64,000 nt of DNA, taken from Aestuariimicrobium kwangyangense DSM 21549 (GTDB lineage Bacteria; Actinomycetota; Actinomycetes; Propionibacteriales; Propionibacteriaceae). Both the position numbers and the translations under genes were made by a program. This document shows, one piece after another, positions 1 to 64,000 of this stretch. The first letter of the stretch is position 1; each line of letters begins with the position of its first letter. Location of the stretch: positions 124,001-188,000 of the forward strand of contig NZ_ATXE01000001.1 of the NCBI RefSeq assembly GCF_000421525.1, in the 5' to 3' direction. The notes under the pieces are model-generated. The model ran no database searches and was not told the DNA's origin. It worked only from the letters and a program-made list of their open reading frames with translations.

Positions 1-696
1 CAGAGCGATCCAGTCGGCGGCCGACCCCTCACCGATGGTGGAGCAGAGCATCATCACCCCGATCAGCAGCACCGGCACCAGGATCCCGCGGGCCGAACTC
101 TGCGGGCTGTCGGCATGGGACGCGGCCGTGTGCGCCCGATAGTCCGTCCAGGTCGACACGGCGACAAGGGTGAGCACGGCGACCACCGGCATCGCGACAA
201 GGATGTGCGGGCCCAGCCCCACCCCCAACCGTGTGACCAGGGTGCCGGTGGCGGCGCCGAGCAACATGCCACCACCCCACATGCCGTGCAGGGCAGGCAT
301 GATCGTCCGGCCCGAGGCCGCCTCCACGGCTGCCCCCTGCACGTTGACGGTGACGTCCCACGCACCGAAGAAGAAACCGGCGAGTGCATAGAGTCCCGCG
401 AACGCCCACACCTGGGTGACCTGGGAGAGGGTGGCGAAGATGCTGGACGCACCCAGCACGCAGATCACCGACATCTGCTTGGGGCTCAGCACCTTCAGCA
501 CGAACCCCGTGAGCGGCATCGAGACCAACGAGCCGAGGCCCAGGCACAGGAAGACCAGCCCGAGGGTGCCCAGATCGACGGCGAGGTGCTGCTTGACGGC
601 CGGGATCCGGCTGGTCCAACTGCCGATCAGGGCACCGTTGAGGGCGAACACGGCGAAGACCGTGATGACGTCGCGACGAATGTGGGCGGGGCTCAT
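1..696 (-). CDS. MFS transporter, 3' end cut by window edge
   Basis: About 232 N-terminal residues are visible, with no stop before the window edge. The protein starts MSPAHIRRDV and runs straight into alternating hydrophobic helices, giving six or seven transmembrane segments in the visible part. The sequence after the first helix (NGALIGSWTSRIPAVK) resembles the YbjJ-like branch of the major facilitator superfamily, whose members are often annotated as sugar or drug efflux carriers. A GGAG lies about 6 nt before the ATG. The substrate cannot be read from this portion. The inner-membrane transporter call is firm; the subfamily is inferred from the N-terminal motif only. Confidence 0.85.
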   Translation of the reverse strand, partial: MSPAHIRRDVITVFAVFALNGALIGSWTSRIPAVKQHLAVDLGTLGLVFLCLGLGSLVSMPLTGFVLKVLSPKQMSVICVLGASSIFATLSQVTQVWAFAGLYALAGFFFGAWDVTVNVQGAAVEAASGRTIMPALHGMWGGGMLLGAATGTLVTRLGVGLGPHILVAMPVVAVLTLVAVSTWTDYRAHTAASHADSPQSSARGILVPVLLIGVMMLCSTIGEGSAADWIAL

Positions 697-821
697 GGGT
701 GCTCCGAGCGGGTGAGGGAAGGGCGGGCCGACAGGAACCGGCCGGACTCCCCCAGACTACGGTCGTCTGCGCCCGTGGTCGGCGGGTATCAGCGCCGGCC
801 TCGGCGCCACCCCCACAACGC

Positions 822-2504
822 TCAGCGCGCCCGCACGACTCTCTTCTCGTCCCAGACCGGGGTCTCGGACTCGAGCACCCGTCCGTCGCTGCCGAAGACC
901 AGGAAGCGGTCGAACCCGCGGGCGAACCACCGGTCGTGGGTGACCGCCAGCACGGTTCCCTCGAAGGACGACAACCCGTGCTCCAGCGCCTCCGCCGACT
1001 CGATGTCGAGGTTGTCGGTCGGTTCGTCGAGCAGCAACATGGTTGCCCCACCCAATTCGAGCAGCAGGATCTGCAGGCGCGCCTGTTGCCCACCCGACAA
1101 GGTCTCATAGGGCTGCTCGGCGGCCATCGCGAGCTCATAGCGGTCGAGCTTCCTGGCGGCCTCCTCCCGTGGCAGGCCGCCCCGGTGGTCGTCCCCGCGG
1201 TGCAGGATCTCGAGCAGGGTGCGTCCAACCAGTTCCGGCTTCTGGTTGGTCTGGGCGAACCATCCCGGACGAACCCGTTGCCCCAGCCTGGCCACGCCGG
1301 TGTGGGCCACCGGGGTGATCCGTTCGTGGTCGACGGCGGTGTTGGACGAGTCCGGCAGCGACCCTCCGCGGGCGAGCAGTCGCAGGAAGTGTGACTTGCC
1401 CGAGCCGTTGGAGCCGAGCACCCCGACCCGGTCGCCGTACCAGATCTCGGTCGAGAACGGCTTCATCAGACCGGTCAGTTCGAGGTTCTCGCACACGACG
1501 GCCCGCTTGGCGGTGCGGCCACCACCCAACCGCATGGTGACGTTCTGCTTGATCGGCACCGCGGTGGGTGGCCCCGCCTGCTCGAACTTCGCGAGTCGGG
1601 TCAGGGCAGCGGCGTAGCGGGAGGCGTTGGCGTCATTGCTGGCGGCGCGAATCTTCATGGTGAGCACGAGTTGCCTGAGCTTGGCGTGCTCCTCGTCCCA
1701 TCGCCGACGTAGTTCCTCGAGCCGGGCGAACCGTTCCGCCCTGGCCTCGTGGAAGCTGGCGAACGACTTCCCGTGCACCCAGACGGTGTTGCCGGCGGCC
1801 CCGAGTTCGAGGGCGGCCACCTTGGTGGACGCGTTGGCGAGCAGTTCGCGGTCGTGGCTGACCAGCAGCACCGTCTTCTGGGTCTGGCGCAGTTGTTCCT
1901 CGAGCCACTGCTTGCCGGGCACGTCGAGGTAGTTGTCGGGTTCGTCGAGCAGCAGCACCTCGTCATTGCCCCGGAAGAGCACCTCCAACGCCAACCGCTT
2001 CTGCTCCCCACCCGACAGGGTCGAGACCTCACGCCAGCGCACCCGGTCGTACCCCACGCCGAGGGCCGCGGTGCAGCAGGCGTCGAAGATCACCTCGGCG
2101 TCGTACCCGCCCGCATCGGCGTACTCGGCCAGCGCCGTGGCGTAGGCGAGTTGCACTGCCTCCGAGTCGTCGTCCATCAACTGCAGTTCGAGCCGATCGA
2201 CCTCCTCCGCGGCGGCGCCGATGCGCGCGGGTGACAGGGAGAGCAACAGGTCGCGGACCGTGGTCTCGTCCCTGATCTGCCCGATGAACTGGCGCATCAC
2301 CCCGACAGACCCGGACCGCGAGATGACCCCGTCGTCCGGATCCAGGTCACCCTGCACGATGCGCAGCAACGTGGTCTTGCCAGCTCCGTTGGGGCCGACC
2401 AGTGCGACGATGGCGCCCTCACCGACCCGGAACGAGACCCCACTCAGCAGCGGCCGCCCGTCGGGCAGCGAGAAGTCGACGCCCGCCAGATCGATGTAGC
2501 CCAC
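822..2504 (-). CDS. ABC-F family ATPase (two nucleotide-binding domains)
   Basis: 560 residues with two ABC ATPase domains in one chain and no membrane segments, the layout of ABC-F proteins, which act on the ribosome in translation regulation or antibiotic protection. The first domain has Walker A GPNGAGKT (residues 37-44), signature LSGGEQKR and Walker B VLLLDEP. The second has GSNGSGKS, LSGGQQAR and MLLLDEP. A basic linker joins them. The frame is open upstream to 2660. I chose the GTG at 2504 because homologous sequence begins there (VGYIDLAGVDF) and a TACAGT box sits 6 nt upstream, which suggests a leaderless transcript. Whether it is an Uup/EttA-like housekeeping factor or a resistance protein is not decidable here. 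Confidence 0.88.
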   Translation of the reverse strand: MGYIDLAGVDFSLPDGRPLLSGVSFRVGEGAIVALVGPNGAGKTTLLRIVQGDLDPDDGVISRSGSVGVMRQFIGQIRDETTVRDLLLSLSPARIGAAAEEVDRLELQLMDDDSEAVQLAYATALAEYADAGGYDAEVIFDACCTAALGVGYDRVRWREVSTLSGGEQKRLALEVLFRGNDEVLLLDEPDNYLDVPGKQWLEEQLRQTQKTVLLVSHDRELLANASTKVAALELGAAGNTVWVHGKSFASFHEARAERFARLEELRRRWDEEHAKLRQLVLTMKIRAASNDANASRYAAALTRLAKFEQAGPPTAVPIKQNVTMRLGGGRTAKRAVVCENLELTGLMKPFSTEIWYGDRVGVLGSNGSGKSHFLRLLARGGSLPDSSNTAVDHERITPVAHTGVARLGQRVRPGWFAQTNQKPELVGRTLLEILHRGDDHRGGLPREEAARKLDRYELAMAAEQPYETLSGGQQARLQILLLELGGATMLLLDEPTDNLDIESAEALEHGLSSFEGTVLAVTHDRWFARGFDRFLVFGSDGRVLESETPVWDEKRVVRAR

Positions 2505-2510
2505 CGCTGC

Positions 2511-2516
2511 ACTGTA
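2511..2516 (-). promoter_or_regulatory. -10 box, leaderless start of ABC-F gene
   Basis: TACAGT on the minus strand, followed by 6 nt and the GTG start. This spacing puts transcription start on or next to the start codon. Confidence 0.5.
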
Positions 2517-2620
2517 GCGACCAAGCCCGGGCTGGCTCCCCACCATCTTCGCCTGACCCGCTGCCCGACTGGCCACAGGTGGCCGGTTCGGCTGACCGGT
2601 CGGTCGGGCAGACTGGCACC

Positions 2621-3217
2621 GTGAACCAGGCGAGCCGACGACCGAGCACCGGCCGGCCACGCGCGCGTTGGCTGGTGCTGGCTGCGTGGGTGCTGGCCGT
2701 CGCCATCGGGCTCACCCTCGGCGCCCGAGCCCTCATCGGACGAGGCGAACAGCCCCTCTCCCAACCCGTCCTGAGCGCTCCCCCGCCGCTCAGGACCACG
2801 CCCACGCCCCCCGCCGAGCCGGACTTCGGCACCTCCGCCACACCCGTCACGTTCCCGGCGGTGGTGGCCGACCAGCAGCCTCGTCCCTCGACCCTGCCCG
2901 ACGGGTGGACGATCCTGCCGGGCGAACCGGAACTGTTCTCCGCTGCCGCTCCGGTGGTCTACGCCGACGGTGGCGTGGGCACTCTGATGGTCCTGGTGCA
3001 GCGCGCACCCGCCGGGACCACGGGGCTCGGCCGCTCGATGTCGTGGACGACCAACCGTGGCAGCGTCGTCTGCGGACGGCACCTCACCCAGGACGTGCTG
3101 CTGTGCGCCTTCCGCACTGCCGACGACGGTCTGCTCGTCGTGCAGGGGCGCGGGACGACGCTCGACGCCATCGCCCGTGCCACCCAGGACCTGCAGTCCC
3201 GGCTACCCGCCTCCTGA
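2621..3217 (+). CDS. hypothetical single-pass membrane protein
   Basis: 198 residues that I do not recognise. A basic N-terminus is followed by one transmembrane helix (about residues 15-35, rich in Leu, Ala and Val), a Pro/Thr-rich linker, and an extracytoplasmic domain of about 140 residues with two cysteines (VCGRH and LLCAF) that could form a disulfide. GTG is chosen over upstream codons because the preceding translated stretch is low-complexity and a CAGACT box lies 6 nt before it, the same arrangement as other leaderless genes here. It is divergent from the ABC-F gene and converges on glpC, 7 bp away. Confidence 0.65.
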   Translation: MNQASRRPSTGRPRARWLVLAAWVLAVAIGLTLGARALIGRGEQPLSQPVLSAPPPLRTTPTPPAEPDFGTSATPVTFPAVVADQQPRPSTLPDGWTILPGEPELFSAAAPVVYADGGVGTLMVLVQRAPAGTTGLGRSMSWTTNRGSVVCGRHLTQDVLLCAFRTADDGLLVVQGRGTTLDAIARATQDLQSRLPAS

Positions 3218-3224
3218 GGTCCGC

Positions 3225-4457
3225 TCAGATCCCGGGGATCGTCCCCAGTCCCAGCGCATGGTGCACCAGTTCGATCGGGTGGATCGTGTTCACCCCGGAA
3301 CCCTTGCGGATCTGCCAACGACAGGTCTCGGTGTCGCAGGTGGCGAGGTTCTCGTTCGTGGCCCGGATCATCTCGAAGACGGGCCGTCCCACCTCTTGGG
3401 CGATCGCGTACTTCTCGGCCTTCAGCCCGTAGGTGCCGGCGATACCGCAGCAGGGCTGTCCAGACTCCTCGACCACCACCCCGGGGATGAGTTGCATCAA
3501 CGTCTTGGCCGGCATGCCCATGCCCTGCGACTTCACCTGACAGGGCTGGTGATAGGGCACCGTGACGTTGGTCTCCCGGAACTGGGAGGGGTCGAACTCC
3601 CCCGCGTCGTACAACTCGACCAGCAACTCGGAGATGTCACGGATGCGGGTGCCCACCTTCGCGAGACGCTCGTCGTCAATGCCCAGGATGGTGTGGGCCT
3701 CATGCTTCAGCATGCCCGTGCACGAACCGGACGAGGACACGATCGTCAGCTCACCCGCCGACAGCAGGTCGTCGCACAGGGCCATCACCGACCTGCGGGC
3801 ACCGTCGAAGAGCCCGTTGGACTGCTGGGCCAGACCGCAGCACCCCTGCTTGGGAACCAATACCTCGTAGCCCAGGTGTTCGAGCACCTCGATGGACTTC
3901 TTCGAGGTCTCCACTTCGAAGTAGCCCCCGGCGCAACCGGAGAAGAACACCACCGAGCCTCGCGTGACCGGGGTGGTCGACGGCTTGCGCTTGCGCAGCC
4001 ACTGGGCCAACGTCTGCTTCTGGGCCGGCGGCATGGGAGCGTCCTTGGCGACCTTGAAGGTCGCCTGCACGAGACTGCGGACCAGACCGTTGCCCAACGC
4101 GGCATTGGCCAGCGGTGCAACCGGGTTCATCATGGCGCCCATCAGCGTCGTCTGGGAGATGAGCCGGTCGCGCAGCGGCATGTGCTCCTCCTTCATCACC
4201 GCCCGCGCCTGGGTGTTCATCTCGGCGATCTTCACCCCCTGGGGGCAGGCTTGGGTGCAGATGCCGCAGCTCGAGCAGTAGTCGATGGACATGTCGACCG
4301 ACTCGCCGTCGCGGAAGCGTTCAGCCTGCGGACCCACGAACTTGGGGCCCGGGAACAGCGGGGTCACGCGCGCCACGGGGCACTGGGTCTCGCAAATGGT
4401 GCACTTCACGCAGTGGTCGAGCGTCATCCGGTTCAGCTGGTCGTGTTCGTGAGCCAT
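3225..4457 (-). CDS. glpC: anaerobic glycerol-3-phosphate dehydrogenase subunit C
   Basis: 410 residues. GlpC is the iron-sulfur, membrane-associated subunit that passes electrons from the GlpA/GlpB flavoproteins to the quinone pool. Two ferredoxin-type clusters lie at the N-terminus (CVKCTICETQCP and CSSCGICTQACP), and two CCG heterodisulfide-reductase-type motifs follow (GCCGLAQQ and PCCGIAGTYG). The ATG lies 1 nt after the glpB stop, with AGAAGGG as ribosome binding site. It is the last gene of glpABC. A longer open frame exists upstream, but it is antisense-like readthrough of the repeat in glpB. Confidence 0.93.
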   Translation of the reverse strand: MAHEHDQLNRMTLDHCVKCTICETQCPVARVTPLFPGPKFVGPQAERFRDGESVDMSIDYCSSCGICTQACPQGVKIAEMNTQARAVMKEEHMPLRDRLISQTTLMGAMMNPVAPLANAALGNGLVRSLVQATFKVAKDAPMPPAQKQTLAQWLRKRKPSTTPVTRGSVVFFSGCAGGYFEVETSKKSIEVLEHLGYEVLVPKQGCCGLAQQSNGLFDGARRSVMALCDDLLSAGELTIVSSSGSCTGMLKHEAHTILGIDDERLAKVGTRIRDISELLVELYDAGEFDPSQFRETNVTVPYHQPCQVKSQGMGMPAKTLMQLIPGVVVEESGQPCCGIAGTYGLKAEKYAIAQEVGRPVFEMIRATNENLATCDTETCRWQIRKGSGVNTIHPIELVHHALGLGTIPGI

Positions 4458-4458
4458 C

Positions 4459-5940
4459 TCAGGCGCCCTTCTGTTCGCGGGGGGCGACCCCCTGCACCCC
4501 CGCAGGGGCGTCGGTCTGTTCGCGGGGGGCGACCCCCTGCACCCCCGCAGGGGCGTCGGTCTGTTCGCGGGGGGCGACCCCCTGCACCCCCGCAGGGGCG
4601 TCGGTCTGTTCGCGGGAAGTCTCGACGATCGCGTCGATGCAGCGCCGGGCAGAACCGAGGGCGATGCCCTCACCCGACTTCTCCTGCCAGCGGTACGCAC
4701 CGGCCAGGATGGACCCTGCCGCGTGCAGGTTGGAGTAGACGACGGCACCGGTCTCGTCCACCGGCCTCTGCAGGCCATCGGTGCGCAAACCGACGGCGAA
4801 CAGCTTCTGCGGGGCACCCCAGTAGTCCCCGTGCACGAGTTCCTCGATCGGGAGCACACCGTGGAGCGGAAGCCCCAGCGCGGTCTCGTGCAGCTGATCG
4901 TGGGAGTCGAGTTCGAGTGCCCCCGACTCGAACCCGCCTGGTGCGAACACGACGTGGTCGCAGGCGATGTCGCGGTCACCGCCGGCGACGTGCACCGTGA
5001 CGGCGGTGACGCGCTGGTCACCGCCCGCGGACTGTTCGGACTTCACCCCCACCACGGACGACCCGAGCAGCAACCGTCCATGGCCCGCCTTGTAGGCGCG
5101 GGTGAGGGCCTGGTTGAGACGCATGCCCGGCACCGACGGTGGCTGCATGACGATCTCGAAGATGCGAACGCCCGATGCCCGCTCCAGCGTGCTGAGCACC
5201 TCGGGGTGGCGTTCCAGCCCGAGCACGGCGGGAAGCCCGAGCACCGCACCCTCGGGCAGGGCCTGTTCGCGCACATGGGTCGCGAGGCGGTCGGCGAACC
5301 GGCTCAGCGTCGCGGGCTCGTCGAGGGCGCGGGCGTAGACGACAGGGGATGAGTCGATCTCACCGGCACGGGCCAGAAAGTCAAGCGAGCTCCAGCTGGA
5401 CTCGACCGGGCCCACGCCGTCGAGGGGGGTGCGGCCCAGGTTGGTGGCGATCAGTTGGGGATGGAAGTCCTTCAACTGTCGGATGCCCACGATGTGCAGG
5501 TGCTTGCCGGGTTCGGGCGCACCGGCCAGCATCGACACGGGCACGAAGGCGGTGGGCCGCCACGCCCCCACGGCCGTCGGCAACAGCGTGGGACGGCGCA
5601 CGTCACCGCGCATCACCACCGCGCCGGGTGCATCGGCGGCCAGCTCCAGGAACTCGGCGACTCCCCGTTCCACGGCGTCGGCGCCGATGGTGCGGTAGGG
5701 GTGCTCCTCGGGGAGTTCATCGATGGCTGCGAGGGAGTCCGTGACCCGCTCGCTCCCTCGTTCGTCCGTGGCGCGGTAGCCGAGCACGTCAAGGGTTCCC
5801 TGGCTCAGCTGCATGCCACCCAGACCCTGGGTGACCAGGGTGACGCGGTGTCCGGCGCGATCCAGCGCGGTGGCCGCGTAGAGGCCGGCGAACCCGGCAC
5901 CGACGACGACCACCCGCGATCCGGTGGGAGGGGTGGACAT
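4459..5940 (-). CDS. glpB: anaerobic glycerol-3-phosphate dehydrogenase subunit B
   Basis: 493 residues. The N-terminal dinucleotide-binding motif VVVGAGFAGLYAA and overall sequence fit GlpB, the second flavoprotein subunit of the anaerobic enzyme. The family is usually near 420 residues. The excess here is a C-terminal tail (about residues 443-491) made of three perfect copies of REQTDAPAGVQGVAP, encoded by a 45-bp tandem repeat. The start codon shares one base with the glpA stop (TGATG), so translation is probably coupled. The catalytic body appears intact; the repeat tail follows the conserved part and looks acquired. Confidence 0.9.
   Translation of the reverse strand: MSTPPTGSRVVVVGAGFAGLYAATALDRAGHRVTLVTQGLGGMQLSQGTLDVLGYRATDERGSERVTDSLAAIDELPEEHPYRTIGADAVERGVAEFLELAADAPGAVVMRGDVRRPTLLPTAVGAWRPTAFVPVSMLAGAPEPGKHLHIVGIRQLKDFHPQLIATNLGRTPLDGVGPVESSWSSLDFLARAGEIDSSPVVYARALDEPATLSRFADRLATHVREQALPEGAVLGLPAVLGLERHPEVLSTLERASGVRIFEIVMQPPSVPGMRLNQALTRAYKAGHGRLLLGSSVVGVKSEQSAGGDQRVTAVTVHVAGGDRDIACDHVVFAPGGFESGALELDSHDQLHETALGLPLHGVLPIEELVHGDYWGAPQKLFAVGLRTDGLQRPVDETGAVVYSNLHAAGSILAGAYRWQEKSGEGIALGSARRCIDAIVETSREQTDAPAGVQGVAPREQTDAPAGVQGVAPREQTDAPAGVQGVAPREQKGA
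4471..4615. repeat. 45-bp in-frame tandem repeat, 3 copies plus 10 bp
   Basis: Identical units at 4471-4515, 4516-4560 and 4561-4605, then a 10-bp partial copy. Each unit is 15 codons and carries a stem-loop (CCCCTGC, loop, GCAGGGG) next to a G5/C5 inverted pair. The repeat lies inside the 3' end of glpB, just before the glpC ribosome binding site. Confidence 0.97.
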
Positions 5941-7571
5941 CAGACGATCTCCTTCTCGTCGGAGGGCAGGTGTTCGAGGTCGAACATGCCTTGAAAGATC
6001 CAGTTGTCGAGGGCCGTCTGGCGCACCTGGTCGCCGTACATGATGGGCCACAGCCCGATCCAGCGGTTGGCCAGGAACCGGCGCATCAACGCGGTGGCAC
6101 GTGAGATGTCGACCATCTTCTCCTCGACGGCGATGCCAGTGGCGCGCATGGAACAGAACCCGCCCTGGCAGGGGCCCATGCCCAGTCGCAACTGCCGGCG
6201 CAGGTCGTCGAAGTTGGCAGTGGGCTGTTCGGCCATCAGCTCGGTGATCATGCCGCGGGTCATCAGCTCGCACTCGCAGATCACCTGGTCGTCGAGGTCG
6301 GCGTGGTCGTCGTCGCACGTGGCGGGCAGCTCGGCGTGTGAATGCGCCCGGCGGGAGCGTTCGTGCTCCCGCTCCTCGAGCCGATGGGTGACCACGTAGG
6401 TGGGCGCCGTCGCAGGGTCGATCTGGGTGGTGGCCGTCACGCAGGGACGATCCTCACCCAACTGCTCGCACATGGCGTCGACCATGCGTTCGGCCATCAA
6501 CCGGTAGGTGGTGAGCTTGCCCCCGATGATCGAGATGATGCCGTGCACGCCGTCACGCTCGTCGTGGCGAAGGATGCTCATGCCACGGGTCATGTGACGG
6601 GTGTCGCTCGCGTGAGCCTTCGGGTCGTTGAACAACGGACGAGCGCCCGCCCACGCGTGCACGGCACGAGCCTGGCGGAAGCCCGGCACGAGCACCTCGC
6701 CCGCATCGAGCATCTGCTGCACCTCGGCGCGGGGGATCTCGAGCTTGTCGGGGTCAACGGCCCGCACGTCGGTCGTCCCGATGATGCTGACCGTGTGAAC
6801 CGGCACCAGGATGTCGCCGTCGGCGGGATAGATGCAGCGGTTGACCACGGTGTTCACCAACCGGTGGTTCATCGCGATCATGATCCCTCGTCCGGGCACC
6901 ACCTCGACCCCCTCGCAACCGGCGAGGTGGGCGATCTGTCCGGCCCACGGGCCGCCCGTGTTGAGCACGAACCTGCAGTCGATGACGACGTCCTCACCGG
7001 TCTTCTCGTCGATCGCCTTGACGGCGGTGACGCGACGGTCATCGGTGACGATGTCGACGACGCGGTGATAGGTGAGCACGCTCGCCCCGTGCGCGATGGC
7101 ATCACGGGCGGCACCCCAGACCATCTGCCAACCATCGACCGAGGCGTCCTGCACGGCGAACGCACGTTGCATGCGGGGGTTCAGCCGGGGCTCGCGGCGC
7201 AGGGCCTCGGCGACGCTGATCTCCTCCGCGGGCACTCGGGTGGCCTGGGCAGCTGGCAGGAACTTCTCCGCGTAGGCGGGGTCGTCGTCCGGGCCGACGA
7301 TGAACAGCCCACCGGTGCGCTCGACGCAGTGGGGCTGGATGCGGGTGATGATGTCGTTCTCCTCGGCACACTCCGTGGCCGAGTGGGGATCGGAGACGAC
7401 ATATCGCCCGCCGGAGTGCAGCAGGCCGTGATAGCGACCCGTGGTCCCCTGACCGAGGTCGGCCTTGTCGAGCAGGATGGTCGCGTAGCCCCGCAGGGCG
7501 GCATCGCGGAGCACTCCCGCGCCGGTGGCCCCGCCACCGATCACGACGACGTCAGCACTGAGCTTCTTCAT
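5940..7571 (-). CDS. glpA: anaerobic glycerol-3-phosphate dehydrogenase subunit A
   Basis: 543 residues. GlpA is the FAD-dependent catalytic subunit that oxidises glycerol-3-phosphate to dihydroxyacetone phosphate. The FAD-binding GGGATG motif is at residues 12-17, and the DAO fold fills the first 380 or so residues. The C-terminus carries a BFD-like [2Fe-2S] domain with CECE and GPCQGGFC, which separates GlpA from GlpD. AGGAGGG lies 5 nt before the ATG. It is first in glpABC. A probable promoter (TAGGCT, 7640-7645) and an operator-like palindrome with phased repeats lie upstream. No glpF or glpK is nearby. Confidence 0.93.
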   Translation of the reverse strand: MKKLSADVVVIGGGATGAGVLRDAALRGYATILLDKADLGQGTTGRYHGLLHSGGRYVVSDPHSATECAEENDIITRIQPHCVERTGGLFIVGPDDDPAYAEKFLPAAQATRVPAEEISVAEALRREPRLNPRMQRAFAVQDASVDGWQMVWGAARDAIAHGASVLTYHRVVDIVTDDRRVTAVKAIDEKTGEDVVIDCRFVLNTGGPWAGQIAHLAGCEGVEVVPGRGIMIAMNHRLVNTVVNRCIYPADGDILVPVHTVSIIGTTDVRAVDPDKLEIPRAEVQQMLDAGEVLVPGFRQARAVHAWAGARPLFNDPKAHASDTRHMTRGMSILRHDERDGVHGIISIIGGKLTTYRLMAERMVDAMCEQLGEDRPCVTATTQIDPATAPTYVVTHRLEEREHERSRRAHSHAELPATCDDDHADLDDQVICECELMTRGMITELMAEQPTANFDDLRRQLRLGMGPCQGGFCSMRATGIAVEEKMVDISRATALMRRFLANRWIGLWPIMYGDQVRQTALDNWIFQGMFDLEHLPSDEKEIV

Positions 7572-7714
7572 TGAACCCTCCTGCGACCGGTCCCCCCGCG
7601 GCGAACTGGTGCCGGCGATGGAGTCGAGCTTTGCGTACGAGCCTAGTCACCGACCCCCGGCGAGGCATCGGATGCGGGGAGCAGGGCAAGCACGTGCATC
7701 ACCCCTCTGGGGTT

Positions 7715-7755
7715 CTGCACGATCGTGCAGAGGGTCTGACCATTGGTGCAGAGGG
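7715..7755. promoter_or_regulatory. operator-like palindrome plus phased direct repeat
   Basis: A perfect 18-bp palindrome (7715-7732, core TGCACGATCGTGCA) overlaps the first of two identical GTGCAGAGGG elements, at 7726-7735 and 7746-7755. The elements are exactly 20 bp apart, two helical turns. The cluster is centred about 90 bp upstream of the predicted glpA transcription start. The regulator is unknown. Confidence 0.55.
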
Positions 7756-7811
7756 CTGCAATCACCCCCAGTGGACGGTTGCGCCGGGCGGCCCAGTCCC
7801 GGCACAAGACG

Positions 7812-7861
7812 CACCGTGCGGTCACACCATCACCTCGGGGGTGTGGTGTGACCGCACGGTG
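7812..7861 (-). terminator. perfect 18-bp hairpin terminator
   Basis: Arms 7812-7829 and 7844-7861 are fully complementary around a 14-nt loop. It lies about 50 bp after the stop of the Gfo/Idh gene at 7914. There is no clear T-tract, as is usual in actinobacteria. Confidence 0.75.
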
Positions 7862-7913
7862 TCGCTGTGGGTCGCTGGGCAGGACGTGGGCGTCCGGCCC
7901 CGTGGGCGAACGG

Positions 7914-8975
7914 TCAGCGGGTGATCTGGATCTCCTTGCCGGACTCGGCCGACTCGTAGATGCCGCGCAGGATGCGGATCATCTCGACTCCGTCGGCGAC
8001 CGGGACGAAGGGCTCGGCCTCGCCCTTCACCAGTTCGACGAAGTGCCCGATCTCCTTCGAGAACGACGCGAAGTCGAAGCTCGGGTTCTGGATCTGCGGG
8101 TCGATGTTGAGGATGGTGTCGTACTTCTCGGTGACGAGCTTGAGCGCGGGCTCCAGCTCCGCCCCACCCTTGTTCCCGTACACCGCGACGAGCGTGGTCT
8201 CCCGGGGGATGTGCAGCGAGTAGGAGACGTCGGTGACGATCGAGGCACCGTTCTCGAACCGGATCACGGCGTTCACCAGGTCCTCGACCCCGTTGACGGC
8301 GGGGTCGTAGTCGGACGCCAACCAGCGGTCGAGGCCGGTGATGTTGGCCCGGTTGCCGATGGTCGAGTACGAGTTGGCGCTGATCGAGGTCACCTTGGGC
8401 TTGCCCATCAGCCACCAGGCCAGGTCGATGCAGTGCACGCCGATGTCGATCAGCGGGCCACCGCCGGAACGCTCGGGGTCGGCGAACCAACCACCGGGGT
8501 TGCCCGCACGGCGCAACATCGAGGCCTTCGCGTAGTGGATGTCACCCAGGTCACCCTCGTCGATGAACTTCTTCAACACGGTGGCGTTCTGTCCGTAGCG
8601 GCGCACCTGACCCAGTTCGAAGTGCAGACCGGTCTCGGCCACCACCTTCTCGAGCTCGAGGGCCTCGTCCACCGTCTTGCACAACGGCTTCTCGCCCAGC
8701 ACGTGCTTGCCGGCGCGCAGGGCCTGCATGGCGATGGCGGCGTGGGAGTTGTTCCAGGTGCAGACGCTGACCGCGTCGATGTCGTCGCGGGCCAGCAGTT
8801 CCTCGACCGAGCCGTAGCTGTTGGCGAAGCCGTGGATCGAAGCCTTCTCGGCTGCCCGCTCGGCGACCTGGTCGGCGATCGCGACCAGCTCGACGTCGTC
8901 ACGCTGCTTGTAGGCGCCGACGTGCATCTCGGAGATGTTGCCGGCGCCGATGACGCCGATTCCGACCTTGCTCAT
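7914..8975 (-). CDS. Gfo/Idh/MocA family NAD(P)-dependent oxidoreductase
   Basis: 353 residues. The N-terminal Rossmann domain has GVIGAGNISE (residues 7-16), and the family's EKP motif (GEKPLCKT) lies near residue 95. A C-terminal alpha/beta substrate domain contains GGPLIDIGVHCIDLAWW, where the Asp and His of the catalytic region are present. Such enzymes oxidise or reduce sugars, inositols and their derivatives. It follows a TIM-barrel isomerase gene by 59 bp on the same strand, so the two probably act on one sugar or cyclitol. A similar pair recurs at 28.7-31.7 kb. The substrate is unknown. Confidence 0.9.
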   Translation of the reverse strand: MSKVGIGVIGAGNISEMHVGAYKQRDDVELVAIADQVAERAAEKASIHGFANSYGSVEELLARDDIDAVSVCTWNNSHAAIAMQALRAGKHVLGEKPLCKTVDEALELEKVVAETGLHFELGQVRRYGQNATVLKKFIDEGDLGDIHYAKASMLRRAGNPGGWFADPERSGGGPLIDIGVHCIDLAWWLMGKPKVTSISANSYSTIGNRANITGLDRWLASDYDPAVNGVEDLVNAVIRFENGASIVTDVSYSLHIPRETTLVAVYGNKGGAELEPALKLVTEKYDTILNIDPQIQNPSFDFASFSKEIGHFVELVKGEAEPFVPVADGVEMIRILRGIYESAESGKEIQITR

Positions 8976-9034
8976 TCAGGGTGTCCCTTCGTTGGGGGTG
9001 ATGGGTGGTGTGCGGGGACGAACCGAGCCGTGGC

Positions 9035-9967
9035 TCAGGCCTCGTCCAGGATGCGACGGGTGTTCTCCAGCGCTGCCTTGCAGGCCGGCAGGGCGTCCTC
9101 GATGCCCTCGAACTCGATGGTGATGAAGTCGTCGTAGCCCGACTCCTTGACCACCTTCGCGACCGCGGGGATGTCGATGTCGCCCTGGCCGACGATGGCG
9201 CCGCGCAGGAACTGTCCACCGCGAGTGCCGAAGAAGCCCAGGCCGGGGTTCGTCTGACGGATGTAGAAGTCCTTGAAGTGGACGATGTTGGCGTAGGCGA
9301 TGTTGTTCTTGGTCGCGACGACGGGGTTCTCGTCGAGGCAGAGGAAGTTGCCGATGTCGAGGGTGGTGCCGAAGTTGGGCTCGTCCACGGCGTGGATGAC
9401 CCGACGGACGCGCTCGGAGCCCTGCACGAAGAACCCGTGGTTCTCGATGGAGGTCCTGACTCCCTTGGTGGCCGCGTACTGGGCAATGGTCTTGGAGTGC
9501 TCGACGATCACCGGGAGGGCCTGCTCGAACAGCGGCAGGTCGTCACCGGGGTGGTTGCCGTGGCTCACGTCGTGCCGCAGCAGTCCGACGCCCAACTCGG
9601 CGCACAGGTCGATGTGGGCCTTGACCCGGTCGAGTTCGGCCTCGATGCCCCGGGCCGAGCTCGACTGGCCACCCGCACCGGGAGCCTGACCGTCTGCCGT
9701 CTCGGGCTTGGTCCAGAAGGTGGCGGGGAGGGCGATCTGGGCGATCGGCAGTCCCGTCTTGTCCTGGGCGGCCTTGATGGCGTCGACCAGGGGGCGATTG
9801 TTGGGCAGGTCGGACAGGTCGGACATCGGGTTGTCGCTGGCGAACCCAGCGGCGATCTCGATGTGGGCCGCGCCTGCCTCCTTTGCCCAGTCGAAGACCT
9901 CGGGCAGGCTCATGCGCCCGGTGCCGAGGTACTGGTGGAAGCTGTAAGAGCTGAATCCAACGCGCAT
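9035..9967 (-). CDS. sugar phosphate isomerase/epimerase (TIM barrel, AP-endonuclease-2 fold)
   Basis: 310 residues beginning MRVGFSSYSFHQYL. The conserved metal-binding and catalytic positions of the xylose-isomerase-like barrel are visible: ENHG, GTTLDIGNF, HFKDFYI and a terminal ITIEFEG. Members isomerise or epimerise keto-sugars or act on inosose. It is the first gene of a two-gene operon with the Gfo/Idh gene at 7914. TAGGGT lies 6 nt before the ATG, suggesting a leaderless transcript. The substrate cannot be told from sequence. Confidence 0.88.
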   Translation of the reverse strand: MRVGFSSYSFHQYLGTGRMSLPEVFDWAKEAGAAHIEIAAGFASDNPMSDLSDLPNNRPLVDAIKAAQDKTGLPIAQIALPATFWTKPETADGQAPGAGGQSSSARGIEAELDRVKAHIDLCAELGVGLLRHDVSHGNHPGDDLPLFEQALPVIVEHSKTIAQYAATKGVRTSIENHGFFVQGSERVRRVIHAVDEPNFGTTLDIGNFLCLDENPVVATKNNIAYANIVHFKDFYIRQTNPGLGFFGTRGGQFLRGAIVGQGDIDIPAVAKVVKESGYDDFITIEFEGIEDALPACKAALENTRRILDEA

Positions 9968-9973
9968 GGTTCG

Positions 9974-9979
9974 ACCCTA
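9974..9979 (-). promoter_or_regulatory. -10 box, leaderless start of isomerase operon
   Basis: TAGGGT on the minus strand, 6 nt before the ATG at 9967. Confidence 0.6.
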
Positions 9980-10096
9980 GTGGCGACGGGTGGCCCGTGG
10001 TGAGCTCGCGCAAACCGCGTGCGCGCTCGCCCGTCACGGTGCTGCTGCAGCCTGACTCGATGAGGGGTTCGGGCGCAGCAGTGGTTGGATGGAGAC

Positions 10097-11146
10097 ATGC
10101 CACAGGTTCTTGCATATGCCACCTCGTCCAAGGACGGGATCTTCGAGAAGACCACCATCGAGCGGCGTGAGCCCGGCCCCACCGAGATCTTCTTCGAGGT
10201 GAAGTACGCCGGCATCTGCCACTCCGACATCCACACGGTGCGCGAGGAGTGGGGTCCCGTCGACTTCCCCATCGTTCCCGGCCACGAACTGGCCGGCATC
10301 GTCACCCAGATCGGTTCCGAGGTCACCAAGTTCGCCGTCGGCGACAAGGTGGGCGTCGGGTGTTTCGTCGACTCCTGCGGGGAGTGCGAGTACTGCACCT
10401 CCGGTCAGGAGCAGTTCTGCTCGTCCACCGAGAAGCCCACGGTCTGGACCTACGGCGACAAGGGTCGTGACGGGAAGAAGACCGACGGCGGGTACTCCCA
10501 GGGCATCACCGTCGAACAGAACTACGCGTGCCACATCCCCGACGAGATCCCCTTCGAGGCCGCCGCTCCGCTGATGTGCGCCGGCATCACCACCTACTCC
10601 CCCCTCAAGCGCTGGGGGGCCGCCCCCGGCAAGCAGGTCGCCGTCGTCGGCATGGGTGGTCTGGGACACATGGGTGTGCAGATCGCCGCCGCGCTCGGAG
10701 CGGAGGTGACCGTGATCAGCCAGACCATGAGCAAGAAGGACGACGGGATCAAGTTCGGCGCCCAGCACTACTTCGCCATGAGCGACCCGGAGACCAAGAA
10801 GCAGTTGCGGGCCAGCTTCGACCTGATCCTGACCACGGTCTCGAACGCCGACACCGTCGCCGACCTGCTGCCGATGCTCAAGGTGAGCGGCGCACTGGTG
10901 AACGTGGGACTGCCCGAGGAGCCCGTCAAGGTCGCGTTCGGCGCCCTGTGTGGCGGCAACAAGATCATCGCCGGCTCCAACATCGGAGGCATCGGCGAGA
11001 CCCAGGAGATGCTCGACTTCTGCGCCGAGCACGGGCTGGCCCCGCAGGTCGAGGTGATCTCCGGTGAGGAGATCACCGGGGCCTACGACAAGGTGGTCAA
11101 CTCCCAGGTGCGGTACCGCTACGTGATCGACACCTCGACCTTCTGA
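10097..11146 (+). CDS. NAD(P)-dependent zinc alcohol dehydrogenase, YahK/CAD type
   Basis: 349 residues. Medium-chain dehydrogenase of the cinnamyl-alcohol-dehydrogenase group, which typically reduces aldehydes with NADPH. Catalytic zinc ligands are Cys41 and His63 (CHSDIH, GHELAG). The structural zinc lobe has Cys94, 97, 100 and 108. The coenzyme site is VVGMGGLGHMG near residue 180. The ATG at 10097 is preceded by GGATGGAGA; an in-frame TTG at 10085 adds only four residues. It is monocistronic with a strong terminator downstream. Confidence 0.92.
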   Translation: MPQVLAYATSSKDGIFEKTTIERREPGPTEIFFEVKYAGICHSDIHTVREEWGPVDFPIVPGHELAGIVTQIGSEVTKFAVGDKVGVGCFVDSCGECEYCTSGQEQFCSSTEKPTVWTYGDKGRDGKKTDGGYSQGITVEQNYACHIPDEIPFEAAAPLMCAGITTYSPLKRWGAAPGKQVAVVGMGGLGHMGVQIAAALGAEVTVISQTMSKKDDGIKFGAQHYFAMSDPETKKQLRASFDLILTTVSNADTVADLLPMLKVSGALVNVGLPEEPVKVAFGALCGGNKIIAGSNIGGIGETQEMLDFCAEHGLAPQVEVISGEEITGAYDKVVNSQVRYRYVIDTSTF

Positions 11147-11186
11147 GTCGGACCGCCGTCCACACGGCGCCGATTGGTTCCTCACG

Positions 11187-11216
11187 CCGCCCCGTGCCCT
11201 CACCGGCACGGGGCGG
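11187..11216 (+). terminator. 12-bp perfect hairpin terminator
   Basis: Arms CCGCCCCGTGCC (11187-11198) and its exact complement (11205-11216) with a 6-nt loop, 40 bp after the alcohol dehydrogenase stop. Confidence 0.8.
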
Positions 11217-11284
11217 TCGTGCTCCAGTGCACCGGCAAGCTCACCCGTACGGCGGTGCGGGCGTCAGCTGCACCCGGGGGCACC

Positions 11285-11290
11285 TAGGGT
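11285..11290 (+). promoter_or_regulatory. -10 box, leaderless start
   Basis: TAGGGT, 8 nt before the ATG at 11299. Confidence 0.5.
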
Positions 11291-11298
11291 TCTCGACC

Positions 11299-11907
11299 AT
11301 GACCAACCCGAACCAGCCCGGAGACCCGCAGCCGCAGGCATGGGGCCAGCCCCAGTGGGCACCCGCCCCCGCGTACCACGGTCAGCCTGCGCCCCCCTTC
11401 CAGACACCCCAGCATCAGGCACCCCAGCATCAGGCACCCCAGTACCAGCCTTCCGCATGGCAGCAGGCCCCCGGGTGGCAGCAGCCCGTCTCGGCTCAGG
11501 CCTCACCGGAACAGGCCGTCCAGGGTGCCGGTCAGGGTTTCGTGGAGCTGACCGTGCAGGGCAACGCCTTCACCAGCAGCATGCTGACGCCCACGGTGAC
11601 GATCGACGGCCACCGGATCACCACTCGCTACGGCCTCAACACCATCCCCGTGCCGGCCGGCCACCACCACATCGACGCCTCCAGCCAGTGGATGCGTACC
11701 TACGGGCAGGCGTCGCTCGATGTGACGGTCCGTCCCGGCGAGCACGTCCCGGTGTTCTACGCCTCACCCTTCCACCAGTTCACGACCGGCTCGATGGGCC
11801 ACGAGCCCCAGAAGCGCAAGGGGCTGGGAGTGATGCTGGGCATCGTGGTCTCCCTGCCGCTCGTGATCTTCGTCCTGGGGCTCGCGGCATCCCTGGCCGG
11901 GTCCTGA
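11299..11907 (+). CDS. hypothetical Pro/Gln-rich protein with C-terminal membrane anchor
   Basis: 202 residues, not assigned to a named family. Residues 1-75 are disordered and rich in Pro, Gln and Trp, with a short repeat (QHQAP twice, then QYQP). The middle, from about residue 80 to 165, looks like a beta-rich domain (VELTVQGNAF, TVTIDGHRI). The end is one hydrophobic helix (GLGVMLGIVVSLPLVIFVLGL). The domain order suggests a tail-anchored protein facing the cytoplasm. Start chosen where the conserved-looking sequence and the -10 box agree. Confidence 0.6.
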   Translation: MTNPNQPGDPQPQAWGQPQWAPAPAYHGQPAPPFQTPQHQAPQHQAPQYQPSAWQQAPGWQQPVSAQASPEQAVQGAGQGFVELTVQGNAFTSSMLTPTVTIDGHRITTRYGLNTIPVPAGHHHIDASSQWMRTYGQASLDVTVRPGEHVPVFYASPFHQFTTGSMGHEPQKRKGLGVMLGIVVSLPLVIFVLGLAASLAGS

Positions 11908-11923
11908 AGCCCGTCAGCCGGGC

Positions 11924-12721
11924 TCACTGGATGCCGAACTCCCGCAGGGCCGTGAGTTCGGCGATGGCGTCCTGGTCACCGGTCTGCTCCACCGTCGCCG
12001 GGCGCGACCAGACGAAGAGGTCGAGCTGGGCCACCGGCGCGGTCACCACCGCGGCGGGTGCGCGATCGCCGTCAGCGCGGCGTCCACCGATCTGGTCGGT
12101 GAACTGCCGACCCCAGGCCGTGCCCGACCAGCGGTAGAGCTCGAGCAGCCATCGCTGGCCGGTGTCGGCGCCCCGGAGTTCGACCACGGGCCCAGGCGTC
12201 ACCTCGGCCGAGTCCGGCACCCAGTTGAGCATCACGTCGAGCACGTGGTCGACGCCTCCAGCTGCCACCTCGTCAGCGATCGGTGACACCGCACCGCCAG
12301 CCGCAGTCTCTGCGTCGACCCGGTGCATGGTCGCCTCATGGGTCTGCATCCGCCGGGTGAAACCGACCGTCTGGTCGGGCCCGAACCAGCTCCACGCCTC
12401 CTCGTGCGGCTCCCGTTTGCGCAGCGCCACCAGCAGTCGACCGGTGGCCTCCTCGCGTTGGCGGAAGAGCTCGTCGACGTCGTCGGTGAACGGGGGGCGC
12501 GACTTCTCGTACGCCTCGACCTGCTCGCCCATCAGGTGGTCGCCGATCACCGCCGCCCAGAAGTCATGCACCTCGATCAGGTGCTTGAGCAGGTCGCGGG
12601 CCGTCCAGCCCGGGCAGGTCGGAACGGGGGTGTCGGGGTCGATCCGCTGCAGCACTTCGGCGAAGCGGGCCGCCTCGGCATCGACGACGGCCAACGGGTC
12701 GAAACTCAGGTCAGTGTCCAT
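11924..12721 (-). CDS. maleylpyruvate isomerase family mycothiol-dependent protein
   Basis: 265 residues. The N-terminal DinB-like four-helix domain has the family hallmark CPGWTARDLLKHLIEVHDFW (about residues 40-60), with the histidines used for metal binding, and a C-terminal MDMPI domain follows. Family members use mycothiol as thiol cofactor for isomerisation or transfer reactions; the reaction here is unknown. The context fits, because mycothiol biosynthesis and an Mca-type amidase are encoded in the same window. TAGCTT lies 6 nt before the ATG, again leaderless-like. Confidence 0.82.
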   Translation of the reverse strand: MDTDLSFDPLAVVDAEAARFAEVLQRIDPDTPVPTCPGWTARDLLKHLIEVHDFWAAVIGDHLMGEQVEAYEKSRPPFTDDVDELFRQREEATGRLLVALRKREPHEEAWSWFGPDQTVGFTRRMQTHEATMHRVDAETAAGGAVSPIADEVAAGGVDHVLDVMLNWVPDSAEVTPGPVVELRGADTGQRWLLELYRWSGTAWGRQFTDQIGGRRADGDRAPAAVVTAPVAQLDLFVWSRPATVEQTGDQDAIAELTALREFGIQ

Positions 12722-12727
12722 GGTTCG

Positions 12728-12733
12728 AAGCTA
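12728..12733 (-). promoter_or_regulatory. -10 box, leaderless start
   Basis: TAGCTT on the minus strand, 6 nt before the ATG at 12721. Confidence 0.45.
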
Positions 12734-12767
12734 CGTCGACGGAGCGACAATTTCCCGGGATGCACCA

Positions 12768-14633
12768 TCAGGCGGCGAACCACTGCTTCACCCGGTTGAT
12801 CCGCTGGTCCACCTGCTCGCTGGTGGCCTTGGCCAGGGGCGGCCCACCGCACTCACGTCTCAGGTCGGCATGCACGTGGCTGTGCGGGCGACCCGTCTGT
12901 CGCGCGAAGGCGCTGACCAAGGTGTTCAGCTCCTTGCGCTTGGTGGCCAGCGCCCGGTGCAGCGAGACCTCGTCGGGCACCTTCTGCTTCTGCTCCACCC
13001 GCTTGCGACGGGCGAGGTGGCGACGTTGCCGCTCGGCCAGCACCATCGCCATCTCCTGGTCGGGCTCCAGCAACCCGGGAAGCCCCAGGTAGTCGCGCTC
13101 CTCGTCGGTGACACCGTTCATGGTGTCCCCCTCGTCGGCGACGAAGCCGTACTGCTGGGAGTCGAAGAGCACGTGGTCGAAGGCTGCCCGTGAGGTCAGG
13201 GCCTCGAACTGGCCCAGCAGGTCGTCCGAGGCGGCCTCTGACTGGTTCGCCTGTTCGACCAGTGACTCCTCCCACAGTCCGTCCTCGTCACGGGCGGGCT
13301 TGCGGTCGAGCACGTGGTCGCGCTGACGCTCCAGCATGGTGGCGTGCGCGAGGATGATCGGCACGGTGGGGAGGAACACCGTGGCCAGTTCCCCGCGACG
13401 CCTGGCCCGGACGAACCGACCGACCGCCTGGGCGAAGAACAGCGGCGTCGAGGTCGAGGTGGCGTAGACCCCCACCGCGAGCCGGGGCACGTCGACCCCC
13501 TCGGAGACCATCCGCACCGCCACCAGCCACCGTTCGTCGGAGGCCGAGAACTCGTCGATCTTCTGGGACGAGCCGGGGCTGTCCGAGAGCACGACGGTGG
13601 GCTTGGCGCCGGTGATGGCCTCCAGGATGCGCGCGTACGCCCGGGCGACGGTCTGGTTCGTGCAGATCACCAGCCCACCGGCGTCCGGGACGTGGCGACG
13701 CACCTCGGTGAGCCGGTGGTCGGCGGCCGAGAGCACGGACTGGATCCACTCACCCTTGGGGTCGAGCGCCGTGCGCCACGCGTGCCCGGTGAGGTCTTTC
13801 GTGAGGGCCTCCGACAGGTTGGCCTCGATCTCGTCGCCCGCCTTGGTGCGCCACCTCATCGGCCCGCCGTAGTTCATGAACACCACCGGACGGACCACGT
13901 GGTCACGCAGCGCCTCGGCATAACCGTAGGTGTAGTCGGCCCGGGAGCGACGCCCGCCGTCGTCGTCCGGCTCGTAGGTGACGAACGGGATCGGGTTGTC
14001 ATCGGAGCGGAAGGGGGTTCCGGTGAGCATCAGTCGGTGCCGTGCCCACTGGAAGGCGTCCCTGACGGCGTCGCCCCAACTGAGTGCGTCGCCAGCGTGG
14101 TGGATCTCGTCGAGGATGACCAGGGTGCGCAGGTTGGCCACCCGCGCCTGGAAGCCGAACATGTTCGCTGCCACGCCGGCGTAGGTGGTGGTGAGGCCCA
14201 CGTACTGCTTGCTGCGACCCTTGCGCGACGAACCGCCCATCCCCGGATCGAGCTGGATGCCGGCCCTCGCGGCGGCGTCGGCCCACTGGACCTTGAGGTG
14301 TTCGGTCGGGCAGACGACGATCACCCGCTCGACGGTGCGGTCGTGCAGCAGTTCGGCGGCCACCCGCAGCGCGAACGTGGTCTTGCCTGCGCCGGGGGTC
14401 GCCACGGCCAGGAAGTCGCGGGGACATGACTCCAGGTACTGGCCCAGTGCCTCGGCCTGCCAGGCGCGCAGGCGATGGGCGGTGCCCCACGGTGCGCGCC
14501 CCGGGAAGGCCGGCGAGAGGTGGTCGAAGCCCGAGACCTGCCCCGGCTCGGCGACGCGCGGGGGGTGGGGTGGTGGCTCCAGTCCACCCGTGGCGCTGGG
14601 GTGGGCGGTGTCGTCCGCGGGCAGTTCGAGCAT
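12768..14633 (-). CDS. SF2 DEAD/DEAH-box helicase
   Basis: 621 residues. Motif I is ATPGAGKTTF (about residue 75), motif II is DEIH, motif III is MLTGTP and motif VI is QAVGRFVRARR, all of superfamily 2. The C-terminal 120 residues are charged and helical (many Arg, Glu and Gln), probably a nucleic-acid or partner-binding region. The frame extends upstream to 14729, but the ATG at 14633 begins sequence without the odd Pro-rich lead, and TACCCT lies 10 nt before it. The cellular role is unknown; the fold is that of DNA translocating helicases related to UvrB/XPB-like enzymes. Confidence 0.85.
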   Translation of the reverse strand: MLELPADDTAHPSATGGLEPPPHPPRVAEPGQVSGFDHLSPAFPGRAPWGTAHRLRAWQAEALGQYLESCPRDFLAVATPGAGKTTFALRVAAELLHDRTVERVIVVCPTEHLKVQWADAAARAGIQLDPGMGGSSRKGRSKQYVGLTTTYAGVAANMFGFQARVANLRTLVILDEIHHAGDALSWGDAVRDAFQWARHRLMLTGTPFRSDDNPIPFVTYEPDDDGGRRSRADYTYGYAEALRDHVVRPVVFMNYGGPMRWRTKAGDEIEANLSEALTKDLTGHAWRTALDPKGEWIQSVLSAADHRLTEVRRHVPDAGGLVICTNQTVARAYARILEAITGAKPTVVLSDSPGSSQKIDEFSASDERWLVAVRMVSEGVDVPRLAVGVYATSTSTPLFFAQAVGRFVRARRRGELATVFLPTVPIILAHATMLERQRDHVLDRKPARDEDGLWEESLVEQANQSEAASDDLLGQFEALTSRAAFDHVLFDSQQYGFVADEGDTMNGVTDEERDYLGLPGLLEPDQEMAMVLAERQRRHLARRKRVEQKQKVPDEVSLHRALATKRKELNTLVSAFARQTGRPHSHVHADLRRECGGPPLAKATSEQVDQRINRVKQWFAA

Positions 14634-14803
14634 CGGAGTACCGAGGGTAACCGGCGGTGGTGACAATCCCCCAAACCCGGTGGCCGAGCCGCGGACGAGA
14701 GGGGTCGGCCACCGACAGCCGACTGTCATCGGGTTCGGGACGGCCCCGTCCGGCGGAGGTCTGCAGGGCGTCGGGGGTCGTTCCTGAAGAACTTTCTTGC
14801 CTC

Positions 14804-14832
14804 GGGAACAAAACCTGCCGGCCCCGGCGTTC
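14804..14832 (+). promoter_or_regulatory. candidate SigH/SigR-type (redox stress) promoter of yceI-like gene
   Basis: GGGAACA (14804-14810), a 17-bp spacer, then CGTTC (14828-14832). This agrees with the GGAAY-N17/18-CGTT pattern of thiol-oxidative-stress ECF sigma factors in mycobacteria and streptomycetes. A housekeeping-like TAGGAT overlaps at 14833-14838. Confidence 0.45.
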
Positions 14833-14903
14833 TAGGATGTGTTCGGGTAGTTGAAACTTGAACAACCCAGCTCGCCACTTCAGTGACTTCAAGGAGAAAC
14901 ACC

Positions 14904-15452
14904 ATGACCGCTCTCACCGATCTCAACGGCACCTTCGCCCTCGACCCCAGCCACACCCGCATCGGCTTCGTGACCCGCCACGCCATGGTCACCAAGGTGC
15001 GCGGCTCGTTCGACGAGTTCGAGGGCACTGCCTCGGGCAACGGCCAGGACGCCTCGAGCGCCTCCGTCAACGTCGCCATCAACGCCGCCTCGTTCGACTC
15101 CCGCAACGAGCAGCGCGACGGACACGTCAAGAGCGCCGACTTCCTCGACGTCGAGAAGTACCCCACCATCACCTTCGCCTCGACCAATGTGGCCATCAAC
15201 GGGAACGACCTGGTCGTGACCGGTGACCTCACCGTCAAGGACGTCACCCGTTCGATCAGCATCCCCTTCGAGTTCACCGGTGCCGCCACCGACCCCTTCG
15301 GCAACGAGCGCATCGGCTTCGAGGGCAGCACCAAGATCAGCCGCAAGGACTTCGGCCTCACCTGGAACGCCGCCCTCGAGACCGGCGGTGTGCTGGTCAG
15401 CGACGATGTGACCCTCGAACTCGAGATCTCGGCCATCAAGCAGGCCGCCTGA
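14904..15452 (+). CDS. YceI family polyisoprenoid-binding-like protein
   Basis: 182 residues. The start of the mature fold (NGTFALDPSHTRIGFVTRHAMVTKVRGSFDEF) and the sequence SADFLDVEKYPTITFAST are typical of the YceI lipocalin-like beta-barrel that binds isoprenoid chains. No signal peptide is present, so it is probably cytoplasmic, unlike the Escherichia coli protein. AAGGAGAA gives a strong ribosome binding site and decides the start at 14904. A possible redox-stress promoter lies upstream and a strong hairpin follows. Confidence 0.92.
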   Translation: MTALTDLNGTFALDPSHTRIGFVTRHAMVTKVRGSFDEFEGTASGNGQDASSASVNVAINAASFDSRNEQRDGHVKSADFLDVEKYPTITFASTNVAINGNDLVVTGDLTVKDVTRSISIPFEFTGAATDPFGNERIGFEGSTKISRKDFGLTWNAALETGGVLVSDDVTLELEISAIKQAA

Positions 15453-15486
15453 GTCCTGTCCGCGGAGCGGACCTGACACCCCCGGT

Positions 15487-15520
15487 TCCCCCGGTGCCGA
15501 CGCACGTCGGTACCGGGGGA
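15487..15520 (+). terminator. hairpin terminator after yceI-like gene
   Basis: Sixteen-base arms (15487-15502 and 15505-15520) pair with one G-T wobble, 35 bp after the stop codon. Confidence 0.8.
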
Positions 15521-15672
15521 ATCGTGCTTTACCACGTTGCAATGGCAAACACCGCTCAACCGAACCGGTTCTTGGGCAAAACGTCTGGAAAATCACACCT
15601 TTGCGCCCAGCCGACACCTTGATCGCGGTAGGCCCACCAGCGAAACTGAGGGCTAGCCGAAGGGGGCACCTC

Positions 15673-16116
15673 ATGACTCATCCGATGGTCATCGAAGTCG
15701 TTGTTCCTCTGCCGGTCAAGGATCTCTGGGTCCTGTGCACGACCGAAGAGGGTTTGTCACAGTGGTGGTGGCCGCAGTTTGGTGACACGACGTACCAGAT
15801 CGACCCACGCCCACTCCACCGCTATCGATTCGCCAGCGCCACCGCAGGCGTGGGTGTGCACGGTGACTACATCATCGTCGAGAAGTTCGGGGCCCTGGAG
15901 TTCAGTTGGGTGTGGGAGGACGACGGGCCCCAGGTCAGCGACCACGTGCGCCTGACCTTCACCCCGCACGGAAATCGCACCGTCGTCCGCGTCACCCACA
16001 CGATGGTCGAACCACACCCGAGCACCCGCCACAAGTTCGAGCACTGCTGGCATGACGTGATCGCACGCCTGGTCAACTGCCACCCTCACTACGAGCTCGA
16101 GGTACGCGCCAGCTGA
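15673..16116 (+). CDS. SRPBCC (AHSA1-like) domain protein
   Basis: 147 residues. The pattern VVPLPVKDLWVLCTTEEGLSQWWWPQFG at the N-terminus, then VEKFGALEFSW and a C-terminal helix (TRHKFEHCWHDVIARLV), is that of START/Bet-v1-like ligand-binding proteins related to activator of Hsp90 ATPase 1. The ligand is unknown. AGGGGG lies 6-7 nt before the ATG. It stands alone between two terminator or promoter regions. Confidence 0.82.
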   Translation: MTHPMVIEVVVPLPVKDLWVLCTTEEGLSQWWWPQFGDTTYQIDPRPLHRYRFASATAGVGVHGDYIIVEKFGALEFSWVWEDDGPQVSDHVRLTFTPHGNRTVVRVTHTMVEPHPSTRHKFEHCWHDVIARLVNCHPHYELEVRAS

Positions 16117-16193
16117 GCGTCTCGGGCGGATGACCTGGGCGAGCCCCCGCGTGAAGCCGGGGGATGCAACCGGGGCGAGAAGGTGGAACGCCC

Positions 16194-16199
16194 TAGGCT
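16194..16199 (+). promoter_or_regulatory. -10 box, leaderless start of pabC
   Basis: TAGGCT, 6 nt before the ATG at 16206. Confidence 0.6.
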
Positions 16200-16205
16200 G
16201 GGCCC

Positions 16206-17108
16206 ATGACGACACAGCTGGTGGGCGTGGTGGGTCGCGGCCTTCTCGCCCCGGACTCCCCGCACGCCCGCGAACCGAAGACCGCTCCCGGGCAGGTCAT
16301 CAGCGTCGATGACCTGGGCTTCACCAGGGGCGACGGGGTGTTCGACGCCACCCGGGTCGTCACCGCCGACGACGGTTCATCGTCGGTTGACCATCTCGAC
16401 CGGCACCTCGCCAGGTTCGCACGCAGTGTCGCGGGCATGGATGGCGACCCACTCGACGAGGGGCCGTGGCGTGAGCTCATCGGCCGGGCCGTCGAGGCGT
16501 GGACGACACCCGGCGAGGCGGTGCTGAAGATCATGTGGACGCGCGGCCTCGAGTCATCGACCAGCGAACCGACCCAGGTGCTCACCATCACCCCTCTCAG
16601 CGAGGGAGCCATCCGCCTGCGCGAGGGCATCGCGGTCGCCCTGATGAGCCGCGGCACCAGCTCGGACGCCTACCGCGACGCCCGCTGGTTGCTGGGCGGG
16701 GTGAAGACGCTCTCGTACGGGATCAACATGGCCGTGAAGCGGGAGGCTGCACGGCGAGGCTGCGACGAGGTGTTGCTGACCAGCACGGATGGGTGGGTGA
16801 TGGAAGGCCCCAATGCATCGTTGGTCACCCTCCACCTCGACGGTGGCCGTCCGGTGCTGCGCTCCACCCCGGTGGAGGGGACGGGGATCCTGCGCTCCAT
16901 CACCCAGGAGGTGCTCTTCGAACGTGCCGCCAGCGAGGGCGTCGCGACGGAGCTCGTGCTGCAGACCCCCGAGGAGGTCAAGCGGGCCGACGCCGCCTGG
17001 TACCTGTCATCGGTGCGCGGCGCAGCCAGGGTCACCCGATTCGACGAACACCCTGTGGCCGGGTCGGACGAATGGACGGCCCGGATCCGGGGCTGGATCG
17101 GCTTCTGA
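16206..17108 (+). CDS. pabC: aminodeoxychorismate lyase (class IV aminotransferase fold)
   Basis: 300 residues. PabC converts 4-amino-4-deoxychorismate to p-aminobenzoate and pyruvate for folate synthesis. The PLP lysine is Lys167 in GGVKTLSYG, and the conserved EGPNASL phosphate/PLP region follows near residue 200. The start motif GFTRGDGVFDATR is typical of the fold. A branched-chain or D-amino-acid aminotransferase is the alternative within class IV, but the true ilvE is elsewhere in the window (23534). The gene is monocistronic and leaderless-like. Confidence 0.8.
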   Translation: MTTQLVGVVGRGLLAPDSPHAREPKTAPGQVISVDDLGFTRGDGVFDATRVVTADDGSSSVDHLDRHLARFARSVAGMDGDPLDEGPWRELIGRAVEAWTTPGEAVLKIMWTRGLESSTSEPTQVLTITPLSEGAIRLREGIAVALMSRGTSSDAYRDARWLLGGVKTLSYGINMAVKREAARRGCDEVLLTSTDGWVMEGPNASLVTLHLDGGRPVLRSTPVEGTGILRSITQEVLFERAASEGVATELVLQTPEEVKRADAAWYLSSVRGAARVTRFDEHPVAGSDEWTARIRGWIGF

Positions 17109-17115
17109 GCCGACC

Positions 17116-17547
17116 TCACTCCTCGATCAGGTCGAGGTCATCGTCCTCGGTGTGCTCGCCGGGCACCTTGGCGATCATGGCGTAGAGCGCCCCGATGGCC
17201 ACGGCGATGAGCAGACCCAGCACGATGTGGACGACGGTGACACGCATCGAGCCCAGTCCGATCTGGACCACCATGAGGATCGGGATCGACAACGCGTGGA
17301 AGAAGACACCCTTCCTCCCTGTCACCTTGGCATGACCGCGGGCGAAGGCAGCCGCCACGATCGAGACCAGGAACAGTGTGTAGGCCACCACCGCGTGCAC
17401 ACCCTGGAGTGCGGTCATCTGGGCAGCCACGGCGGCACCCAGCAGCACCTGCAGGCCGACGAGCGCAAGGGCGATGATCACGGTGATGCGCAGGCGACGG
17501 GTCGCGGGGGCGGCGACCACGGGCGCGGGGTGGTTGGTGTCAGTCAT
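17116..17547 (-). CDS. hypothetical four-helix membrane protein
   Basis: 143 residues with four hydrophobic helices (about 20-42, 48-68, 85-103, 107-128), a short Pro/Ala N-terminal tail and an acidic C-terminus (GEHTEDDDLDLIEE). No family is recognised. TAGGCT lies 6 nt before the ATG. It converges with pabC 7 bp away and follows the ECF sigma gene by 9 bp on the same strand, so partial co-transcription is possible, but it has its own promoter signal. Confidence 0.7.
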   Translation of the reverse strand: MTDTNHPAPVVAAPATRRLRITVIIALALVGLQVLLGAAVAAQMTALQGVHAVVAYTLFLVSIVAAAFARGHAKVTGRKGVFFHALSIPILMVVQIGLGSMRVTVVHIVLGLLIAVAIGALYAMIAKVPGEHTEDDDLDLIEE

Positions 17548-17553
17548 GCGGCC

Positions 17554-17559
17554 AGCCTA
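17554..17559 (-). promoter_or_regulatory. -10 box, leaderless start
   Basis: TAGGCT on the minus strand, 6 nt before the ATG at 17547, overlapping the end of the sigma factor gene. Confidence 0.5.
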
Positions 17560-18840
17560 TTGCAACGCGCCGATCCCCTTCGTGGCTGGCACCTCCCCCA
17601 GCTCGTGCAGTCGTCTCTCGATGTGCAGCCTCGCCCCATCGGTACGCGCCAACTGCAGTGCCTCCCGGTGGCATGCCAGGGCGGCTTGGTGGTCACCGGC
17701 TCGACGCAGCAGCTCTGCCCTGGCCAGCGCGACCTGCGGTGAACCAACCAGGTGCGGATCGGCGGCAACCCGTTCCAGGGCGACCAGCCCCGCCGGCGGG
17801 CCATCCCTCATGCCCAGGGCGATCGCCCGGTTCAGCGCGACCACCGGTGACCCCGTCGCCTGCAGCAGGGCGTCGTACCAGACCAGGATGGTCGCCCAGT
17901 CGGTCAGCTGGGGTGTCGGGGAGGTGCTGTGCACGACCGCGATCTCTGCCTGGGCCCGGTACGGTCCGGCTGGTTCGCCCGAGGTGGCTGACAGTTCACG
18001 GGACCGTTCGAGCGATTCGATCCCTGCCACGACCATTGGACGATCCCACAGGCTGCGGTCCTGCTCGTCCAGCGGGATGAAGGCACCGTCGGTGCCGGTC
18101 CTGGCGGGTCGTCTGGCGTGCTGGAGCAACAACAGCGCCCGCAGCCCGTGCACCTCGGGGTCGAGAGGCATCAGCCATGCCGTCAACTGCGCCAGCACGA
18201 GGGCCTCGTCGGCCAGGACGTCCCTCAGTCCCGAACCCTCGGTCGAGTCGTGGGCCTCCGTGAAGATCAAGTGGATGACGGCGAGCACCGCGTCGATGCG
18301 GTCGTCCAGGTCGTCGACGGGGGGCACCGCGAGCAGCAGGCCGTCCCGACTGATCCGGGCTCGCGTTCGCCTCAGTCGCTGGCTCATGGTCTGCTCCTGC
18401 ACCAGGAACAGGCGTGCCAGCTCACGGGTCGAGAGGCCGTTGACGGTCTTGAGGGTGAGGGCGACCCGATCACCGATCGCGATGTCGGGGTGGCAGCAGG
18501 TGAACAACAGCCGGAGTCGATCGTCCGCGTAGCCACCACCGTCGTCGGCGAGGGCCGGGGAGCGCTCCTCGACCACCTGCGCACGTGCCAGCGCCCGCGC
18601 CTCGGCCGTCCGCCGTCGGATCACGTCGAGTGCACGTCGGCGGGCCACCGTGGTCAGCCAGGCGGCAGGCGACTCGGGCACGCCCTGCCGCCCCCAGGAC
18701 ACCAACGCCCGCTCCGCAGCGTCCTGCAGGCAGTCCTCTGCCAGTTCCCAGTCGGAGGTGGCACGCAGCAGGGTGGCCACGATCTGTGGCCGGTCCCTGC
18801 GCAGTGCCACCTCCAGCGCGGCGCGGACGAGATCGGTCAC
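17557..18840 (-). CDS. ECF RNA polymerase sigma factor, ECF42-type (DUF6596)
   Basis: 427 residues. The N-terminal 165 or so residues hold sigma regions 2 and 4 (WELAEDCLQDAAERAL, then LSTRELARLFLVQEQTMSQRLRR). A long C-terminal extension follows, with the DUF6596 region and helical, TPR-like repeats ending in LARAELLRRAGDHQAAL. This extension and the coupled DGPF/YCII gene are the defining features of ECF group 42, which lacks an anti-sigma factor. The GTG overlaps the stop of the DGPF gene (GTGA), implying translational coupling. Confidence 0.92.
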   Translation of the reverse strand: MTDLVRAALEVALRRDRPQIVATLLRATSDWELAEDCLQDAAERALVSWGRQGVPESPAAWLTTVARRRALDVIRRRTAEARALARAQVVEERSPALADDGGGYADDRLRLLFTCCHPDIAIGDRVALTLKTVNGLSTRELARLFLVQEQTMSQRLRRTRARISRDGLLLAVPPVDDLDDRIDAVLAVIHLIFTEAHDSTEGSGLRDVLADEALVLAQLTAWLMPLDPEVHGLRALLLLQHARRPARTGTDGAFIPLDEQDRSLWDRPMVVAGIESLERSRELSATSGEPAGPYRAQAEIAVVHSTSPTPQLTDWATILVWYDALLQATGSPVVALNRAIALGMRDGPPAGLVALERVAADPHLVGSPQVALARAELLRRAGDHQAALACHREALQLARTDGARLHIERRLHELGEVPATKGIGALQ

Positions 18841-19193
18841 TGGTCCTCGAAGGGCCAGAATGCCCTCAGTTCGATGACTCCGCGGTGCGCCATGGGGTGT
18901 CCCACGGCCACCTCGATCGCCTCGTCCAGGTCGGCGCAGTCGAGCACGTCGAACCCCCCGATGAACTCCCCGGCCTCGGTGAACGGGCCCTCGGTCACCA
19001 GCCGGGCGCCACCGCGCACCCTCACCGTGACGGCCTCGGGGGCCGGGCGGAGCGGGCTGCCGATGACATACCTGCCGTCGTCGTTCGCCTGTTGCCACCA
19101 TTGCTCGACATCGGGGGCTCCCGCGATGTCGGCATCGCTGGGTGCGGTGGACGAGTGGGCGGGTTCCTGGCAGACCAACATCAAGTACTGCAT
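18837..19193 (-). CDS. YCII-related DGPF domain protein
   Basis: 118 residues starting MQYLMLVCQE. The family's VTDGPF motif appears as VTEGPFTEAGEFIGGFDVL. DGPF proteins accompany ECF42 sigma factors and are often their targets or partners; their biochemical role is unknown. GAGGAG before the ATG at 19193 fixes the start. The same frame stays open far upstream through prs on the other strand, which is not coding. An upstream region with 11-bp direct repeats separates it from divergent prs. Confidence 0.9.
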   Translation of the reverse strand: MQYLMLVCQEPAHSSTAPSDADIAGAPDVEQWWQQANDDGRYVIGSPLRPAPEAVTVRVRGGARLVTEGPFTEAGEFIGGFDVLDCADLDEAIEVAVGHPMAHRGVIELRAFWPFEDQ

Positions 19194-19258
19194 GGCTGAC
19201 TCCTCATCGTTGTGTGCTTGTGTCCCACTGACGATCGGGGATCCCCAGATCCGACACA

Positions 19259-19298
19259 TCCGTCCCCGAAACTTCCGCGGCCCAAACTCCGTCCCCGA
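19259..19298. repeat. two 11-bp direct repeats in the DGPF/prs divergent region
   Basis: TCCGTCCCCGA occurs at 19259-19269 and 19288-19298, 29 bp apart. On the minus strand they read TCGGGGACGGA and one is preceded by TG, resembling the TGTCG core reported for ECF42 -35 elements. Confidence 0.6.
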
Positions 19299-19451
19299 CA
19301 TTTCTGCGACCGACACTGCCACAGTGCTGTGCCGAGCACCCGGACGACGCGGTGACGCCGAGTGCGGCAAGCCCGGGCCGCCAGCCCACGGCCGGGGGAG
19401 CGCCGATAGTCTGTGCCCAACGCAGCTCAGCTCGAACCCTTGGGGGTAGGC

Positions 19452-20432
19452 ATGAAAGACGCCGTTCTCTTCTCCGGATCCGCCCACCCCGCGCTCGCCG
19501 CCGAGATCGCGGACAGCCTCCGTCTGCCGCTGAGCAAGGCCAAGATCAGCCGGTTCTCCAACGACTGCCTGCAGGCCCAGCTCCTGGCCAACTGCCGCAT
19601 GCGTGACGTGTACATCATCCAGCCACTGGTGCCCCCCACCCAGGAGCACCTGGTCGAACTGCTGATGATGATCGACGCCGCTCGCGGGTCGTCGGCCGCC
19701 CAGATCACGGCCGTGATGCCCCACTACGCGTATGCCAGGTCGGACAAGAAGGACGCCTCCCGCATCTCGCTCGGTGGCCGGCTGGTGGCAGACCTGCTGG
19801 TGACCGCAGGGGTGAGCCGCGTGCTGACGATGGCGTTGCACGCCCCTCAGGTGCACGGGTTCTTCTCGGTGCCCGTCGACCACCTCACGGCGATCGGGGA
19901 ACTGGCGGCCCACTACCGCGGACGAGACCTCAGCAACCACGTCGTCATCTCCCCCGACCTGGGCAATGCGAAGACAGCCACCCAGTTCGCCCGGCTGCTG
20001 AACCTGCCGGTGGCGGCCGGCTCGAAGCAGCGGCTGGCCGACGACAAGGTGGTGATCGACTCCATCGTCGGCGACGTCGCAGGCAAGCGGGCCATCGTGC
20101 TCGACGACGAGATCGCCACCGGCGGTTCCATCGTCGAACTGCTCGATCGCCTGGCCGAGTTCGGGGCCATCGATGCCTCGGTCGCCTGCACCCATGGCCT
20201 GTTCACCGGGAGGGCCGTCGAGAGGTTGTCGAACCATCCGATGATCACCGAGGTGGTCACCACCAACACCGTTCCCAGTCCGCACGACTGGGACGCGCTC
20301 GAGGTGCGCAGCGTCGCGCCGCTGTTCGCCGACGCCATCCGTCGCATCCATGAGGGCCGGTCGGTCTCAAAGCTGTTCAAGGACGTCGACCCGGCCTACG
20401 CTCCCCCACCACCGGCTGACGGATTGTTCTGA
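19452..20432 (+). CDS. ribose-phosphate pyrophosphokinase-like protein
   Basis: 326 residues of the PRPP synthetase fold. The PRPP-binding loop is VLDDEIATGGS (Asp218-Asp219), and the ATP-site region is HYAYARSDKKDASRIS. Compared with housekeeping enzymes several positions differ: the segment usually reading DLHAxQIQGFF is ALHAPQVHGFF, so His130 is kept but the preceding Asp is Ala. Actinobacteria usually carry a separate canonical prs, so this is probably a paralogue. TAGTCT at 19407 and GGGGGTAGG before the ATG support the start at 19452. Confidence 0.82.
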   Translation: MKDAVLFSGSAHPALAAEIADSLRLPLSKAKISRFSNDCLQAQLLANCRMRDVYIIQPLVPPTQEHLVELLMMIDAARGSSAAQITAVMPHYAYARSDKKDASRISLGGRLVADLLVTAGVSRVLTMALHAPQVHGFFSVPVDHLTAIGELAAHYRGRDLSNHVVISPDLGNAKTATQFARLLNLPVAAGSKQRLADDKVVIDSIVGDVAGKRAIVLDDEIATGGSIVELLDRLAEFGAIDASVACTHGLFTGRAVERLSNHPMITEVVTTNTVPSPHDWDALEVRSVAPLFADAIRRIHEGRSVSKLFKDVDPAYAPPPPADGLF

Positions 20433-20460
20433 GCCAGGCCGTCCCGCGTCGGCCCCAGGA

Positions 20461-21048
20461 TCACCGACGGGAGACGAGGGGGCGGACGAACCACGGCGCC
20501 CCGGGAACCATCACCACAGCAACGACGACCAACCCCAGCCACGCCAGCGAGAGCCCTTGGGCGAACAGTCCCGAGCCGAGCACGACCAGCAGGGCGAGCA
20601 AGGTCAACGCCAGCAGTGCCGTCACCAGCACTCCCACCACCACCCACGCGGTTCGCCGCGAGCGCGCCATCTGGCTGCGAGCAGCGAGCACCGTGATCAG
20701 GGTCGGTCCGATGAGGCACCCGAAGACGATGCCGAAGGTGGCCGCCACCAGCCCGCTGAGGGTGCCGATGCGCAGCGCGCCATCCTCGCCGCCACTGAAC
20801 GCGATCCTCAGCCAGAGCGCGACGCTCGCGCCGAGCGAGGCAACCGCCACCACCAAGGCCACCCGCAGCGCGATCCGCGCCATCGGCAGGGGCTCGACAT
20901 CCCGCTGGGCGCCTGTGTCGCCATGGCGGCCCCCATGGCCGCGACCAGACCTGCCGCGGCCACCCTTGGTGCGGCGCGCCTGCTCTCGTCGTTCGCGTCG
21001 CTGTCGATAGGGGTCGGAGGTCTCGATCGACTCCAGTCCGCCGATCAC
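20461..21048 (-). CDS. hypothetical membrane protein, coupled to mca-like gene
   Basis: 195 residues. The first 50 are basic and Gly/Arg-rich (RRERREQARRTKGGRGRSGRG). Four transmembrane helices follow, and the end is positively charged. No family is recognised. The GTG start overlaps the stop of the upstream PIG-L gene (GTGA), so it is translated with it. The context suggests an accessory to mycothiol conjugate processing, but nothing in the sequence confirms that. Confidence 0.7.
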   Translation of the reverse strand: MIGGLESIETSDPYRQRRERREQARRTKGGRGRSGRGHGGRHGDTGAQRDVEPLPMARIALRVALVVAVASLGASVALWLRIAFSGGEDGALRIGTLSGLVAATFGIVFGCLIGPTLITVLAARSQMARSRRTAWVVVGVLVTALLALTLLALLVVLGSGLFAQGLSLAWLGLVVVAVVMVPGAPWFVRPLVSRR

Positions 21049-21896
21049 GCTCGGTCGTCCCCCACCCGAACCGTCGCCGGTGAGTCATCGGGCACGGAAC
21101 CCGCCGAGGAGCCGAACGGCCAGGCCGCCGTCATGGGTTGGGCCAGCCCCTCCTCGATGAAGTACTCATGGCCGAAGGCCAACTCGAACACCTCGTCGGG
21201 CATCGAGAGCATCGACTGCACGTCGGACTGCGAAGCGTGGCACTGCAGCGCCGCACGTTTGCTGGCGATCACGTCAGTGATGTCGACGTCCCAGTGCAGG
21301 TCGGCCTCCAGGGTGCCCATCGGGTTGCCATCGTCGGCCGGGCCGTCCGGGTCCCAGTCGAGATCCATGCCGGCGGCCCGGGCCTCCTGGGCCCGCTGAC
21401 GCTGCCGGTCGCGGTTGAAGGTGGCCTGCAGGACCCGAGGACGGCGGGCCGCCTGCTCAGCGGCCTGGTTCATCACGGTGTGCACCATGATGTGGTCAGG
21501 ATGCCCGTAGCCCCCATGCCAGTCGTAGCCCACCAGCACCTCGGCGCCCTCCTCGTCGAGAACATCGGCCACCTTGCGGCCTGCCTCGACCGGGTTGGCA
21601 CGGGCAAAGCTCAGGTCGTTGTGGTTCTGCTCCCACCCGGTCATGCCCGAGTCGGCATAGCCCAACCAGACGAGACGGTCCACACCGAGCACGCGCGCAC
21701 TGGCCTCGGCCTCGAGGCGGCGAGCGGCCGCCACCTCGTCCGGGGTGGTGCACCCCTCGGGAGCAGTGCCGTGGTCACCGTTGGTGGCGCAGACCCACAC
21801 CACCCGGTGACCGTGCTCCTTGGCCAGCACCATCGTCCCCGAGGTGCCGGACGCCTCGTCGTCGGGGTGGGCGTGAAGGAAGACCAGGGTTGCCAT
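21045..21896 (-). CDS. mca: PIG-L family deacetylase, probable mycothiol S-conjugate amidase
   Basis: 283 residues. Zinc ligands and catalytic residues are in HAHPDDEAS (residues 9-17) and GYGHPDH (near residue 125). Mca cleaves mycothiol S-conjugates so that mercapturic acids can be exported. Length and the DLHWDVDITDVIASKRAALQCHASQ segment fit Mca better than MshB, and the MshB function is covered by the fusion at 36913. AAAGGTGG before the ATG is the ribosome binding site, and a TAGAGT box lies about 30 bp upstream. First gene of a two-gene operon. Confidence 0.8.
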   Translation of the reverse strand: MATLVFLHAHPDDEASGTSGTMVLAKEHGHRVVWVCATNGDHGTAPEGCTTPDEVAAARRLEAEASARVLGVDRLVWLGYADSGMTGWEQNHNDLSFARANPVEAGRKVADVLDEEGAEVLVGYDWHGGYGHPDHIMVHTVMNQAAEQAARRPRVLQATFNRDRQRQRAQEARAAGMDLDWDPDGPADDGNPMGTLEADLHWDVDITDVIASKRAALQCHASQSDVQSMLSMPDEVFELAFGHEYFIEEGLAQPMTAAWPFGSSAGSVPDDSPATVRVGDDRA

Positions 21897-22002
21897 GAAC
21901 CACCTTTCGAGCGAACGGCCTCACTCTAGTGGCGCATGGCAACCCTGCCGGGACTTCCCGAGGAGTCGCGCGATGCAGCGTTGCTGCACGTGGGGCTGTG
22001 TC

Positions 22003-22290
22003 TCAGCTGGCTGCCTGCTGGTGCATCGGCATCTCGACCAGCACCTCGTGCCAGTTCTTGACGTCGGGCCGCTGGCGCAGCAGTGCCCGGCGCTCGCGCT
22101 CGGTCATGCCCCCCCAGATGCCCCACTCGATGCGATGGTCGAGCGCCTCGGCGAGGCAATTGGCCCTCACCGGACAACCGACGCACACGGCGGCGGCGCG
22201 CTTCTGCTGCTTGCCTTCGGGGAAGAGGTCATCCTCTGCTCCCCGGCAACGAGCCAATTCAACCCACGAACTGATCTGGACAGTGGTCAA
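22003..22290 (-). CDS. WhiB-family iron-sulfur transcription regulator
   Basis: 95 residues. Cys15, Cys36, Cys39 and Cys45 are spaced as the four [4Fe-4S] ligands of Wbl proteins, followed by the conserved turn GIWGGM and a basic stretch. The start is a TTG at 22290 with GAGGAGG placed ideally; the frame is open further upstream but lacks a better signal. The exact Wbl class is uncertain. The 240-bp upstream region includes a repeated AGGTCAC motif and a weak TTGTCA-17-TTGGCT promoter. Confidence 0.92.
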   Translation of the reverse strand: MTTVQISSWVELARCRGAEDDLFPEGKQQKRAAAVCVGCPVRANCLAEALDHRIEWGIWGGMTERERRALLRQRPDVKNWHEVLVEMPMHQQAAS

Positions 22291-22534
22291 GGTGGCCTCC
22301 TCAGGTTGGATTGCGTCCCCGCGCCGTTGCGGCCGGACCCGCCTTGGAGTTGCTCTGCTCAATCAGCCAACCACGCGGCAGGGCCGCTGACAAGGGTTTC
22401 CCGTGACCTTTCTGTGACCTCACACCCCGGCTCACCCGGAGGGCATTTGGCATAGTCGCGCCGAAGATGCGAGGGAGCATCTACCCACACCCGGAGGACG
22501 CTGTCAAGGTTTGGGAGAGCAATTCAACAGATCG

Positions 22535-23299
22535 TCAGCATTCGGGACGGACCCCTGGCGCGGGCCCGAACTCGACTCCCTTGAACACCGAGTTCTTCGC
22601 CCACTCGTAGTAGGCGCGCTGGCTGGCGCCGGCTCGGTCGTAGGGGTTGTCGAGGGCGCACCGCGAGACGTAGTAGCCGATCACCTCTGACATGGTCTCG
22701 GAGGACGACCCTCGTCCGTACTTGGAGAACCCCCCGTGGCGGGAGTACAGAGCACGGAAGCTGTCGAGGTCCGCCTGGTGACCGCCGGGCTTCATCTGGT
22801 GCATGTGTCCGAGTTCGTGGATCACGATGCGCACGAGTCGTCCCTTGTCGGAGGGGTACGCGGAGTGCCACTTCGCGAAGTCGAAGGTGAGCCGGCCCGG
22901 ATTGGTCAGCCCCCAGTCACCCCACGCCCAACTGCGGGTCGGGCCGGCATGGATGCGGATCACCCGTTGCCCGGAGTTCCTGCGCACGTCATCCAGGTAG
23001 CTGGTGCACGAGACCGCGTCGAGGGTCTCCCAGACGATCTTCATCAGCGGGCGATTGGCGGGGTTGGTCCATCCAGCACCCGTGAGCTGGAGACCGAAGG
23101 CCTGCTCCATCGTCTTGCGGGTGACGGCGGGTGTGGCGGAGGAGGGCCACGGGTGCCGCGCGGGACACGGCTCCGGGATGCCCGCCACCGGGGCGATGCT
23201 GAGCGGCGGCGCCACCGGCAGCGCGGTGGGGGGCGAGGGGAACCAGCCACCCAGCCCGAGGATGACGGCACTCACCAGACCGGCCACGAGGGCGTTCAC
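22535..23299 (-). CDS. secreted HExxH putative metallopeptidase
   Basis: 254 residues, family not recognised. An N-terminal hydrophobic segment (ALVAGLVSAVILGLG) and Pro-rich stretch indicate export. The zinc motif is HELGHMHQ near residue 163, with a possible third ligand in SETMSEVIGYY about 40 residues later, a gluzincin-like arrangement. Four cysteines could form disulfides. GAGGGAGG lies 8 nt before the GTG, fixing the start. Divergent from ilvE. Confidence 0.72.
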   Translation of the reverse strand: MNALVAGLVSAVILGLGGWFPSPPTALPVAPPLSIAPVAGIPEPCPARHPWPSSATPAVTRKTMEQAFGLQLTGAGWTNPANRPLMKIVWETLDAVSCTSYLDDVRRNSGQRVIRIHAGPTRSWAWGDWGLTNPGRLTFDFAKWHSAYPSDKGRLVRIVIHELGHMHQMKPGGHQADLDSFRALYSRHGGFSKYGRGSSSETMSEVIGYYVSRCALDNPYDRAGASQRAYYEWAKNSVFKGVEFGPAPGVRPEC

Positions 23300-23520
23300 G
23301 GTTGGGGCCTCCCTCGGGGGTGGGACGGTGGGGAATCAACAGTGGTGGAACTCCGCCCACCATCACCCTAAGAGTTTCTCAGGAACTTGGCTCGGGCACA
23401 ACTCCGCGACCCAGGCGTCGGCCCCGGGGGCAAGGCCTTGGACGGCGGGGCGGCGCAAGATGACATCCCAGCGGTGCGACCATCGTCCGAACCACCACTC
23501 CACCCCGTGAGCCGCTGGCA

Positions 23521-23526
23521 TACGCT
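23521..23526 (+). promoter_or_regulatory. -10 box, leaderless start of ilvE
   Basis: TACGCT, 7 nt before the ATG at 23534. Confidence 0.6.
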
Positions 23527-23533
23527 GACCGAC

Positions 23534-24619
23534 ATGAGCCCCTTCGCCGTCGCCGAGCCCCCCAGCCCCACCTCCCCCGAGGTGCGAGCAGACATTCTGG
23601 CGGCGCCGACCTTCGGGCAGCACTTCACCGACCACATGACCGTGGCCCAGTGGGATTCCGACCAGGGCTGGCACGACCAGGCCATCGTTCCCCAGGGGCC
23701 GCTGCAGCTGCACCCGTCCACGGCCGCGTTGCACTACGGCCAGGAGATCTTCGAGGGTCTCAAGGCCTACCGTCACGATGACGGGTCGGTGTGGATGTTC
23801 CGTCCCGAGATGAACGCGCGCCGCTTCCAGCGGTCGGCGGAGCGGTTGGCCATGCCGGCGCTGCCCGTCGAGGACTTCCTCACCTCGCTGCAGTTGCTGG
23901 TCGACCTCGACCGGGACTGGGTCCCGTCCCCCGAGGGTGAGCAGAACCTCTACCTTCGTCCGTTCATGTTCGGCACCGAGCACCTCATCGGCGTGCGCGC
24001 CTCGCACAGCTACACCTACTGCGTGCTGGCCACCCCCGCGGGTGCCTACTACTCCCAGCCGCTCAAGCTGTGGGTCACACCCAACTACTCGCGGGCGGCA
24101 GTCGGTGGCACCGGCGCCGCCAAGTGCGGAGGCAACTACGCTGCCAGCCTGAAGGCCGCCGACGAGGCCGCCGAGCACGGCTGCGGTCAGGTGCTCTGGC
24201 TCGACGGTGCGGAACATCGTTGGGTCGAGGAGTGCGGCACCATGAACATCATGTTCGTCACCTCCGACGGCGAACTGCTCACCCCTGCCACCAACGGCAA
24301 CATCCTGGAGGGCGTGACCCGCGACTCCCTGCTGCAGCTGGCCCCCGACCACGGTCTGCGACCAGTGGAGCGCGCCATCGAGTTCACCGAGGTGCAGCGT
24401 CGGCTGCTCGACGGCACCATCACCGAGGTCTTCGCCTGCGGCACGGCAGCCGTGGTCACTCCCATCACCGGGTTCCGCACCCCCGACGGTGGTGCCGACC
24501 TCACCGTGGCGGACGGCCAGGTCGGCCCGCTGACAGCCGCCATCCGCCAGCACCTGCTCGACATCCAGTACGGACGCGCCGCCGACCAGCACGGTTGGCT
24601 GGTGAAGGTCAGCGACTGA
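23534..24619 (+). CDS. ilvE: branched-chain amino acid aminotransferase
   Basis: 361 residues, fold-type IV PLP enzyme that transaminates Leu, Ile and Val. The PLP lysine is Lys197 in GTGAAKCGGNYAAS. Substrate-loop motifs GQEIFEGLKAYR and EECGTMNI are characteristic of the bacterial/eukaryotic large BCAT type. The start was chosen at the ATG just after a TACGCT box; the upstream open frame to 23387 is not conserved-looking. The last 11 bp overlap the convergent beta-helix gene. Confidence 0.93.
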   Translation: MSPFAVAEPPSPTSPEVRADILAAPTFGQHFTDHMTVAQWDSDQGWHDQAIVPQGPLQLHPSTAALHYGQEIFEGLKAYRHDDGSVWMFRPEMNARRFQRSAERLAMPALPVEDFLTSLQLLVDLDRDWVPSPEGEQNLYLRPFMFGTEHLIGVRASHSYTYCVLATPAGAYYSQPLKLWVTPNYSRAAVGGTGAAKCGGNYAASLKAADEAAEHGCGQVLWLDGAEHRWVEECGTMNIMFVTSDGELLTPATNGNILEGVTRDSLLQLAPDHGLRPVERAIEFTEVQRRLLDGTITEVFACGTAAVVTPITGFRTPDGGADLTVADGQVGPLTAAIRQHLLDIQYGRAADQHGWLVKVSD

Positions 24620-25826
24620 CCAGTCGCCGCAGCGTCCGCAGAGTTCTCGACCGAAGCGGACGAAGCCGCTCGCGCACCCGACGTCCTGCCTCGACGGCTC
24701 GTGACCCCATCGAGCGGGTGAGTGGTGGGGGCACCACGGTGCTGCCGCCGGGCTCGGACGTGCCGGGCGCCAGGTAGCTCGCGTTTCCCTTGTACTCGAC
24801 CTGGTTCCACTGGTCACCGCTGATGGTGGCCCGCACCCCGGAACCCTCTGCCCAGCGGTAGGCCAGTTGGTGGAGTCCCGACCGGGGTGGGTTGCCTCCC
24901 TTGAAGGTGTTGCCCAACGCCACGATGCTCGCCGTGGTGGCGGCGCCATCGGCATCGATCCACACCCGTTGGTTGGTGAGGTAGACGTAACACCCCAGCG
25001 CCGTCACGGTCGAGGAGCGGGTCCCGCTCAGCTGCACCCCCACGGCCCCCCTCACAGGGTCGAGCTCGGGGTGGGGAGGGTTCGACTCGAAGTAGACCGA
25101 GTGCAGGTGGATGGAGTCATGGTGGGCGGCCTTGATGCCCACGCTGTAGGCCTCGATGGCGCCCCCGAAGATCTTCACGTCAACGTTGTCGGCGAGGCTC
25201 AGCCCGATGCCGGCACGATCGTCGGGATCGACGCAGTTGATCCGCGGCGCGATCAGGGTGAGGTTGTAGGCACGCTCCACGCGCACCCCGACCCGGTTGC
25301 GGTAGAGGCGCAGCCCGGTGAAGTGGCCGTACCAGAGGTCGAGGCACTCCAGGGCGAGGTCGAAACGCTGCAGGCTGACGTGCTCGAGGACCACCCTGCC
25401 GTGGACGACCATGCCGGTGCCCGAGCCGGAGCCCTCGATGCGCAGCTGCTTGAAGGTGGTGTTGTAGCGAGCATCGATGGCCGGGCCGTCGCTCACCCGG
25501 GTCAGCAGCGTGTTCGGGACGGGATCGCTGTCAGTCGACGTGTCGGCGATGCCGACACCCTGCCACTGCTGGTCGGGAGGTACCACCACGGTGCGGGTCA
25601 GCAGGAAACGGCCTCGTCCGAACAGGACGATGCCGTGGCTGCCCGCGGCGCGGCTGGCTGCCTGGATGGCGTCGGTGTCATCGGTCACCCCGTCGCCGAC
25701 GGCGCCGTAGCGCCTGACGTCGTGCAGCACCCCGCCGCGGGTCTCGAGTTCGTCAAGCCTGGCCGACAGGCGCTGCAGTTCGGCGCGCAGGTCGTCCTGG
25801 CCGGGCGCCGGGTCGGCGTCAGCCAT
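24609..25826 (-). CDS. right-handed beta-helix (pectate-lyase-3 superfamily) protein
   Basis: 405 residues. A short heptad-like helix (DDLRAELQRLSARLDELE) precedes RRYGAVGDGVTDDTDAIQAA, the usual entry to the pectate_lyase_3 parallel beta-helix, with repeating strands through about residue 340. The last 45 residues are very basic (RRVRERLRPLRSRTLRTLRR). A coil followed by a beta-helix resembles trimeric tailspikes and surface glycan-binding proteins, but no signal peptide is visible. The start overlaps the DUF5302 stop (TGATG). Catalytic activity cannot be judged. Confidence 0.75.
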   Translation of the reverse strand: MADADPAPGQDDLRAELQRLSARLDELETRGGVLHDVRRYGAVGDGVTDDTDAIQAASRAAGSHGIVLFGRGRFLLTRTVVVPPDQQWQGVGIADTSTDSDPVPNTLLTRVSDGPAIDARYNTTFKQLRIEGSGSGTGMVVHGRVVLEHVSLQRFDLALECLDLWYGHFTGLRLYRNRVGVRVERAYNLTLIAPRINCVDPDDRAGIGLSLADNVDVKIFGGAIEAYSVGIKAAHHDSIHLHSVYFESNPPHPELDPVRGAVGVQLSGTRSSTVTALGCYVYLTNQRVWIDADGAATTASIVALGNTFKGGNPPRSGLHQLAYRWAEGSGVRATISGDQWNQVEYKGNASYLAPGTSEPGGSTVVPPPLTRSMGSRAVEAGRRVRERLRPLRSRTLRTLRRLVSR

Positions 25827-26092
25827 CAGCCGCCGGACTTGCGGCGGAAGACCCGCTTGCCGCCGGCCTGGCCATGCGGGCCACCGGCAACCTTCTGGTC
25901 ACCCTGAGGTCCGGCGGCAGCCGAGGCGTGGTTGGACCGGTTCTTCTTCTCCAGCGCCAGCCGCATGGCTTCCTTGGGGTCGACCGGCGACGCCGTCTCG
26001 TCCCCGGGGTTGCTGCTGGTCGGCTGGTCGCTGCTGGTCGGCTGGTCGCCGCTCGTGGGCTGGTCGCCGCTCGTGGGCCTGTCGCTGCTCAT
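25826..26092 (-). CDS. DUF5302 small protein
   Basis: 88 residues. The core (DPKEAMRLALEKKNR, then KRVFRRKSGG at the end) matches the actinobacterial DUF5302 pattern. The N-terminal 30 residues are a Ser/Thr/Asp/Pro repeat (TSGDQP, TSGDQP, TSSDQP) encoded by an 18-bp tandem repeat. Function unknown. It is translationally coupled to the beta-helix gene downstream. Confidence 0.75.
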   Translation of the reverse strand: MSSDRPTSGDQPTSGDQPTSSDQPTSSNPGDETASPVDPKEAMRLALEKKNRSNHASAAAGPQGDQKVAGGPHGQAGGKRVFRRKSGG

Positions 26093-26134
26093 GGCCCCAC
26101 TGTGGCACAGACCCGCCCGGGGCAGGGTGGCTTT

Positions 26135-26695
26135 TCAGCTCAGGTCGAGCCGAGGCAGAGAGGGCCACCGCCACGCTGCCCAGGCGGCCCACGTCTCGTG
26201 TCCGGCCGGGGGATCGGGAATCGGGGCGTAGGCCAACTCGTCGGCACTGGGTGGGATGCAGGCCGCGAGATAACGGTCCTGGTCGGCAGCGCTCATCGGG
26301 AAGGTCTCGTGGGGCACCTCGAGCCAGCGCGCGTCGCAGCGGGCGCGGCGAACCTCCTCGTCCACCCACAGGTGGTGCAGCCGGAAGTCGGCCCCGGCCA
26401 GTCCGGCCAGGTCACGGATGGCCCATCTCTCCTCGGGTGACCAGCAGCCGAAGTCGAGGATCACCGACAGTCCCCCGCGCAGGGCCCGGAATCCGGTCCA
26501 GATCAGGCGTCCTTCGAGCACGTCACGCTTGCCGTCGACATCGGAGACACCGAACAGCGGCTGCATCCACTCGTCGGGGGTCAGCCTCAGCGCGCCCGTC
26601 CGGGTGGCCAGGTCGCGCGCCAAGGTGGTCTTGCCGCTGCCGGGCAGTCCGACGGTCAGGTGGAGGGTGACGGGCTCGCTGGTCATCGGTGACAT
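26135..26695 (-). CDS. P-loop AAA/kinase-like protein
   Basis: 186 residues. Walker A is GLPGSGKTT (residues 16-24) and a Walker B-like VILDFG lies near residue 80. An Arg-rich lid-like region (DEEVRRARCDARWLE) is typical of small-molecule or nucleotide kinases in the zeta-toxin/chloramphenicol-phosphotransferase-like group. Substrate unknown. GGGGAG precedes the first ATG; a second ATG three codons later is possible. Confidence 0.75.
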   Translation of the reverse strand: MSPMTSEPVTLHLTVGLPGSGKTTLARDLATRTGALRLTPDEWMQPLFGVSDVDGKRDVLEGRLIWTGFRALRGGLSVILDFGCWSPEERWAIRDLAGLAGADFRLHHLWVDEEVRRARCDARWLEVPHETFPMSAADQDRYLAACIPPSADELAYAPIPDPPAGHETWAAWAAWRWPSLPRLDLS

Positions 26696-26723
26696 GCTGC
26701 CACTCCCCGTGACAGGTTCGCGA

Positions 26724-27029
26724 TCAGTTCTCCGGATGGCCGAAGTCCATCAGCGGCCAGCCGCCGATGGCCAGGTGCGACGCCACCCGGTGCACGTCAT
26801 CGTCCGATGGCTGCTCGAGCACCACTCGCTGCACCATCCCGCGGATCTGTTCGGGGGTGACGGGCAGCACGCGTTCCTCGACGAGTCGCTGGGCGACGGC
26901 GTCGACCTCGGCCGGGGTGAGCCTGCGTCGCAGCACCTCCATCAGCGGCATCACGTCCTGGGCGGGCACGCCCTGGGGGTACCCAGCCGTCAGCCACCCG
27001 AGGATGCGGGTGATGACGTTGTCGGTCAC
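26724..27029 (-). CDS. DUF3349 protein
   Basis: 101 residues with the DUF3349 signature GYPQGVPAQDVMPLMEVLRRRLT and the closing HLAIGGWPLMD. Structures of mycobacterial members are small helical proteins of unknown function. The GTG overlaps the stop of the upstream membrane protein (GTGA). It is the last gene of a three-gene operon with a phosphate transporter, which suggests an accessory role in phosphate handling. Confidence 0.85.
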   Translation of the reverse strand: MTDNVITRILGWLTAGYPQGVPAQDVMPLMEVLRRRLTPAEVDAVAQRLVEERVLPVTPEQIRGMVQRVVLEQPSDDDVHRVASHLAIGGWPLMDFGHPEN

Positions 27030-27307
27030 AGCTGCGCCATGATCTGCTTGCCGGCCACGATGAAGGCGATGCCCAAGACGACGGCCACCAGCACGACGCC
27101 GAAGCACAGGGTGCTGAGCACCCGGCCCGACATCGACATGGTGCCCGTCTCGACGTGCCCGTCGGCGCTCACCGTGCGGCCCAGGGTGGTGGCTCGCATG
27201 CCCAGCGCGAAGATCGCCGGGACACCGGCTCCGAGCACGAGCGCGACGGCCATCACGGTGGCCAGGTTCCGGGCCATGGCGGCCACGTCGAACTGCATGA
27301 GCGTCAT
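27026..27307 (-). CDS. small two-helix membrane protein of pit operon
   Basis: 93 residues with two transmembrane helices (about 13-35 and 62-84) and no recognised family. The ATG overlaps the PiT stop (ATGA), and its own stop overlaps the DUF3349 start, so the three genes form a tightly coupled unit. It may modulate the transporter; this is inferred from context alone. Confidence 0.75.
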   Translation of the reverse strand: MTLMQFDVAAMARNLATVMAVALVLGAGVPAIFALGMRATTLGRTVSADGHVETGTMSMSGRVLSTLCFGVVLVAVVLGIAFIVAGKQIMAQL

Positions 27308-28545
27308 GCCAACACCTTCGCTTCGCTCGGGGCCCCACCGGCCAGTTGCGTGGCGGGGCCGGTCAGGCCACCGAGGGGACGAGCCGTAGGCACCAGGCCT
27401 CCGTCCCACTCGTCGTTCACGTTGTCGTGGTGGATCGGGTTGCGGCGGGCGCGGCGCAGGATCAGTAGCGAGGCGGCCACGAGCAGCACCACGACGGCAG
27501 CCTCACCTCCCAGACCGGGGACCAGTCGCACGAGCAGCTCGCAGAGGCCCCCCACCAACGCGGCAGCCGGCAGGGTGATCAGCCAGGCCACCACCATGCG
27601 TCCGGCCACCGACCAGCGCACGACAGCTCCGGACTTGCCGACTCCGGTGCCCAGGATCGAGCCCGTCGCGACATGGGTGGTCGACAGCGACATGCCGGCG
27701 TGGGACGAGGACAGGATGATCGCCGCCGAGGCGGTCTCTGCCGCCATGCCCTGGGGTGAGTCGATCTCGACCAGTCCCTTGCCGAGGGTGCGGATGACCC
27801 GCCAGCCGCCCGACCAGGTGCCAGCGGCGATGGCGACGGCGCACAGCACCTTGACCCACCACGGAATGCCCTGGGCGACGGTCCACTGACCCGAGGCGAT
27901 CAGCGCGAGGGTGATCACACCCATCGTCTTCTGAGCGTCATTGGTGCCGTGCGCGAGCGAGACCAGGGAGGCGGAGCCGATCTGACCCCACCGGAAGCCG
28001 CGGGAGCGGGTGTGGTCGGGCACCTTCGCGGCGATCCGGTAGACCAGCCAGGTGCCGACCGCTGCCACCACTCCGGCGACCAGCGGCGCTGCGATCGCGG
28101 GGATGGCGACCTTCTCGAGAATGCCCTCCCACTTCACGGCCGAGGTGCCCAGACCGGCGATGGTGGCACCGATGAGTCCGCCGAACAGCGCATGGGAGGA
28201 CGAGGAGGGAATTCCCAGGAGCCACGTGATCAGGTTCCAGAGCACGCCGCCGACGAGCCCGGCGAGTACGACGCCCAGCAGCACGGTGTGGTCGATCGCG
28301 AGTGGTGCGCCGGTGGGGTCCTGGATCTTGATGACGTCCTTGGTGACGGTGAGTGCCACCTGGATCGACAGGAACGCCCCGACCAGGTTGAGCACGGCCG
28401 ACAGGCCGACAGCCGTGCGTGGCTTGAGCGCCCCGGTGGCGATGGAGGTGGCCATCGCGTTGGCGGTGTCATGGAAGCCGTTGGTGAAGTCGAAAGCCAG
28501 GGCGACGACGATCACCGCCCCCAGGATGATGAGAACTTCGGTCAC
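27304..28545 (-). CDS. pit: inorganic phosphate transporter, PiT family
   Basis: 413 residues, about ten transmembrane helices. The two inverted PiT repeats are marked by DFTNGFHDTANAMA near the N-terminus and AHGTNDAQKTMG in the second half, the phosphate-binding signatures. It imports metal-phosphate with protons or cations. The GTG at 28545 begins directly with the first helix; an upstream ATG at 28596 would add a basic lead not seen in the family. First gene of a three-gene coupled operon. Confidence 0.93.
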   Translation of the reverse strand: MTEVLIILGAVIVVALAFDFTNGFHDTANAMATSIATGALKPRTAVGLSAVLNLVGAFLSIQVALTVTKDVIKIQDPTGAPLAIDHTVLLGVVLAGLVGGVLWNLITWLLGIPSSSSHALFGGLIGATIAGLGTSAVKWEGILEKVAIPAIAAPLVAGVVAAVGTWLVYRIAAKVPDHTRSRGFRWGQIGSASLVSLAHGTNDAQKTMGVITLALIASGQWTVAQGIPWWVKVLCAVAIAAGTWSGGWRVIRTLGKGLVEIDSPQGMAAETASAAIILSSSHAGMSLSTTHVATGSILGTGVGKSGAVVRWSVAGRMVVAWLITLPAAALVGGLCELLVRLVPGLGGEAAVVVLLVAASLLILRRARRNPIHHDNVNDEWDGGLVPTARPLGGLTGPATQLAGGAPSEAKVLA

Positions 28546-28702
28546 ACCAAAATGGTGCGCCCGCCGCGCCCGCGCCACCAAACCGCTGGGAAGCAATCAG
28601 GGGGGTTGTTTGCCCAGTGTTCATCTTGGGCGCAGCGATCTGTGACCAAGATCACCACCGTGGCGACGTCCGAGCCCAGCGTGGGGGCCACCAGAACAGC
28701 AG

Positions 28703-28734
28703 AGGGCCCCGCCGGACGGATCCGGCGGGGCCCT
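28703..28734 (-). terminator. 14-bp perfect hairpin terminator
   Basis: Arms 28703-28716 and 28721-28734 around a CGGA tetraloop, 20 bp after the stop of the isomerase gene at 28754. Confidence 0.85.
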
Positions 28735-28753
28735 GCTGGACGAACGGTCGGCC

Positions 28754-29704
28754 TCAGGCGAGGTGCGACAGATTCGGTTCGATCGACCCGATCAGCGGAC
28801 GAAGGTGGTTGTAGGCAATCCGCAACCCCTCGATGTTCTTCTCGGGGTCACCTCCCCACAGCGGGTCCTCGTGCTCGACCGAGAGGGTGCCGGTGTAGCC
28901 GACCTCGTAGAGCTTGTCGACGACCTTGGCCCAGTCGACGGTGCCACGGCCGGGGATCCGGTAGCGCCACCAGCCCATGTACCAAGGGTTGCCGCCCTTG
29001 TTGATGGTGCCGTAGAAGCCCATCTCGTTCCGCTTGCGCGGGAACAGTTCGAGGTCCTTGGCCTGGGCGTGCACGATGTACTCGGCGAAGGGCTCGATGG
29101 TCTCGACGGGGTCGATGCCGATCCACGTGAGGTGGCTCGGGTCCCAGTTGAGGAACAACCCCAACTCCTTGCACATCCACTCCCACAGTTCCGGGGAGTA
29201 CGCGATGTTTCCGGGGTAACCGTCGGGGTGCCAACCCTCCATCACGCAGTTCTCGATGACGACCTTGACGCCCTTCTCGCCAGCGTGGTCGGTGATCTCG
29301 GGGAAGACCCGCTCCGCCTCCCGCTGGTTCTCGTTGATCGACTTGGCCATGTCACGTCCGATGAAGGTGCCCGCGGTGGGCACCTCCAGGGCCGCGGCCA
29401 TGTCGATCACCTTCTTGAAGTGTTCACGGATCTGGCCCCGCCGCTCGAGGTCACCGTTGAGGTTGTTCTCGTAGTAGGCCAGCGAGGTGATCTCGAGGCC
29501 CGTGCGCTCGCGGATGGCGTTGACCCGCTCGACCTCGGCATCGAGGTTCGAGACGTCGATGTGCGAGGCCTCGAAGTCGCGAGTGGCGGGGCCACCGGGC
29601 CAACAGGCCACCTCGAGGGTCTGGTAGCCCTGTTCGACCGCGTAGTCGGCGATCTGTTCGAGCGACCACGACGGCAGACAGGCCGTCAGGAATCCCAACT
29701 TCAT
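28754..29704 (-). CDS. sugar phosphate isomerase/epimerase (TIM barrel)
   Basis: 316 residues of the xylose-isomerase-like barrel. Metal-site motifs are VIENCVMEGW, LNWDPSHLTW, VHAQAKDLE and SVEHEDPLW. It belongs to a different branch from the barrels at 9035 and 30942. Last gene of a three-gene cluster with a Gfo/Idh dehydrogenase (22 bp upstream) and a second isomerase. A shared pathway for a sugar or cyclitol that is oxidised, then isomerised, is likely; the substrate is not known. Confidence 0.9.
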   Translation of the reverse strand: MKLGFLTACLPSWSLEQIADYAVEQGYQTLEVACWPGGPATRDFEASHIDVSNLDAEVERVNAIRERTGLEITSLAYYENNLNGDLERRGQIREHFKKVIDMAAALEVPTAGTFIGRDMAKSINENQREAERVFPEITDHAGEKGVKVVIENCVMEGWHPDGYPGNIAYSPELWEWMCKELGLFLNWDPSHLTWIGIDPVETIEPFAEYIVHAQAKDLELFPRKRNEMGFYGTINKGGNPWYMGWWRYRIPGRGTVDWAKVVDKLYEVGYTGTLSVEHEDPLWGGDPEKNIEGLRIAYNHLRPLIGSIEPNLSHLA

Positions 29705-29725
29705 GTGCGTGCCTTTCCCGATCCG

Positions 29726-30817
29726 TCAGAAGTTGACCGGCTGGCCCGACTTGGCCGAGGCGTAGATGGCCTCCAGGATCTGGGTCACGACCAGCGCCTG
29801 CTCGGGCTTGACCACCAGTTCGCTCTCGCCCTTGACGGCACCGTAGAAGGCCTTGGCCTCGTTGGTGGCGTCGTTCGCGGCGCCTGCTCCCGGTGAGAAG
29901 AACCGCGAGGTGTCCGACTTGGTGAGCACGGTGCGGCCGGCCACGACATTGTTGATGGTGGCCTGGTAGGCACCACCGTCGTGGTCGAGTTCGACGCCAC
30001 CCTTGGTGCCGGCGAGGGTGACCGCGGCCTCACGCGAGTGCGCGAAGTTGATCGCCCAGGCCGCCTCGAGGAAGATCATGGCGCCGTTCTTCATCTTCAC
30101 GTAGCCGAAGGCTGAGTCCTCGGTCGAGAAGTTGTCCTGCGGGAAGTCCGAACCGGCCTCGCCGTAGGGGATGTCGGCGATCTTGTGGAAGACCGACCCG
30201 TTGACCGACTCGACCTCGTAGTTGTCCATCAGCCACAGCGACAGGTCGAGGGCGTGGGTGCCGATGTCGATCAGCGGGCCACCGCCCTGCTTCTCGACAT
30301 CGGTGAAGACGCCCCAGGTGGGCACGCCACGGCGGCGGATGGCGTGGGCCTTGCCGACGTAGATGTCACCGAGCAGGCCGTCGTCGACAGCCTTGCGGGC
30401 CATCTGCACGTCGTCGCGGTAGCGGTTCTGGTAGCCGATCGACAAGATCTTGCCGGTCTTCTTGGCGGTGTCGACCATCTGCTTGGCCTCGGCCGACGAG
30501 ATGGCCATGGGCTTCTCGCACAGCACGTGCTTGCCGGCCTCGAGGGCGGCACAGGTGATCTCGGCGTGGCTGACGTTCCAGGTGCAGACGTGGATCACGT
30601 CGATGGTCTCGTCGGCCACCACCTGCTTCCAGTCGTTGGTGGTGTAGCTGCCCTCGACGCCGTACTGCGCGATGTACTCGTCGCACTTCTCCTGCTCGAA
30701 GTCGCAGAAGGCGATGATGTCGACGTCGTCGGAGACCGACGCCAGGCCGGGCAGGTGCTTGCCTCGCGCGATGAAGCCGAGGCCGATGATCCCGACGCGG
30801 ATCTTCTTGTCACTCAT
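29726..30817 (-). CDS. Gfo/Idh/MocA family oxidoreductase
   Basis: 363 residues. NAD(P)-binding GIIGLGFIARGKH (residues 9-21), the CEKPMAIS motif, and GGGPLIDIGTHALDLSLW with the catalytic-region Asp and His. AAGGACATTC precedes the ATG at 30817; the upstream open frame is shadow. It is flanked by two TIM-barrel isomerases in one orientation. Similar in kind to, but distinct from, the dehydrogenase at 7914. Confidence 0.92.
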   Translation of the reverse strand: MSDKKIRVGIIGLGFIARGKHLPGLASVSDDVDIIAFCDFEQEKCDEYIAQYGVEGSYTTNDWKQVVADETIDVIHVCTWNVSHAEITCAALEAGKHVLCEKPMAISSAEAKQMVDTAKKTGKILSIGYQNRYRDDVQMARKAVDDGLLGDIYVGKAHAIRRRGVPTWGVFTDVEKQGGGPLIDIGTHALDLSLWLMDNYEVESVNGSVFHKIADIPYGEAGSDFPQDNFSTEDSAFGYVKMKNGAMIFLEAAWAINFAHSREAAVTLAGTKGGVELDHDGGAYQATINNVVAGRTVLTKSDTSRFFSPGAGAANDATNEAKAFYGAVKGESELVVKPEQALVVTQILEAIYASAKSGQPVNF

Positions 30818-30941
30818 GAATGTCCTTATTGAGGGTGTGTTGACGGAACGTGTCTTGACGAAAGGTTTGGTGCTGGAGGGGGTGGTGGTGCGTGGGTGGG
30901 GCCGCAGCGCTGCCGGTCCCGGGGGTGCTGGGAGCGAACTC

Positions 30942-31697
30942 TCAGCGGTTCTGCAGGTAGGCGATCGACGCGACGACCTCGTCGAGGATGTCACCGTCGG
31001 TCTTGTCGAACTCGACCACCCAGGTCTTGTCCTCGGTGGCACCCAGCAGGGTGTCGAGGTCCATGCTGCCCTGCCCGAGCACCACGTTGGCGGGCTGCTC
31101 GTCGTGCTTCTCCCTCGAGAACTCGCGGGTGACGGGGGCGGGGCCGTCCTTGATGTGCAGGTGGGTGACGCGGTCACCCAGACGCTGCACCAGTTCGACC
31201 GGGTCGAGACCGGCCACCGAGACCCAGTAGGTGTCGATCTCGAGCACCACCTCGGGGTCGAGCAGGCTGACGAAGTAGTCGTAGGAGTTGACGCCGTCGA
31301 AGTCGGTGAAGAACTCGAAGTGGTGGTTGTGGTAGCCGACCTTGAGTCCCTCGGGGGCTGCCTTGCGGGCGGCCTCGTTGAGCTGGGTGGCCAGCTCCTG
31401 GATGCCTTCCTTGGTCGTCCACTTCTGGGGATCGAAGAAGGGCTGCACCAGCGTGGTGCCACCGACCTCCTTGAGGGCGGCGACCGAGTTGTCGAAGTCG
31501 CCCAGCAGGTCGGTGTGGGTGGTGGTCACCTTCAGTCCGCGCTTGGCGAGGGCGGCGGGCAGCCACTCCCGGAACTGGGTGATGCCGAAGGGCTCGACCT
31601 CGGTGATACCGGTGCCGGCCACGACATCGAGGGCGTGCTCGGCGTCGCGCTCGAGCTCCTCGCGGATGGTGTAAAGCTGCAGGGACAGATTGCTCAT
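30942..31697 (-). CDS. sugar phosphate isomerase/epimerase (TIM barrel)
   Basis: 251 residues starting MSNLSLQLYTIREEL, the compact branch of the family. Motifs include KVGYHNHHFEF, LEIDTYWVSVAG and HLHIKDGP, providing the Glu, Asp and His metal ligands. It leads the three-gene cluster; a 124-bp gap separates it from the Gfo/Idh gene, large enough for a second promoter. An imperfect 24-bp palindrome lies 66 bp upstream of the ATG. Confidence 0.9.
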   Translation of the reverse strand: MSNLSLQLYTIREELERDAEHALDVVAGTGITEVEPFGITQFREWLPAALAKRGLKVTTTHTDLLGDFDNSVAALKEVGGTTLVQPFFDPQKWTTKEGIQELATQLNEAARKAAPEGLKVGYHNHHFEFFTDFDGVNSYDYFVSLLDPEVVLEIDTYWVSVAGLDPVELVQRLGDRVTHLHIKDGPAPVTREFSREKHDEQPANVVLGQGSMDLDTLLGATEDKTWVVEFDKTDGDILDEVVASIAYLQNR

Positions 31698-31762
31698 GGG
31701 TTCCACTCTTCCTTGACTGGATTCCTCCGCGCAGGAGGACGACGATGTTTCCTGGCTCCATT

Positions 31763-31786
31763 CAAACAGAGTGGCCATTCAGTTTG
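31763..31786. promoter_or_regulatory. 24-bp palindromic operator candidate
   Basis: Arms begin and end CAAAC/GTTTG and meet at TGGCCA; 10 of 12 arm positions are complementary. It lies 66-89 bp upstream of the isomerase ATG and overlaps TACAAA, a possible -10 box on the minus strand. The binding protein is unknown. Confidence 0.5.
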
Positions 31787-31807
31787 TAGCGGGTCCAGCG
31801 TAAACGG

Positions 31808-33034
31808 TCAACCCTCGCTCAGCCCCTCGTCCCCACCCATGGAATGGACGGCCTGGCGGGTCCGCTGGAGGGCCACCTGCAGCCGCGCCCGGTCGCCCGT
31901 ACCGCTGGCCAGGCTCGGGACGACGGGGAGGATCCGGACGGGATGGCCGGGGCTGTAGTGGGTGACCAGCGTCGGTATGTACTCGGCCCTCGACACCTCG
32001 AACCCACCCCCGGAACGCTCGGCCACCGTGAACCGCACCGTGATCCCCTCGTAGCCCCTGGGCACGTCGGTCAGGTGCTGGGCGACCAGGTTGCCCATGC
32101 CGTAGACCACCCAGGTGTGGTTGACCCTGGTGATGGGCTGCACCACGTGCACGTGCTCGCCCACGACCAGGTCGACATCGGACGACGCCGTCAGTCTGCG
32201 CACCAGTTCACGTTGCGCCTGGTTGGGGGCGGTCTGGTACTCGTCCCCACCGTGCATCGACACGACGACGAAGTCGGCCCCCGCCTGCCGGGCGCGGTGG
32301 GCCTGCGCGAGCAGGTTGTCGGCGTCCCACATCGACAGTGACCACTCCCGACCCTTCGGCAGCGGGATGCCGTTGGTGGCGTAGGTGCCCGAGACCAGGC
32401 CGATGCGCACTCCCTGCCGGGTGGTGAGGATCACCGGGGTGGCCCGGGCCGCTGCCGTGGGGAACGTGCCGACGGGTTGCACCCCGTGCTGGCGCAGCAG
32501 GTCATAGGTGTCCTTCAGGCCGCTGAACCCCTGGTCGATGGAATGGTTCGAGGCCGTGGTGCAGGCGTCCCACCCCATGGTCGGGATCCACGCGGCGATC
32601 TGCCGAGGTGCACGGAAGGTGGGATAGCCGACAGGCGCCTGGCCGAGCTTGGCGAACGGCACCTCCTCGTGGCAGACGGCGAGGTCGGCCGACGAGATCA
32701 CGGGCTTCATGGCAGCGAACATCGGGTCGAAGTCGTAGGTGTCGCCCTTGCCGGTGCGGCGATGGTCGTCGGCGGCGGAGAGCCACACGGAGTCATGCCA
32801 CAGCAGGTCGCCGGAGAACACCAGGGTGGCGGCGCGGTGCTGGGCGGTGGTCGACCCGGTGGGGCTCGCCGCCGGGGCGGTCGGCCGTGGGGACCGCTCG
32901 CCGACGGTCGTGCCTGCCGTCGACGGCCTTGTCGTCGCCGAACTCGGGCCGTCCAGCGGGATCCGCGCGCAGCCTGTGACGGCCAGCGCCCCGACCATGG
33001 CCGCGGCCAACCAACGACGGCTCCCGCGTGTCAT
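31808..33034 (-). CDS. CapA-like metallophosphatase lipoprotein
   Basis: 408 residues. Signal peptide with lipobox VTGC (cleavage before Cys22), then a Ser/Thr/Pro linker and the CapA (poly-gamma-glutamate synthesis-type) calcineurin-like fold. Visible motifs are FSGDLLWHDS, ASNHSIDQGFSGL, SMHGGDEY and VGEHVHVVQP. Such surface lipoproteins have been linked to capsule or polymer retention, but many are uncharacterised. GGAGGAGA precedes the ATG. Divergent from the phosphofructokinase gene. Confidence 0.88.
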   Translation of the reverse strand: MTRGSRRWLAAAMVGALAVTGCARIPLDGPSSATTRPSTAGTTVGERSPRPTAPAASPTGSTTAQHRAATLVFSGDLLWHDSVWLSAADDHRRTGKGDTYDFDPMFAAMKPVISSADLAVCHEEVPFAKLGQAPVGYPTFRAPRQIAAWIPTMGWDACTTASNHSIDQGFSGLKDTYDLLRQHGVQPVGTFPTAAARATPVILTTRQGVRIGLVSGTYATNGIPLPKGREWSLSMWDADNLLAQAHRARQAGADFVVVSMHGGDEYQTAPNQAQRELVRRLTASSDVDLVVGEHVHVVQPITRVNHTWVVYGMGNLVAQHLTDVPRGYEGITVRFTVAERSGGGFEVSRAEYIPTLVTHYSPGHPVRILPVVPSLASGTGDRARLQVALQRTRQAVHSMGGDEGLSEG

Positions 33035-33180
33035 CTCGTCGCTCTCCTCCCCGTCAGTGTTCGGGACCATCCTCGACCCCTCGTCCCTCACACGCCCCGG
33101 AGGCCCCACCGGTTGCCCGACTCGACGGCAACTTCTGGCCCACCCTCGGCCCGGACGACGGCGACTGCGACACTGGGGGC

Positions 33181-35472
33181 GTGCCAGCGACACCAGCCCT
33201 GCCTTCCGCCGACGCCGCTCCGCTCGCGGATGCCCCAGCCCGCGCCGTGGCCGCCAGCGGGTCGGTCCCCCGGCTGGGCATCCTGACCTCCGGAGGCGAT
33301 GCCCAGGGCATGAACGCGGCCGTCAGGGCCGTCGTCCGCACCGCGCTCTCGATGGGCGCCGAGGCCTTCGCCATCTACGAGGGCTACCAAGGCATGATCG
33401 AAGGCGGCGACGGGATCAAGCAGTTCAGCTGGGACGACGTCGGCTCGGTGTTGCACCGCGGTGGCACCGTCATCGGCACCTTTCGCAGTCTCGACTTCAA
33501 GGAGCGTTGGGGACGCAAGAAGGCCGCCGCGAACCTGGTCGACCGCGGGATCGACCGGCTGATCGTGATCGGCGGTGACGGGTCCCTGTCGGGCCTCGAC
33601 CTGTTCTCACGCGAGTGGCCGGGCCTGCTCGACGAACTGGTCGCCGAGGGGCGCATCAGCCAGACCAGCGCCGACGCCCACCCCGCCCTGATGATCGCCG
33701 GACTGGTCGGTTCCATCGACAACGACCTGGTGGGAACCGAGACCACCATCGGCGCCGACAGCGCCCTGCACCGCATCATCGACGCGCTCGACGCGCTCTC
33801 GTCCACCTCGGCCAGCCACCAGCGCCGCTTCGTGGTCGAGGTGATGGGACGACACTGCGGCTACCTGGCGCTGATGTCGGCGATCGCCGGCGGGTGCGAC
33901 TGGGTGTTCGTACCCGAGAACCCGCCCGCCGACGGGTGGGAGGACAGGATGGCTGCCGCCCTCAGCCGTGGCCGAGCCCAAGGTCGCCGCGAGTCGATGG
34001 TGATCGTGGCCGAGGGCGCCCAGGATCGGCACGGCACCCCGATCACGGCCCGCCTGGTGGCCGATGTCATCAAGGACAAACTCAACGAGGACGCCCGAAT
34101 CACCATCCTGGGTCACGTGCAGCGGGGCGGTCGTCCCAGTGCCTACGACCGGTGGGCCTCGACCTGGCTGGGGTACAAGGCCGTGCACCAGGTTCTCGCC
34201 GCCCGGCCGGGGGATGCGGGCACCGTGCTCGGCATCCGCGGCAACAGGGTGGCCGCCTTCGACCTGGTCGAGGCGGTCGAGCGCACCCGGCAGGTGCCGG
34301 TGCGCATCCAGGAGCAGGACTTCGAGGGGGCCATGCAACTGCGAGGGGGCTCCTTCCACGAGATGGCCGACATCTTCGACGAGTTGAACAATCCCGAGCA
34401 CGTCGAGTCGTCCTCCCCCGACACCCAGCGGATCGCGGTCCTGCACGCCGGTGGACTGGCGCCCGGCATGAACACCGCCGCCGAGGCGGCGGTGCGGTTG
34501 GGCCTGAGTCGGGGATTCAGCGTGCTGGGGGTCCGCAACGGCTTCGACGGGCTGCGAGACGGCGACCTCACCGAACTCGGCTGGGGCGACGTCGAGGGCT
34601 GGATGGGCGAGGGCGGGGCCAACCTGGGCACCAAGCGCGACGTGCCCGAGATCGAGCACCTCTACTCCATCTCACGGGCCATCGAGGACAACCGGATCTC
34701 GGCCCTGCTGGTGGTCGGCGGCTTCAATGCCTACGAAGGGGCCTGGCTGCTCAACCACGAACGCGACCGCTACCCCGCCTTCAACCTGCCCATCGTGTGC
34801 GTGCCCGCCAGCATCGACAACAACCTGCCGGGCTCGGAACTCTCGGTCGGCGCGGACACCGCCCTGAACGCCATCACCGAGTCGATCGACCGCATCAAGC
34901 AGTCCGGTACGGCGACGAAACGTTGCTTCGTGATCGAGACGATGGGACGCCAGTGCGGCTACCTGGCCGCCATCGGCGGACTGGCCGGCGGTGCGGAGCG
35001 GATCTACCTGCACGAGGAAGGCATCACCCTCGACGACCTGGTCACCGATCTGGAGTGGATGCGTGACTCCTTCGCGACCGGACGACGCCTGTTCCTGGCG
35101 GTGCGGAGCGAGGGCGCCAATGACCACTACACCACCGACTTCCTCGCCCGACTGTTCGACGAGGGGGGTGGCGACCTCTTCGACGTGCGCCAGTCCATCC
35201 TCGGTCACCTGCAGCAGGGCGGGAACCCGACCCCCTTCGACCGACTCCTGGCGGTCAGGCTGGTGAGCCGGGCGCTCAATGTCATCGGCGGACAGTTCGC
35301 GTCCGGGAAGCACGACGGTCTCTACGTCGGCCTCACAGCTTCCGGGATCGAGACCGGCAACCTGGCCCACTTCCACGAAGTGATGGACATGAAGCACCGG
35401 CGCCCACTGGAGCAGTGGTGGCTGGAACTGGGGCCGATCGTGCAGGCGACCGCGCACGGGCCGGGAGCGTAG
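33181..35472 (+). CDS. two-half (eukaryotic-type) 6-phosphofructokinase
   Basis: 763 residues with two tandem PFK domains (about 30-400 and 415-755), twice the bacterial length. The N-half is catalytic-looking: SGGDAQGMN (37-45), ATP-type GGDGS (131-135), and SIDND (178-182) with base Asp180. The C-half keeps the fold but is degenerate: AGGLAPGMN, GGFNA (513-517) and SIDNN (544-548). LGHVQRGG and LGHLQQGG occur once per half, and the C-terminal EQWWLELGPI is like animal enzymes. Gly rather than Lys before the SIDND motif and GGDG rather than GGDD predict ATP, not pyrophosphate, as donor. GTG chosen with GACACT 6 nt upstream; residues 1-28 are disordered. Confidence 0.9.
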   Translation: MPATPALPSADAAPLADAPARAVAASGSVPRLGILTSGGDAQGMNAAVRAVVRTALSMGAEAFAIYEGYQGMIEGGDGIKQFSWDDVGSVLHRGGTVIGTFRSLDFKERWGRKKAAANLVDRGIDRLIVIGGDGSLSGLDLFSREWPGLLDELVAEGRISQTSADAHPALMIAGLVGSIDNDLVGTETTIGADSALHRIIDALDALSSTSASHQRRFVVEVMGRHCGYLALMSAIAGGCDWVFVPENPPADGWEDRMAAALSRGRAQGRRESMVIVAEGAQDRHGTPITARLVADVIKDKLNEDARITILGHVQRGGRPSAYDRWASTWLGYKAVHQVLAARPGDAGTVLGIRGNRVAAFDLVEAVERTRQVPVRIQEQDFEGAMQLRGGSFHEMADIFDELNNPEHVESSSPDTQRIAVLHAGGLAPGMNTAAEAAVRLGLSRGFSVLGVRNGFDGLRDGDLTELGWGDVEGWMGEGGANLGTKRDVPEIEHLYSISRAIEDNRISALLVVGGFNAYEGAWLLNHERDRYPAFNLPIVCVPASIDNNLPGSELSVGADTALNAITESIDRIKQSGTATKRCFVIETMGRQCGYLAAIGGLAGGAERIYLHEEGITLDDLVTDLEWMRDSFATGRRLFLAVRSEGANDHYTTDFLARLFDEGGGDLFDVRQSILGHLQQGGNPTPFDRLLAVRLVSRALNVIGGQFASGKHDGLYVGLTASGIETGNLAHFHEVMDMKHRRPLEQWWLELGPIVQATAHGPGA

Positions 35473-35483
35473 AACCCTCGGAC

Positions 35484-35489
35484 TAGGGT
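35484..35489 (+). promoter_or_regulatory. -10 box, leaderless start of luxS-pfs
   Basis: TAGGGT, 7 nt before the luxS ATG at 35497. Confidence 0.65.
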
Positions 35490-35496
35490 GGGCGTC

Positions 35497-35970
35497 ATGA
35501 CCCAGAAGATGAACGTCGAGAGCTTCAACCTCGACCATCGCACCGTGGCGGCGCCCTACGTCCGCGTGGCCGACACCAAGCAATTGCCCGGCGGTGACGT
35601 GCTCACCAAGTACGACGTGCGCTTCACCCAGCCCAACCAGTCGCACCTGGAGATGCCGACGGTGCACTCACTCGAGCACACCATCGCCGAGAAGATCCGC
35701 GACCACGTCGACAACGTGATCGACGTGTCGCCGATGGGCTGCCAGACGGGCTTCTACGTGCTCGTGGTGAACCAGGAGTCGCTCGGCGGATTCGAGGGAT
35801 TCCTGACGACGCTCGAGCAGGCCCTCAACGACGTCGTCAACGCCACCGAGGTGCCCGCCGCCAATGAGGTGCAGTGCGGATGGGCCGCCTCGCACACCCT
35901 CGAAGGTGCACAGGCCGCTGCGCGGGAATTCCTGGGCAAGCGCGACGAGTGGGCCCGGGTCACCGCGTGA
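35497..35970 (+). CDS. luxS: S-ribosylhomocysteine lyase
   Basis: 157 residues. LuxS splits S-ribosylhomocysteine to homocysteine and DPD, the AI-2 precursor. Metal ligands are His57 and His61 (HSLEH, with catalytic Glu60) and Cys127 (VQCGW); catalytic Cys82 is in MGCQTGFY. All key residues are present. The stop overlaps the GTG of pfs, giving a luxS-pfs operon that runs the two-step detoxification of S-adenosylhomocysteine. Confidence 0.95.
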
Positions 35971-36773
35971 GTTCCTCCCCCCTCCCGGAGAACCCCGTCC
36001 ACTCGAATCCCGGCCACTCGAATCCCGGCCACTCGAATCCAGGCCACTCGAACCCCGCCCGGTCGACGACAGCAGACCGGACGAGGGTTCGCGCCGTCAT
36101 CGTGGCAGCCATGGAGTCGGAGTTCGCGCCCCTCCTGGCCCGTGGTGAGGTGACCGGCGACGCGGTGGAGGTCGGCGGCGCCCGGTTGCAGCCGGCCCGC
36201 CTGGCCGAGTCCGAGGTGCTGCTGGTCAGGTCGGGCATCGGTCTGGTCAACGCGGCCCTCGCCACCACCGCCGCGCTGCTGCGCCTGTCCGGGGAAGGAC
36301 TCGAACCGGGCCTGGTCGTCTCGGTGGGGTCAGCCGGCGGGTTCGCCGGGGCCGTCTCGGTGGGTCAGGTGGCCGTCGGCAGCGAACATCGCCACCACCA
36401 GGCCGACGCGGTCGCCTTCGGTTACGTGCTGGGACAGGTGCCGGGCATGCCGGAGCACTTCCCTGCCGACCCCTCGGCCCTGGCCGCCGTGGCCGGGCTG
36501 GACGGGGTGGTCGTCGGACCCCACGCATCGGCCGACGTGTTCGTGGCCGGTCCGCTGATCGAGAAGGTGCTGGCTGACTTCCCCGGGACGGTCGCCGTCG
36601 AGATGGAGGCCACGGCCATCGCCCAGGTGGCGCACTCGTTCGGCATCGGTTTCGTCTCGGTGCGCGGTATCTCCGACCTGTGCGGGGTCGACGCGGCCGC
36701 TGACCATGCGGCCACGGTCGATCGGGTGAGCGCTGCGGCCGCCGAGGTGGTCCTGCGCATCCTGTCGTCCTGA
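35967..36773 (+). CDS. mtnN: 5'-methylthioadenosine/S-adenosylhomocysteine nucleosidase with repeat-bearing N-terminus
   Basis: 268 residues. Hydrolyses S-adenosylhomocysteine to adenine and S-ribosylhomocysteine, which is the LuxS substrate. The catalytic fold starts at [14 protein letters not shown] (about residue 45) and includes [10 protein letters not shown] and [13 protein letters not shown]; the Asp of GISD (RGISDLCG) is the catalytic acid. Ahead of it is a disordered extension of about 45 residues with (GHSNP) repeats from a 15-bp tandem repeat. The GTG overlaps the luxS stop. No internal start would preserve the first beta strand, so the extension is probably translated. Confidence 0.9.
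36000..36059. repeat. 15-bp in-frame tandem repeat, four copies
   Basis: Units of CACTCGAATCCCGGC at 36000-36014, 36015-36029, 36030-36044 and 36045-36059; the last two carry substitutions. It encodes HSNPG repeats at the N-terminus of the nucleosidase. Confidence 0.95.
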
Positions 36774-36801
36774 TCACCCGTTCCCGAACACCCGTTGCGA
36801 A

Positions 36802-36826
36802 CACCCAAGGCCCGAAAGCCGGGGTG
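36802..36826 (+). terminator. weak hairpin after pfs
   Basis: CACCC (36802-36806) pairs with GGGTG (36822-36826), with an inner GGC/GCC pair around a 6-nt loop. Confidence 0.4.
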
Positions 36827-36900
36827 GAGGACGTCCGCGTGGTCGCTGCTCGGGTTTGTGCTGAGGGCTGACGGCTGTCGGCTCCCGAGAGCCTGATCGC

Positions 36901-36906
36901 TACGCT
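36901..36906 (+). promoter_or_regulatory. -10 box, leaderless start of mshA-mshB fusion
   Basis: TACGCT, 6 nt before the GTG at 36913. Confidence 0.55.
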
Positions 36907-36912
36907 CGACGC

Positions 36913-38931
36913 GTGAAGATCATGTTCGTGTCGATGCACACCTCCCCCGTCGCCACCCCCGGGTCGGGGGACGCGGGAGGCATGAACGTCGTCGAATGGA
37001 ACATCGCCACCGCCCTGGCTCGGCAGGGGCACGACGTCACCTTGGTCACCCGCAAGTCCAGCCCGGACGATGCCGACAGCACCGAGGTCGGCCCCGAGGG
37101 CGCACCCGGGCGGATCACCCTGGTGACGCTGCCCGCCGGCCCCCTGGCTCCCTTGGCGAAGTCGGAGATCGACGCCCACATCGACGAGTTCCGGGCCGGG
37201 CTCGCCGGGCTCGAGGCCCCCGGGATCGTCCACTCCCACCACTGGATGTCGGGGGTGGCCGCCCTCGACGTGGCCCGTGGGTGGCGGGTGCCGCACGTGC
37301 AGAGCTTCCATTCGGTCGCGGCCCTGCCGGGATCCCCCTTGTCGAGCGGGGAACCCCCGGAGTCGCCAGCCCGCGTTCCCGGGGAGCGGGTCACCGCCCA
37401 GACCTCCGATGCCGTGGTCGCCATCTCGGCCGCGGAGGCCGGAACGGTGGTGCAACGCTGCGGGGCCAACCCCGATCGGGTGCACATCGTGGCCCCTGGC
37501 GTCGACCGCACCCAGTTCTTCCCACGCCCGGGCGGAGTGGTGGGACCGGATCGGGACGATCCCGGGTACGCCGTCTTCGCGGCGCGGCTGCAACCTCTGA
37601 AGGGGCCAGACCTCGCCATGCGCGCCCTCGCCCATGTCGAGAAGTGGCTTCGCCCACGGCTGGTGATCGCCGGCGACTACTCCGCCGACTTCGCCGACTA
37701 CGGACGAGACCTCGCCGCGCTCGTGGGGCGGCTGGGGCTGTCCGAGGAGGTCGAGTTCGTGGGCGGTCAGGACCGCGAGTCGCTGGCCGAACTGATCCGC
37801 GGGGCCCGGCTGATGCTCGTCCCCTCGCACTCGGAGACCTTCGGGCTGATCGCGCTGGAGGCCGCGGCTTCCGGGGTGCCCGTGATCGCCGCCGCCGCGG
37901 GTGGTCTGCGTGAGGCGGTCGTGCACGGCGAAACGGGGCAACTGATGGACTCCCGCGACCCGGCCGAATGGGGCAAGGCAATCACGCACGTGCTCACCAC
38001 CCCGGGGCTGCACGAGCGAATGAGTGTCGTCGCGCCCATCCACGCCCGTCGCTTCGACTGGAACCACACGGCCACCGCGCTGGTGGAGCTGTACGAGTCG
38101 CTCACCTCGCGGGCCCATGCCCACCCGACCTCGACCCAGGAGTCGTCCGTGACCCACCCCCTGCTCGACGACGTGCGACGTGTCGCCATCGTGCACGCCC
38201 ACCCCGACGACGAGACGATCGCCACCGGTGCGCTGATCGCCCACCTGCGCGAACGCGGGGTCGAGGTGAGGGTGCTGACCGCCACCCGTGGGGAACGCGG
38301 TGAGATCGTGCCGGGAACCTTCGACGTCAGTGACGCCGACGCCCTGCACCACGCCGACGACCTCGATGCCGAACGCGAACGTGAACTGGCGCGGGCGCTC
38401 GCCACCCTGGGGGTGGAACGCGCCGAGTTCCTCGGCCAGGGCAGCGCGCGGGTCGCGGGACTGCAGGAACGCCGCTACTCCGACTCGGGCATGCGCTGGG
38501 TCACCCCGTCGGTCGCCGGACCTGCCCTCGACTCCCCCGATCACGCGTTCAGCCTGTCGCCGGTCGACGAGGTCGCCGGCGACATCGCCGCCTGGCTCGA
38601 GTCGGTGCGGACCGATCTGGTGATCACCTATGACGAACTCGGCGGGTATGGGCACCCCGACCACGTGCGTGCCCGTGAGGCGGTCGAGATCGCGACCCGG
38701 CGACTTCGTCTGCCGTTGGCCGAGGTGTTCCAGGCGGGCCACTCGGAGCGCTTCGGCGAGGGCTCGATCGGTGAGGGGGTCGAGTGGCTCGACCTCACCG
38801 ACAAGCTCGGGGTCGTGAAGCGAGCACTGGGCCAGCACCGCACGCAGTTGACCGTGGACGGCGACGACATCGTGCACGTCGGCGGTCAGCGCGAGCCGAT
38901 CACCGTCCGCGTCGGGTTGCGCGAGGTCTAG
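36913..38931 (+). CDS. MshA-MshB fusion: mycothiol glycosyltransferase plus GlcNAc-inositol deacetylase
   Basis: 672 residues in one uninterrupted frame. Residues 1-395 are a GT4 glycosyltransferase of the MshA type: GSGDAGGMNVVEWNIA at the nucleotide/inositol-phosphate site, ARLQPLKGPD, and the EX7E pair Glu308/Glu316 in HSETFGLIALEA. Residues 420-672 are a PIG-L deacetylase of the MshB type: zinc site HAHPDDE (428-434), GERGEIV, and GYGHPDH (578-584). The 25-residue linker is Thr/Ser/His-rich. MshA and MshB catalyse the first and third steps of mycothiol synthesis and are normally separate. AGGAG lies 6 nt before an in-frame GTG at 38149, so a free deacetylase of 260 residues may also be made. 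Confidence 0.9.
   Translation: MKIMFVSMHTSPVATPGSGDAGGMNVVEWNIATALARQGHDVTLVTRKSSPDDADSTEVGPEGAPGRITLVTLPAGPLAPLAKSEIDAHIDEFRAGLAGLEAPGIVHSHHWMSGVAALDVARGWRVPHVQSFHSVAALPGSPLSSGEPPESPARVPGERVTAQTSDAVVAISAAEAGTVVQRCGANPDRVHIVAPGVDRTQFFPRPGGVVGPDRDDPGYAVFAARLQPLKGPDLAMRALAHVEKWLRPRLVIAGDYSADFADYGRDLAALVGRLGLSEEVEFVGGQDRESLAELIRGARLMLVPSHSETFGLIALEAAASGVPVIAAAAGGLREAVVHGETGQLMDSRDPAEWGKAITHVLTTPGLHERMSVVAPIHARRFDWNHTATALVELYESLTSRAHAHPTSTQESSVTHPLLDDVRRVAIVHAHPDDETIATGALIAHLRERGVEVRVLTATRGERGEIVPGTFDVSDADALHHADDLDAERERELARALATLGVERAEFLGQGSARVAGLQERRYSDSGMRWVTPSVAGPALDSPDHAFSLSPVDEVAGDIAAWLESVRTDLVITYDELGGYGHPDHVRAREAVEIATRRLRLPLAEVFQAGHSERFGEGSIGEGVEWLDLTDKLGVVKRALGQHRTQLTVDGDDIVHVGGQREPITVRVGLREV
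38138..38151 (+). promoter_or_regulatory. internal ribosome binding site and GTG within the mshA-mshB frame
   Basis: AGGAG (38138-38142), 6-nt spacer, GTG (38149-38151) exactly at the linker/deacetylase border. It could give separate translation of the MshB half. Confidence 0.5.
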
Positions 38932-39580
38932 GACGACGGGCCTTCGGGCTGGTCCGGGTGGCCGGTGCCGGTGTTGACCGGCCGGCTCTCTCCTGCGCGC
39001 TGCGTGAACTGGTGGCACTTCGTCCGCGGACGACGCCGATGAACTCCTCGACCAGGGGGTGGTCGTTGGTGACCAGCCACGCCAACCCGATGGTGGTGGG
39101 TTCGGCGTCGGTCACCACCCGGTGCACGAGGTCCTTCCGGCTGCCGCTGCGTGCGATCGACATCGGCACCCGCAGCACGGCCGCTGACCAGGTGGCGAGC
39201 TCGATGCTCCCGGGGTCGGCGTGGGTGATCACGCGCTCGTCCACGAGATCGTCCGAGCTGACCTCGTCGAGGGCTGCCAGCAGGTGGTCGCCGCTCATCC
39301 AGACCACGGGGACCTCGTCGTAGAGCGTGATCAGGTGCAGCCCCGAGCGGTCGATGGGCAGGCGGACGAAGGCCAGGTCGACCCGTCCCTCGACCAGTGC
39401 CCGCCGCTGGTCGTCCTGGGCGAGTTCCACCACCTCGAGTGACGACCGGAAGCGCTCAGCCCAGATGCGTCGCCACTTCGTGAGCGTCACTCCAGGCACG
39501 AATCCCACCCTCAGCCCGCGCCTGCTCACCCGGGGTCGGTCGACGGGTTCGGGGACGGCATCGCCGGGCTCAGTGGTCAC
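38900..39580 (-). CDS. LysR substrate-binding-domain protein lacking the HTH
   Basis: 226 residues. From residue 22 (GLRVGFVPGVTLTKWRRIWAERF) it matches the periplasmic-binding-like effector domain of LysR regulators, with RVDLAFVRLPI and the domain-closing GLAWLVTNDHP. No winged helix precedes it and no start further upstream could supply one. The last 30 residues are basic and overlap the end of the mshA-mshB frame by 32 bp. It may sense a ligand or partner a DNA-binding protein. It shares a 32-bp divergent promoter with the DUF5997 gene. Confidence 0.82.
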   Translation of the reverse strand: MTTEPGDAVPEPVDRPRVSRRGLRVGFVPGVTLTKWRRIWAERFRSSLEVVELAQDDQRRALVEGRVDLAFVRLPIDRSGLHLITLYDEVPVVWMSGDHLLAALDEVSSDDLVDERVITHADPGSIELATWSAAVLRVPMSIARSGSRKDLVHRVVTDAEPTTIGLAWLVTNDHPLVEEFIGVVRGRSATSSRSAQERAGRSTPAPATRTSPKARRPRPRATRRGR

Positions 39581-39586
39581 CCGCCG

Positions 39587-39605
39587 AGGCTAACCGGTCT
39601 ACGCT
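39587..39605. promoter_or_regulatory. divergent leaderless promoters
   Basis: TAGCCT on the minus strand (39587-39592), 6 nt before the GTG at 39580, and TACGCT on the plus strand (39600-39605), 7 nt before the ATG at 39613. Only 32 bp separate the two start codons. Confidence 0.6.
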
Positions 39606-39612
39606 TCCCCGC

Positions 39613-39966
39613 ATGAGCCAAACGATGAAGCCGGCCACTGCGGCGGCCAAGCTCGGCATCCACCTGCCCGCGGCACCCGAGGACTTCCAGAACACCCCGA
39701 TCACCCGTGCCGAGGTGGACGAACTGCGCGCCAACCCGCCCCAGTGGCTGGTCGATCTGCGCCGCAACGGACCCTTCCCCCGCGACGTGATGGCACAGAA
39801 GCTCGGGGTGTCGAAGTCGGGGCTGGCCCGCTCGGGCATCACCGAGGCCCTGACCAGCGACCAGATCGGTGAACTGATCGCAGACCCGCCGGAGTGGCTG
39901 GTGCACGAGCGTCAGGTGCACCGCAAGGTGACCATCGAGGAGAACCGCCTGCGCAACCGGGGCTGA
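39613..39966 (+). CDS. DUF5997 protein
   Basis: 117 residues starting MSQTMKPATAAAKLGIHLPAAPEDFQ, the DUF5997 pattern. Two similar segments (NPPQWLVDLRRNGPFP and DPPEWLVHERQVHRK) surround a helix-turn-helix-like stretch, RDVMAQKLGVSKSGLARSGI. In actinobacteria this family is commonly next to an HTH-less LysR-domain protein, as here. If the central segment binds DNA, the two proteins could form a split regulator. Function unproven. Confidence 0.8.
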   Translation: MSQTMKPATAAAKLGIHLPAAPEDFQNTPITRAEVDELRANPPQWLVDLRRNGPFPRDVMAQKLGVSKSGLARSGITEALTSDQIGELIADPPEWLVHERQVHRKVTIEENRLRNRG

Positions 39967-40038
39967 AGCTCACCCCGGGGTTCGACAGGGTCGCTCCGCT
40001 CCCCACTCAACCCCACAAGACACCAGGCGGGTGCCTGC

Positions 40039-41475
40039 TCAGCCGACGTAGGGCTCATCGTTGTAGTGGCGTTGCAGTCTCGCCAGCTCACGTTCCAGCT
40101 CGGCCCGCACGTGGGCGTACTGAGGGTCGTCGGCGACGTTGACCAGCTCCTGGGGGTCGTTGACGAGGTCGATCAACTCCCACTCAGGGGGGTAAACCTT
40201 GTCACTGGCCCCCTTCACCCCGAGCCCCGCGGCGTAGTAGTAGACGAGCTTGTGGGTCGCGGTCCGCACGCCGTAGTGGCTCCAGGCCCCGTGGCTGGGG
40301 TCGTCGTGCTCCCAGTAGCGGTAGTACACCGAGTCGGCGTGACCGGTGCCGGCGGCAGGGTCACCGAACAGGGGGACGAAGCTCTCGCCCTGCTGCTGCG
40401 GGAGGTCGGCGGGCCCGAGACCGGCCAGGTCGAGGAAGGTGGCCGCGAAGTCGACATTGGTCAGCGACCTCGCCACCCGCGTGCCGGGGGCGATCACCCG
40501 GGGCCAGCGGGCCAGGAAGGGCATCTGCAACGACTCGTCGTAGATGAATCGCTTGTCGTACCAGCCGTGGTCCCCGAGGAAGAAGCCCTGGTCGGAGGTG
40601 TAGATGACCAGCGTGTCCTCGGCCACCCCTGCCGCGTCGAGGGAGTCGAGCACTCGTCCCATCGACTCGTCGATCGCCTGGATGCAGCCCAGGTAGTCAC
40701 GCATGTAGCGCTGGTAGTTCCAGCGGGTGCGCTCCACCCGGTTCTCCTCACCCAGCAGTTCGGCGGGCACGTCTTCCTTGACGTCGGTGACCGTGAGGTC
40801 GTCCGAGACCCGCATGCGCGCCACCTTCACGGCCGTCGGCTTGGTCTCGTAGTCGTCGAACAGGGTGTCGGGTTCGGGGATGGTGCCGACCGGGTAGGCG
40901 TCGGCGTGGCGGGGGTGGGGCTCCCAGGGGCGATGGGGAGCCTTGTGGTGCAGCAGCAGGCAGAAGGGTTGGTCCGGCTCGCGCCCTGCGATCCAGTCGC
41001 AGGCCAGATCCGTGATCAGGTCAGTGGCGTAGCCCTCCACGTGGGACGAACCCTCGGCCGTGATCAGCTCGGGGTCGAAGTACTCGCCCTGACCCCGGAA
41101 GATGGCCCAGTCGTCGAACCCCTGCGGCAGGTTCTCGTCGGCCTCCCCGAGATGCCACTTGCCGAAAAGGGCGGTGGCGTAACCCTTGCGCTGGAGCACC
41201 TGCGGGAAGGTGGGCAGGCGGTAGTCGAAGTCCTCGTAGATCGAGCGCACGCCATTGAGGTGCGAGTACGTACCGGTCAGGATCGTCGCGCGTGAAGGTG
41301 CGCACACCGAGTTGGTGCAGTACACCGCCTCGAACAACGCCCCCTCGTCAGCCAGCCGGTCGAGCTGGGGCGTGCGGTTGATCCTCGAGCCGTAGGCGCC
41401 GATGGCGTGGGCGGCGTGGTCATCCGACATCACGAAGGCAATGTTCGGGCGTCTCATCGGGTTCGCGCGGCTCAT
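40039..41475 (-). CDS. sulfatase (formylglycine-dependent, type I)
   Basis: 478 residues. The sulfatase signature CAPSRATILTG holds Cys58, the residue oxidised to formylglycine; metal ligands include Asp18-Asp19 (MSDDH) and the later SDQGFFLGDHGWYDK. It resembles glycosaminoglycan sulfatases and N-sulfoglucosamine hydrolases. No signal peptide is seen, so the substrate is probably cytoplasmic or imported. No formylglycine-generating enzyme gene is in the window. An alternative ATG lies 18 bp downstream. Confidence 0.9.
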   Translation of the reverse strand: MSRANPMRRPNIAFVMSDDHAAHAIGAYGSRINRTPQLDRLADEGALFEAVYCTNSVCAPSRATILTGTYSHLNGVRSIYEDFDYRLPTFPQVLQRKGYATALFGKWHLGEADENLPQGFDDWAIFRGQGEYFDPELITAEGSSHVEGYATDLITDLACDWIAGREPDQPFCLLLHHKAPHRPWEPHPRHADAYPVGTIPEPDTLFDDYETKPTAVKVARMRVSDDLTVTDVKEDVPAELLGEENRVERTRWNYQRYMRDYLGCIQAIDESMGRVLDSLDAAGVAEDTLVIYTSDQGFFLGDHGWYDKRFIYDESLQMPFLARWPRVIAPGTRVARSLTNVDFAATFLDLAGLGPADLPQQQGESFVPLFGDPAAGTGHADSVYYRYWEHDDPSHGAWSHYGVRTATHKLVYYYAAGLGVKGASDKVYPPEWELIDLVNDPQELVNVADDPQYAHVRAELERELARLQRHYNDEPYVG

Positions 41476-41483
41476 GGCCCCCG

Positions 41484-41493
41484 ATCCTAGGGT
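41484..41493. promoter_or_regulatory. overlapping divergent -10 boxes
   Basis: ATCCTAGGGT holds TAGGGT for the plus strand (41488-41493, 7 nt before the ATG at 41501) and TAGGAT for the minus strand (41484-41489, 8 nt before the ATG at 41475). The hexamers share 2 bp. Confidence 0.65.
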
Positions 41494-41500
41494 TGCTGCC

Positions 41501-42442
41501 ATGAGTGACACCCCCACCACCGCCGGTCCGGTCATGCATGCTGACCAGATCGACATCTCCATCGACGTGGTCGCGCGGTTGCTCGCCGGGCAGTTCGGCC
41601 CACTCGTGGGCCGTCACCCCACCGTGACCCCGGTGACGGGCTCGGGAACGGTCAACGCCATCTTCCGGGTGGGTGACGAAGTCACGGCTCGGTTCCCCCT
41701 GCAGCCGGGAGCGGGCCCCGACCAGCTGCGCGACGACCTGGCGGCCGAGCAGGCCGCCCTGGCAGAGCTGGCGCAGATCTCACCCGTGGCCACCCCTCGT
41801 CCGCTCGGGGTGGGCGAGCCGGGGCACGGTCACCCCCTGCCCTGGGCAGTGCAGACGTGGCTCGACGGGGTGGACGGGTTCCGGGCCGAGACCTCCACCG
41901 CTGGGTTCGCCGATGACCTCGTGAGCCTGGTCACGGCCTTCCGTGAGGCCGACACGCGCGGTCGTCCCTTCTGCGGCAGGGGGCGTGGGGGCAGCGTCGC
42001 CGACCACGGACCCTGGGTCGAGACCTGCCTGCACGAGACAGCCCGCTTCGTCGATTCCGAGACCATGGGACGGCTGACCCGCCTGTGGCACGGCTTCCGC
42101 GACCTGGGGTTCGCCTCGACGCCGCCGGTGATGGCTCACGGTGACCTCATCCCCGGCAACGTGCTGGTGGCCGACGGCCGACTGGTCGGGCTGCTCGACG
42201 GTGGTGGCTTCGGACCCGCCGACCGGTCCCTCGACCTGGTCTCGGTCTGGCACCTGCTCGGCCCCGAGTGGTGGCAGTCGGTGCGCGAACGCCTGGGCAG
42301 CGATGACGAGGAGTGGCAGCGCGGTCGGGCGTGGGCCTTCGAGCAGGCGATCGGGCTGTGGTGGTACTACCGCACGAGCAACCCGCAGATGTCGCGTCTG
42401 GGTGAACGGACCCTGCGACGGCTGCTGGTCGACCAGCCTTGA
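41501..42442 (+). CDS. aminoglycoside/macrolide phosphotransferase-like (APH) protein
   Basis: 313 residues of the protein-kinase-like APH fold. The catalytic loop is MAHGDLIPGNVLV (near residue 212) and the metal motif is LLDGGGFG, where the usual Asp-x-Asp/Glu is Asp-Gly-Gly. The nucleotide region VNAIFRVGDEVTARFP lies near residue 50. The family phosphorylates antibiotics or small metabolites; the natural substrate here is unknown. Divergent from the sulfatase, with just 25 bp between starts. Confidence 0.85.
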   Translation: MSDTPTTAGPVMHADQIDISIDVVARLLAGQFGPLVGRHPTVTPVTGSGTVNAIFRVGDEVTARFPLQPGAGPDQLRDDLAAEQAALAELAQISPVATPRPLGVGEPGHGHPLPWAVQTWLDGVDGFRAETSTAGFADDLVSLVTAFREADTRGRPFCGRGRGGSVADHGPWVETCLHETARFVDSETMGRLTRLWHGFRDLGFASTPPVMAHGDLIPGNVLVADGRLVGLLDGGGFGPADRSLDLVSVWHLLGPEWWQSVRERLGSDDEEWQRGRAWAFEQAIGLWWYYRTSNPQMSRLGERTLRRLLVDQP

Positions 42443-42509
42443 CCACCGCCGCTTCCAGAGCCTCCTGACCCTCGGGCTCCCGCGCCGGGCCCTCGGCCCC
42501 GGACGTGAA

Positions 42510-42541
42510 CAGGCCCCCGGAGCCTGGGCTCCGGGGGCCTG
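42510..42541. terminator. 14-bp perfect hairpin between convergent genes
   Basis: Arms 42510-42523 and 42528-42541 around CTGG. It sits between the APH stop and the subtilase stop and can serve both directions. Confidence 0.85.
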
Positions 42542-42580
42542 GTCGAACCACGTGGTGGTCGCGTCAGCAGCGAGGGTGCC

Positions 42581-45500
42581 TCATCGTGCGGTCACCAGCA
42601 GGGCCTCGTCGGCCCCGGAGTGGTTGTCGTACGAGACGACCATCACGCCCAGGGGCTTGGTGGCCGACGCGGCCGCCGGGTCGATGGCGAGCTTGACCTC
42701 GGCCTTCTGGCCCTTCGCCAGCTCGACCCAGTCACCGTCGCTGATCGCCTTGTTCCACGGGCTGTAGTGAGCCGTTCCCGAGAACTCGTCCCCGACGGAG
42801 CTGTCCTCGATGGAGTAGCTGGCCGCCGACCAGTCGAAGGCACCCGACGCCTGGGTCACATCCAGGTCACTGGCGTAGACCGGCAGCAGCACCGTCGAGG
42901 AGTCCGTCGGCGCCTGCGCGAGGAAGCCGGAGACCGACAGCCCCTTGGTGGCCACGTCGTAGATGAAGACCTCGGTCACACCGTTGGGGTCATCGGCACG
43001 GACGAGGCCGGAGTCGACCGCGAAGACGATCTTGTCGGCCTTGCCGTCCCGGTTGGTGTCGAGGACGACGTCATACTCCAGCGTGGCCGCGTTCGAGAAG
43101 CGGGTCCACGAGTTCACGGCGAAGACCATCAACTGGTCCGACCCGTCGGCGAAGGACTGCACACCGGCAGCCCTCAGGTCGACGCCACCGTAGTAGGAGC
43201 TGGCGTCACCCTTCTTGTCGGTGACACCGAGGGTGTAGAAGTCGGCCGTGCCCGGCTGGGCCTGACCGTTCTTCACCTGGACGACAGCACTCGACCTGGC
43301 CAGGTCGAACTGGCCCTTGCTGGTGGCCGTCACCTGGCTGGTGGAGCGAGGCACCAGCAGGTAGGGCACCGCCAGGGTCTCGTCACCGGAGGTGGCGACA
43401 ACCCGACCCGACACCTCGAAGAACGACCACTGACCGGGGCCAGCCATCGACGAGGGGATGTCGCTGGCGTTCACCGACAGGGTCACGTCGACCTTGACGG
43501 TCGCGCCGGCGGGAACCGTCACGGTTGCGGGCGAGATCGAGACCTTGGCCGGCTTCGACTGCGGGCTGGCCACGCTCGACAGGCTGAACGTGCGTGCCGT
43601 GGTGCCCTTGTTGGTCAGGCTGACCGACTTGGTCTTGACGTAGTCCTTGCCGAACTCGGCCTCCCCGAAGCTGAGCGAGGCCTCGGTCTGCCTGGTGTTC
43701 TTGGCATTCCAGGCGTCCCCGGAGGCGAGCACCGAGGTGTTGAGCAGTTGCCTGATGTCGACCAGACCGTTGCCCTCACGGGTGACGCGGTAGTCCGACA
43801 GCTTGGAGGCGTCGGAGGTGGACACGAGCGCGTTGCTGATCTCGACACCGCTCCACGTCGGGTGCGCCTGCACCGCCAAGGCAGCGACGCCGGTCACGTG
43901 CGGAGCAGCCATCGAGGTGCCCGACATGATGGCGTTGCCGTTGCCGGTACCCACCCCGACCGACGAGATCGACACTCCCGGGGCGGTGACGCCCGGCTTC
44001 AGGCTGGACGAACCGTTGGTGGGTCCACCCGAGGAGAACGAGGCTGCCTTGCCGAATCCGGGGTTGCTGATCTGGGCGGCTGCCATGGTCAGGGCCTGAC
44101 CGGCAGCGGCGTTGAACAGCGGGCCGTCGGAGCTCCGCACCCCCACGAAGGGAATGGTGACGGTGTAGGCCGCTCCGGTGTCGGGGTTCTCGGTGATGGG
44201 GCCCTCGTAGGGGGGCAGGTCATTGGTGGAGTTCACCATGACCACCGCATCGGCACCGGCCTGCTGGCCGTAGATGGCCTTGGCGACCCGGGCGCAGGTA
44301 CCACGGACGACGACGGCCACCTGGGCCGGTGCCGCAGGGTCGGCCGAGATGCCCGCGTTGGTGAACGACGCCGGTGAGCAACCCTCGGCCTCGTTCGCCG
44401 GGGTGGCGGGGTTGTCCTTCACCACGACGATGTTGAAGGGCGTGCTGGGGATGGTCGCGGCGTTGGCGTTGATCGCCTCGACCGTGTTGCCGTTGAAGCT
44501 GAGCTTCACCCCGGGGAAGGTGGCGGTCGAATCGCTGGCCGCAACCGAGATGACCCCCGACCCACTGGCGGGCGAACCGGTCATGTAGGGGTTGCCACCG
44601 GAGTTCCCTGCCGAGGCGACGACCACGACACCGGCAGCGGCGGCGTTGCTGGCAGCCACGGCCGAGGCGTCGTCGTCACGCCCGTAGGTGGAACCCAGCG
44701 ACATGTTGATGACATCCATGTCGTTGGCGACGGCCCAGTCGATGGCCTCGGTGGTGACGTCGGTCGAGCCCGCGCAGCCGAACACGCGGACCGCGTACAG
44801 GTCTGCCTGCGGAGCGACGCCGGGTCCGACGGTCCATGCCTTGGTGGTGGTGGACGAGTCGTAGGGGCCGGTGTAGCTGGCCCCGTCCGCGGTCACACCG
44901 CCGCCTGCGGCGGTGCCGGCCACGTGAGACCCGTGACCCTGGCAGTCCAGCGGGTTGGGGTCTGGCTTGGGCACCGAGCCGGCCACGTTCGCGTTGTAGG
45001 CATCACCGACGAGGTCGATGCCACCCTTGACGCGCGGGGCGTTGGGCCCGAAGAGGCTCGGATCGGCCGGCTTCGTCTCGTTGGCATGCGCGGCCTGATA
45101 CGCGGCTGCGGTGCCGGGACCACCGAAATCGGCGTGGGTGTAGTCGATACCGGTGTCGATGATGGCGACCTTGACACCCTTGCCGGTCTTGCCGGTGGAC
45201 TCCCACGCCTGGGGGGCGCCCAGGTAGGGAACCGAGGTGGCGTTGTCGAAGGTGTACACGTGCACGGCAGTGACGGACTTCACTCCGGGCAGGGCAGCCA
45301 GGGAGGCGACGTCGCCACGCTTGACCTGCACCTTCACACCGTTGATGGCCGACTGCATCTGGGCCTCGACCCGTCCACCCTTGGCCTTGACGGCCTTGAC
45401 CACTTCCTCCTGGGAGGCCTTGAGGCTGGAACGCAGCTGGGCCTTCTGGCTCTTGCTGAGCTTGCCCTGGTTGGCCTCGACCACGGCGACGGGGTCGGCG

Positions 45501-45691
45501 GTCAACTGGACGACGACCTTGACGGTCGCATCAGGGTTGGCGGCTCCGGGGCGGAATTCGGAGGCCAGCTTGGCGCCGGCCTCGACTGTCTGGAAGTTCT
45601 TGACGTTGTTCGCTGGTTCGGCATGGGCAGTGGCGGGGAAGGCCAGCGCCAGGACGCCAGCTCCCAGCAACACAGGGAGTTTCTTGCGCAC
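42581..45691 (-). CDS. secreted subtilisin-like (S8) serine protease with PA domain
   Basis: 1036 residues. Signal peptide (residues 1-24, ending AHA), I9-type propeptide (about 55-150), then the S8 catalytic domain with Asp179 (IIDTGID), His253 (GHGSHVAGT), oxyanion Asn363 and Ser593 (SGTSMAAP). A PA domain is inserted at about 415-540. The C-terminal 370 residues are beta-rich, with Ig-like segments and a final domain of unknown type; no LPxTG or anchor is seen, so it is probably released. GAGGTG precedes the GTG start. Confidence 0.93.
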   Translation of the reverse strand: MRKKLPVLLGAGVLALAFPATAHAEPANNVKNFQTVEAGAKLASEFRPGAANPDATVKVVVQLTADPVAVVEANQGKLSKSQKAQLRSSLKASQEEVVKAVKAKGGRVEAQMQSAINGVKVQVKRGDVASLAALPGVKSVTAVHVYTFDNATSVPYLGAPQAWESTGKTGKGVKVAIIDTGIDYTHADFGGPGTAAAYQAAHANETKPADPSLFGPNAPRVKGGIDLVGDAYNANVAGSVPKPDPNPLDCQGHGSHVAGTAAGGGVTADGASYTGPYDSSTTTKAWTVGPGVAPQADLYAVRVFGCAGSTDVTTEAIDWAVANDMDVINMSLGSTYGRDDDASAVAASNAAAAGVVVVASAGNSGGNPYMTGSPASGSGVISVAASDSTATFPGVKLSFNGNTVEAINANAATIPSTPFNIVVVKDNPATPANEAEGCSPASFTNAGISADPAAPAQVAVVVRGTCARVAKAIYGQQAGADAVVMVNSTNDLPPYEGPITENPDTGAAYTVTIPFVGVRSSDGPLFNAAAGQALTMAAAQISNPGFGKAASFSSGGPTNGSSSLKPGVTAPGVSISSVGVGTGNGNAIMSGTSMAAPHVTGVAALAVQAHPTWSGVEISNALVSTSDASKLSDYRVTREGNGLVDIRQLLNTSVLASGDAWNAKNTRQTEASLSFGEAEFGKDYVKTKSVSLTNKGTTARTFSLSSVASPQSKPAKVSISPATVTVPAGATVKVDVTLSVNASDIPSSMAGPGQWSFFEVSGRVVATSGDETLAVPYLLVPRSTSQVTATSKGQFDLARSSAVVQVKNGQAQPGTADFYTLGVTDKKGDASSYYGGVDLRAAGVQSFADGSDQLMVFAVNSWTRFSNAATLEYDVVLDTNRDGKADKIVFAVDSGLVRADDPNGVTEVFIYDVATKGLSVSGFLAQAPTDSSTVLLPVYASDLDVTQASGAFDWSAASYSIEDSSVGDEFSGTAHYSPWNKAISDGDWVELAKGQKAEVKLAIDPAAASATKPLGVMVVSYDNHSGADEALLVTAR

Positions 45692-45893
45692 GGGTGCACC
45701 TCACGATTGGGACGACCACGACTAAAGGATGGGGTGAACCTAGGCCAGGGCTGTGTCCCATGTCCACGAATTCACACAATTCGGTGACACTGTTACGCCA
45801 CCGACACCAACCCGTCCCACGTCGGGCCCACGCTCACGCGCTCCGAGAGCGCCGCCTCGACCACCACCCCCCTCCGGCAGGACGCGAGGGAGG

Positions 45894-46403
45894 TCACTCC
45901 TGCGCGAGCCGCTCCACGAACTCCGTGAGGTTGCTGCGCAACCTCATCACCTTGACCTCGCGGGTGATCGTCTCGTGGGGCTGCACCCGGGCCGGTTGCC
46001 GCAGGCCGCGCACGTACAACGAACAGCCGAGGTCGGCGCACAGGTAGTTGCCGCGGGAGTTGCCGGCACGACCGGCCGCGCCGGGTCGGGCCGCCGTCAT
46101 CAGCGCAACGTCGGAGCTGGAGTGCACCGTGAGGCACAGGGAGCACATGCTCTGCCGCTTGACCCCCGACCCCTTGCTCGCCCGCAACACGAACCCGATC
46201 GGTTCGGAATCGTCCTCGGAACCGTGGACCGGGCGCTCGGTGACCAGGTACGAGGTGCCCGAGCCGCTGGGGTCGACCCAACCCAGCAGGTCGAGGTCGT
46301 CCCAGGGTTGCGCATCGAGGTCGGGCAGCGAGAGCCGCTGCGCCACCCCCTTCGAGCAGTTGACGAAGGAGGCGCGGATCTCATCGGCGGTCAGCTTCTT
46401 CAC
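45894..46403 (-). CDS. FBP-domain (treble-clef zinc finger) protein
   Basis: 169 residues. The C-terminal treble-clef has CSLC (near residue 88) and a second pair in YLCADLGCSLY, as in fibronectin/EF-G-binding FBP-type proteins such as FusB relatives. Members bind elongation factor G. GTG chosen at 46403, where CACGCT lies 7 nt upstream. A role in translation or fusidic-acid-type protection is possible but unproven. Confidence 0.8.
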   Translation of the reverse strand: MKKLTADEIRASFVNCSKGVAQRLSLPDLDAQPWDDLDLLGWVDPSGSGTSYLVTERPVHGSEDDSEPIGFVLRASKGSGVKRQSMCSLCLTVHSSSDVALMTAARPGAAGRAGNSRGNYLCADLGCSLYVRGLRQPARVQPHETITREVKVMRLRSNLTEFVERLAQE

Positions 46404-46512
46404 GCGGTCCAGCGTGGCACATCGCGGCAACTGAATTCCGGGTCACGGTTCGAGCTGAGCGCCCGTGTGCCTGCCACTGAGTGGGGAGCGGAGCGACCGT
46501 GACGGAACCACG

Positions 46513-47385
46513 TCACGGGCGGGCGAAGCTGCCCTGACCCCGGTACATCTCCACCGATTCGCGCAGCGCCTTGAGGAAGTAGGGCGGGAACTCCATGCCG
46601 TTGTGGTTGGCCCACAACAGGCGGGCCTCGAGGCGACCCAACTCACGGGCGTACAGCTCGATCTCCTGGTCGTAGCCAAGACCGACCACCACGCCGCCCA
46701 TGTCGGCCTGGAACTGCTTGACGTAGTCGACGCCCACGAGCGTGAAACTCTTCGACCGCAACTGCTTCGCGAGGAACATCTGCCATGGGGCGAGCACCTG
46801 GTCCTGCACCATCTTGGTCGCAGACATCTGGTAGAAGGCGAAGTGCCCCGGTTCCTGCTGCTTGATGGGGTGGATCACGGTCCTGGCAATGGCGTGCTCC
46901 CCCATCCGGTCCAGTTCCTGGATCAGCGTCGAATAGGCGAGCACCGCTTGCCGCTCCGTCGAGGCGCCGGTGAGGTAGTAGAGGAAGCGACTCACTTCCT
47001 GGATGGGCTGCACGTGAGCCATGGCGCCCAGCAGGCGCATGCGCAACGGCACCGTCATGAAGGCCTGGGCGGGTTCGAGTCCCAGGTCGACCTGCAGTTG
47101 GTCGAGCAGGTAACCGTGCGCCATTTCCTGGTCGTACCAGACGTCCTGGTAGAAGAGACGGTCGACCTCGCTCACCTCGGGCAGGATCGTCAACAGTTCG
47201 AGCACATTGCGGTCGACCTCGAGTTCCACGCGCGCCAGGTAGTCGATCACTCCGGCGAACCGCTCCCGCACCAGGTCGGGACGATGGATCGTCCGGTCGG
47301 CGGACTCCAGGGGAATCGGCGGGTGGTTGTCACCCAGACGCAACACGTGGTCGGTCAGGGATCGTTCCGTGATCAGCTTGGCCAC
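46513..47385 (-). CDS. ferritin-like diiron protein
   Basis: 290 residues, nearly all helical. Two carboxylate-histidine motifs, DQEMAHG (near residue 85) and QQEPGHF (near residue 178), are spaced like the ExxH ligands of a diiron four-helix bundle; Glu in VELEVD and ELDRMGEH can supply the remaining ligands. Some homologues carry the misleading label LepA. The reaction is unknown; an oxidase or desaturase-like role is plausible. The GTG at 47385 is preceded by CACAGT at 6 nt. Divergent from citrate synthase. Confidence 0.72.
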   Translation of the reverse strand: MAKLITERSLTDHVLRLGDNHPPIPLESADRTIHRPDLVRERFAGVIDYLARVELEVDRNVLELLTILPEVSEVDRLFYQDVWYDQEMAHGYLLDQLQVDLGLEPAQAFMTVPLRMRLLGAMAHVQPIQEVSRFLYYLTGASTERQAVLAYSTLIQELDRMGEHAIARTVIHPIKQQEPGHFAFYQMSATKMVQDQVLAPWQMFLAKQLRSKSFTLVGVDYVKQFQADMGGVVVGLGYDQEIELYARELGRLEARLLWANHNGMEFPPYFLKALRESVEMYRGQGSFARP

Positions 47386-47701
47386 AGGCACACTGTGCCA
47401 GTTGCGGTGGCGGCTCTCCACACGCAGCGATGGTGCGGAAGCTCACACGCACACACCGGACGCCCTCTTGCGCTGCTCTGCCGGGTGAATGTGCTCGTCG
47501 GAACGAGCGCGGGTTCCGCACTGGGCGAACACCCACGAACGCCGTGGTCACCTGCACGGTGCCAAGCGACCACCGCCGTTGGTCACGGGTGGTCCGGGCA
47601 CCTCCGCTGAGGGTAGGGTCGAATCACTGGACCACTGGCTGTCACCCGCCTCGATGATGTCGGGAGACCGGTGGTCTTCGGTTCAAGGAGGAATGGAAGC
47701 G
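47386..47701. other. 316-bp divergent intergenic region
   Basis: No convincing gene. It contains the leaderless-like box of the ferritin-like gene at one end and, at 47614-47619, a TAGGGT box for citrate synthase that gives a leader of about 75 nt. I found no clear hairpin or riboswitch. Confidence 0.6.
47614..47619 (+). promoter_or_regulatory. -10 box of citrate synthase gene
   Basis: TAGGGT, 83 bp before the start codon; no good -35 is visible. Confidence 0.4.
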
Positions 47702-48988
47702 ATGCCAACACCTGCAACCCTGAAGTACGAGGGCGGCGAACTCGAGCTCGCCGGGATTGACGCAACCGCCGGGAACAACGGCTACGACATCTCAAAGGTG
47801 TTGGCCACGACCGGCAACACCACTCTCGACGTCGGATACGTCAACACCGCCTCGTGCCGTTCGTCCATCACCTTCATCGATGGCGACCAGGGCATCCTGA
47901 GGTACCGCGGCTACCCGATCGAACAGTTGGCCGAGGAGTCCACCTTCCTCGAGGTCTCGTACCTGTTGATCTACGGCGAGTTGCCCTCCCAGGAGCAGCT
48001 CGACACGTTCGCGGGCAAGATCTCGCGCCGCATGCTGCTGGACGAGCGCATGCGCGAACTGTTCCGCTGTTTCCCGCGCGGCGCCCACCCGATGCAGGTG
48101 CTGGCAGCCGGTGTGATGGCGCTCGGCTCCTTCAACCGCGACACCCTGTCGGTGGACGACCCCGAGCAGGTCGAGCAGGCAAGCCTGCGGCTGATGGGTT
48201 CCACCCCGACGTTGGCCGCCTATGCCTACAAGAGCTCGGTGGGTGAGCCCTTCCTGTACCCGCAGACGAAGCTGAACTACGTCGAGAACTACCTTCGCCT
48301 GTCGTTCGGCTCCCCCCAGGAGGAGTACGAGATCGACCCGGCAGTCGTCCGCGCGTTCGAGACCCTGTTCATCCTGCACGCCGACCACGAACAGAACTGT
48401 TCGACCTCGACCGTGCGCATGGTGGGTTCGGCCGATGCCTCGATCTACGCGTCGGTCTCGGCTGGCGTCAACGCCCTGTCGGGCCCGCTCCACGGCGGTG
48501 CCAACCAGGCGGTGCTCGAGATGCTCACCCAGTTGAAGCACCAGGGACTCGACGCCAAGACCTACGTCTCGCAGGTCAAGGACAAGAAGTCGGGCGTCAA
48601 GCTGATGGGCTTCGGTCACCGCGTCTACAAGAACTACGATCCCCGCGCCAAGATCATCAAGGGCCACGCGGACGAACTGCTGCGGGTCTCGGGCAAGTCG
48701 AATGCGCTGCTCGACATGGCACTCGAGCTGGAGGAGACGGCCCTCAAGGACGACTACTTCGTCTCACGTCGTCTCTACCCGAACGTCGACTTCTACACCG
48801 GTCTGATCTACGAGGCCATGGGCTTCCCCGCGAACTACTTCACCGCGCTGTTCGCCATGGGCCGCATGCCCGGATGGATTGCCCAGTGGCGCGAGGAGCG
48901 CAACGACCCGGCACGCAAGATCGGTCGCCCCCGACAGATCTACACCGGCGAGGTCGAGCGCAACTACGTGCCGATGTCCGACCGCTGA
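47702..48988 (+). CDS. gltA: citrate synthase (type II)
   Basis: 428 residues. Condenses acetyl-CoA and oxaloacetate. Active-site His, His and Asp occur in NALSGPLHGGANQAV, GFGHRVYKNYDPRA and the later RRLYPNVDFYTGL. The length and N-terminal beta domain (SSITFIDGDQGILRYRGYPIEQLAEES) fit the hexameric bacterial type. AAGGAGG lies 10 nt before the chosen ATG; an ATG at 47693 sits too close to it. A strong terminator follows. Confidence 0.95.
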   Translation: MPTPATLKYEGGELELAGIDATAGNNGYDISKVLATTGNTTLDVGYVNTASCRSSITFIDGDQGILRYRGYPIEQLAEESTFLEVSYLLIYGELPSQEQLDTFAGKISRRMLLDERMRELFRCFPRGAHPMQVLAAGVMALGSFNRDTLSVDDPEQVEQASLRLMGSTPTLAAYAYKSSVGEPFLYPQTKLNYVENYLRLSFGSPQEEYEIDPAVVRAFETLFILHADHEQNCSTSTVRMVGSADASIYASVSAGVNALSGPLHGGANQAVLEMLTQLKHQGLDAKTYVSQVKDKKSGVKLMGFGHRVYKNYDPRAKIIKGHADELLRVSGKSNALLDMALELEETALKDDYFVSRRLYPNVDFYTGLIYEAMGFPANYFTALFAMGRMPGWIAQWREERNDPARKIGRPRQIYTGEVERNYVPMSDR

Positions 48989-49021
48989 CGCAGCTCAGCA
49001 CCGGGGAACTCGTCCCCACCA

Positions 49022-49054
49022 CGAACACCCTGTGCCCTCGGCACAGGGTGTTCG
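49022..49054 (+). terminator. 15-bp perfect hairpin terminator
   Basis: Arms 49022-49036 and 49040-49054 with a 3-nt loop, 33 bp after the citrate synthase stop. Confidence 0.9.
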
Positions 49055-49095
49055 TCGGTTGAGGGTGTTCGTCGGTTCAGGGTGTTCGTCAATTC
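49045..49095. repeat. 17-bp tandem repeat, three copies
   Basis: AGGGTGTTCGTCGGTT(G/C) at 49045-49061 and 49062-49078, and a variant at 49079-49095. The first copy overlaps the descending arm of the citrate synthase terminator. Confidence 0.9.
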
Positions 49096-49109
49096 AGGGT
49101 TCTTTCGTG

Positions 49110-49871
49110 TCAGGCCCGGAACGCCGGAGTGGCCCAGACATCGCCGGTCTGACCGAACGCCAGCACCTCGAGCTGGTGCTCGGTCTGCATCTGCTGCAGG
49201 GTCTGGCGACCCCCCGCCATGATCGCGGTGGCAAGGACGTCGGCCGTGACGATGTCGCGGGCCTGCACCGTGACCTGTCTGAACTGGTGCTCCTGGGGCA
49301 GTCGCCAGATGTGTTCGCCTCGTAGCGCCGTGCCCGAGGTCGCGACGGCGGGCAACTCCTCGGTCAGCAGTGCCTGGCTGACCAACTGGTGCTGGTCGTC
49401 GGGGTCGACGATGCCCGCGACCCACGGCCGTCCGTCGGCGTCGTGGCCGCGTGCCACCAGGTCACCACCCACGTTCAGGCACCAGTCGGGCAGGCCCTGC
49501 AAGAGATCGGCGGCCGCGTCGATGGCGAGGGCCTTCACCACGCCGTGCAGGTCGATGGTGCCGTCAAGCCGGTACGGATGGAACGCGCCGTCGGTCAGTG
49601 TTCCCCAGTCGTGGGCCACCCAGTAGGCCGACCGGTAGGCAGGCGAGGCATCGGCGAACGCCAGCTCACGTCGGCTCACCCGACTCGCCTCTGACTGGGG
49701 CTTGTAGAGGCTGAACCGTTCGTCCATCTCGGAGAAGACCGACATCACCCGCGGGCCCAGGTTGGCCGGCAGTCCGCCGGGAGCCACCAACGACCCCACG
49801 GTGCCCATGGTCTCAAAGACGAGGCGGTCAGGGGTGGCGTGGCTCACGGACCTGCTCATGTCTGCCTTCAT
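49110..49871 (-). CDS. apbE: FAD:protein FMN transferase, ApbE type
   Basis: 253 residues. Attaches FMN covalently to Thr/Ser of flavoproteins. Motifs are DERFSLYKPQSEASRVSR, TIDLHGVVKALAID, LNVGGDLVA, AVATSG and ARDIVTADVLATAIMAGG, including the metal-binding Asp/Thr. No lipobox is seen, so it would act in the cytoplasm or be membrane-independent. It lies 6 bp downstream of a gene for an FMN-binding-domain protein with a flavinylation motif, its probable target. Confidence 0.92.
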   Translation of the reverse strand: MKADMSRSVSHATPDRLVFETMGTVGSLVAPGGLPANLGPRVMSVFSEMDERFSLYKPQSEASRVSRRELAFADASPAYRSAYWVAHDWGTLTDGAFHPYRLDGTIDLHGVVKALAIDAAADLLQGLPDWCLNVGGDLVARGHDADGRPWVAGIVDPDDQHQLVSQALLTEELPAVATSGTALRGEHIWRLPQEHQFRQVTVQARDIVTADVLATAIMAGGRQTLQQMQTEHQLEVLAFGQTGDVWATPAFRA

Positions 49872-49877
49872 GTCGCC

Positions 49878-50456
49878 TCATTTCGCCTGGTCGAGGGCGC
49901 TCTGCAGGGATTGCAGGTAGGCCTCAGAGGTGTAGGTACCCCCCGAGATCGTGTTCACGGCGGCGGAGTTGGCGGCCAGCACCTCACTGCGGAGCATCGG
50001 CACGGCCTGCTCGTCGATGCGGATGGAGTGGTGGTCGCCATCGGAGGAGACCTGTTCGGACAGGCCCGAGATCCTTCCGCCCGAGACGGTCACGGTGACG
50101 GTGACCGATCCGTACTGGTGGTTGATCGTCTGACCGGTGTAGGTCCCGTCCTTCAGCCCGGACGAGGGAGTGCTCGCCTGACCGCTCGCGGACGGGGCGC
50201 TGGAACTCGGTGCTGCCTGGCTCGTCGTCGACTGGTCCCCCGACTGCCCCGTGGAGCCGGACCTGCCGGTCTGACCCGCCCCCGTCGCGCCGGATCCAGT
50301 GCTGCCGGACTGGGTCGTGGTCGACTGGGTGGTCGACTGGGTGGTCGACGGCTGGCTGGCACCCAGGGTCTGTGAGTTGACGGTGCCGATGTTCCAGCCG
50401 AGCGCGAGAACCCCCGCCCCGGCCGTGACGGCTGCGATGGTTGATCGAGTACTCAC
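49878..50456 (-). CDS. FMN-binding domain protein, secreted or membrane-anchored
   Basis: 192 residues. An N-terminal hydrophobic segment (AAVTAGAGVLALGWNIG) is followed by a Ser/Thr/Gln/Gly linker of about 70 residues (STTQSTTQSTTTQSG), then an FMN_bind domain from about residue 105. TISGGTYTSEAY near the C-terminus is the flavinylation site, with FMN attached to the Thr of SGGT. The GTG overlaps the stop of the ferric-reductase-like gene. The protein would carry electrons outside the membrane. Confidence 0.88.
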   Translation of the reverse strand: MSTRSTIAAVTAGAGVLALGWNIGTVNSQTLGASQPSTTQSTTQSTTTQSGSTGSGATGAGQTGRSGSTGQSGDQSTTSQAAPSSSAPSASGQASTPSSGLKDGTYTGQTINHQYGSVTVTVTVSGGRISGLSEQVSSDGDHHSIRIDEQAVPMLRSEVLAANSAAVNTISGGTYTSEAYLQSLQSALDQAK

Positions 50457-51898
50457 CAGGAGAACCTTTCGTGGTGGATGTGGTCGGCATCGAGGCCTGC
50501 CTGCATGGCTTCCTCGGTCAGGGCGTCGGCCCAGGCCTGGGGTCCGCAGATGTAGAGGTCGGCCTGGGCGATCCAGCCGACGACGTGGGCCAGGTGCAGG
50601 GGACCCGCGCTGGCGGGGGCCCAGCTGCCCCCGCGTGATCCCGTGAGCACCACCAACTGGGCGCCCTTGGCGCGGCACAGCCGGTCGAACTCGGCGAGGT
50701 GGACCAGGTCGTCCTGGCGAGAGCCCCGGGCGATCACGACCGCCCGGCCCGGCTCGACCTCCATGCCCTCCAGCAACGACTTCAGCGGGGCCAGTCCGAC
50801 TCCGGCACCGGCGAGCACGACCGGGACGCGGGTGCGCACGTCCGGCGTGAGCAGCCCGAAGGGTCCCTCGACGCTCACCCTCGTACCCAGGCGAACCGCA
50901 GCCAGGGAGCGAGTGCCGGTACCCAGTCCACGAACGGTGATGCTGAGGCTTCGTCCGTCGGGCGCGGCCGACAGCGAGAACGGGTGGGCGTGCCACCACA
51001 GCCCCGGTGCCCAGAAGCGCCAGCTGAGGAACTGGCCCGGGCGCGCCCCCAGGTGGTCAAGGTTGCGGCCGGTCATGGTGATGCAGACGGAGTCGCGGCT
51101 GACGGGGCGAACCGAGGCGACGCGCAGTCCGTGCTCGAGTGAGCCGACCAACGGACGGACCACCCGGAAGGCCACCAGCGCCGCCGCGGTGGCACTCAGC
51201 AGCAGCACCCAGTAGTCGCGGACGACACCGCCGGCCAACAGTCCGCCCGTCGTGAACTGGTGGGGGATGGCCAGCCCGATGGCGGCGTAGCTGGTGACGT
51301 GGACGACATGCCACACCTCGCGGGGGATGAGGCGCCGGGCGGCCGGGACGGACGTGAGTCCCACCAGTGCGGCGACGCCCGTGCCGACGATGGCCAGCAC
51401 GACGTCGGGGGTGCTCCACAGGTCGGAGATCCCACCCGACCAACTGCCGGCCGTCACCGACCAGGCGGCGGTGAGGAAGAAGATGTGCAGGCCGAGGGTG
51501 ATGAAGGTACTGGGCCCGAGCCGCCTGTGCAGCTCGAGCGCCCCGTCGTGACCGATCGCTCGGTCGACGAACGGGATCCGCGCGGCCAGCAGCAACATCA
51601 GCACCATCAGGGTCATGGCGACCAGACCTGCGATGGCGCCCAGACTGGTGAGCGCCTTGGCGATGCTGCCGAACCCGTAGTCCGATCGTCCGGCCAGGAA
51701 GACAGCCACGGACGCGGCGATCAGCACCCACCCGGTGACGGTGACCAGATCGGCCCTGGCCCGACGCAGCCAGCTGCGCCGGCGGGCACCGGGGAGGCTG
51801 GCCCCGTCTGACCGCCCCCAGGAGGGGCGGGGAGCGGCGGGCACCCGACCCTGACGCGGGGGCGCCTGCTGTGAGGAAGGACGAACGGTGACTGACAT
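50453..51898 (-). CDS. ferric-reductase-like membrane flavocytochrome
   Basis: 481 residues. Six or so helices between residues 50 and 245 with heme-ligand histidines (LHRRLGPSTFITLGLH and WHVVHVTSYAAIGLAIPH), then a ferredoxin-reductase-type FAD domain (HPFSLSAAP) and an NAD(P) domain (GAGVGLAPLKSLLEG, ending YICGPQAW). It moves electrons from NAD(P)H through FAD and two b hemes across the membrane, here presumably to the flavinylated partner. First gene of a three-gene operon with FMN-binding protein and ApbE genes. The start at 51898 has no clear ribosome binding site. Confidence 0.9.
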   Translation of the reverse strand: MSVTVRPSSQQAPPRQGRVPAAPRPSWGRSDGASLPGARRRSWLRRARADLVTVTGWVLIAASVAVFLAGRSDYGFGSIAKALTSLGAIAGLVAMTLMVLMLLLAARIPFVDRAIGHDGALELHRRLGPSTFITLGLHIFFLTAAWSVTAGSWSGGISDLWSTPDVVLAIVGTGVAALVGLTSVPAARRLIPREVWHVVHVTSYAAIGLAIPHQFTTGGLLAGGVVRDYWVLLLSATAAALVAFRVVRPLVGSLEHGLRVASVRPVSRDSVCITMTGRNLDHLGARPGQFLSWRFWAPGLWWHAHPFSLSAAPDGRSLSITVRGLGTGTRSLAAVRLGTRVSVEGPFGLLTPDVRTRVPVVLAGAGVGLAPLKSLLEGMEVEPGRAVVIARGSRQDDLVHLAEFDRLCRAKGAQLVVLTGSRGGSWAPASAGPLHLAHVVGWIAQADLYICGPQAWADALTEEAMQAGLDADHIHHERFSW

Positions 51899-52580
51899 GA
51901 CTCGAGTTGACGCCCGTTGGCTGTGCGCGGGCTGTGTGTCAGCCGTGGGCGGCCTTCGAAGCCTGCGATCGGACGACGCGCAGGTGCGGACGAAGGCAGT
52001 GCGCGATGTCGTGCATCGCCGTCTGGGCGAGCGTCGTCAACGCCTCCGGAGCGATGCGAAGGAAGGGGCTCCCGCCGGGCCCTGAATGGCCTCCACGCCA
52101 TTGGTGGTGCGCGGCCGACAAGGGGTCGTGTCCCCGCCGATCGGAAACATGTCCGCGTAGCGGAAAGTGGTCGCGATGGCAGGCATCAACCGGTTCCCCG
52201 GGTTGCCAGCGGTCACCAGTCGACACCCGGCGCGCGAGCCGCTGTCAGCCCCTCACGGTGCTCGCGGAACCCATCGGGCGGGTCACCGGCGGACATCAGT
52301 ACCCGGGCATGTGGGAACCCGGACCACGAGCATTTGGGGGGATGCGCAAAATGGGGGGATGCGCGCGCTGTGATCCGGGTTCGACAACCATGTTAGGTGA
52401 CACTTGCCCCGTTCGCGAACCCAGTCCCACCACCCCACTCTCTGAAAGAAGATGAAAGAAGTCTCACAAGGGGGGATGTGGTTGTGGAATTGGTCACATT
52501 CGCTTGAATCTCCGTGATCCAGCCGTGATGTGACCGTTTCGGGGCGCGCCGGGGCCGCCGGAGCTGGCATTTCGCAGGGG
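51899..52580. other. 682-bp gene-poor region upstream of flavin operon
   Basis: No frame here looks coding. It has a local inverted pair GGTCACAT/ATGTGACC (52492-52499 and 52528-52535), a direct repeat of TGGGGGGATGCGC separated by a few bases (about 52335-52370), a GGAAACATGTCC stretch near 52141 with repeated CGGAAA, and an A/G-rich patch (about 52440-52480) that is less GC-rich than its surroundings. It may be decayed sequence or a control region. Confidence 0.5.
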
Positions 52581-53231
52581 TCAGGCGCCGAGCCGATAGC
52601 CCAGCCCGCGCTGGGTGAAGATGACTCGCGGACCGTGCGCCTCGAGGCGACGGCGCAGCGACGAGAGGTGCACCTCGACGAGGTTCTGCCCGTACCCCTC
52701 GTATCCCCAGACGGCAGACATCAACTCCCCCTTGGACACCGTCAGCCCCGGGGTGCGTGCCAACCGCCACAAGAGTTTGCGCTCCGTCTCGGTGAGGGCC
52801 ACCTCGGAACCGTCGCGGAGCACCCGGTGGGCACCGGGTTCGATCACGAGGTCGTCGACCGTCACGGCCGATCCCGAGTCCCCGTCCAACAGCTGGGCGA
52901 CTCGCTCCACCATCGCCGCGGCCTCGAGCGAACGAGGCAGGTGAAGGTCTGCTGGCACCCTGGTGGCCCGGGAGCGGCCGGACGTCTTGCCCACGACCAA
53001 CACCCTGACAGCGGTCTCGCCGCGCGCAGCCTTGAGTGCGGCGACGTCCGCCTCGGGCAGCGCGCCTTCGACGACGAGCACCTCGGGACGAAGGGCTTGG
53101 AGGGCCGGCAACAAGGGGCTGCCATCTGCCAGCCCGTGCGCCTGGTGCCCGTGGGAGCGCAGGCTGCTCACGAGGGCGCGACGATTTGCCATCGTGTCCC
53201 CCACCACCAGTACCCGCCCCACGGGGTACAT
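52581..53231 (-). CDS. OmpR-type response regulator with degenerate receiver (orphan)
   Basis: 216 residues. A receiver-like domain (1-120) is followed by an OmpR/PhoB winged helix (125-216: LTETERKLLWRLART, LMSAVWGYEGYGQNLVEVHLSSLRRRLE, TQRGLGYRLGA). The phospho-acceptor position reads VVEGALP, with Glu55 where Asp is expected, and the acidic pair near the N-terminus is Gly11-Asp12. Normal phosphorylation is therefore unlikely. No histidine kinase gene is adjacent. AGGAG 5 nt before the ATG fixes the start. Divergent from the penicillin-binding protein gene. Confidence 0.88.
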   Translation of the reverse strand: MYPVGRVLVVGDTMANRRALVSSLRSHGHQAHGLADGSPLLPALQALRPEVLVVEGALPEADVAALKAARGETAVRVLVVGKTSGRSRATRVPADLHLPRSLEAAAMVERVAQLLDGDSGSAVTVDDLVIEPGAHRVLRDGSEVALTETERKLLWRLARTPGLTVSKGELMSAVWGYEGYGQNLVEVHLSSLRRRLEAHGPRVIFTQRGLGYRLGA

Positions 53232-53410
53232 CTTGCTCCTGTTGGGGCCATCACACCAGTGCCTGTTTTCGTGCTCACTAGGCATGGCGACCCGAACCGG
53301 TGTGACTGGGGCGGCTCCGGCCCCCCTGAGCGGAAATCGATGGCCACAGGGGCCGGGGAGAGTTGTCGGAGGGGGCGGCTATTGTCGACCGCAACGAGAG
53401 GATGCCAGCG

Positions 53411-55372
53411 ATGCCCGACACCCCCCGAGCGCTCGGCGCAGCCCTTCGACCGGCTGTCGTCTGTCTGCTCGCCGTGACAGTCAGCCTGGCTGGGTGCAGC
53501 ACAGTGCCGTCCTTCAAACCGAACCCCAGTCCCACCGCGGCACAGGCGACTCCCTACCAGGGCCCGGTCGCCGATCAGACGGTGACGGCGCTGGTGCAGG
53601 GGCTGGTGGCGGGGAATCTCGACAAGGTGCCGATCATCGGAGACGCCGCCTCTGCCAAGGGTGCGCGCGATGACTACGCGACGATCATGTCGGGCATGGA
53701 CGGGCTGACTCCCTCGATCACCACCACCCCGGTGCGCTACCTGCCGGGTGGGGTCGCCCAGGTCGACCTGAAGCAGAGTTACGCGTTCGAGACCTCGAGT
53801 TGGCAGTTCACGACCACGGCGCGGCTGAACCTCAGCGAGGGCCGCTGGTTCGTCCAGTGGGACCCGAGCATCATCCACAGTGACCTGGACGAGCGGAACC
53901 GCCTGAGGCACACGCGCACCGTGCCGGGGCGCGCAGCCATCGTCGGCGCAGGCAACCAGACCCTGATGGAGGAACGCGAACTCTTCCGGGTCGGCATCGA
54001 CAAGCAGAACCTGCCGGCGTCGCAGTGGGACTCCTCGGCCAAGGCGCTGGCGACCCTCGTCAATGCCAATCCAGGCGAGTTCGCCGCCCGCGTGAAGGCT
54101 GCCGGCGCCAAGGCCTTCGTCGCGGTCGCAACCCTGCGTCAGACCGACATCCCGGCCGGGATGACCGCCATCCCGGGAGCCGCGACCGTGGCGACGACCG
54201 GGGTGGTCGGGCCCAGCCGTACGTTCGCCAGGTCCATCCTGGGTGTGGTCGGCGAGGCCACCCCTGAGCAGATCAAGGCGAGCAAGGGGTTGCTGCAGGT
54301 CGGCGACCTGGTCGGGCAGAGCGGCCTGCAGCGCCGTTATGACAAGCAGTTGCGCGGGTCGGTGGGGCACGTCATCTCGTTGGTGCCCCGCAAGGGGCTG
54401 TCGACCCCGGCCCCGAGTGACAAACCGGACGTCGAGACCGACTTGTTCACCCAGGCGCAGGTGGAAGGGAAACCCTTGCAGGTCTCCCTCGACATCGATA
54501 GGCAGATGAAGGCAGAGGAGGTGCTCGCCACAGTGGCGCCGATCGCCTCGATGGTGGTCATCAAGCCATCGACCGGCGAGATCGTCGCCGCTGCCAACTC
54601 CCCTGCTGCCGGGGAGAACCCGGATGCGACCTTCGGCCGCTATGCCCCCGGCTCCACGTTCAAGGTGGTGACCGCCCTGGCCCTGCTGCGCAAGGGGTAC
54701 AGCGCGGGCACTCCGGTGAACTGCTCCCCGACCGTCACGGTCAACGGTCGCGTCTTCAAGAACTACTCCGACTTCCCCGCCTCCAGGGTGGGCACCATGA
54801 GCCTGCAGGACGCCTTGGCCCTGTCGTGCAACACCGCCATGATCCGTGCCTACACCAAGCTCGGGCCCGGCGACCTGGCCCAGGCCGCCTCGAGTCTGGG
54901 GCTCGGGAAGGACTACGACGCAGGCTTCTCGTCCTTCTTCGGGTCGGTGCCACAGGCGCCGAACCTGACCACCAAGGCGGCCGACATGATCGGCCAGGGA
55001 CAGGTCGAGGCCTCACCGATGGCCATGGCGGGGTTGGCAGCCTCGGTCTCGGCCGGACGGACCACGATCCCGTGGCTGGTGGCGACCAGCAAGCCGCGCC
55101 CCGCCGCTCCTCCGCTCACCAGTGGCGAGGCCGCCCAACTGCGCCAGATGATGCAAGCTGTCGTGTCGAGTGGCACCGCGCACGGCCTGCAGGGTCTGAT
55201 GCTGGGTGCCAAGTCGGGCACGGCGGAGTACGGCTCCGCCAAACCCCCCAGGACACACGCCTGGATGATCGCCTACAACTCCAAGGACCTGGCGATCGCG
55301 GTCATGGTGGCCGACGGGGAGTCGGGTTCGAAGAGTGCGCTCCCCCTGATCAAGGCCTACCTGGCCCCCTGA
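53411..55372 (+). CDS. penicillin-binding protein (transpeptidase) lipoprotein with MecA-like N-domain
   Basis: 653 residues. A signal peptide with lipobox LAGC precedes an NTF2-like MecA_N domain (about 50-150), a dimerisation-type domain and the transpeptidase domain. Catalytic motifs are Ser415-x-x-Lys418 (STFK), Ser472-Cys-Asn474 and Lys601-Ser-Gly. It cross-links peptidoglycan at the outer face of the membrane. GAGAGG precedes an ATG pair; 53411 has the better spacing. The sirtuin gene follows after 25 bp. Confidence 0.92.
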   Translation: MPDTPRALGAALRPAVVCLLAVTVSLAGCSTVPSFKPNPSPTAAQATPYQGPVADQTVTALVQGLVAGNLDKVPIIGDAASAKGARDDYATIMSGMDGLTPSITTTPVRYLPGGVAQVDLKQSYAFETSSWQFTTTARLNLSEGRWFVQWDPSIIHSDLDERNRLRHTRTVPGRAAIVGAGNQTLMEERELFRVGIDKQNLPASQWDSSAKALATLVNANPGEFAARVKAAGAKAFVAVATLRQTDIPAGMTAIPGAATVATTGVVGPSRTFARSILGVVGEATPEQIKASKGLLQVGDLVGQSGLQRRYDKQLRGSVGHVISLVPRKGLSTPAPSDKPDVETDLFTQAQVEGKPLQVSLDIDRQMKAEEVLATVAPIASMVVIKPSTGEIVAAANSPAAGENPDATFGRYAPGSTFKVVTALALLRKGYSAGTPVNCSPTVTVNGRVFKNYSDFPASRVGTMSLQDALALSCNTAMIRAYTKLGPGDLAQAASSLGLGKDYDAGFSSFFGSVPQAPNLTTKAADMIGQGQVEASPMAMAGLAASVSAGRTTIPWLVATSKPRPAAPPLTSGEAAQLRQMMQAVVSSGTAHGLQGLMLGAKSGTAEYGSAKPPRTHAWMIAYNSKDLAIAVMVADGESGSKSALPLIKAYLAP

Positions 55373-55397
55373 CCGCCCGACCCTCGATGGAGGACCC

Positions 55398-56168
55398 ATG
55401 CATCTGGCATCCGTGGACGAGGTACGCGAACGACTGGACGCCGCCTCACGCATCGTGGTGCTGACCGGCGCCGGCATCTCGACAGCGGCTGGGATCCCCG
55501 ACTTCCGCGGCCCCCAGGGCCTGTGGACCCAGGACCCGGACGCCGAACTCGTCTCGACACTCTCGTACTACCTCGAGGACGAGGATGTCCGGCGGACCGC
55601 TTGGCAGCGCCGCTTGGCCCAGGCGGCGGACCACCACCAGCCGACCGACGCCCACCGTGCCCTGGTGGCACTCGAGCACCAGGGCCGTTTGTCAGGGGTC
55701 GTGACGCAGAACACCGACGGTCTCCACCTCGACGCCGGTCACAGCCCGGCGGTGGTGCACGAGATCCACGGTTCGGCGCGAACCTGCAGGTGTGAGCGGT
55801 GCGGACACCGGCAGCCCATGGCACAGGTGCTGGCCCGCGTGGGCGCAGGCGAGGCGGACCCCCATTGTCAGCAGCCCGAGGGACGGGGGACCTGTGACGG
55901 CATCCTTCGGGCCACGGTGGTGCTCTTCGGGGAGATGCTCGATCCGCACGTGCTGCAGGCGTGCGTCGACGCCGTGGAGCGATGCGACCTGCTGGTTGCG
56001 ATCGGCTCGACGCTCGCCGTCAACCCGGCAGCTGCGCTGGTGCCCTTCGCCATCGGGAACGGGGCGCGGGTCGTGATCGTGAACAATGCGGAGACCGAGC
56101 ACGACGACCTCGCGCACGACGTGCTCCGCGGAGACATCCAGGACCTGGTGCCGCGCCTCGTGCGGTGA
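55398..56168 (+). CDS. NAD-dependent protein deacylase (sirtuin)
   Basis: 256 residues. NAD-binding GAGISTAAGIPDFRG, catalytic TQNTDGLH and His of IHGSA, and the zinc ribbon with Cys in CRCERC and later HCQQ/GTCDG. It removes acyl groups from lysines, often on acetyl-CoA synthetase. GGAGG lies before the ATG. Downstream of the PBP gene in the same direction and probably co-transcribed; a strong hairpin ends the unit. Confidence 0.93.
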   Translation: MHLASVDEVRERLDAASRIVVLTGAGISTAAGIPDFRGPQGLWTQDPDAELVSTLSYYLEDEDVRRTAWQRRLAQAADHHQPTDAHRALVALEHQGRLSGVVTQNTDGLHLDAGHSPAVVHEIHGSARTCRCERCGHRQPMAQVLARVGAGEADPHCQQPEGRGTCDGILRATVVLFGEMLDPHVLQACVDAVERCDLLVAIGSTLAVNPAAALVPFAIGNGARVVIVNNAETEHDDLAHDVLRGDIQDLVPRLVR

Positions 56169-56197
56169 CCCCCGGGGAACCGCCGTCCAACAGCGCT

Positions 56198-56228
56198 CGA
56201 CGGGCCGGGGCCGCGCCCCGGCCCGTCG
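56198..56228 (+). terminator. 14-bp hairpin terminator
   Basis: Arms 56198-56211 and 56215-56228 around CGC, 30 bp after the sirtuin stop and just after the end of the convergent DUF3618 gene. Confidence 0.88.
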
Positions 56229-56236
56229 TCGTGCGC

Positions 56237-56854
56237 TCAGCTCCCCTGGACCTCGCGAACGGTGGCGGCTGACTCCTGGGCCTGTCCCTGCACCTGCTCC
56301 TTGGCGGCCTGACCCTCGTCCTTGACGCGGTTGGCGGCGTCACCGGCACTCGCCTTCACGGAGTCGACTGCCTCCTGAGCGGGTGCCTTGAGGTTCTGGG
56401 CCACATCCTTGGCGGCCTGCACCGCCTTCTCCTTGAGCGGCTCGACCTCATCCTGCAGGTGGGACACCGCCCGCTGCTCCTTCTCGGACGCAGGCACGAG
56501 GGACGACACGAGCAGACCCACCCCAAAGGCGACCAGACCTGCCGCCAGCGGATTGCCGCGTGCCTTGCGCTTCACGACGGAAGGCGCATGTGAGACGCGG
56601 TCGCCCATGTCGGAGAGGGTCTCGGACGCGCCCTCCTTGAGGTCACCGACCCGACCACCGTCATGGGGGTCGTCGGGAGATCCCATGATGGCGTCGCGAG
56701 CGCCGCTGACCGCCCCCTTCACCCGTTCCACCTGCCGGTGGGCCACGTTTCGGGGGTCGGCGGTGTCGACCAGCGCGTCGACGTTGTGGCTCAACTCCGA
56801 GCGGGTCTGGTCGATGTCGGATCGAATCTGGTCTGGATCATTGTTGATGGTCAT
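56237..56854 (-). CDS. DUF3618 membrane protein
   Basis: 205 residues. The N-terminal DUF3618 signature (IRSDIDQTRSELSHNVDAL) is followed by a linker, one transmembrane helix (NPLAAGLVAFGVGLLVSSLV, about residue 110), and a long Ala/Glu/Lys/Gln helix similar to LEA-type or apolipoprotein-like repeats. Such proteins are common in actinobacterial stress-induced envelope operons. ATG shares one base with the Holin-X stop. Confidence 0.85.
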   Translation of the reverse strand: MTINNDPDQIRSDIDQTRSELSHNVDALVDTADPRNVAHRQVERVKGAVSGARDAIMGSPDDPHDGGRVGDLKEGASETLSDMGDRVSHAPSVVKRKARGNPLAAGLVAFGVGLLVSSLVPASEKEQRAVSHLQDEVEPLKEKAVQAAKDVAQNLKAPAQEAVDSVKASAGDAANRVKDEGQAAKEQVQGQAQESAATVREVQGS

Positions 56855-57324
56855 CACATCTCCTGTCCTTGGCCCTTGATGGCGCCCGGTACCTTGCTCA
56901 ATGTTTCGGTGGTCTGTTCCAGTCCCCGAATGCGTGCGAATTCGTGTTTGCCCTTCAGGAACAAAACTCCGGCGACAATGGCCCACACGATCGCAACGAT
57001 CAATGCTGACCATTCCTTGCCCATGAACTGGCCCAGTCCCCACCATGCACTGGTCGAGACGAACCCGAGGAACATCAGGCCGCCGATGCCTGCGCCGGCG
57101 AAGAGGCCGATGCCCTTTCCTGCTTGGGTTCCGGACTGGCGAACCTCCGCCTTGGCCAAGGCCACTTCCTGACGCATCAGCGTGGACAGATTGCTCGCGA
57201 CGTCGCCGAGCACCTCCCCGAGGCTGCGGCCGTCGTCGGTCTCGAGCGCGGGCCTGCGGCCCTGGTAACCCTCGCGCACCGCGTCGGTCACCGAGCCGCC
57301 CGACGGATTGAACTCCTCGCTCAT
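56854..57324 (-). CDS. Holin-X family (putative actinobacterial holin superfamily III) protein
   Basis: 156 residues. SLGEVLGDVASNLSTLMRQEVALAKAEVRQSG, then two transmembrane helices, is the standard Holin-X layout. Despite the name, most chromosomal members are not in prophages and work in the envelope. The start overlaps the upstream stop (ATGA), and the stop overlaps the DUF3618 start. No phage genes are near. Confidence 0.88.
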   Translation of the reverse strand: MSEEFNPSGGSVTDAVREGYQGRRPALETDDGRSLGEVLGDVASNLSTLMRQEVALAKAEVRQSGTQAGKGIGLFAGAGIGGLMFLGFVSTSAWWGLGQFMGKEWSALIVAIVWAIVAGVLFLKGKHEFARIRGLEQTTETLSKVPGAIKGQGQEM

Positions 57325-58118
57325 CGCAGCCCCCCTCCCGGCCCGACCGGCTGGTCGGTGGTCAGGAATCCAGCCCCTCCCACCGGTTCGGGAGCGAAGG
57401 GAGCCGACTCCCTGACTGCCGGGTACTCCGACCTGCGCGCCTCGACGGCGCGCGCGCCATCACCGGAATCAAGGCTGGTGTTGGCCGCGACCGCACCTCG
57501 GGTCAGCCGGCCGGCAACCACCCCCGCGAGACCGCACAGGGCCAGGAAGGTGACGGGCTTGCGTCGGGCGAAAGAGGTCACCTCTGCCAGCACGTCGGCC
57601 GGTTCGCGCGTCTCGAGCCACTCGGCCGCCCTGCTCCCCTCGTGGGCAGCTTGGCGGGCGAGGCTGGTGAGCGGCCCGCTCTCGGTCGACCCTGTCGCCA
57701 TCCCGTGCATCTCCCGGGTCAGCGAGCGGAGCCCGGAGGCGAGGCTCTGCTGTTGGGTGCCCGCCTGCTCGCTGAGCTGCTGGGTCAGGGAGTCGAGCAG
57801 GTTCTTGGCGTGGTCCCTGGCTTCTGCTGCGACGTGGGCGGCTTCCGAGCGGGCGGTGTCGACCACCTGGCTGCCGGCATCGACGGCCGCGTCCTTGACG
57901 CGAGTGGCCTCCTCCTTGCCGACCTGCGTCGTCGAACGATCATCAGTGGTCCGATCCTGCGAACTGCCTGCGGGAGCTCCGGTGGCCGTTGTCGGCCACG
58001 CTCCACCATCGCCGCGGCTGGCTTCGGTCTGGACGAAGTCGCTGTCGGCGGTCGGGAATGGCTCCTCAGGTGCCCACTGGGTGTAGGCGGGATCGTTGTC
58101 TCGTGGGGTGTGTGTCAT
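57321..58118 (-). CDS. hypothetical Ala-rich coiled protein of envelope operon
   Basis: 265 residues. Disordered acidic N-terminus, then about 100 residues of Ala/Glu/Gln/Asp helix (likely coiled coil), a short hydrophobic helix (PVTFLALCGLAGVVAGRLTRG, about residue 190) and a disordered tail. No family is recognised. First gene of the operon with Holin-X and DUF3618. The region upstream has a perfect inverted repeat (58243-58284). Confidence 0.72.
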   Translation of the reverse strand: MTHTPRDNDPAYTQWAPEEPFPTADSDFVQTEASRGDGGAWPTTATGAPAGSSQDRTTDDRSTTQVGKEEATRVKDAAVDAGSQVVDTARSEAAHVAAEARDHAKNLLDSLTQQLSEQAGTQQQSLASGLRSLTREMHGMATGSTESGPLTSLARQAAHEGSRAAEWLETREPADVLAEVTSFARRKPVTFLALCGLAGVVAGRLTRGAVAANTSLDSGDGARAVEARRSEYPAVRESAPFAPEPVGGAGFLTTDQPVGPGGGLR

Positions 58119-58242
58119 GGTGCAGCTCCTCGTTGCTCGCGGTCATCGATCCGGAGTCGGATGACCCGGAATCACAGCGTGAACAGCTGTCTCTCCACGG
58201 TAGGCACAAATGCGGCCAATGGGCGCGTTCACCGATTTTGAG

Positions 58243-58284
58243 TCCAAAAGGGTGGATGGGGACCTGCCACTTCACCCTTTTGGA
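58243..58284. promoter_or_regulatory. perfect 12-bp inverted repeat in divergent promoter region
   Basis: TCCAAAAGGGTG at 58243-58254 and its complement at 58273-58284, with an 18-bp spacer. It lies between the divergent envelope operon (start 58118) and the sugar-binding lipoprotein gene (start 58410). Confidence 0.55.
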
Positions 58285-58409
58285 TGATTCATCGCGCCGC
58301 CATCGAGGCGTAGCTTCCGAACAAGTCACTCCCACGGATCGGTCACTGCTGACCGACCCCTCGGGGCGTCAGAGCGCTGCTCATGTTGCCACCTGCAAGG
58401 AGGAATTCC

Positions 58410-59888
58410 ATGTCCGGAATCAGACAGGTCGATCGGCGAGGTTCGAGCACCCCGGTCCGAGGAGGGGACCGCGTGGGTGCAGGGCGCCTCGCCGTCCTGG
58501 GGGTGGCCGGGGCCATCGGGTTGAGCGTGGTCCTCGCCGCCTGCAACCCGGCGGCCAGCCGACCGGAAGCCGGATCCACGGGGTCCAGCACCGCAGCGAG
58601 CGGCTCGAGCACCGGGCCCTTCACCAAGCAGCCGAACGGCAGTTTGCGGATCAGCGGCTTCAACCCGTCCGATGAGGTGGGCAAGTCGCGCAGCGACTAC
58701 GCCGCCTCCCAGTCCGCCGGTGTCAAGGTCAGTCAGGACACCACGAACTTCGATCCGCAGAAGTTCACCGCCCAGGTCGCGTCGGGCAACGTGCCGGATC
58801 TGATCCAGGCCGATCGTGCGATCATCGCCACCTTGGCCGACAAGAAGCTGGTGATGCCGCTCGACCAGTGCTACTCCGTGTGGGGCGTGAAGCCGACCGA
58901 GCAGTACTACCCCGCCGCGATCGACGACCTCACCTACCAGGGCAAGGTCTACGGCATCCCGCAGTTCTTCCAGGCCAGCATCATCATCGGCAACGACACG
59001 GTCCTCGGCCAACACGGCCTCAAGGTCAGCGACCTGGACACCTCTGACCCGGAGGGACTGGTGAAGGCCGCGGCCACCATGACCAAGAAGCAGGGCAACA
59101 AGCTGACCACGGAGGGGTTCGAGGGTGACATCCCCGGCAGCGCCGCCCTGTGGCTCAAGGTCTTCGGCGGGGGGATGTACGACAAGGACGGCAAGCCCAC
59201 CCTCGACACTCCCGAGAACGAGAAGGCGCTGACCTTCATGAAGCAGCTCTCAGACGCCCAGGGCGGCTACGCCACCATCAAGTCCTTCAAGGATGCCCAG
59301 GACGTCTTCGGGGACAACAACGCCTACGTCGCCAACCAGGTCGGGGCCCAGGTGTGGGCCCAGTGGTACGTGAACGTGCTCACCAACACCAAGGACAAGG
59401 TGAAGATCTCGGGACAGGTGATCAAGGACAACCAGGGCAAGCCGCTGGGATTCGCCGGCGGGTCGGCCTTCGCCATCCCGAGCAAGGCGAAGAATCCCTC
59501 GGCCGCCTGCGCCTGGGCGGTCAATGCCACCTCGACCAAGGCGTGGGACGCAGCCGCGCAGGCGAGACTGCAGACGGTGAAGGAGAAGAAGGGGCTGTTC
59601 ACGGGCCTGTTCACCGGCTCCCCCGTGGCTGACCAGCAGATCCGCTCCGCCTACGTGAAGCCCACGGGCAACGCCGGCTTCGACCAGACCATCGAGACCA
59701 CCTACGCCGCGCTCGAGAACACCGTCTCGACGGGCTCCTCGCCGGTGGGGCAGCAGGCGTCCAATGCGCTGAGCAATGCCGTCCAGAGCGCCCTCACCGG
59801 TTCGGCCTCACCGTCGGCAGCACTCAAGCGGGCCCAGTCGACGGCGATGGAGGCGTGGGCCCAGTCCGCAGCAGGCAAGGGCAAGTGA
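58410..59888 (+). CDS. extracellular sugar-binding lipoprotein of an ABC importer
   Basis: 492 residues. The signal peptide ends in lipobox VLAAC, followed by a Ser/Thr/Gly linker and a family-1 solute-binding fold (QVASGNVPDLIQAD, YQGKVYGIPQFF, FAGGSAFAIPSKAKNP). It captures a sugar or oligosaccharide outside the membrane and delivers it to the two permeases downstream. AAGGAGGA before the ATG at 58410. The stop overlaps the start of the first permease gene. Confidence 0.92.
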   Translation: MSGIRQVDRRGSSTPVRGGDRVGAGRLAVLGVAGAIGLSVVLAACNPAASRPEAGSTGSSTAASGSSTGPFTKQPNGSLRISGFNPSDEVGKSRSDYAASQSAGVKVSQDTTNFDPQKFTAQVASGNVPDLIQADRAIIATLADKKLVMPLDQCYSVWGVKPTEQYYPAAIDDLTYQGKVYGIPQFFQASIIIGNDTVLGQHGLKVSDLDTSDPEGLVKAAATMTKKQGNKLTTEGFEGDIPGSAALWLKVFGGGMYDKDGKPTLDTPENEKALTFMKQLSDAQGGYATIKSFKDAQDVFGDNNAYVANQVGAQVWAQWYVNVLTNTKDKVKISGQVIKDNQGKPLGFAGGSAFAIPSKAKNPSAACAWAVNATSTKAWDAAAQARLQTVKEKKGLFTGLFTGSPVADQQIRSAYVKPTGNAGFDQTIETTYAALENTVSTGSSPVGQQASNALSNAVQSALTGSASPSAALKRAQSTAMEAWAQSAAGKGK

Positions 59889-60814
59889 GCACCACCGCCA
59901 AGCGACGACGGCGGGAGACGTACCAGTGGCGTGAGGCTGTGGCCGGCTACCTGTTCATCCTGCCCTGGCTGATCGGCCTGGCCGTGTTCACCGTCCTGTC
60001 GATGGGCTGGAGCCTCAGGCTCAGCTTCCAGCACTACGACCTGGCCACCGCCACGGGCACGTCGGCAGGACTCGACAACTACCGCCAGTTGGTCGGCAAC
60101 CCGCGGGTGGCGACGGCCCTGGGCAACACCTTCACCTACGCCCTGATGGCGGTACCCGTCGACATCTGCTTCGCGCTGCTGTTGGCCATGCTCCTGAGTC
60201 ATCAGCGTCGGTTCACCGGTCCCTTCCGGGTCATCTACTACCTGCCGAAGATGACGCCCCCGGTTGCGACGGCGGCGGTGTTCCTGCTGCTGCTCAACGG
60301 CCAGTACGGGGCCATCAACCGCTTCCTCGGCTGGTTCGGCGTCGACGGGCCGACGTGGCTGGTCGACCCGCACTGGGTCAAGGTGTCGATCGTCATCATG
60401 ACGCTGTGGGCGGTCGGGGGCACGACGGTCATCCTGCTCGCGGCCCTGCAGAACGTGCCCCGGGAACTGTACGAATCGGCCCAGGTCGACGGCGCGAACG
60501 GCCTGGCCCAGTTCCTCAGGATCACGGTGCCGATGATCAGCCCCACCCTCTTCTTCCTCGTCATCACCAACACGATCGGGGCGTTGCAGGTGTTCGACCA
60601 GGCATACCTGCTGTTCTACCGGGACGGGAACGCGGCCGCCCCCGACGCCGCACTGTTCTACGGCGTCTACCTCTACCAACAGGCCTTCCAGCAGTTCAAT
60701 TTCGGACTGGCGGCCGCCATGTCCTGGCTGCTGTTCGCCATCCTCATGGTGATCACCGCGGTGCAGCTGAAGCTGGGGAATCGCTTCGTCCACTACGAGG
60801 GAGGCAATCGATGA
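59885..60814 (+). CDS. sugar ABC transporter permease, MalF/UgpA type
   Basis: 309 residues, six transmembrane helices. The EAA-type cytoplasmic loop is YESAQVDGANGLAQFLRITVPMISP (near residue 205), which docks on the ATPase. GTG overlaps the binding-protein stop (GTGA), and the stop overlaps the next ATG. Confidence 0.93.
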   Translation: MSTTAKRRRRETYQWREAVAGYLFILPWLIGLAVFTVLSMGWSLRLSFQHYDLATATGTSAGLDNYRQLVGNPRVATALGNTFTYALMAVPVDICFALLLAMLLSHQRRFTGPFRVIYYLPKMTPPVATAAVFLLLLNGQYGAINRFLGWFGVDGPTWLVDPHWVKVSIVIMTLWAVGGTTVILLAALQNVPRELYESAQVDGANGLAQFLRITVPMISPTLFFLVITNTIGALQVFDQAYLLFYRDGNAAAPDAALFYGVYLYQQAFQQFNFGLAAAMSWLLFAILMVITAVQLKLGNRFVHYEGGNR

Positions 60815-61686
60815 GTGGGCCGGGGCTGAGCCCTTGGTCGGCTCTGGGACGCCGCTCCGCGGGGGTCGTCCGCCTCGTCCTGCTGCTGGCCTTCGCCGCG
60901 ATGTTCCTCTACCCGTTCGCCTGGCTGTTGTCTGCGTCGCTGAAGCCGCGAGGTCAGGTGTTCGACAACCGGATCCCTCCTCGTACCTGGGTCTTCGGCA
61001 ACTACGTGGAGGTCTTCCACCAGCTTCCGCTGTTGGCCTGGGTGTTCAACTCCGTGCTCATCGCCGTGCTCGCCGCCACCTTGGTGACGCTCTCCAGTTC
61101 TGCGGTGGCCTTCGGCTTCGCCTACTTCCGGTTCCCGGGACGCAAGGTGCTGTTCGGTCTGCTGCTGGCGACCATGATGCTGCCCGGCGCCGTCACCCTG
61201 ATCCCCAACTACCTGATCTGGAAGTGGCTGGGCTGGTTGGGCACGAACGTCCCCCTGTGGGGAGGCACTCTGTTCGGCTCGGCGTTCTACATCTTCTTGA
61301 TGAGGCAGTTCTTCCTCGGAGTCTCACGAGACCTGTTCGAGGCGGCCCGGGTCGACGGTTGTTCCTACTTCGGCCTGTTCTGGCGCATCGCACTGCCGCT
61401 GGCCAAACCTTCGGCCATCATCGTGTGGCTCTTCGAGTTCCAGGCCTCCTGGAACAACTTCCAGGGCCCCCTGATCTACCTCAACTTCGGAGACCCGTCC
61501 TCGTACACCGTGCCGCTGGGCATCAGCTACGCCATGACGATGTACTCCCCCACCGCCGGCGGTCACGGCGACTACCAGTACGTGATGGTCGCCTCATTGC
61601 TGGTCACCCTGCCGATGTTGGTGATCTTCGCCTTCGCCCAGCGTCACTTCATCGAGGGGATCGCGGCAGGCGGGGTCAAGGGCTGA
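60811..61686 (+). CDS. sugar ABC transporter permease, MalG/UgpE type
   Basis: 291 residues, six transmembrane helices, with the EAA loop FEAARVDGCSYFGLFWRIALPLAKP. GAGGGAGG precedes the ATG, which overlaps the previous stop (ATGA). There is no ATPase gene after it; the importer presumably shares a MsiK-type ATPase encoded elsewhere, as is common in actinobacteria. Confidence 0.93.
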   Translation: MSGPGLSPWSALGRRSAGVVRLVLLLAFAAMFLYPFAWLLSASLKPRGQVFDNRIPPRTWVFGNYVEVFHQLPLLAWVFNSVLIAVLAATLVTLSSSAVAFGFAYFRFPGRKVLFGLLLATMMLPGAVTLIPNYLIWKWLGWLGTNVPLWGGTLFGSAFYIFLMRQFFLGVSRDLFEAARVDGCSYFGLFWRIALPLAKPSAIIVWLFEFQASWNNFQGPLIYLNFGDPSSYTVPLGISYAMTMYSPTAGGHGDYQYVMVASLLVTLPMLVIFAFAQRHFIEGIAAGGVKG

Positions 61687-61718
61687 CCGACGCCGCGTCC
61701 TTGATGCGATGCGGTTGA

Positions 61719-62600
61719 ATGAGGCACGTGGTGCTCGAAACATGGTGGCAGGTCTCGACCGGCAAGCTGATCCAGGCGGCGGTGGTGCTGCTGGCCGCCG
61801 CACTGGTCCGTGGCCTGGCGGTGCTGGCCGTCCGCAAGTCGATCGACGGCATGGTGCAGCGCACCCAGGCGAGGCTCGAGGCACAGACGACCCGCCGCAC
61901 CATCGTTCCGGCTGCGTGGACGAGCGCCCGCCAACTCGCCCGCACCCGCACGCTCGGGTCGATGCTGAGCTCGACCATCACGGTCGTGGTCGTCACCATC
62001 GCCGCCCTCACCCTGATGAGCATCTTCGGGGTGCCGATGGGGCCACTGCTCACCTCGGCCGGTGTCGGAGGAGTGGCACTGGCGTTCGGGGCCCAGTCAC
62101 TCGTCAAGGACTACCTGACCGGCATCTTCCTGATCGCCGAGGACCAGTTCGGCGTCGGTGACGTGGTCACTCTCGGCGCCGTCACCGGCACCGTCGAGGA
62201 GGTGACGCTGCGGGTCACCCGCGTCCGTGACGGCAACGGGCAGGTCTGGTACGTGCGCAACGGCGAGATCGTCACCGTGGGCAACACCTCCCAGGGCTAC
62301 TCCAACGCGCTGGTCGACGTCGCGGTGCACTACACCGCCCAGGCGGAGGCGGTGATCGCGATCGTCCAGTCAGTCGTCGACGAGTTCGACGCCGACGAGA
62401 CCTGGTCGAAGCACCTGCTCGAGAAGCCCACGGTGCTGGGCGTGGAGTCGATCCAGGGCGAGACCATGACGATCAGGGTCGCCGCGAAGTGTCTGCCCAA
62501 CGAGCAGTGGGGGGTGCAGCGAGAACTGCGTGAGCGGTCGAAGCGGGCGCTCGACGAGGCGGGGATCCGTGGCCCCGGACTCGCGTGGCCACGCCACTGA
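61719..62600 (+). CDS. mscS: small-conductance mechanosensitive channel, MscS family
   Basis: 293 residues. Two or three N-terminal helices, the pore helix GVGGVALAFGAQSLVKDYLTG (MscS TM3 pattern), then the beta domain DQFGVGDVVTLG and VRNGEIVTVGNTSQGYSNA and a C-terminal cytoplasmic vestibule. Releases osmolytes on hypo-osmotic shock. GAGG precedes a GTG at 61728 nine bases after the ATG, so the true start may be there. Confidence 0.92.
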   Translation: MRHVVLETWWQVSTGKLIQAAVVLLAAALVRGLAVLAVRKSIDGMVQRTQARLEAQTTRRTIVPAAWTSARQLARTRTLGSMLSSTITVVVVTIAALTLMSIFGVPMGPLLTSAGVGGVALAFGAQSLVKDYLTGIFLIAEDQFGVGDVVTLGAVTGTVEEVTLRVTRVRDGNGQVWYVRNGEIVTVGNTSQGYSNALVDVAVHYTAQAEAVIAIVQSVVDEFDADETWSKHLLEKPTVLGVESIQGETMTIRVAAKCLPNEQWGVQRELRERSKRALDEAGIRGPGLAWPRH

Positions 62601-62662
62601 GCTTTCGGGTCGAGCGGCGTTGGGTCGAGCAGGGAACGAACCGGACCTGACAGGATGGCGCC

Positions 62663-63256
62663 GTGAATCACAGTGCAGACGCCGACGACAGCGACGTGAC
62701 CGGCTCGGACGAGGTCACCGAGCGCTCCCAGGGCATCTCGGCCGAGGAGGTGGCAGCCATCGTCGACCACCTGGAGTCGTCCGGGGTGACCTACCAGGTC
62801 AACGGTGGCTGGGGCGTCGACGCCCTGGTCGGGCGCCAGACGCGGGAGCACTCCGATGTCGACGTGTTCGTCGACGGCCTCGCCTTCGAGCAGGTGGCCG
62901 ACTGGCTGCTGGCCCGCGGTTACGTCGAGGAACAGGACTTCATGCCGGTGGCCACCTGGTTCGTGCAGGTGACCGAGGACCGCATCAACCGCGTCGACCT
63001 GCACCCGATGGTGCTGGACGACGACGGCAACGGATACCAGTCGGGCGAGCTCGACCGGTACTTCCACCACCGGGCGGACCAGCGCACGACCGGCACCATC
63101 GCCGGCAGGCCGGTCGTGGTGGGCAACCGGGAACATCTGGTCAGTCTGCGGAAGGGCTACCCGCCGCGTCCGGTCGACCTGCACGACCTGATCGAGCTCG
63201 AGAAGTTGCGCGGGCTCGAGGTCGGACGAGTCGACCTCCCGGGCCACACCGACTGA
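62663..63256 (+). CDS. nucleotidyltransferase of the lincosamide/aminoglycoside adenylyltransferase type
   Basis: 197 residues. YQVNGGWGVDALVGRQTREHSDVDVFVD (residues 45-72) matches the catalytic G-x-D-x-D core of LnuA-like enzymes, with two Asp for magnesium. They transfer AMP to antibiotics or other hydroxyl compounds. The N-terminal 30 residues are acidic and disordered. The GTG is preceded by CAGGAT at 6 nt. The real substrate is unknown. Confidence 0.82.
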   Translation: MNHSADADDSDVTGSDEVTERSQGISAEEVAAIVDHLESSGVTYQVNGGWGVDALVGRQTREHSDVDVFVDGLAFEQVADWLLARGYVEEQDFMPVATWFVQVTEDRINRVDLHPMVLDDDGNGYQSGELDRYFHHRADQRTTGTIAGRPVVVGNREHLVSLRKGYPPRPVDLHDLIELEKLRGLEVGRVDLPGHTD

Positions 63257-63290
63257 CGCCGGGCCGGGGCAGTCCACACCCAGACGGTGG

Positions 63291-64000
63291 TCAGCCGGGG
63301 GCCAACCCGAGGTCGCGGACGATGGTGGCGGCCGCCAGCTCGAGCAGCGGTCCGGCCTCGGTGAGGCAACGCTCGAGCGAGGGTTCGAGATCGGTGAGGG
63401 CCACGGCGCGCGCGAATCCGGCCGCGCGCAGTTGGCTGTCGCTCAGCGATCGGCGTCCACTGAGCACTCCCACGGGTACGCGGTGTCGGGCGGCGAGGTC
63501 GGCCACGCCCACCGGCGCCTTGCCTGCCAAGGACTGATCGTCGAGCGACCCCTCACCGGTCAGCACCAGGTCGGCGCCCTCCACGGCCGCGTCGGCACCC
63601 GACCAGTCGAGCACCACGTCGACCCCCCGACGCATCCGCCCACCGAGCACGAGCAGGGCCCACCCCGCACCGCCGGCCGCGCCAGCCCCCGCACGCTCAC
63701 GTGCGCCTCGCCCCTGCGCACCCTCCAGCAGGTCGGCCAGCCGCGCGAGCTCCTGGTCAGCGCGGTCGACGTCCTCGGTGGTCAGCCCCTTCTGCGGGCC
63801 GAACACGTGCGCCGCCCCCGAGGGGCCCAGCAGGGGGTTGTCCACGTCGCTGGCCACCACCACCTCGACCTGCCCGAGGCGCGGGTGGAGCCCGGTCGTG
63901 TCGACGCTGGCGAGCCGGGCCAATCCGTCCAGGCCAGGAGGCACCTGCCTGCCATCCTCGTCGAGGAGGTCGACTCCCAGCGCCTGCAACAAGCCCGCCC
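63291..64000 (-). CDS. glycerate kinase, N-terminal part beyond window edge
   Basis: About 236 C-terminal residues of a glycerate 2-kinase (GlxK/GarK type): GGLLQALG at the edge, VASDVDNPLLGPSGAAHVFGPQKG, then LVLTGEGSLDDQSLAGKAPVGVA, the family signatures. It phosphorylates glycerate to 2-phosphoglycerate. It converges with the nucleotidyltransferase gene 34 bp away. The start lies beyond 64000. Confidence 0.9.
   Translation of the reverse strand, partial: AGLLQALGVDLLDEDGRQVPPGLDGLARLASVDTTGLHPRLGQVEVVVASDVDNPLLGPSGAAHVFGPQKGLTTEDVDRADQELARLADLLEGAQGRGARERAGAGAAGGAGWALLVLGGRMRRGVDVVLDWSGADAAVEGADLVLTGEGSLDDQSLAGKAPVGVADLAARHRVPVGVLSGRRSLSDSQLRAAGFARAVALTDLEPSLERCLTEAGPLLELAAATIVRDLGLAPG

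What the first reader, a model, noticed from the sequence alone, without database searches (positions are those of the whole stretch)
33181..35472. Eukaryotic-type tandem phosphofructokinase in a bacterium
The 763-residue protein has a catalytic N-half and a degenerate C-half (GGDGS replaced by GGFNA, SIDND by SIDNN), with LGHVQRGG and LGHLQQGG once per half and an EQWWL tail. This is the layout of animal and fungal PFK, where the C-half is a regulatory module. Bacterial enzymes are usually single-domain. The ATP-type residues also contrast with the PPi-PFK typical of propionibacteria.
Basis: partly seen in the sequence, partly recalled or inferred. Interest (0 to 1): 0.8.

Follow-up and report, generated by a model that had tools for sequence, protein, structure and literature searches.

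The report
Animal-like phosphofructokinase in propionibacteria relatives
This bacterium carries the double-length, regulated version of a key sugar-burning enzyme that textbooks assign to animals and fungi; such bacterial copies were already on record, but they descend from the same ancient gene fusion and keep the sugar-sensing pocket although the enzyme that makes its known signal was not found.

Summary
Window 33181-35472 (+) encodes a 763-residue tandem phosphofructokinase that matches the NCBI model 6PF1K_euk over its whole length (980 bits, cut-off 708) and is 46-48% identical to human PFKP and PFKL. Its N-half has a complete ATP-type active site. Its C-half has lost the ATP/Mg site but keeps the sugar pocket.

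It is not unique. Full-length homologues are in 57 of 87 genomes sampled from its family and in 18 genomes from 8 other actinomycete families. Published bacterial cases exist in Propionibacterium freudenreichii (2004) and Chloroflexota (2021).

Trees of the separate halves show one duplication and fusion shared with animals and fungi; independent duplication is rejected (AU p < 1e-60). For the C-half, descent from within animals or fungi is disfavoured (p about 0.01-0.02); the N-half is uninformative. The direction of transfer relative to eukaryotes as a whole is unresolved.

The C-half effector pocket, which binds fructose 2,6-bisphosphate in eukaryotes, is conserved above background, yet no 6PF2K/PFKFB gene was found in 37 genomes. 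Best reading: an ATP-dependent glycolytic PFK tuned by another phosphosugar, probably fructose 1,6-bisphosphate, beside a PPi-PFK in the same genome.

The parts
33181..35472 (+). tandem ATP-dependent 6-phosphofructokinase gene (763 aa if the GTG at 33181 is the start)
   Evidence: translation; TIGR02478 980 bits; PDB human PFK matches
33271..34356 (+). catalytic N-half (aa 31-392)
   Evidence: all compared active-site positions match human PFKP except C98->S103: GGDGS 131-135, SIDND 178-182, R215, M222-G223-R224, E278, R306, H312, R315
33571..33585 (+). GGDGS (aa 131-135): ATP-type donor signature
   Evidence: sequence; GGDG versus GGDD rule from PMC12203962
34429..35454 (+). regulatory C-half (aa 417-758)
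   Evidence: second PF00365 copy; clusters with animal and fungal C-halves at 100/100 support
34717..34731 (+). GGFNA (aa 513-517): lost Mg/ATP aspartate; W/F/Y/L/I in all 73 bacterial tandem PFKs, F in the six eukaryotic ones
34810..34824 (+). SIDNN (aa 544-548): C-half keeps the first Asp; animals and fungi have SNN
34636..35400 (+). span of the retained sugar-phosphate effector pocket in the C-half: R486, N547, R581, M588, E644, R670, H676, Q678 (R740 less conserved)
   Evidence: site positions recalled from the UniProt PFKP record, not fetched

Best explanation
The gene encodes an ATP-dependent glycolytic 6-phosphofructokinase of the eukaryotic tandem type. Shown by sequence: the N-half has the catalytic residues and the ATP donor signature; the C-half is very unlikely to be a kinase because the Mg/ATP aspartate is replaced by a bulky residue, but it keeps the sugar-phosphate pocket. 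Shown by trees: one duplication and fusion of a bacterial PfkA-like gene produced this enzyme and the animal/fungal one, and the bacterial copies show no sign of being a recent gift from an animal or fungus. Inferred: the C-half is an allosteric sensor for a phosphorylated fructose. Because no 6PF2K/PFKFB gene was found, the ligand is probably fructose 1,6-bisphosphate (product activation) or fructose 6-phosphate rather than fructose 2,6-bisphosphate. Inferred: it drives irreversible glycolysis while the separate PPi-PFK carries the reversible glycolytic/gluconeogenic flux.
For: Family and fold. Catalytic positions identical to human PFKP except C98->S103. Separate halves: N with eukaryotic N at 100/99, C with eukaryotic C at 100/100; independent duplication rejected, p-AU 2e-63 and 4e-88. 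Bacterial C-half inside animals or inside fungi: p-AU 0.012 and 0.017. Sugar pocket: 8 of 17 listed positions at least 98% conserved in 73 bacterial sequences against 13% of C-half columns, Fisher p 0.0004, while the GGDGS equivalent is degenerate. No 6PF2K domain in own or 36 relatives. PPi-PFK elsewhere in the genome. GC 69.2% against 68.3% of the window, so not a recent compositional foreigner.
Against: No activity or ligand has been measured. The N-half tree does not reject grouping bacteria with animals or with fungi (p 0.36 and 0.47). Only six eukaryotic sequences from two lineages were available, and no Chloroflexota sequence. The retained Asp546 in the pocket might disfavour a second phosphate and so argue for F6P over F1,6BP. 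The pocket positions are recalled from a database record, although the aligned human letters (R481, T538, R576, E639, R665, H671, R744) fit the recall. The 6PF2K search has limited sensitivity: it did not exceed its cut-off in any control genome.
Confidence: 0.8

Rival explanations
1. Horizontal transfer from a eukaryote: an actinobacterium acquired the fused gene from an early or unsampled eukaryote and it then spread among actinomycetes. (This rival concerns origin; it can be true together with the functional part of the best explanation.)
For: Patchy spread in the phylum (18 genomes, 8 families outside the home family) and absence from 60 genomes of other families in the order. Bacterial and eukaryotic N-halves are sister groups (93 and 98 bootstrap), which allows either direction.
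Against: C-half AU tests reject descent from within animals or fungi. Bacterial C-halves keep older states (D or N at the Asp127 position, MGR) where all six eukaryotic ones have S and a Gly in place of the Arg. The C-half tree leans to eukaryotes inside the bacterial spread (90/70, not significant; AU for bacterial C-half monophyly p 0.485).
Confidence: 0.3
2. Independent bacterial duplication that only resembles the animal enzyme by convergence.
For: Single-domain PfkA duplications are easy in principle; both enzymes lost the same Asp of GGDGS.
Against: Holding the bacterial N and C halves together costs 171 log-likelihood units, p-AU 2e-63; one profile spans both halves at 980 bits.
Confidence: 0.01
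3. The C-half pocket is a structural relic with no ligand; the C-half only stabilises the oligomer.
For: No 6PF2K found. The review PMC12203962 gives the C-half a role in stability as well as regulation.
Against: Pocket residues are conserved well above the C-half background and over several families; a relic should drift as the ATP site did.
Confidence: 0.2

Closest known systems
Animal and fungal PFK-1 (human PFKP/PFKL/PFKM, yeast PFK1/PFK2; TIGR02478 6PF1K_euk, InterPro IPR009161)
   Same: Tandem layout, catalytic N-half, degenerate C-half, retained sugar effector pocket, shared duplication; 46-48% identity to human and 39-42% to yeast enzymes.
   Different: Bacterial C-half keeps Asp or Asn where eukaryotes have Ser at the old catalytic-base position, and mostly Arg/Lys in MGR where they have Gly; no yeast N-terminal glyoxalase-like domain; no 6PF2K partner found.
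Atypical ATP-PFK of Propionibacterium freudenreichii (Meurice et al. 2004, In Silico Biol 4:517, cited in PMC2909200, PMC4437456 and PMC1508162)
   Same: Same bacterial family, an atypical ATP-PFK coexisting with a PPi-PFK, as here; probably the same gene family.
   Different: The 2004 paper could not be read here; only its title was seen, so the tandem layout of that enzyme is not confirmed from the text.
Chloroflexus aggregans Cagg_2702 (PMC8004040)
   Same: 747-aa bacterial PFK assigned to 6PF1K_euk, reported in many Chloroflexota.
   Different: Another phylum; reported with low transcript levels beside a bacterial-type PFK.
Bacterial single-domain PfkA
   Same: Each half is a PfkA-type domain; ATP signature.
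   Different: About 320 aa, one domain; branches outside the tandem clades.
PPi-dependent PFK (own genome, NF005121)
   Same: Same superfamily, same reaction on F6P.
   Different: GGDD and PKTIDND signature, single domain, far branch.

Membership tests
6PF1K_euk (eukaryotic-type tandem 6-phosphofructokinase) | Full-length match above the curated TIGR02478 cut-off | tested here: met
   980.4 bits against 708.4
6PF1K_euk (eukaryotic-type tandem 6-phosphofructokinase) | Two fused PFK domains, only the N-terminal one with a complete active site | tested here: met
   two PF00365 copies; C-half GGDGS aspartate lost
6PF1K_euk (eukaryotic-type tandem 6-phosphofructokinase) | Each half branches with the matching half of animal and fungal enzymes | tested here: met
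   100/99 and 100/100 support; alternative rejected
6PF1K_euk (eukaryotic-type tandem 6-phosphofructokinase) | C-half sugar-bisphosphate effector pocket residues | tested here: met
   R486, N547, R581, M588, E644, R670, H676, Q678 and R740 match PFKP; S544, D546 and R590 differ (T, S, G in PFKP)
6PF1K_euk (eukaryotic-type tandem 6-phosphofructokinase) | Activation by fructose 2,6-bisphosphate, inhibition by ATP and citrate | not testable with these tools
   needs enzyme assays; no 6PF2K gene found
ATP-dependent PFK (EC 2.7.1.11) | GGDG rather than GGDD at the donor site | tested here: met
   GGDGS at aa 131-135
PPi-dependent PFK (EC 2.7.1.90) | GGDD and lysine in P(G/K)TIDXD | tested here: not met
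   GGDG and VGSIDND; scores to PPi models all below cut-off
Single-domain bacterial PfkA | One PFK domain of about 320 aa | tested here: not met
   two domains in 763 aa

The most novel reading that the evidence does not exclude
The tandem PFK with its sugar-sensing C-half arose in bacteria and was passed to the ancestor of animals and fungi (or of eukaryotes); the pocket first sensed fructose 1,6-bisphosphate or F6P and was only later taken over by fructose 2,6-bisphosphate when 6PF2K appeared.
Probability: 0.35. Interest if true: 0.75.

Novelty: new member of a known kind. Interest (0 to 1): 0.42.

Why it matters
A recent review presents the duplication and fusion of PFK as a feature of eukaryotic genes and describes the solved bacterial ATP-PFK structures as uniformly single-domain (PMC12203962). 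A family of bacterial tandem enzymes from the same fusion gives an outgroup for the regulatory half. It makes a question testable: did the effector pocket exist before fructose 2,6-bisphosphate signalling, and what did it sense? It is also relevant to flux control in propionic-acid bacteria, which hold ATP- and PPi-PFKs side by side.

Tried and rejected
Structure prediction from a two-row alignment gave mean pLDDT 42 and was not used; no fold search was made. A scan of viral contigs with a tandem alignment found no relative. The only genome-contig scan gave one locus (Tessaracoccus sp. SD287). Phyla other than Actinomycetota could not be sampled because a search must be centred on a held genome. 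Plasmid records gave only single-domain-type matches under 60% identity. Three loci in which the tandem gene is broken into two frames (L065, L066, L067) were checked: L065 shows a frame change near the linker with overlapping frames, the others lie in draft sequence; I do not take them as natural two-gene forms. Neighbouring genes are not conserved across 76 loci apart from the CapA-like gene in the same genus, so there is no operon evidence. An iqtree run was cut by the time limit and replaced by treekit. The PF03332 search and alignment A2 were irrelevant.

Full report
Observation. Pfam PFK matches twice, and the NCBI model TIGR02478 6PF1K_euk matches once over residues 31-758 at 980 bits, well above its cut-off of 708. 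Human PFKP and PFKL structures align over nearly the whole protein, with 46.5% and 47.9% identity; yeast and Pichia subunits are 39-42% identical. The exact start codon is unsure; residues before 30 fall outside the family.

Where it occurs. The window lies in a 3.0-Mb genome of five contigs. A same-genus genome matches at the same contig coordinates as the record named Tessaracoccus sp. SD287, so the host is most likely a Propionibacteriaceae actinobacterium. A match over the TIGR02478 cut-off is found in 57 of 147 genomes sampled around it, all 57 in the same family (87 family members including its own), and in none of 60 genomes of three other families of the order. In wider samples, 18 further genomes in 8 other families of the class and phylum have it, a patchy spread. 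The family copies and the outside copies were read for the alignment: 73 bacterial sequences in all. The literature already has bacterial cases: a 2004 paper whose title reports an atypical ATP-dependent PFK coexisting with a PPi-PFK in Propionibacterium freudenreichii (seen only as a citation) and a 2021 paper reporting a 747-aa 6PF1K_euk protein in Chloroflexus aggregans with homologues in many Chloroflexota. So the finding is real but not new as an architecture.

Catalytic half. Every compared active-site position of the N-half equals human PFKP except C98, which is S103 here: GGDGS, R102, SIDND, R215, M222-G223-R224, E278, R306, H312, R315, and these are essentially invariant in 73 bacterial copies. 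GGDG is the ATP signature and GGDD the PPi signature (PMC12203962). The same genome has a separate PPi-PFK with GGDDT and PKTIDND, 730 bits to the PPi equivalog NF005121. The two enzymes coexist, as reported for P. freudenreichii.

Regulatory half. In the C-half the Mg/ATP aspartate is replaced by W, F, Y, L or I in all 73 bacterial copies and by F in the six eukaryotic ones, so it is very unlikely to be a kinase. The sugar side is kept. Of 17 positions listed for the eukaryotic fructose 2,6-bisphosphate site (numbering recalled from the UniProt PFKP entry; the aligned human letters fit), 8 are at least 98% conserved in bacteria against a background of 45 of 346 columns (Fisher p 0.0004; related sequences are not independent, so this is descriptive). 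Arg486, Arg581, Glu644 and Arg670 are invariant. No 6PF2K domain was found in the own genome or 36 relatives, though that profile did not exceed its cut-off in any control genome, so a diverged kinase is not excluded. In a human PFKP structure this site holds fructose 1,6-bisphosphate (PMC12203962), which makes F1,6BP the first candidate here. This step is inference.

Evolution. N- and C-halves of 21 bacterial and 6 eukaryotic tandem enzymes were treated as separate rows with single-domain PfkA and mixed-group PFKs (LG+C20+F+G4, 338 columns). Bacterial and eukaryotic N-halves form one clade (100/99) and C-halves another (100/100) (quick version). Forcing bacterial N and C together costs 171 log units (p-AU 2e-63), and forcing eukaryotic halves together 170 (4e-88). 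There was one duplication and fusion. Bacterial copies grouped with animals only or fungi only are disfavoured by the C-half (p 0.012, 0.017) but not by the N-half (p 0.36, 0.47). In the C-half, eukaryotes fall inside the bacterial spread without significance (90/70; AU for bacterial monophyly p 0.485). All six eukaryotic C-halves have Ser and a Gly where bacteria have D or N and mostly R or K; the bacterial states are closer to the catalytic ancestor. Descent of the bacterial gene from an animal or fungus is thus unlikely; transfer from an unsampled eukaryote, or from bacteria to eukaryotes, stays open.

Surroundings. Neighbours are a CapA-like gene (-), LuxS, a PNP_UDP_1 nucleosidase and a GT4/PIG-L fusion. 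Apart from the CapA-like gene in the same genus they do not recur beside the gene in 76 loci. The gene's GC is that of the window (69.2 against 68.3%). It stands alone.

Verdict. A long-resident member of a known family, ordinary for its bacterial family, with a good evolutionary question attached.

Noticed in passing
window 36913-38931 (+): One 672-aa frame joins an MshA-like glycosyltransferase (TIGR03449, 292 bits, below its cut-off of 462) to an MshB/Mca-like PIG-L deacetylase (TIGR03445, 121 bits, cut-off 224): a possible fusion of two consecutive mycothiol-pathway-like activities.
   Followed up: partly
window 35488-36773 (+): LuxS (35488-35970) followed by a PNP_UDP_1 nucleosidase-like gene, two steps of S-adenosylhomocysteine recycling, directly downstream of pfk; not found beside pfk in other loci.
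   Followed up: partly
L065 about nt 4800-5150 on the coding strand (G075, one-contig genome): Tandem pfk interrupted by a frame change near the linker between the halves; could be a sequencing error or a natural break.
   Followed up: partly
window 28754-31778 (-): Two xylose-isomerase-like TIM-barrel genes around an oxidoreductase-like frame (sugar-acid or inositol type catabolism), next to a Pit-type phosphate-permease-like frame at 27304-28596.
   Followed up: no

Follow-up and report, generated by a model that had tools for sequence, protein, structure and literature searches.

Passages of a 2025 minireview state that pseudo-receivers make up several per cent of bacterial receivers, that they have seemingly arisen many times and that how they switch on and off is a major unknown (PMC12632262, in part). 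Among OmpR/PhoB-type regulators, the kind is established by CosR, HP1043 and ChxR. Specifically, CosR/CosS is the precedent that we found in the literature for kinase loss accompanied by an atypical receiver. CosR of Campylobacter jejuni belongs to the OmpR type. Related species carry the gene for its kinase, cosS, which was not found in C. jejuni, and CosR has been proposed to act independently of phosphorylation (PMC3938529, in part). In thermotolerant Campylobacter, the absence of the kinase goes together with replacement of the phospho-accepting Asp, by Asn in C. jejuni (N51) and by Ser in C. coli (PMC3938529, in part). HP1043, also called HsrA, of Helicobacter pylori is likewise an orphan of the OmpR/PhoB type with a highly degenerate receiver and phosphorylation-independent action (PMC5253667, PMC8345958 and PMC3938529, each in part). 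ChxR of Chlamydia trachomatis is a further atypical OmpR/PhoB regulator (PMC3960148, in part), which we liken to our case by description and not by sequence.

Here we analyze a regulator encoded in a 64,000-nucleotide stretch of the genome of Aestuariimicrobium kwangyangense; we call this whole stretch the window. The regulator resembles the above proteins, with differences. While C. jejuni CosR keeps the other conserved aspartates apart from D51 (PMC3938529, in part), the window protein is changed at four of five active-site residues and at the switch Tyr. CosR is essential (PMC3938529, in part) and HP1043 is an essential master regulator (PMC5253667 and PMC8345958, each in part). In a fold comparison, the HP1043 structure 2hqr is 20% identical to the window protein. 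The host of HP1043 belongs to another phylum than the window organism. By sequence, the closest solved structures are MtrA and PrrA of Mycobacterium tuberculosis (2gwr, E 1.5e-21, and 1ys6, E 1.5e-17), which are also among the top fold matches. Both belong to the kinase-paired, phosphorylated regulators. We consider it probable that the window protein is a lineage-specific, kinase-orphaned pseudo-receiver regulator that acts independently of phosphorylation and has kept its DNA-binding half.

The regulator gene and the missing kinase

A preliminary description of the window had given the open reading frame, its coordinates and a VVEGALP motif correctly, and Glu55 indeed replaces the phospho-accepting Asp (Table 1). 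The frame is intact, and AGGAG at 53236-53240 precedes the ATG at 53231. A scan of 51890-53450 for sigma-70 promoters and terminators found none. The C-terminal part has the Trans_reg_C winged helix of OmpR/PhoB regulators (Pfam PF00486, 68.3 bits against a cut-off of 26.2, E 6e-19), and the match of the receiver to PF00072 is sub-threshold (16.8 bits against 30.2). The five-stranded N-terminal receiver fold is found by prediction alone. In the AlphaFold2 model, which was built from an alignment of 6 sequences (mean pLDDT 79, pTM 0.56), there are five receiver strands (residues 6-11, 30-35, 51-55, 76-80 and 96-98) with helices between them, together with a winged helix. The alpha4 region is poorly predicted, and residues 84-87 are below pLDDT 50. 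Judging from this model, the receiver fold is probably kept. Foldseek matches include PrrA, MtrA, PhoP, CosR and KdpE. The protein scores 87.2 bits with the MtrA model NF040689, far under the curated cut-off of 300, and a scan of genome contigs with the protein gave seven loci, all of them distant regulators (25-38% identity in the best segment).

Table 1. Positions of the regulator, its parts and neighbouring features in the window
Feature	Position	Strand	Remarks
Orphan OmpR/PhoB-type response regulator	52581..53231	-	216 aa, ATG start, stop included
Degenerate receiver (pseudo-receiver), residues 6-117	52881..53216	-	PF00072 sub-threshold, few invariant columns kept, predicted fold
Glu55 codon GAA, phospho-acceptor position	53067..53069	-	alignment column 57, Asp in 23/23 others
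Winged-helix DNA-binding domain, residues 122-216	52584..52868	-	PF00486 over residues 141-214
Divergent penicillin-binding lipoprotein gene, start not fixed	53393..55372	+	PBP_dimer, Transpeptidase, MecA_N just under cut-off
Ferric-reductase-like flavin/NAD oxidoreductase, first gene of flavin group	50453..51898	-	domain match; relative near regulator in G021
Frameshifted, truncated 5' remnant of class I fumarate hydratase, about codons 6-65	51987..52165	-	tblastn with G021 fumarase

A local double frameshift was considered as the source of the odd receiver. It was ruled out, as there was no match of note in another frame: among 35 HSPs of 24 regulators on the regulator stretch, 25 share the frame of the gene and 9 lie on the opposite strand, and the single one in another forward frame covers 13 residues at E 1.2.

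To collect orthologues, we searched 198 genomes of the family with a profile, scoring up to 15 candidates per genome in a list that was ranked by E-value and did not extend to the weakest matches. Among the matches listed, 20 places exceed 300 bits, including the window's own (305.9), and the next scores 226, which leaves a clear gap. The orthologue set consists of all 20 places and the best-scoring place in each of four genomes from the order (G045, G033, G039 and G042), giving 24 regulators, or 23 without the window's; other matches in the order-level search were left out of the set. The genus of the window organism is represented by one other genome, G001. We identify the window gene as the orthologue of the response regulator from a kinase-regulator pair of this order.

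In all 23 other orthologues, a histidine kinase gene lies 3' of the regulator gene and on its strand, a count that includes a kinase running off the contig end (G140) and one in two pieces (G139); none is beside the window gene. There is no match to the HATPase domain PF02518 in the window (C1:124001-188000), as the 15 matches genome-wide are all outside it. A kinase orthologue was not found in the window genome, where the best match reaches 34% over part of the protein. The regulator thus has no obviously associated sensor kinase, and its earlier designation as an orphan is correct. These comparisons show that both the phospho-switch and the kinase were lost specifically in this lineage. A possible kinase remnant between the regulator and the flavin genes was rejected, with two kinase queries matching only at E 0.067 or worse. 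The two-piece kinase of G139 (L106, 1653-2959) may be misassembled, or another lineage may be at the beginning of losing its kinase.

Divergence of the receiver and of the DNA-binding domain

The canonical active site consists of two acids, the phospho-accepting Asp, Thr/Ser and Lys; one of these five residues is left in the window receiver and four are changed. The Asp, the first acid and the Lys are invariant in the 23 other orthologues, of which 22 have Thr and one (G001) has Ser. In the window protein, the Glu-Asp acidic pair has become Gly-Asp, the conserved Thr/Ser falls in a 3-residue gap, Lys-Pro-Phe is replaced by Arg-Ser-Leu (residues 100-102) and the switch Tyr is His97. There are gaps in both the receiver and the linker.

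The preliminary description had reported one Asp of the acidic pair as missing. One acid is indeed gone, but this is the Glu; Asp12 is kept. The Thr/Ser gap, Arg-Ser-Leu and His97 had not been mentioned. It had also proposed to see whether Glu55 is fixed among homologues, and had named a normal Asp at this position as refuting its reading, since this would imply a lineage-specific loss of function. Glu55 is not fixed, as all 23 others have Asp. The phospho-switch and the kinase have been lost; the protein, however, probably has not, given that its DNA-binding domain is conserved. A separate observation is that the window receiver has Leu at K+2, which is among the residues shifting CheY towards active forms (PMC12632262, in part) and is suggestive at most.

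The changes are unevenly distributed over the protein. Columns that are invariant in the 23 others are kept by the window regulator at 12 of 32 positions in the receiver and linker, as against 19 of 20 in the DNA-binding domain (Fisher p 3e-5). At receiver columns that are at least 90% conserved in the rest, it keeps 16 of 46, while the 23 others, left out one at a time, retain 42-46 of 46-48. Identity between the window protein and G001 is 35% in the receiver (40/115) and 62% in the DNA-binding domain (58/93), and the corresponding values for G001 and G021, which belongs to another genus, are 68% and 67%. On a fixed tree, the receiver branch is 3.76 for the window versus 0.34 for its sister, or 11 times as long, where 3.76 is near saturation and rough; the DNA-binding branch is 0.64 versus 0.29 (2.2 times). 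Citrate synthase has no such acceleration, in that the enzymes of the window organism and of its congener G001 are each identical to that of G021 at 271 of 429 positions. Judged by this one gene, the acceleration seen in the receiver does not extend to the whole lineage.

Constraint on the receiver is much weakened, with codon positions 1 and 2 almost as different from G001 as position 3 (0.49/0.43/0.61 for positions 1/2/3, compared with 0.29/0.15/0.55 between G001 and G021). For the DNA-binding domain, the differences are 0.32/0.24/0.48, compared with 0.28/0.18/0.47 for the kinase-bearing pair G001 and G021. The receiver has GC2 of 0.51 and GC3 of 0.83, as in coding sequence. In its core, 23 of 30 VILMF columns stay VILMF (29 of 37 with a wider hydrophobic set). 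Core columns that have changed are still VILMF in 10 of 17 cases, as against 13 of 85 non-core positions (p 4e-4), and the wider set gives 15 of 23 against 27 of 79 (p 0.015). By these measures, the receiver sequence is not random.

These observations bear on the possibility of decay, i.e., that the gene had no role after the kinase was lost and is becoming a pseudogene, of which the slower part alone still looks conserved. The very long receiver branch, the gaps in receiver and linker and the weakened codon-position constraint are all consistent with decay. Moreover, a genuine pseudogene (the fumarase remnant described below) adjoins the regulator, and our operator search gave none for the window regulator. 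However, the frame is intact and a ribosome-binding site is present, most of the receiver core is still hydrophobic, and a gene in decay would be expected to erode throughout, whereas here the DNA-binding domain is spared, both in its invariant columns and in its codon-position differences, which are close to those of the kinase-bearing pair. We regard decay as quite unlikely. The data favour a protein that would have been kept for DNA binding, with a receiver that was relaxed or rebuilt, over a pseudogene.

Neighbouring genes and candidate operators

The divergent gene had been described as encoding a penicillin-binding lipoprotein, and this holds: the product matches PBP_dimer and Transpeptidase and, weakly, MecA_N, and is 50% identical to the neighbour of the G001 orthologue. 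The window order is this gene, the regulator, flavin genes (ferric-reductase-like, FMN-binding and ApbE) and citrate synthase. In G001, the lipoprotein gene and the regulator are followed by the kinase, one further ORF and citrate synthase. In G021, the order is citrate synthase, a ferric-reductase-like gene, an intact class I fumarase, the kinase and the regulator, with other ORFs between.

In the window, the fumarase remnant sits between the ferric-reductase-like gene and the regulator. It matches the G021 enzyme (tblastn) in two frames, at 78% over 32 amino acids (25/32) and at 53% over 32 amino acids (17/32); the two pieces overlap by four query residues, and 42 of 64 aligned positions match. 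As a query for an intact class I fumarase, the G021 enzyme gave only the remnant pieces in the window genome and nothing in G001, and there is no fumarase within the 19.9 kb fetched around the regulator of G126, from the genus of G021. An ancestral gene order with fumarase would therefore rest on few genomes. On the regulator side of its truncation, the fumarase retains its start, and some 400 bases in which no kinase sequence is detectable lie between this start and the regulator. The parsimonious history would hence be at least two deletions, which removed the kinase and the greater part of the fumarase. The flavin operon probably became the regulator's neighbour via loss of the genes between.

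The fumarase truncation looks recent, because the remnant still matches the G021 enzyme as well as it does. The remnant, which does not code, has diverged far less than the receiver, which is translated. We infer that the kinase was lost before the fumarase was truncated, or that the receiver did not change neutrally.

The second of these options leads to another explanation, in which the receiver was repurposed to sense something else, such as a small molecule or protein partner, so that its fast change would be adaptation and not relaxation. That an out-of-frame remnant is still so well matched suggests little neutral time since the truncation, and roughly 3.76 substitutions per site would be hard to reach by drift alone in that time. 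However, the kinase loss may long predate the truncation, and the changes hit catalytic and switch columns, as relaxation predicts. Repurposing is, in our estimation, very unlikely.

Upstream of the regulators, we found direct repeats of CTGAAG/CTCAAG with an 11-base period (L046, L048, L098, L099, L100, L101, L103, L110 and L049-L052). The pattern CTSAAG-N5-CTSAAG, with at most one mismatch, occurs within 200 bases 5' of the regulator in 12 of 24 upstream regions, compared with a mean of 0.07 and a maximum of 2 regions in Markov-shuffled controls, a comparison that is somewhat overstated in that the motif was picked after viewing the same sequences. The repeats are a possible operator of this two-component system. 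Neither the window nor 11 kinase-bearing members, including G001, have the pattern upstream of the regulator; because these 11 members also lack it, its absence is not linked to kinase loss. With up to two mismatches, the whole window has 8 matches where 11.6 are expected, which is no more than chance. With up to one mismatch, the window genome has 14 matches versus 38 in a reversed control, and one exact match (G000:C1:654633). G021 has 38 versus 30 in the control, the other three genomes scanned are below their controls, and no regulon is inferred. We found no paper on a repeat of this type. CutRS is a less likely name for this system, given that the published operator of Streptomyces CutR, TAWATAAA (PMC12802291, in part), differs from the CTSAAG repeat, a weak argument that compares the sites by description.

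The region between the regulator and the penicillin-binding gene has a palindrome, GTTGTCGTCGACAAC, in G001 (L044), and its window counterpart has two copies of TTGTCG. As an operator common to both intergenic regions, TTGTCG was rejected, in that 164 of 2000 shuffles give a doubly repeated shared 6-mer, which is not significant. The penicillin-binding gene is a possible target of the regulator, a guess from adjacency. Across the 24 places, such a gene directly adjoins the regulator in only two genomes, both of this genus. At the other 22 places, no penicillin-binding protein match is beside the regulator in the stretches fetched, which for G143 extend 251 bases upstream only. G015 has two relatives of this protein within the same 20 kb, the nearer one about 3 kb from the kinase gene.

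Mode of action and significance

According to our preferred explanation, the kinase gene, which is directly downstream in relatives, was lost in the window lineage. As the comparisons show, the receiver lost its phosphorylation chemistry and switch residues, with the frame remaining open and the fold probably kept, and the DNA-binding domain stayed conserved. Because the receiver chemistry is lost and the DNA-binding domain is conserved, it is most likely that operators are bound without phosphorylation. Output would then be set by the abundance of the protein (synthesis and turnover) or by contacts of the altered receiver, and the regulator may act at the divergent penicillin-binding gene and at its own promoter.

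The preliminary description had suggested that the protein is constitutively active or controlled by expression or dimerisation, on the grounds that Glu can mimic phosphorylation. With both the site and the kinase gone, control without phosphorylation is the best reading, but mimicry by Glu55 is poorly supported. Glu is the most frequent residue in receivers that lack the Asp, it partially activates many regulators and may act through binding the conserved Thr and Lys (PMC12632262, in part), and the Leu at K+2 is of a CheY-activating type; however, because these proposed partners are gone (Thr in the gap, Lys replaced by Arg), and with the Tyr of Y-T coupling replaced by His and the alpha4 region eroded, it is highly improbable that Glu55 serves as an inbuilt phosphomimic by which a receiver normal in other respects would be held in the active dimer.

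It is important to emphasize that no new mechanism is shown here, and that regulators of this kind are already known. For the phosphorylation-independent regulator that we propose, the value of the locus lies in comparison. The congener G001 keeps the kinase, the receiver and the neighbouring gene, which allows a direct before-and-after comparison of proteins in which change is concentrated in one domain. It is conceivable, though we think it unlikely, that a canonical regulator has here been caught converting to a pseudo-receiver via kinase loss, its receiver rebuilt under selection as a sensor that does not use phosphorylation, with the DNA-binding half and perhaps the targets unchanged. The locus is a usable test case for how pseudo-receivers are controlled.
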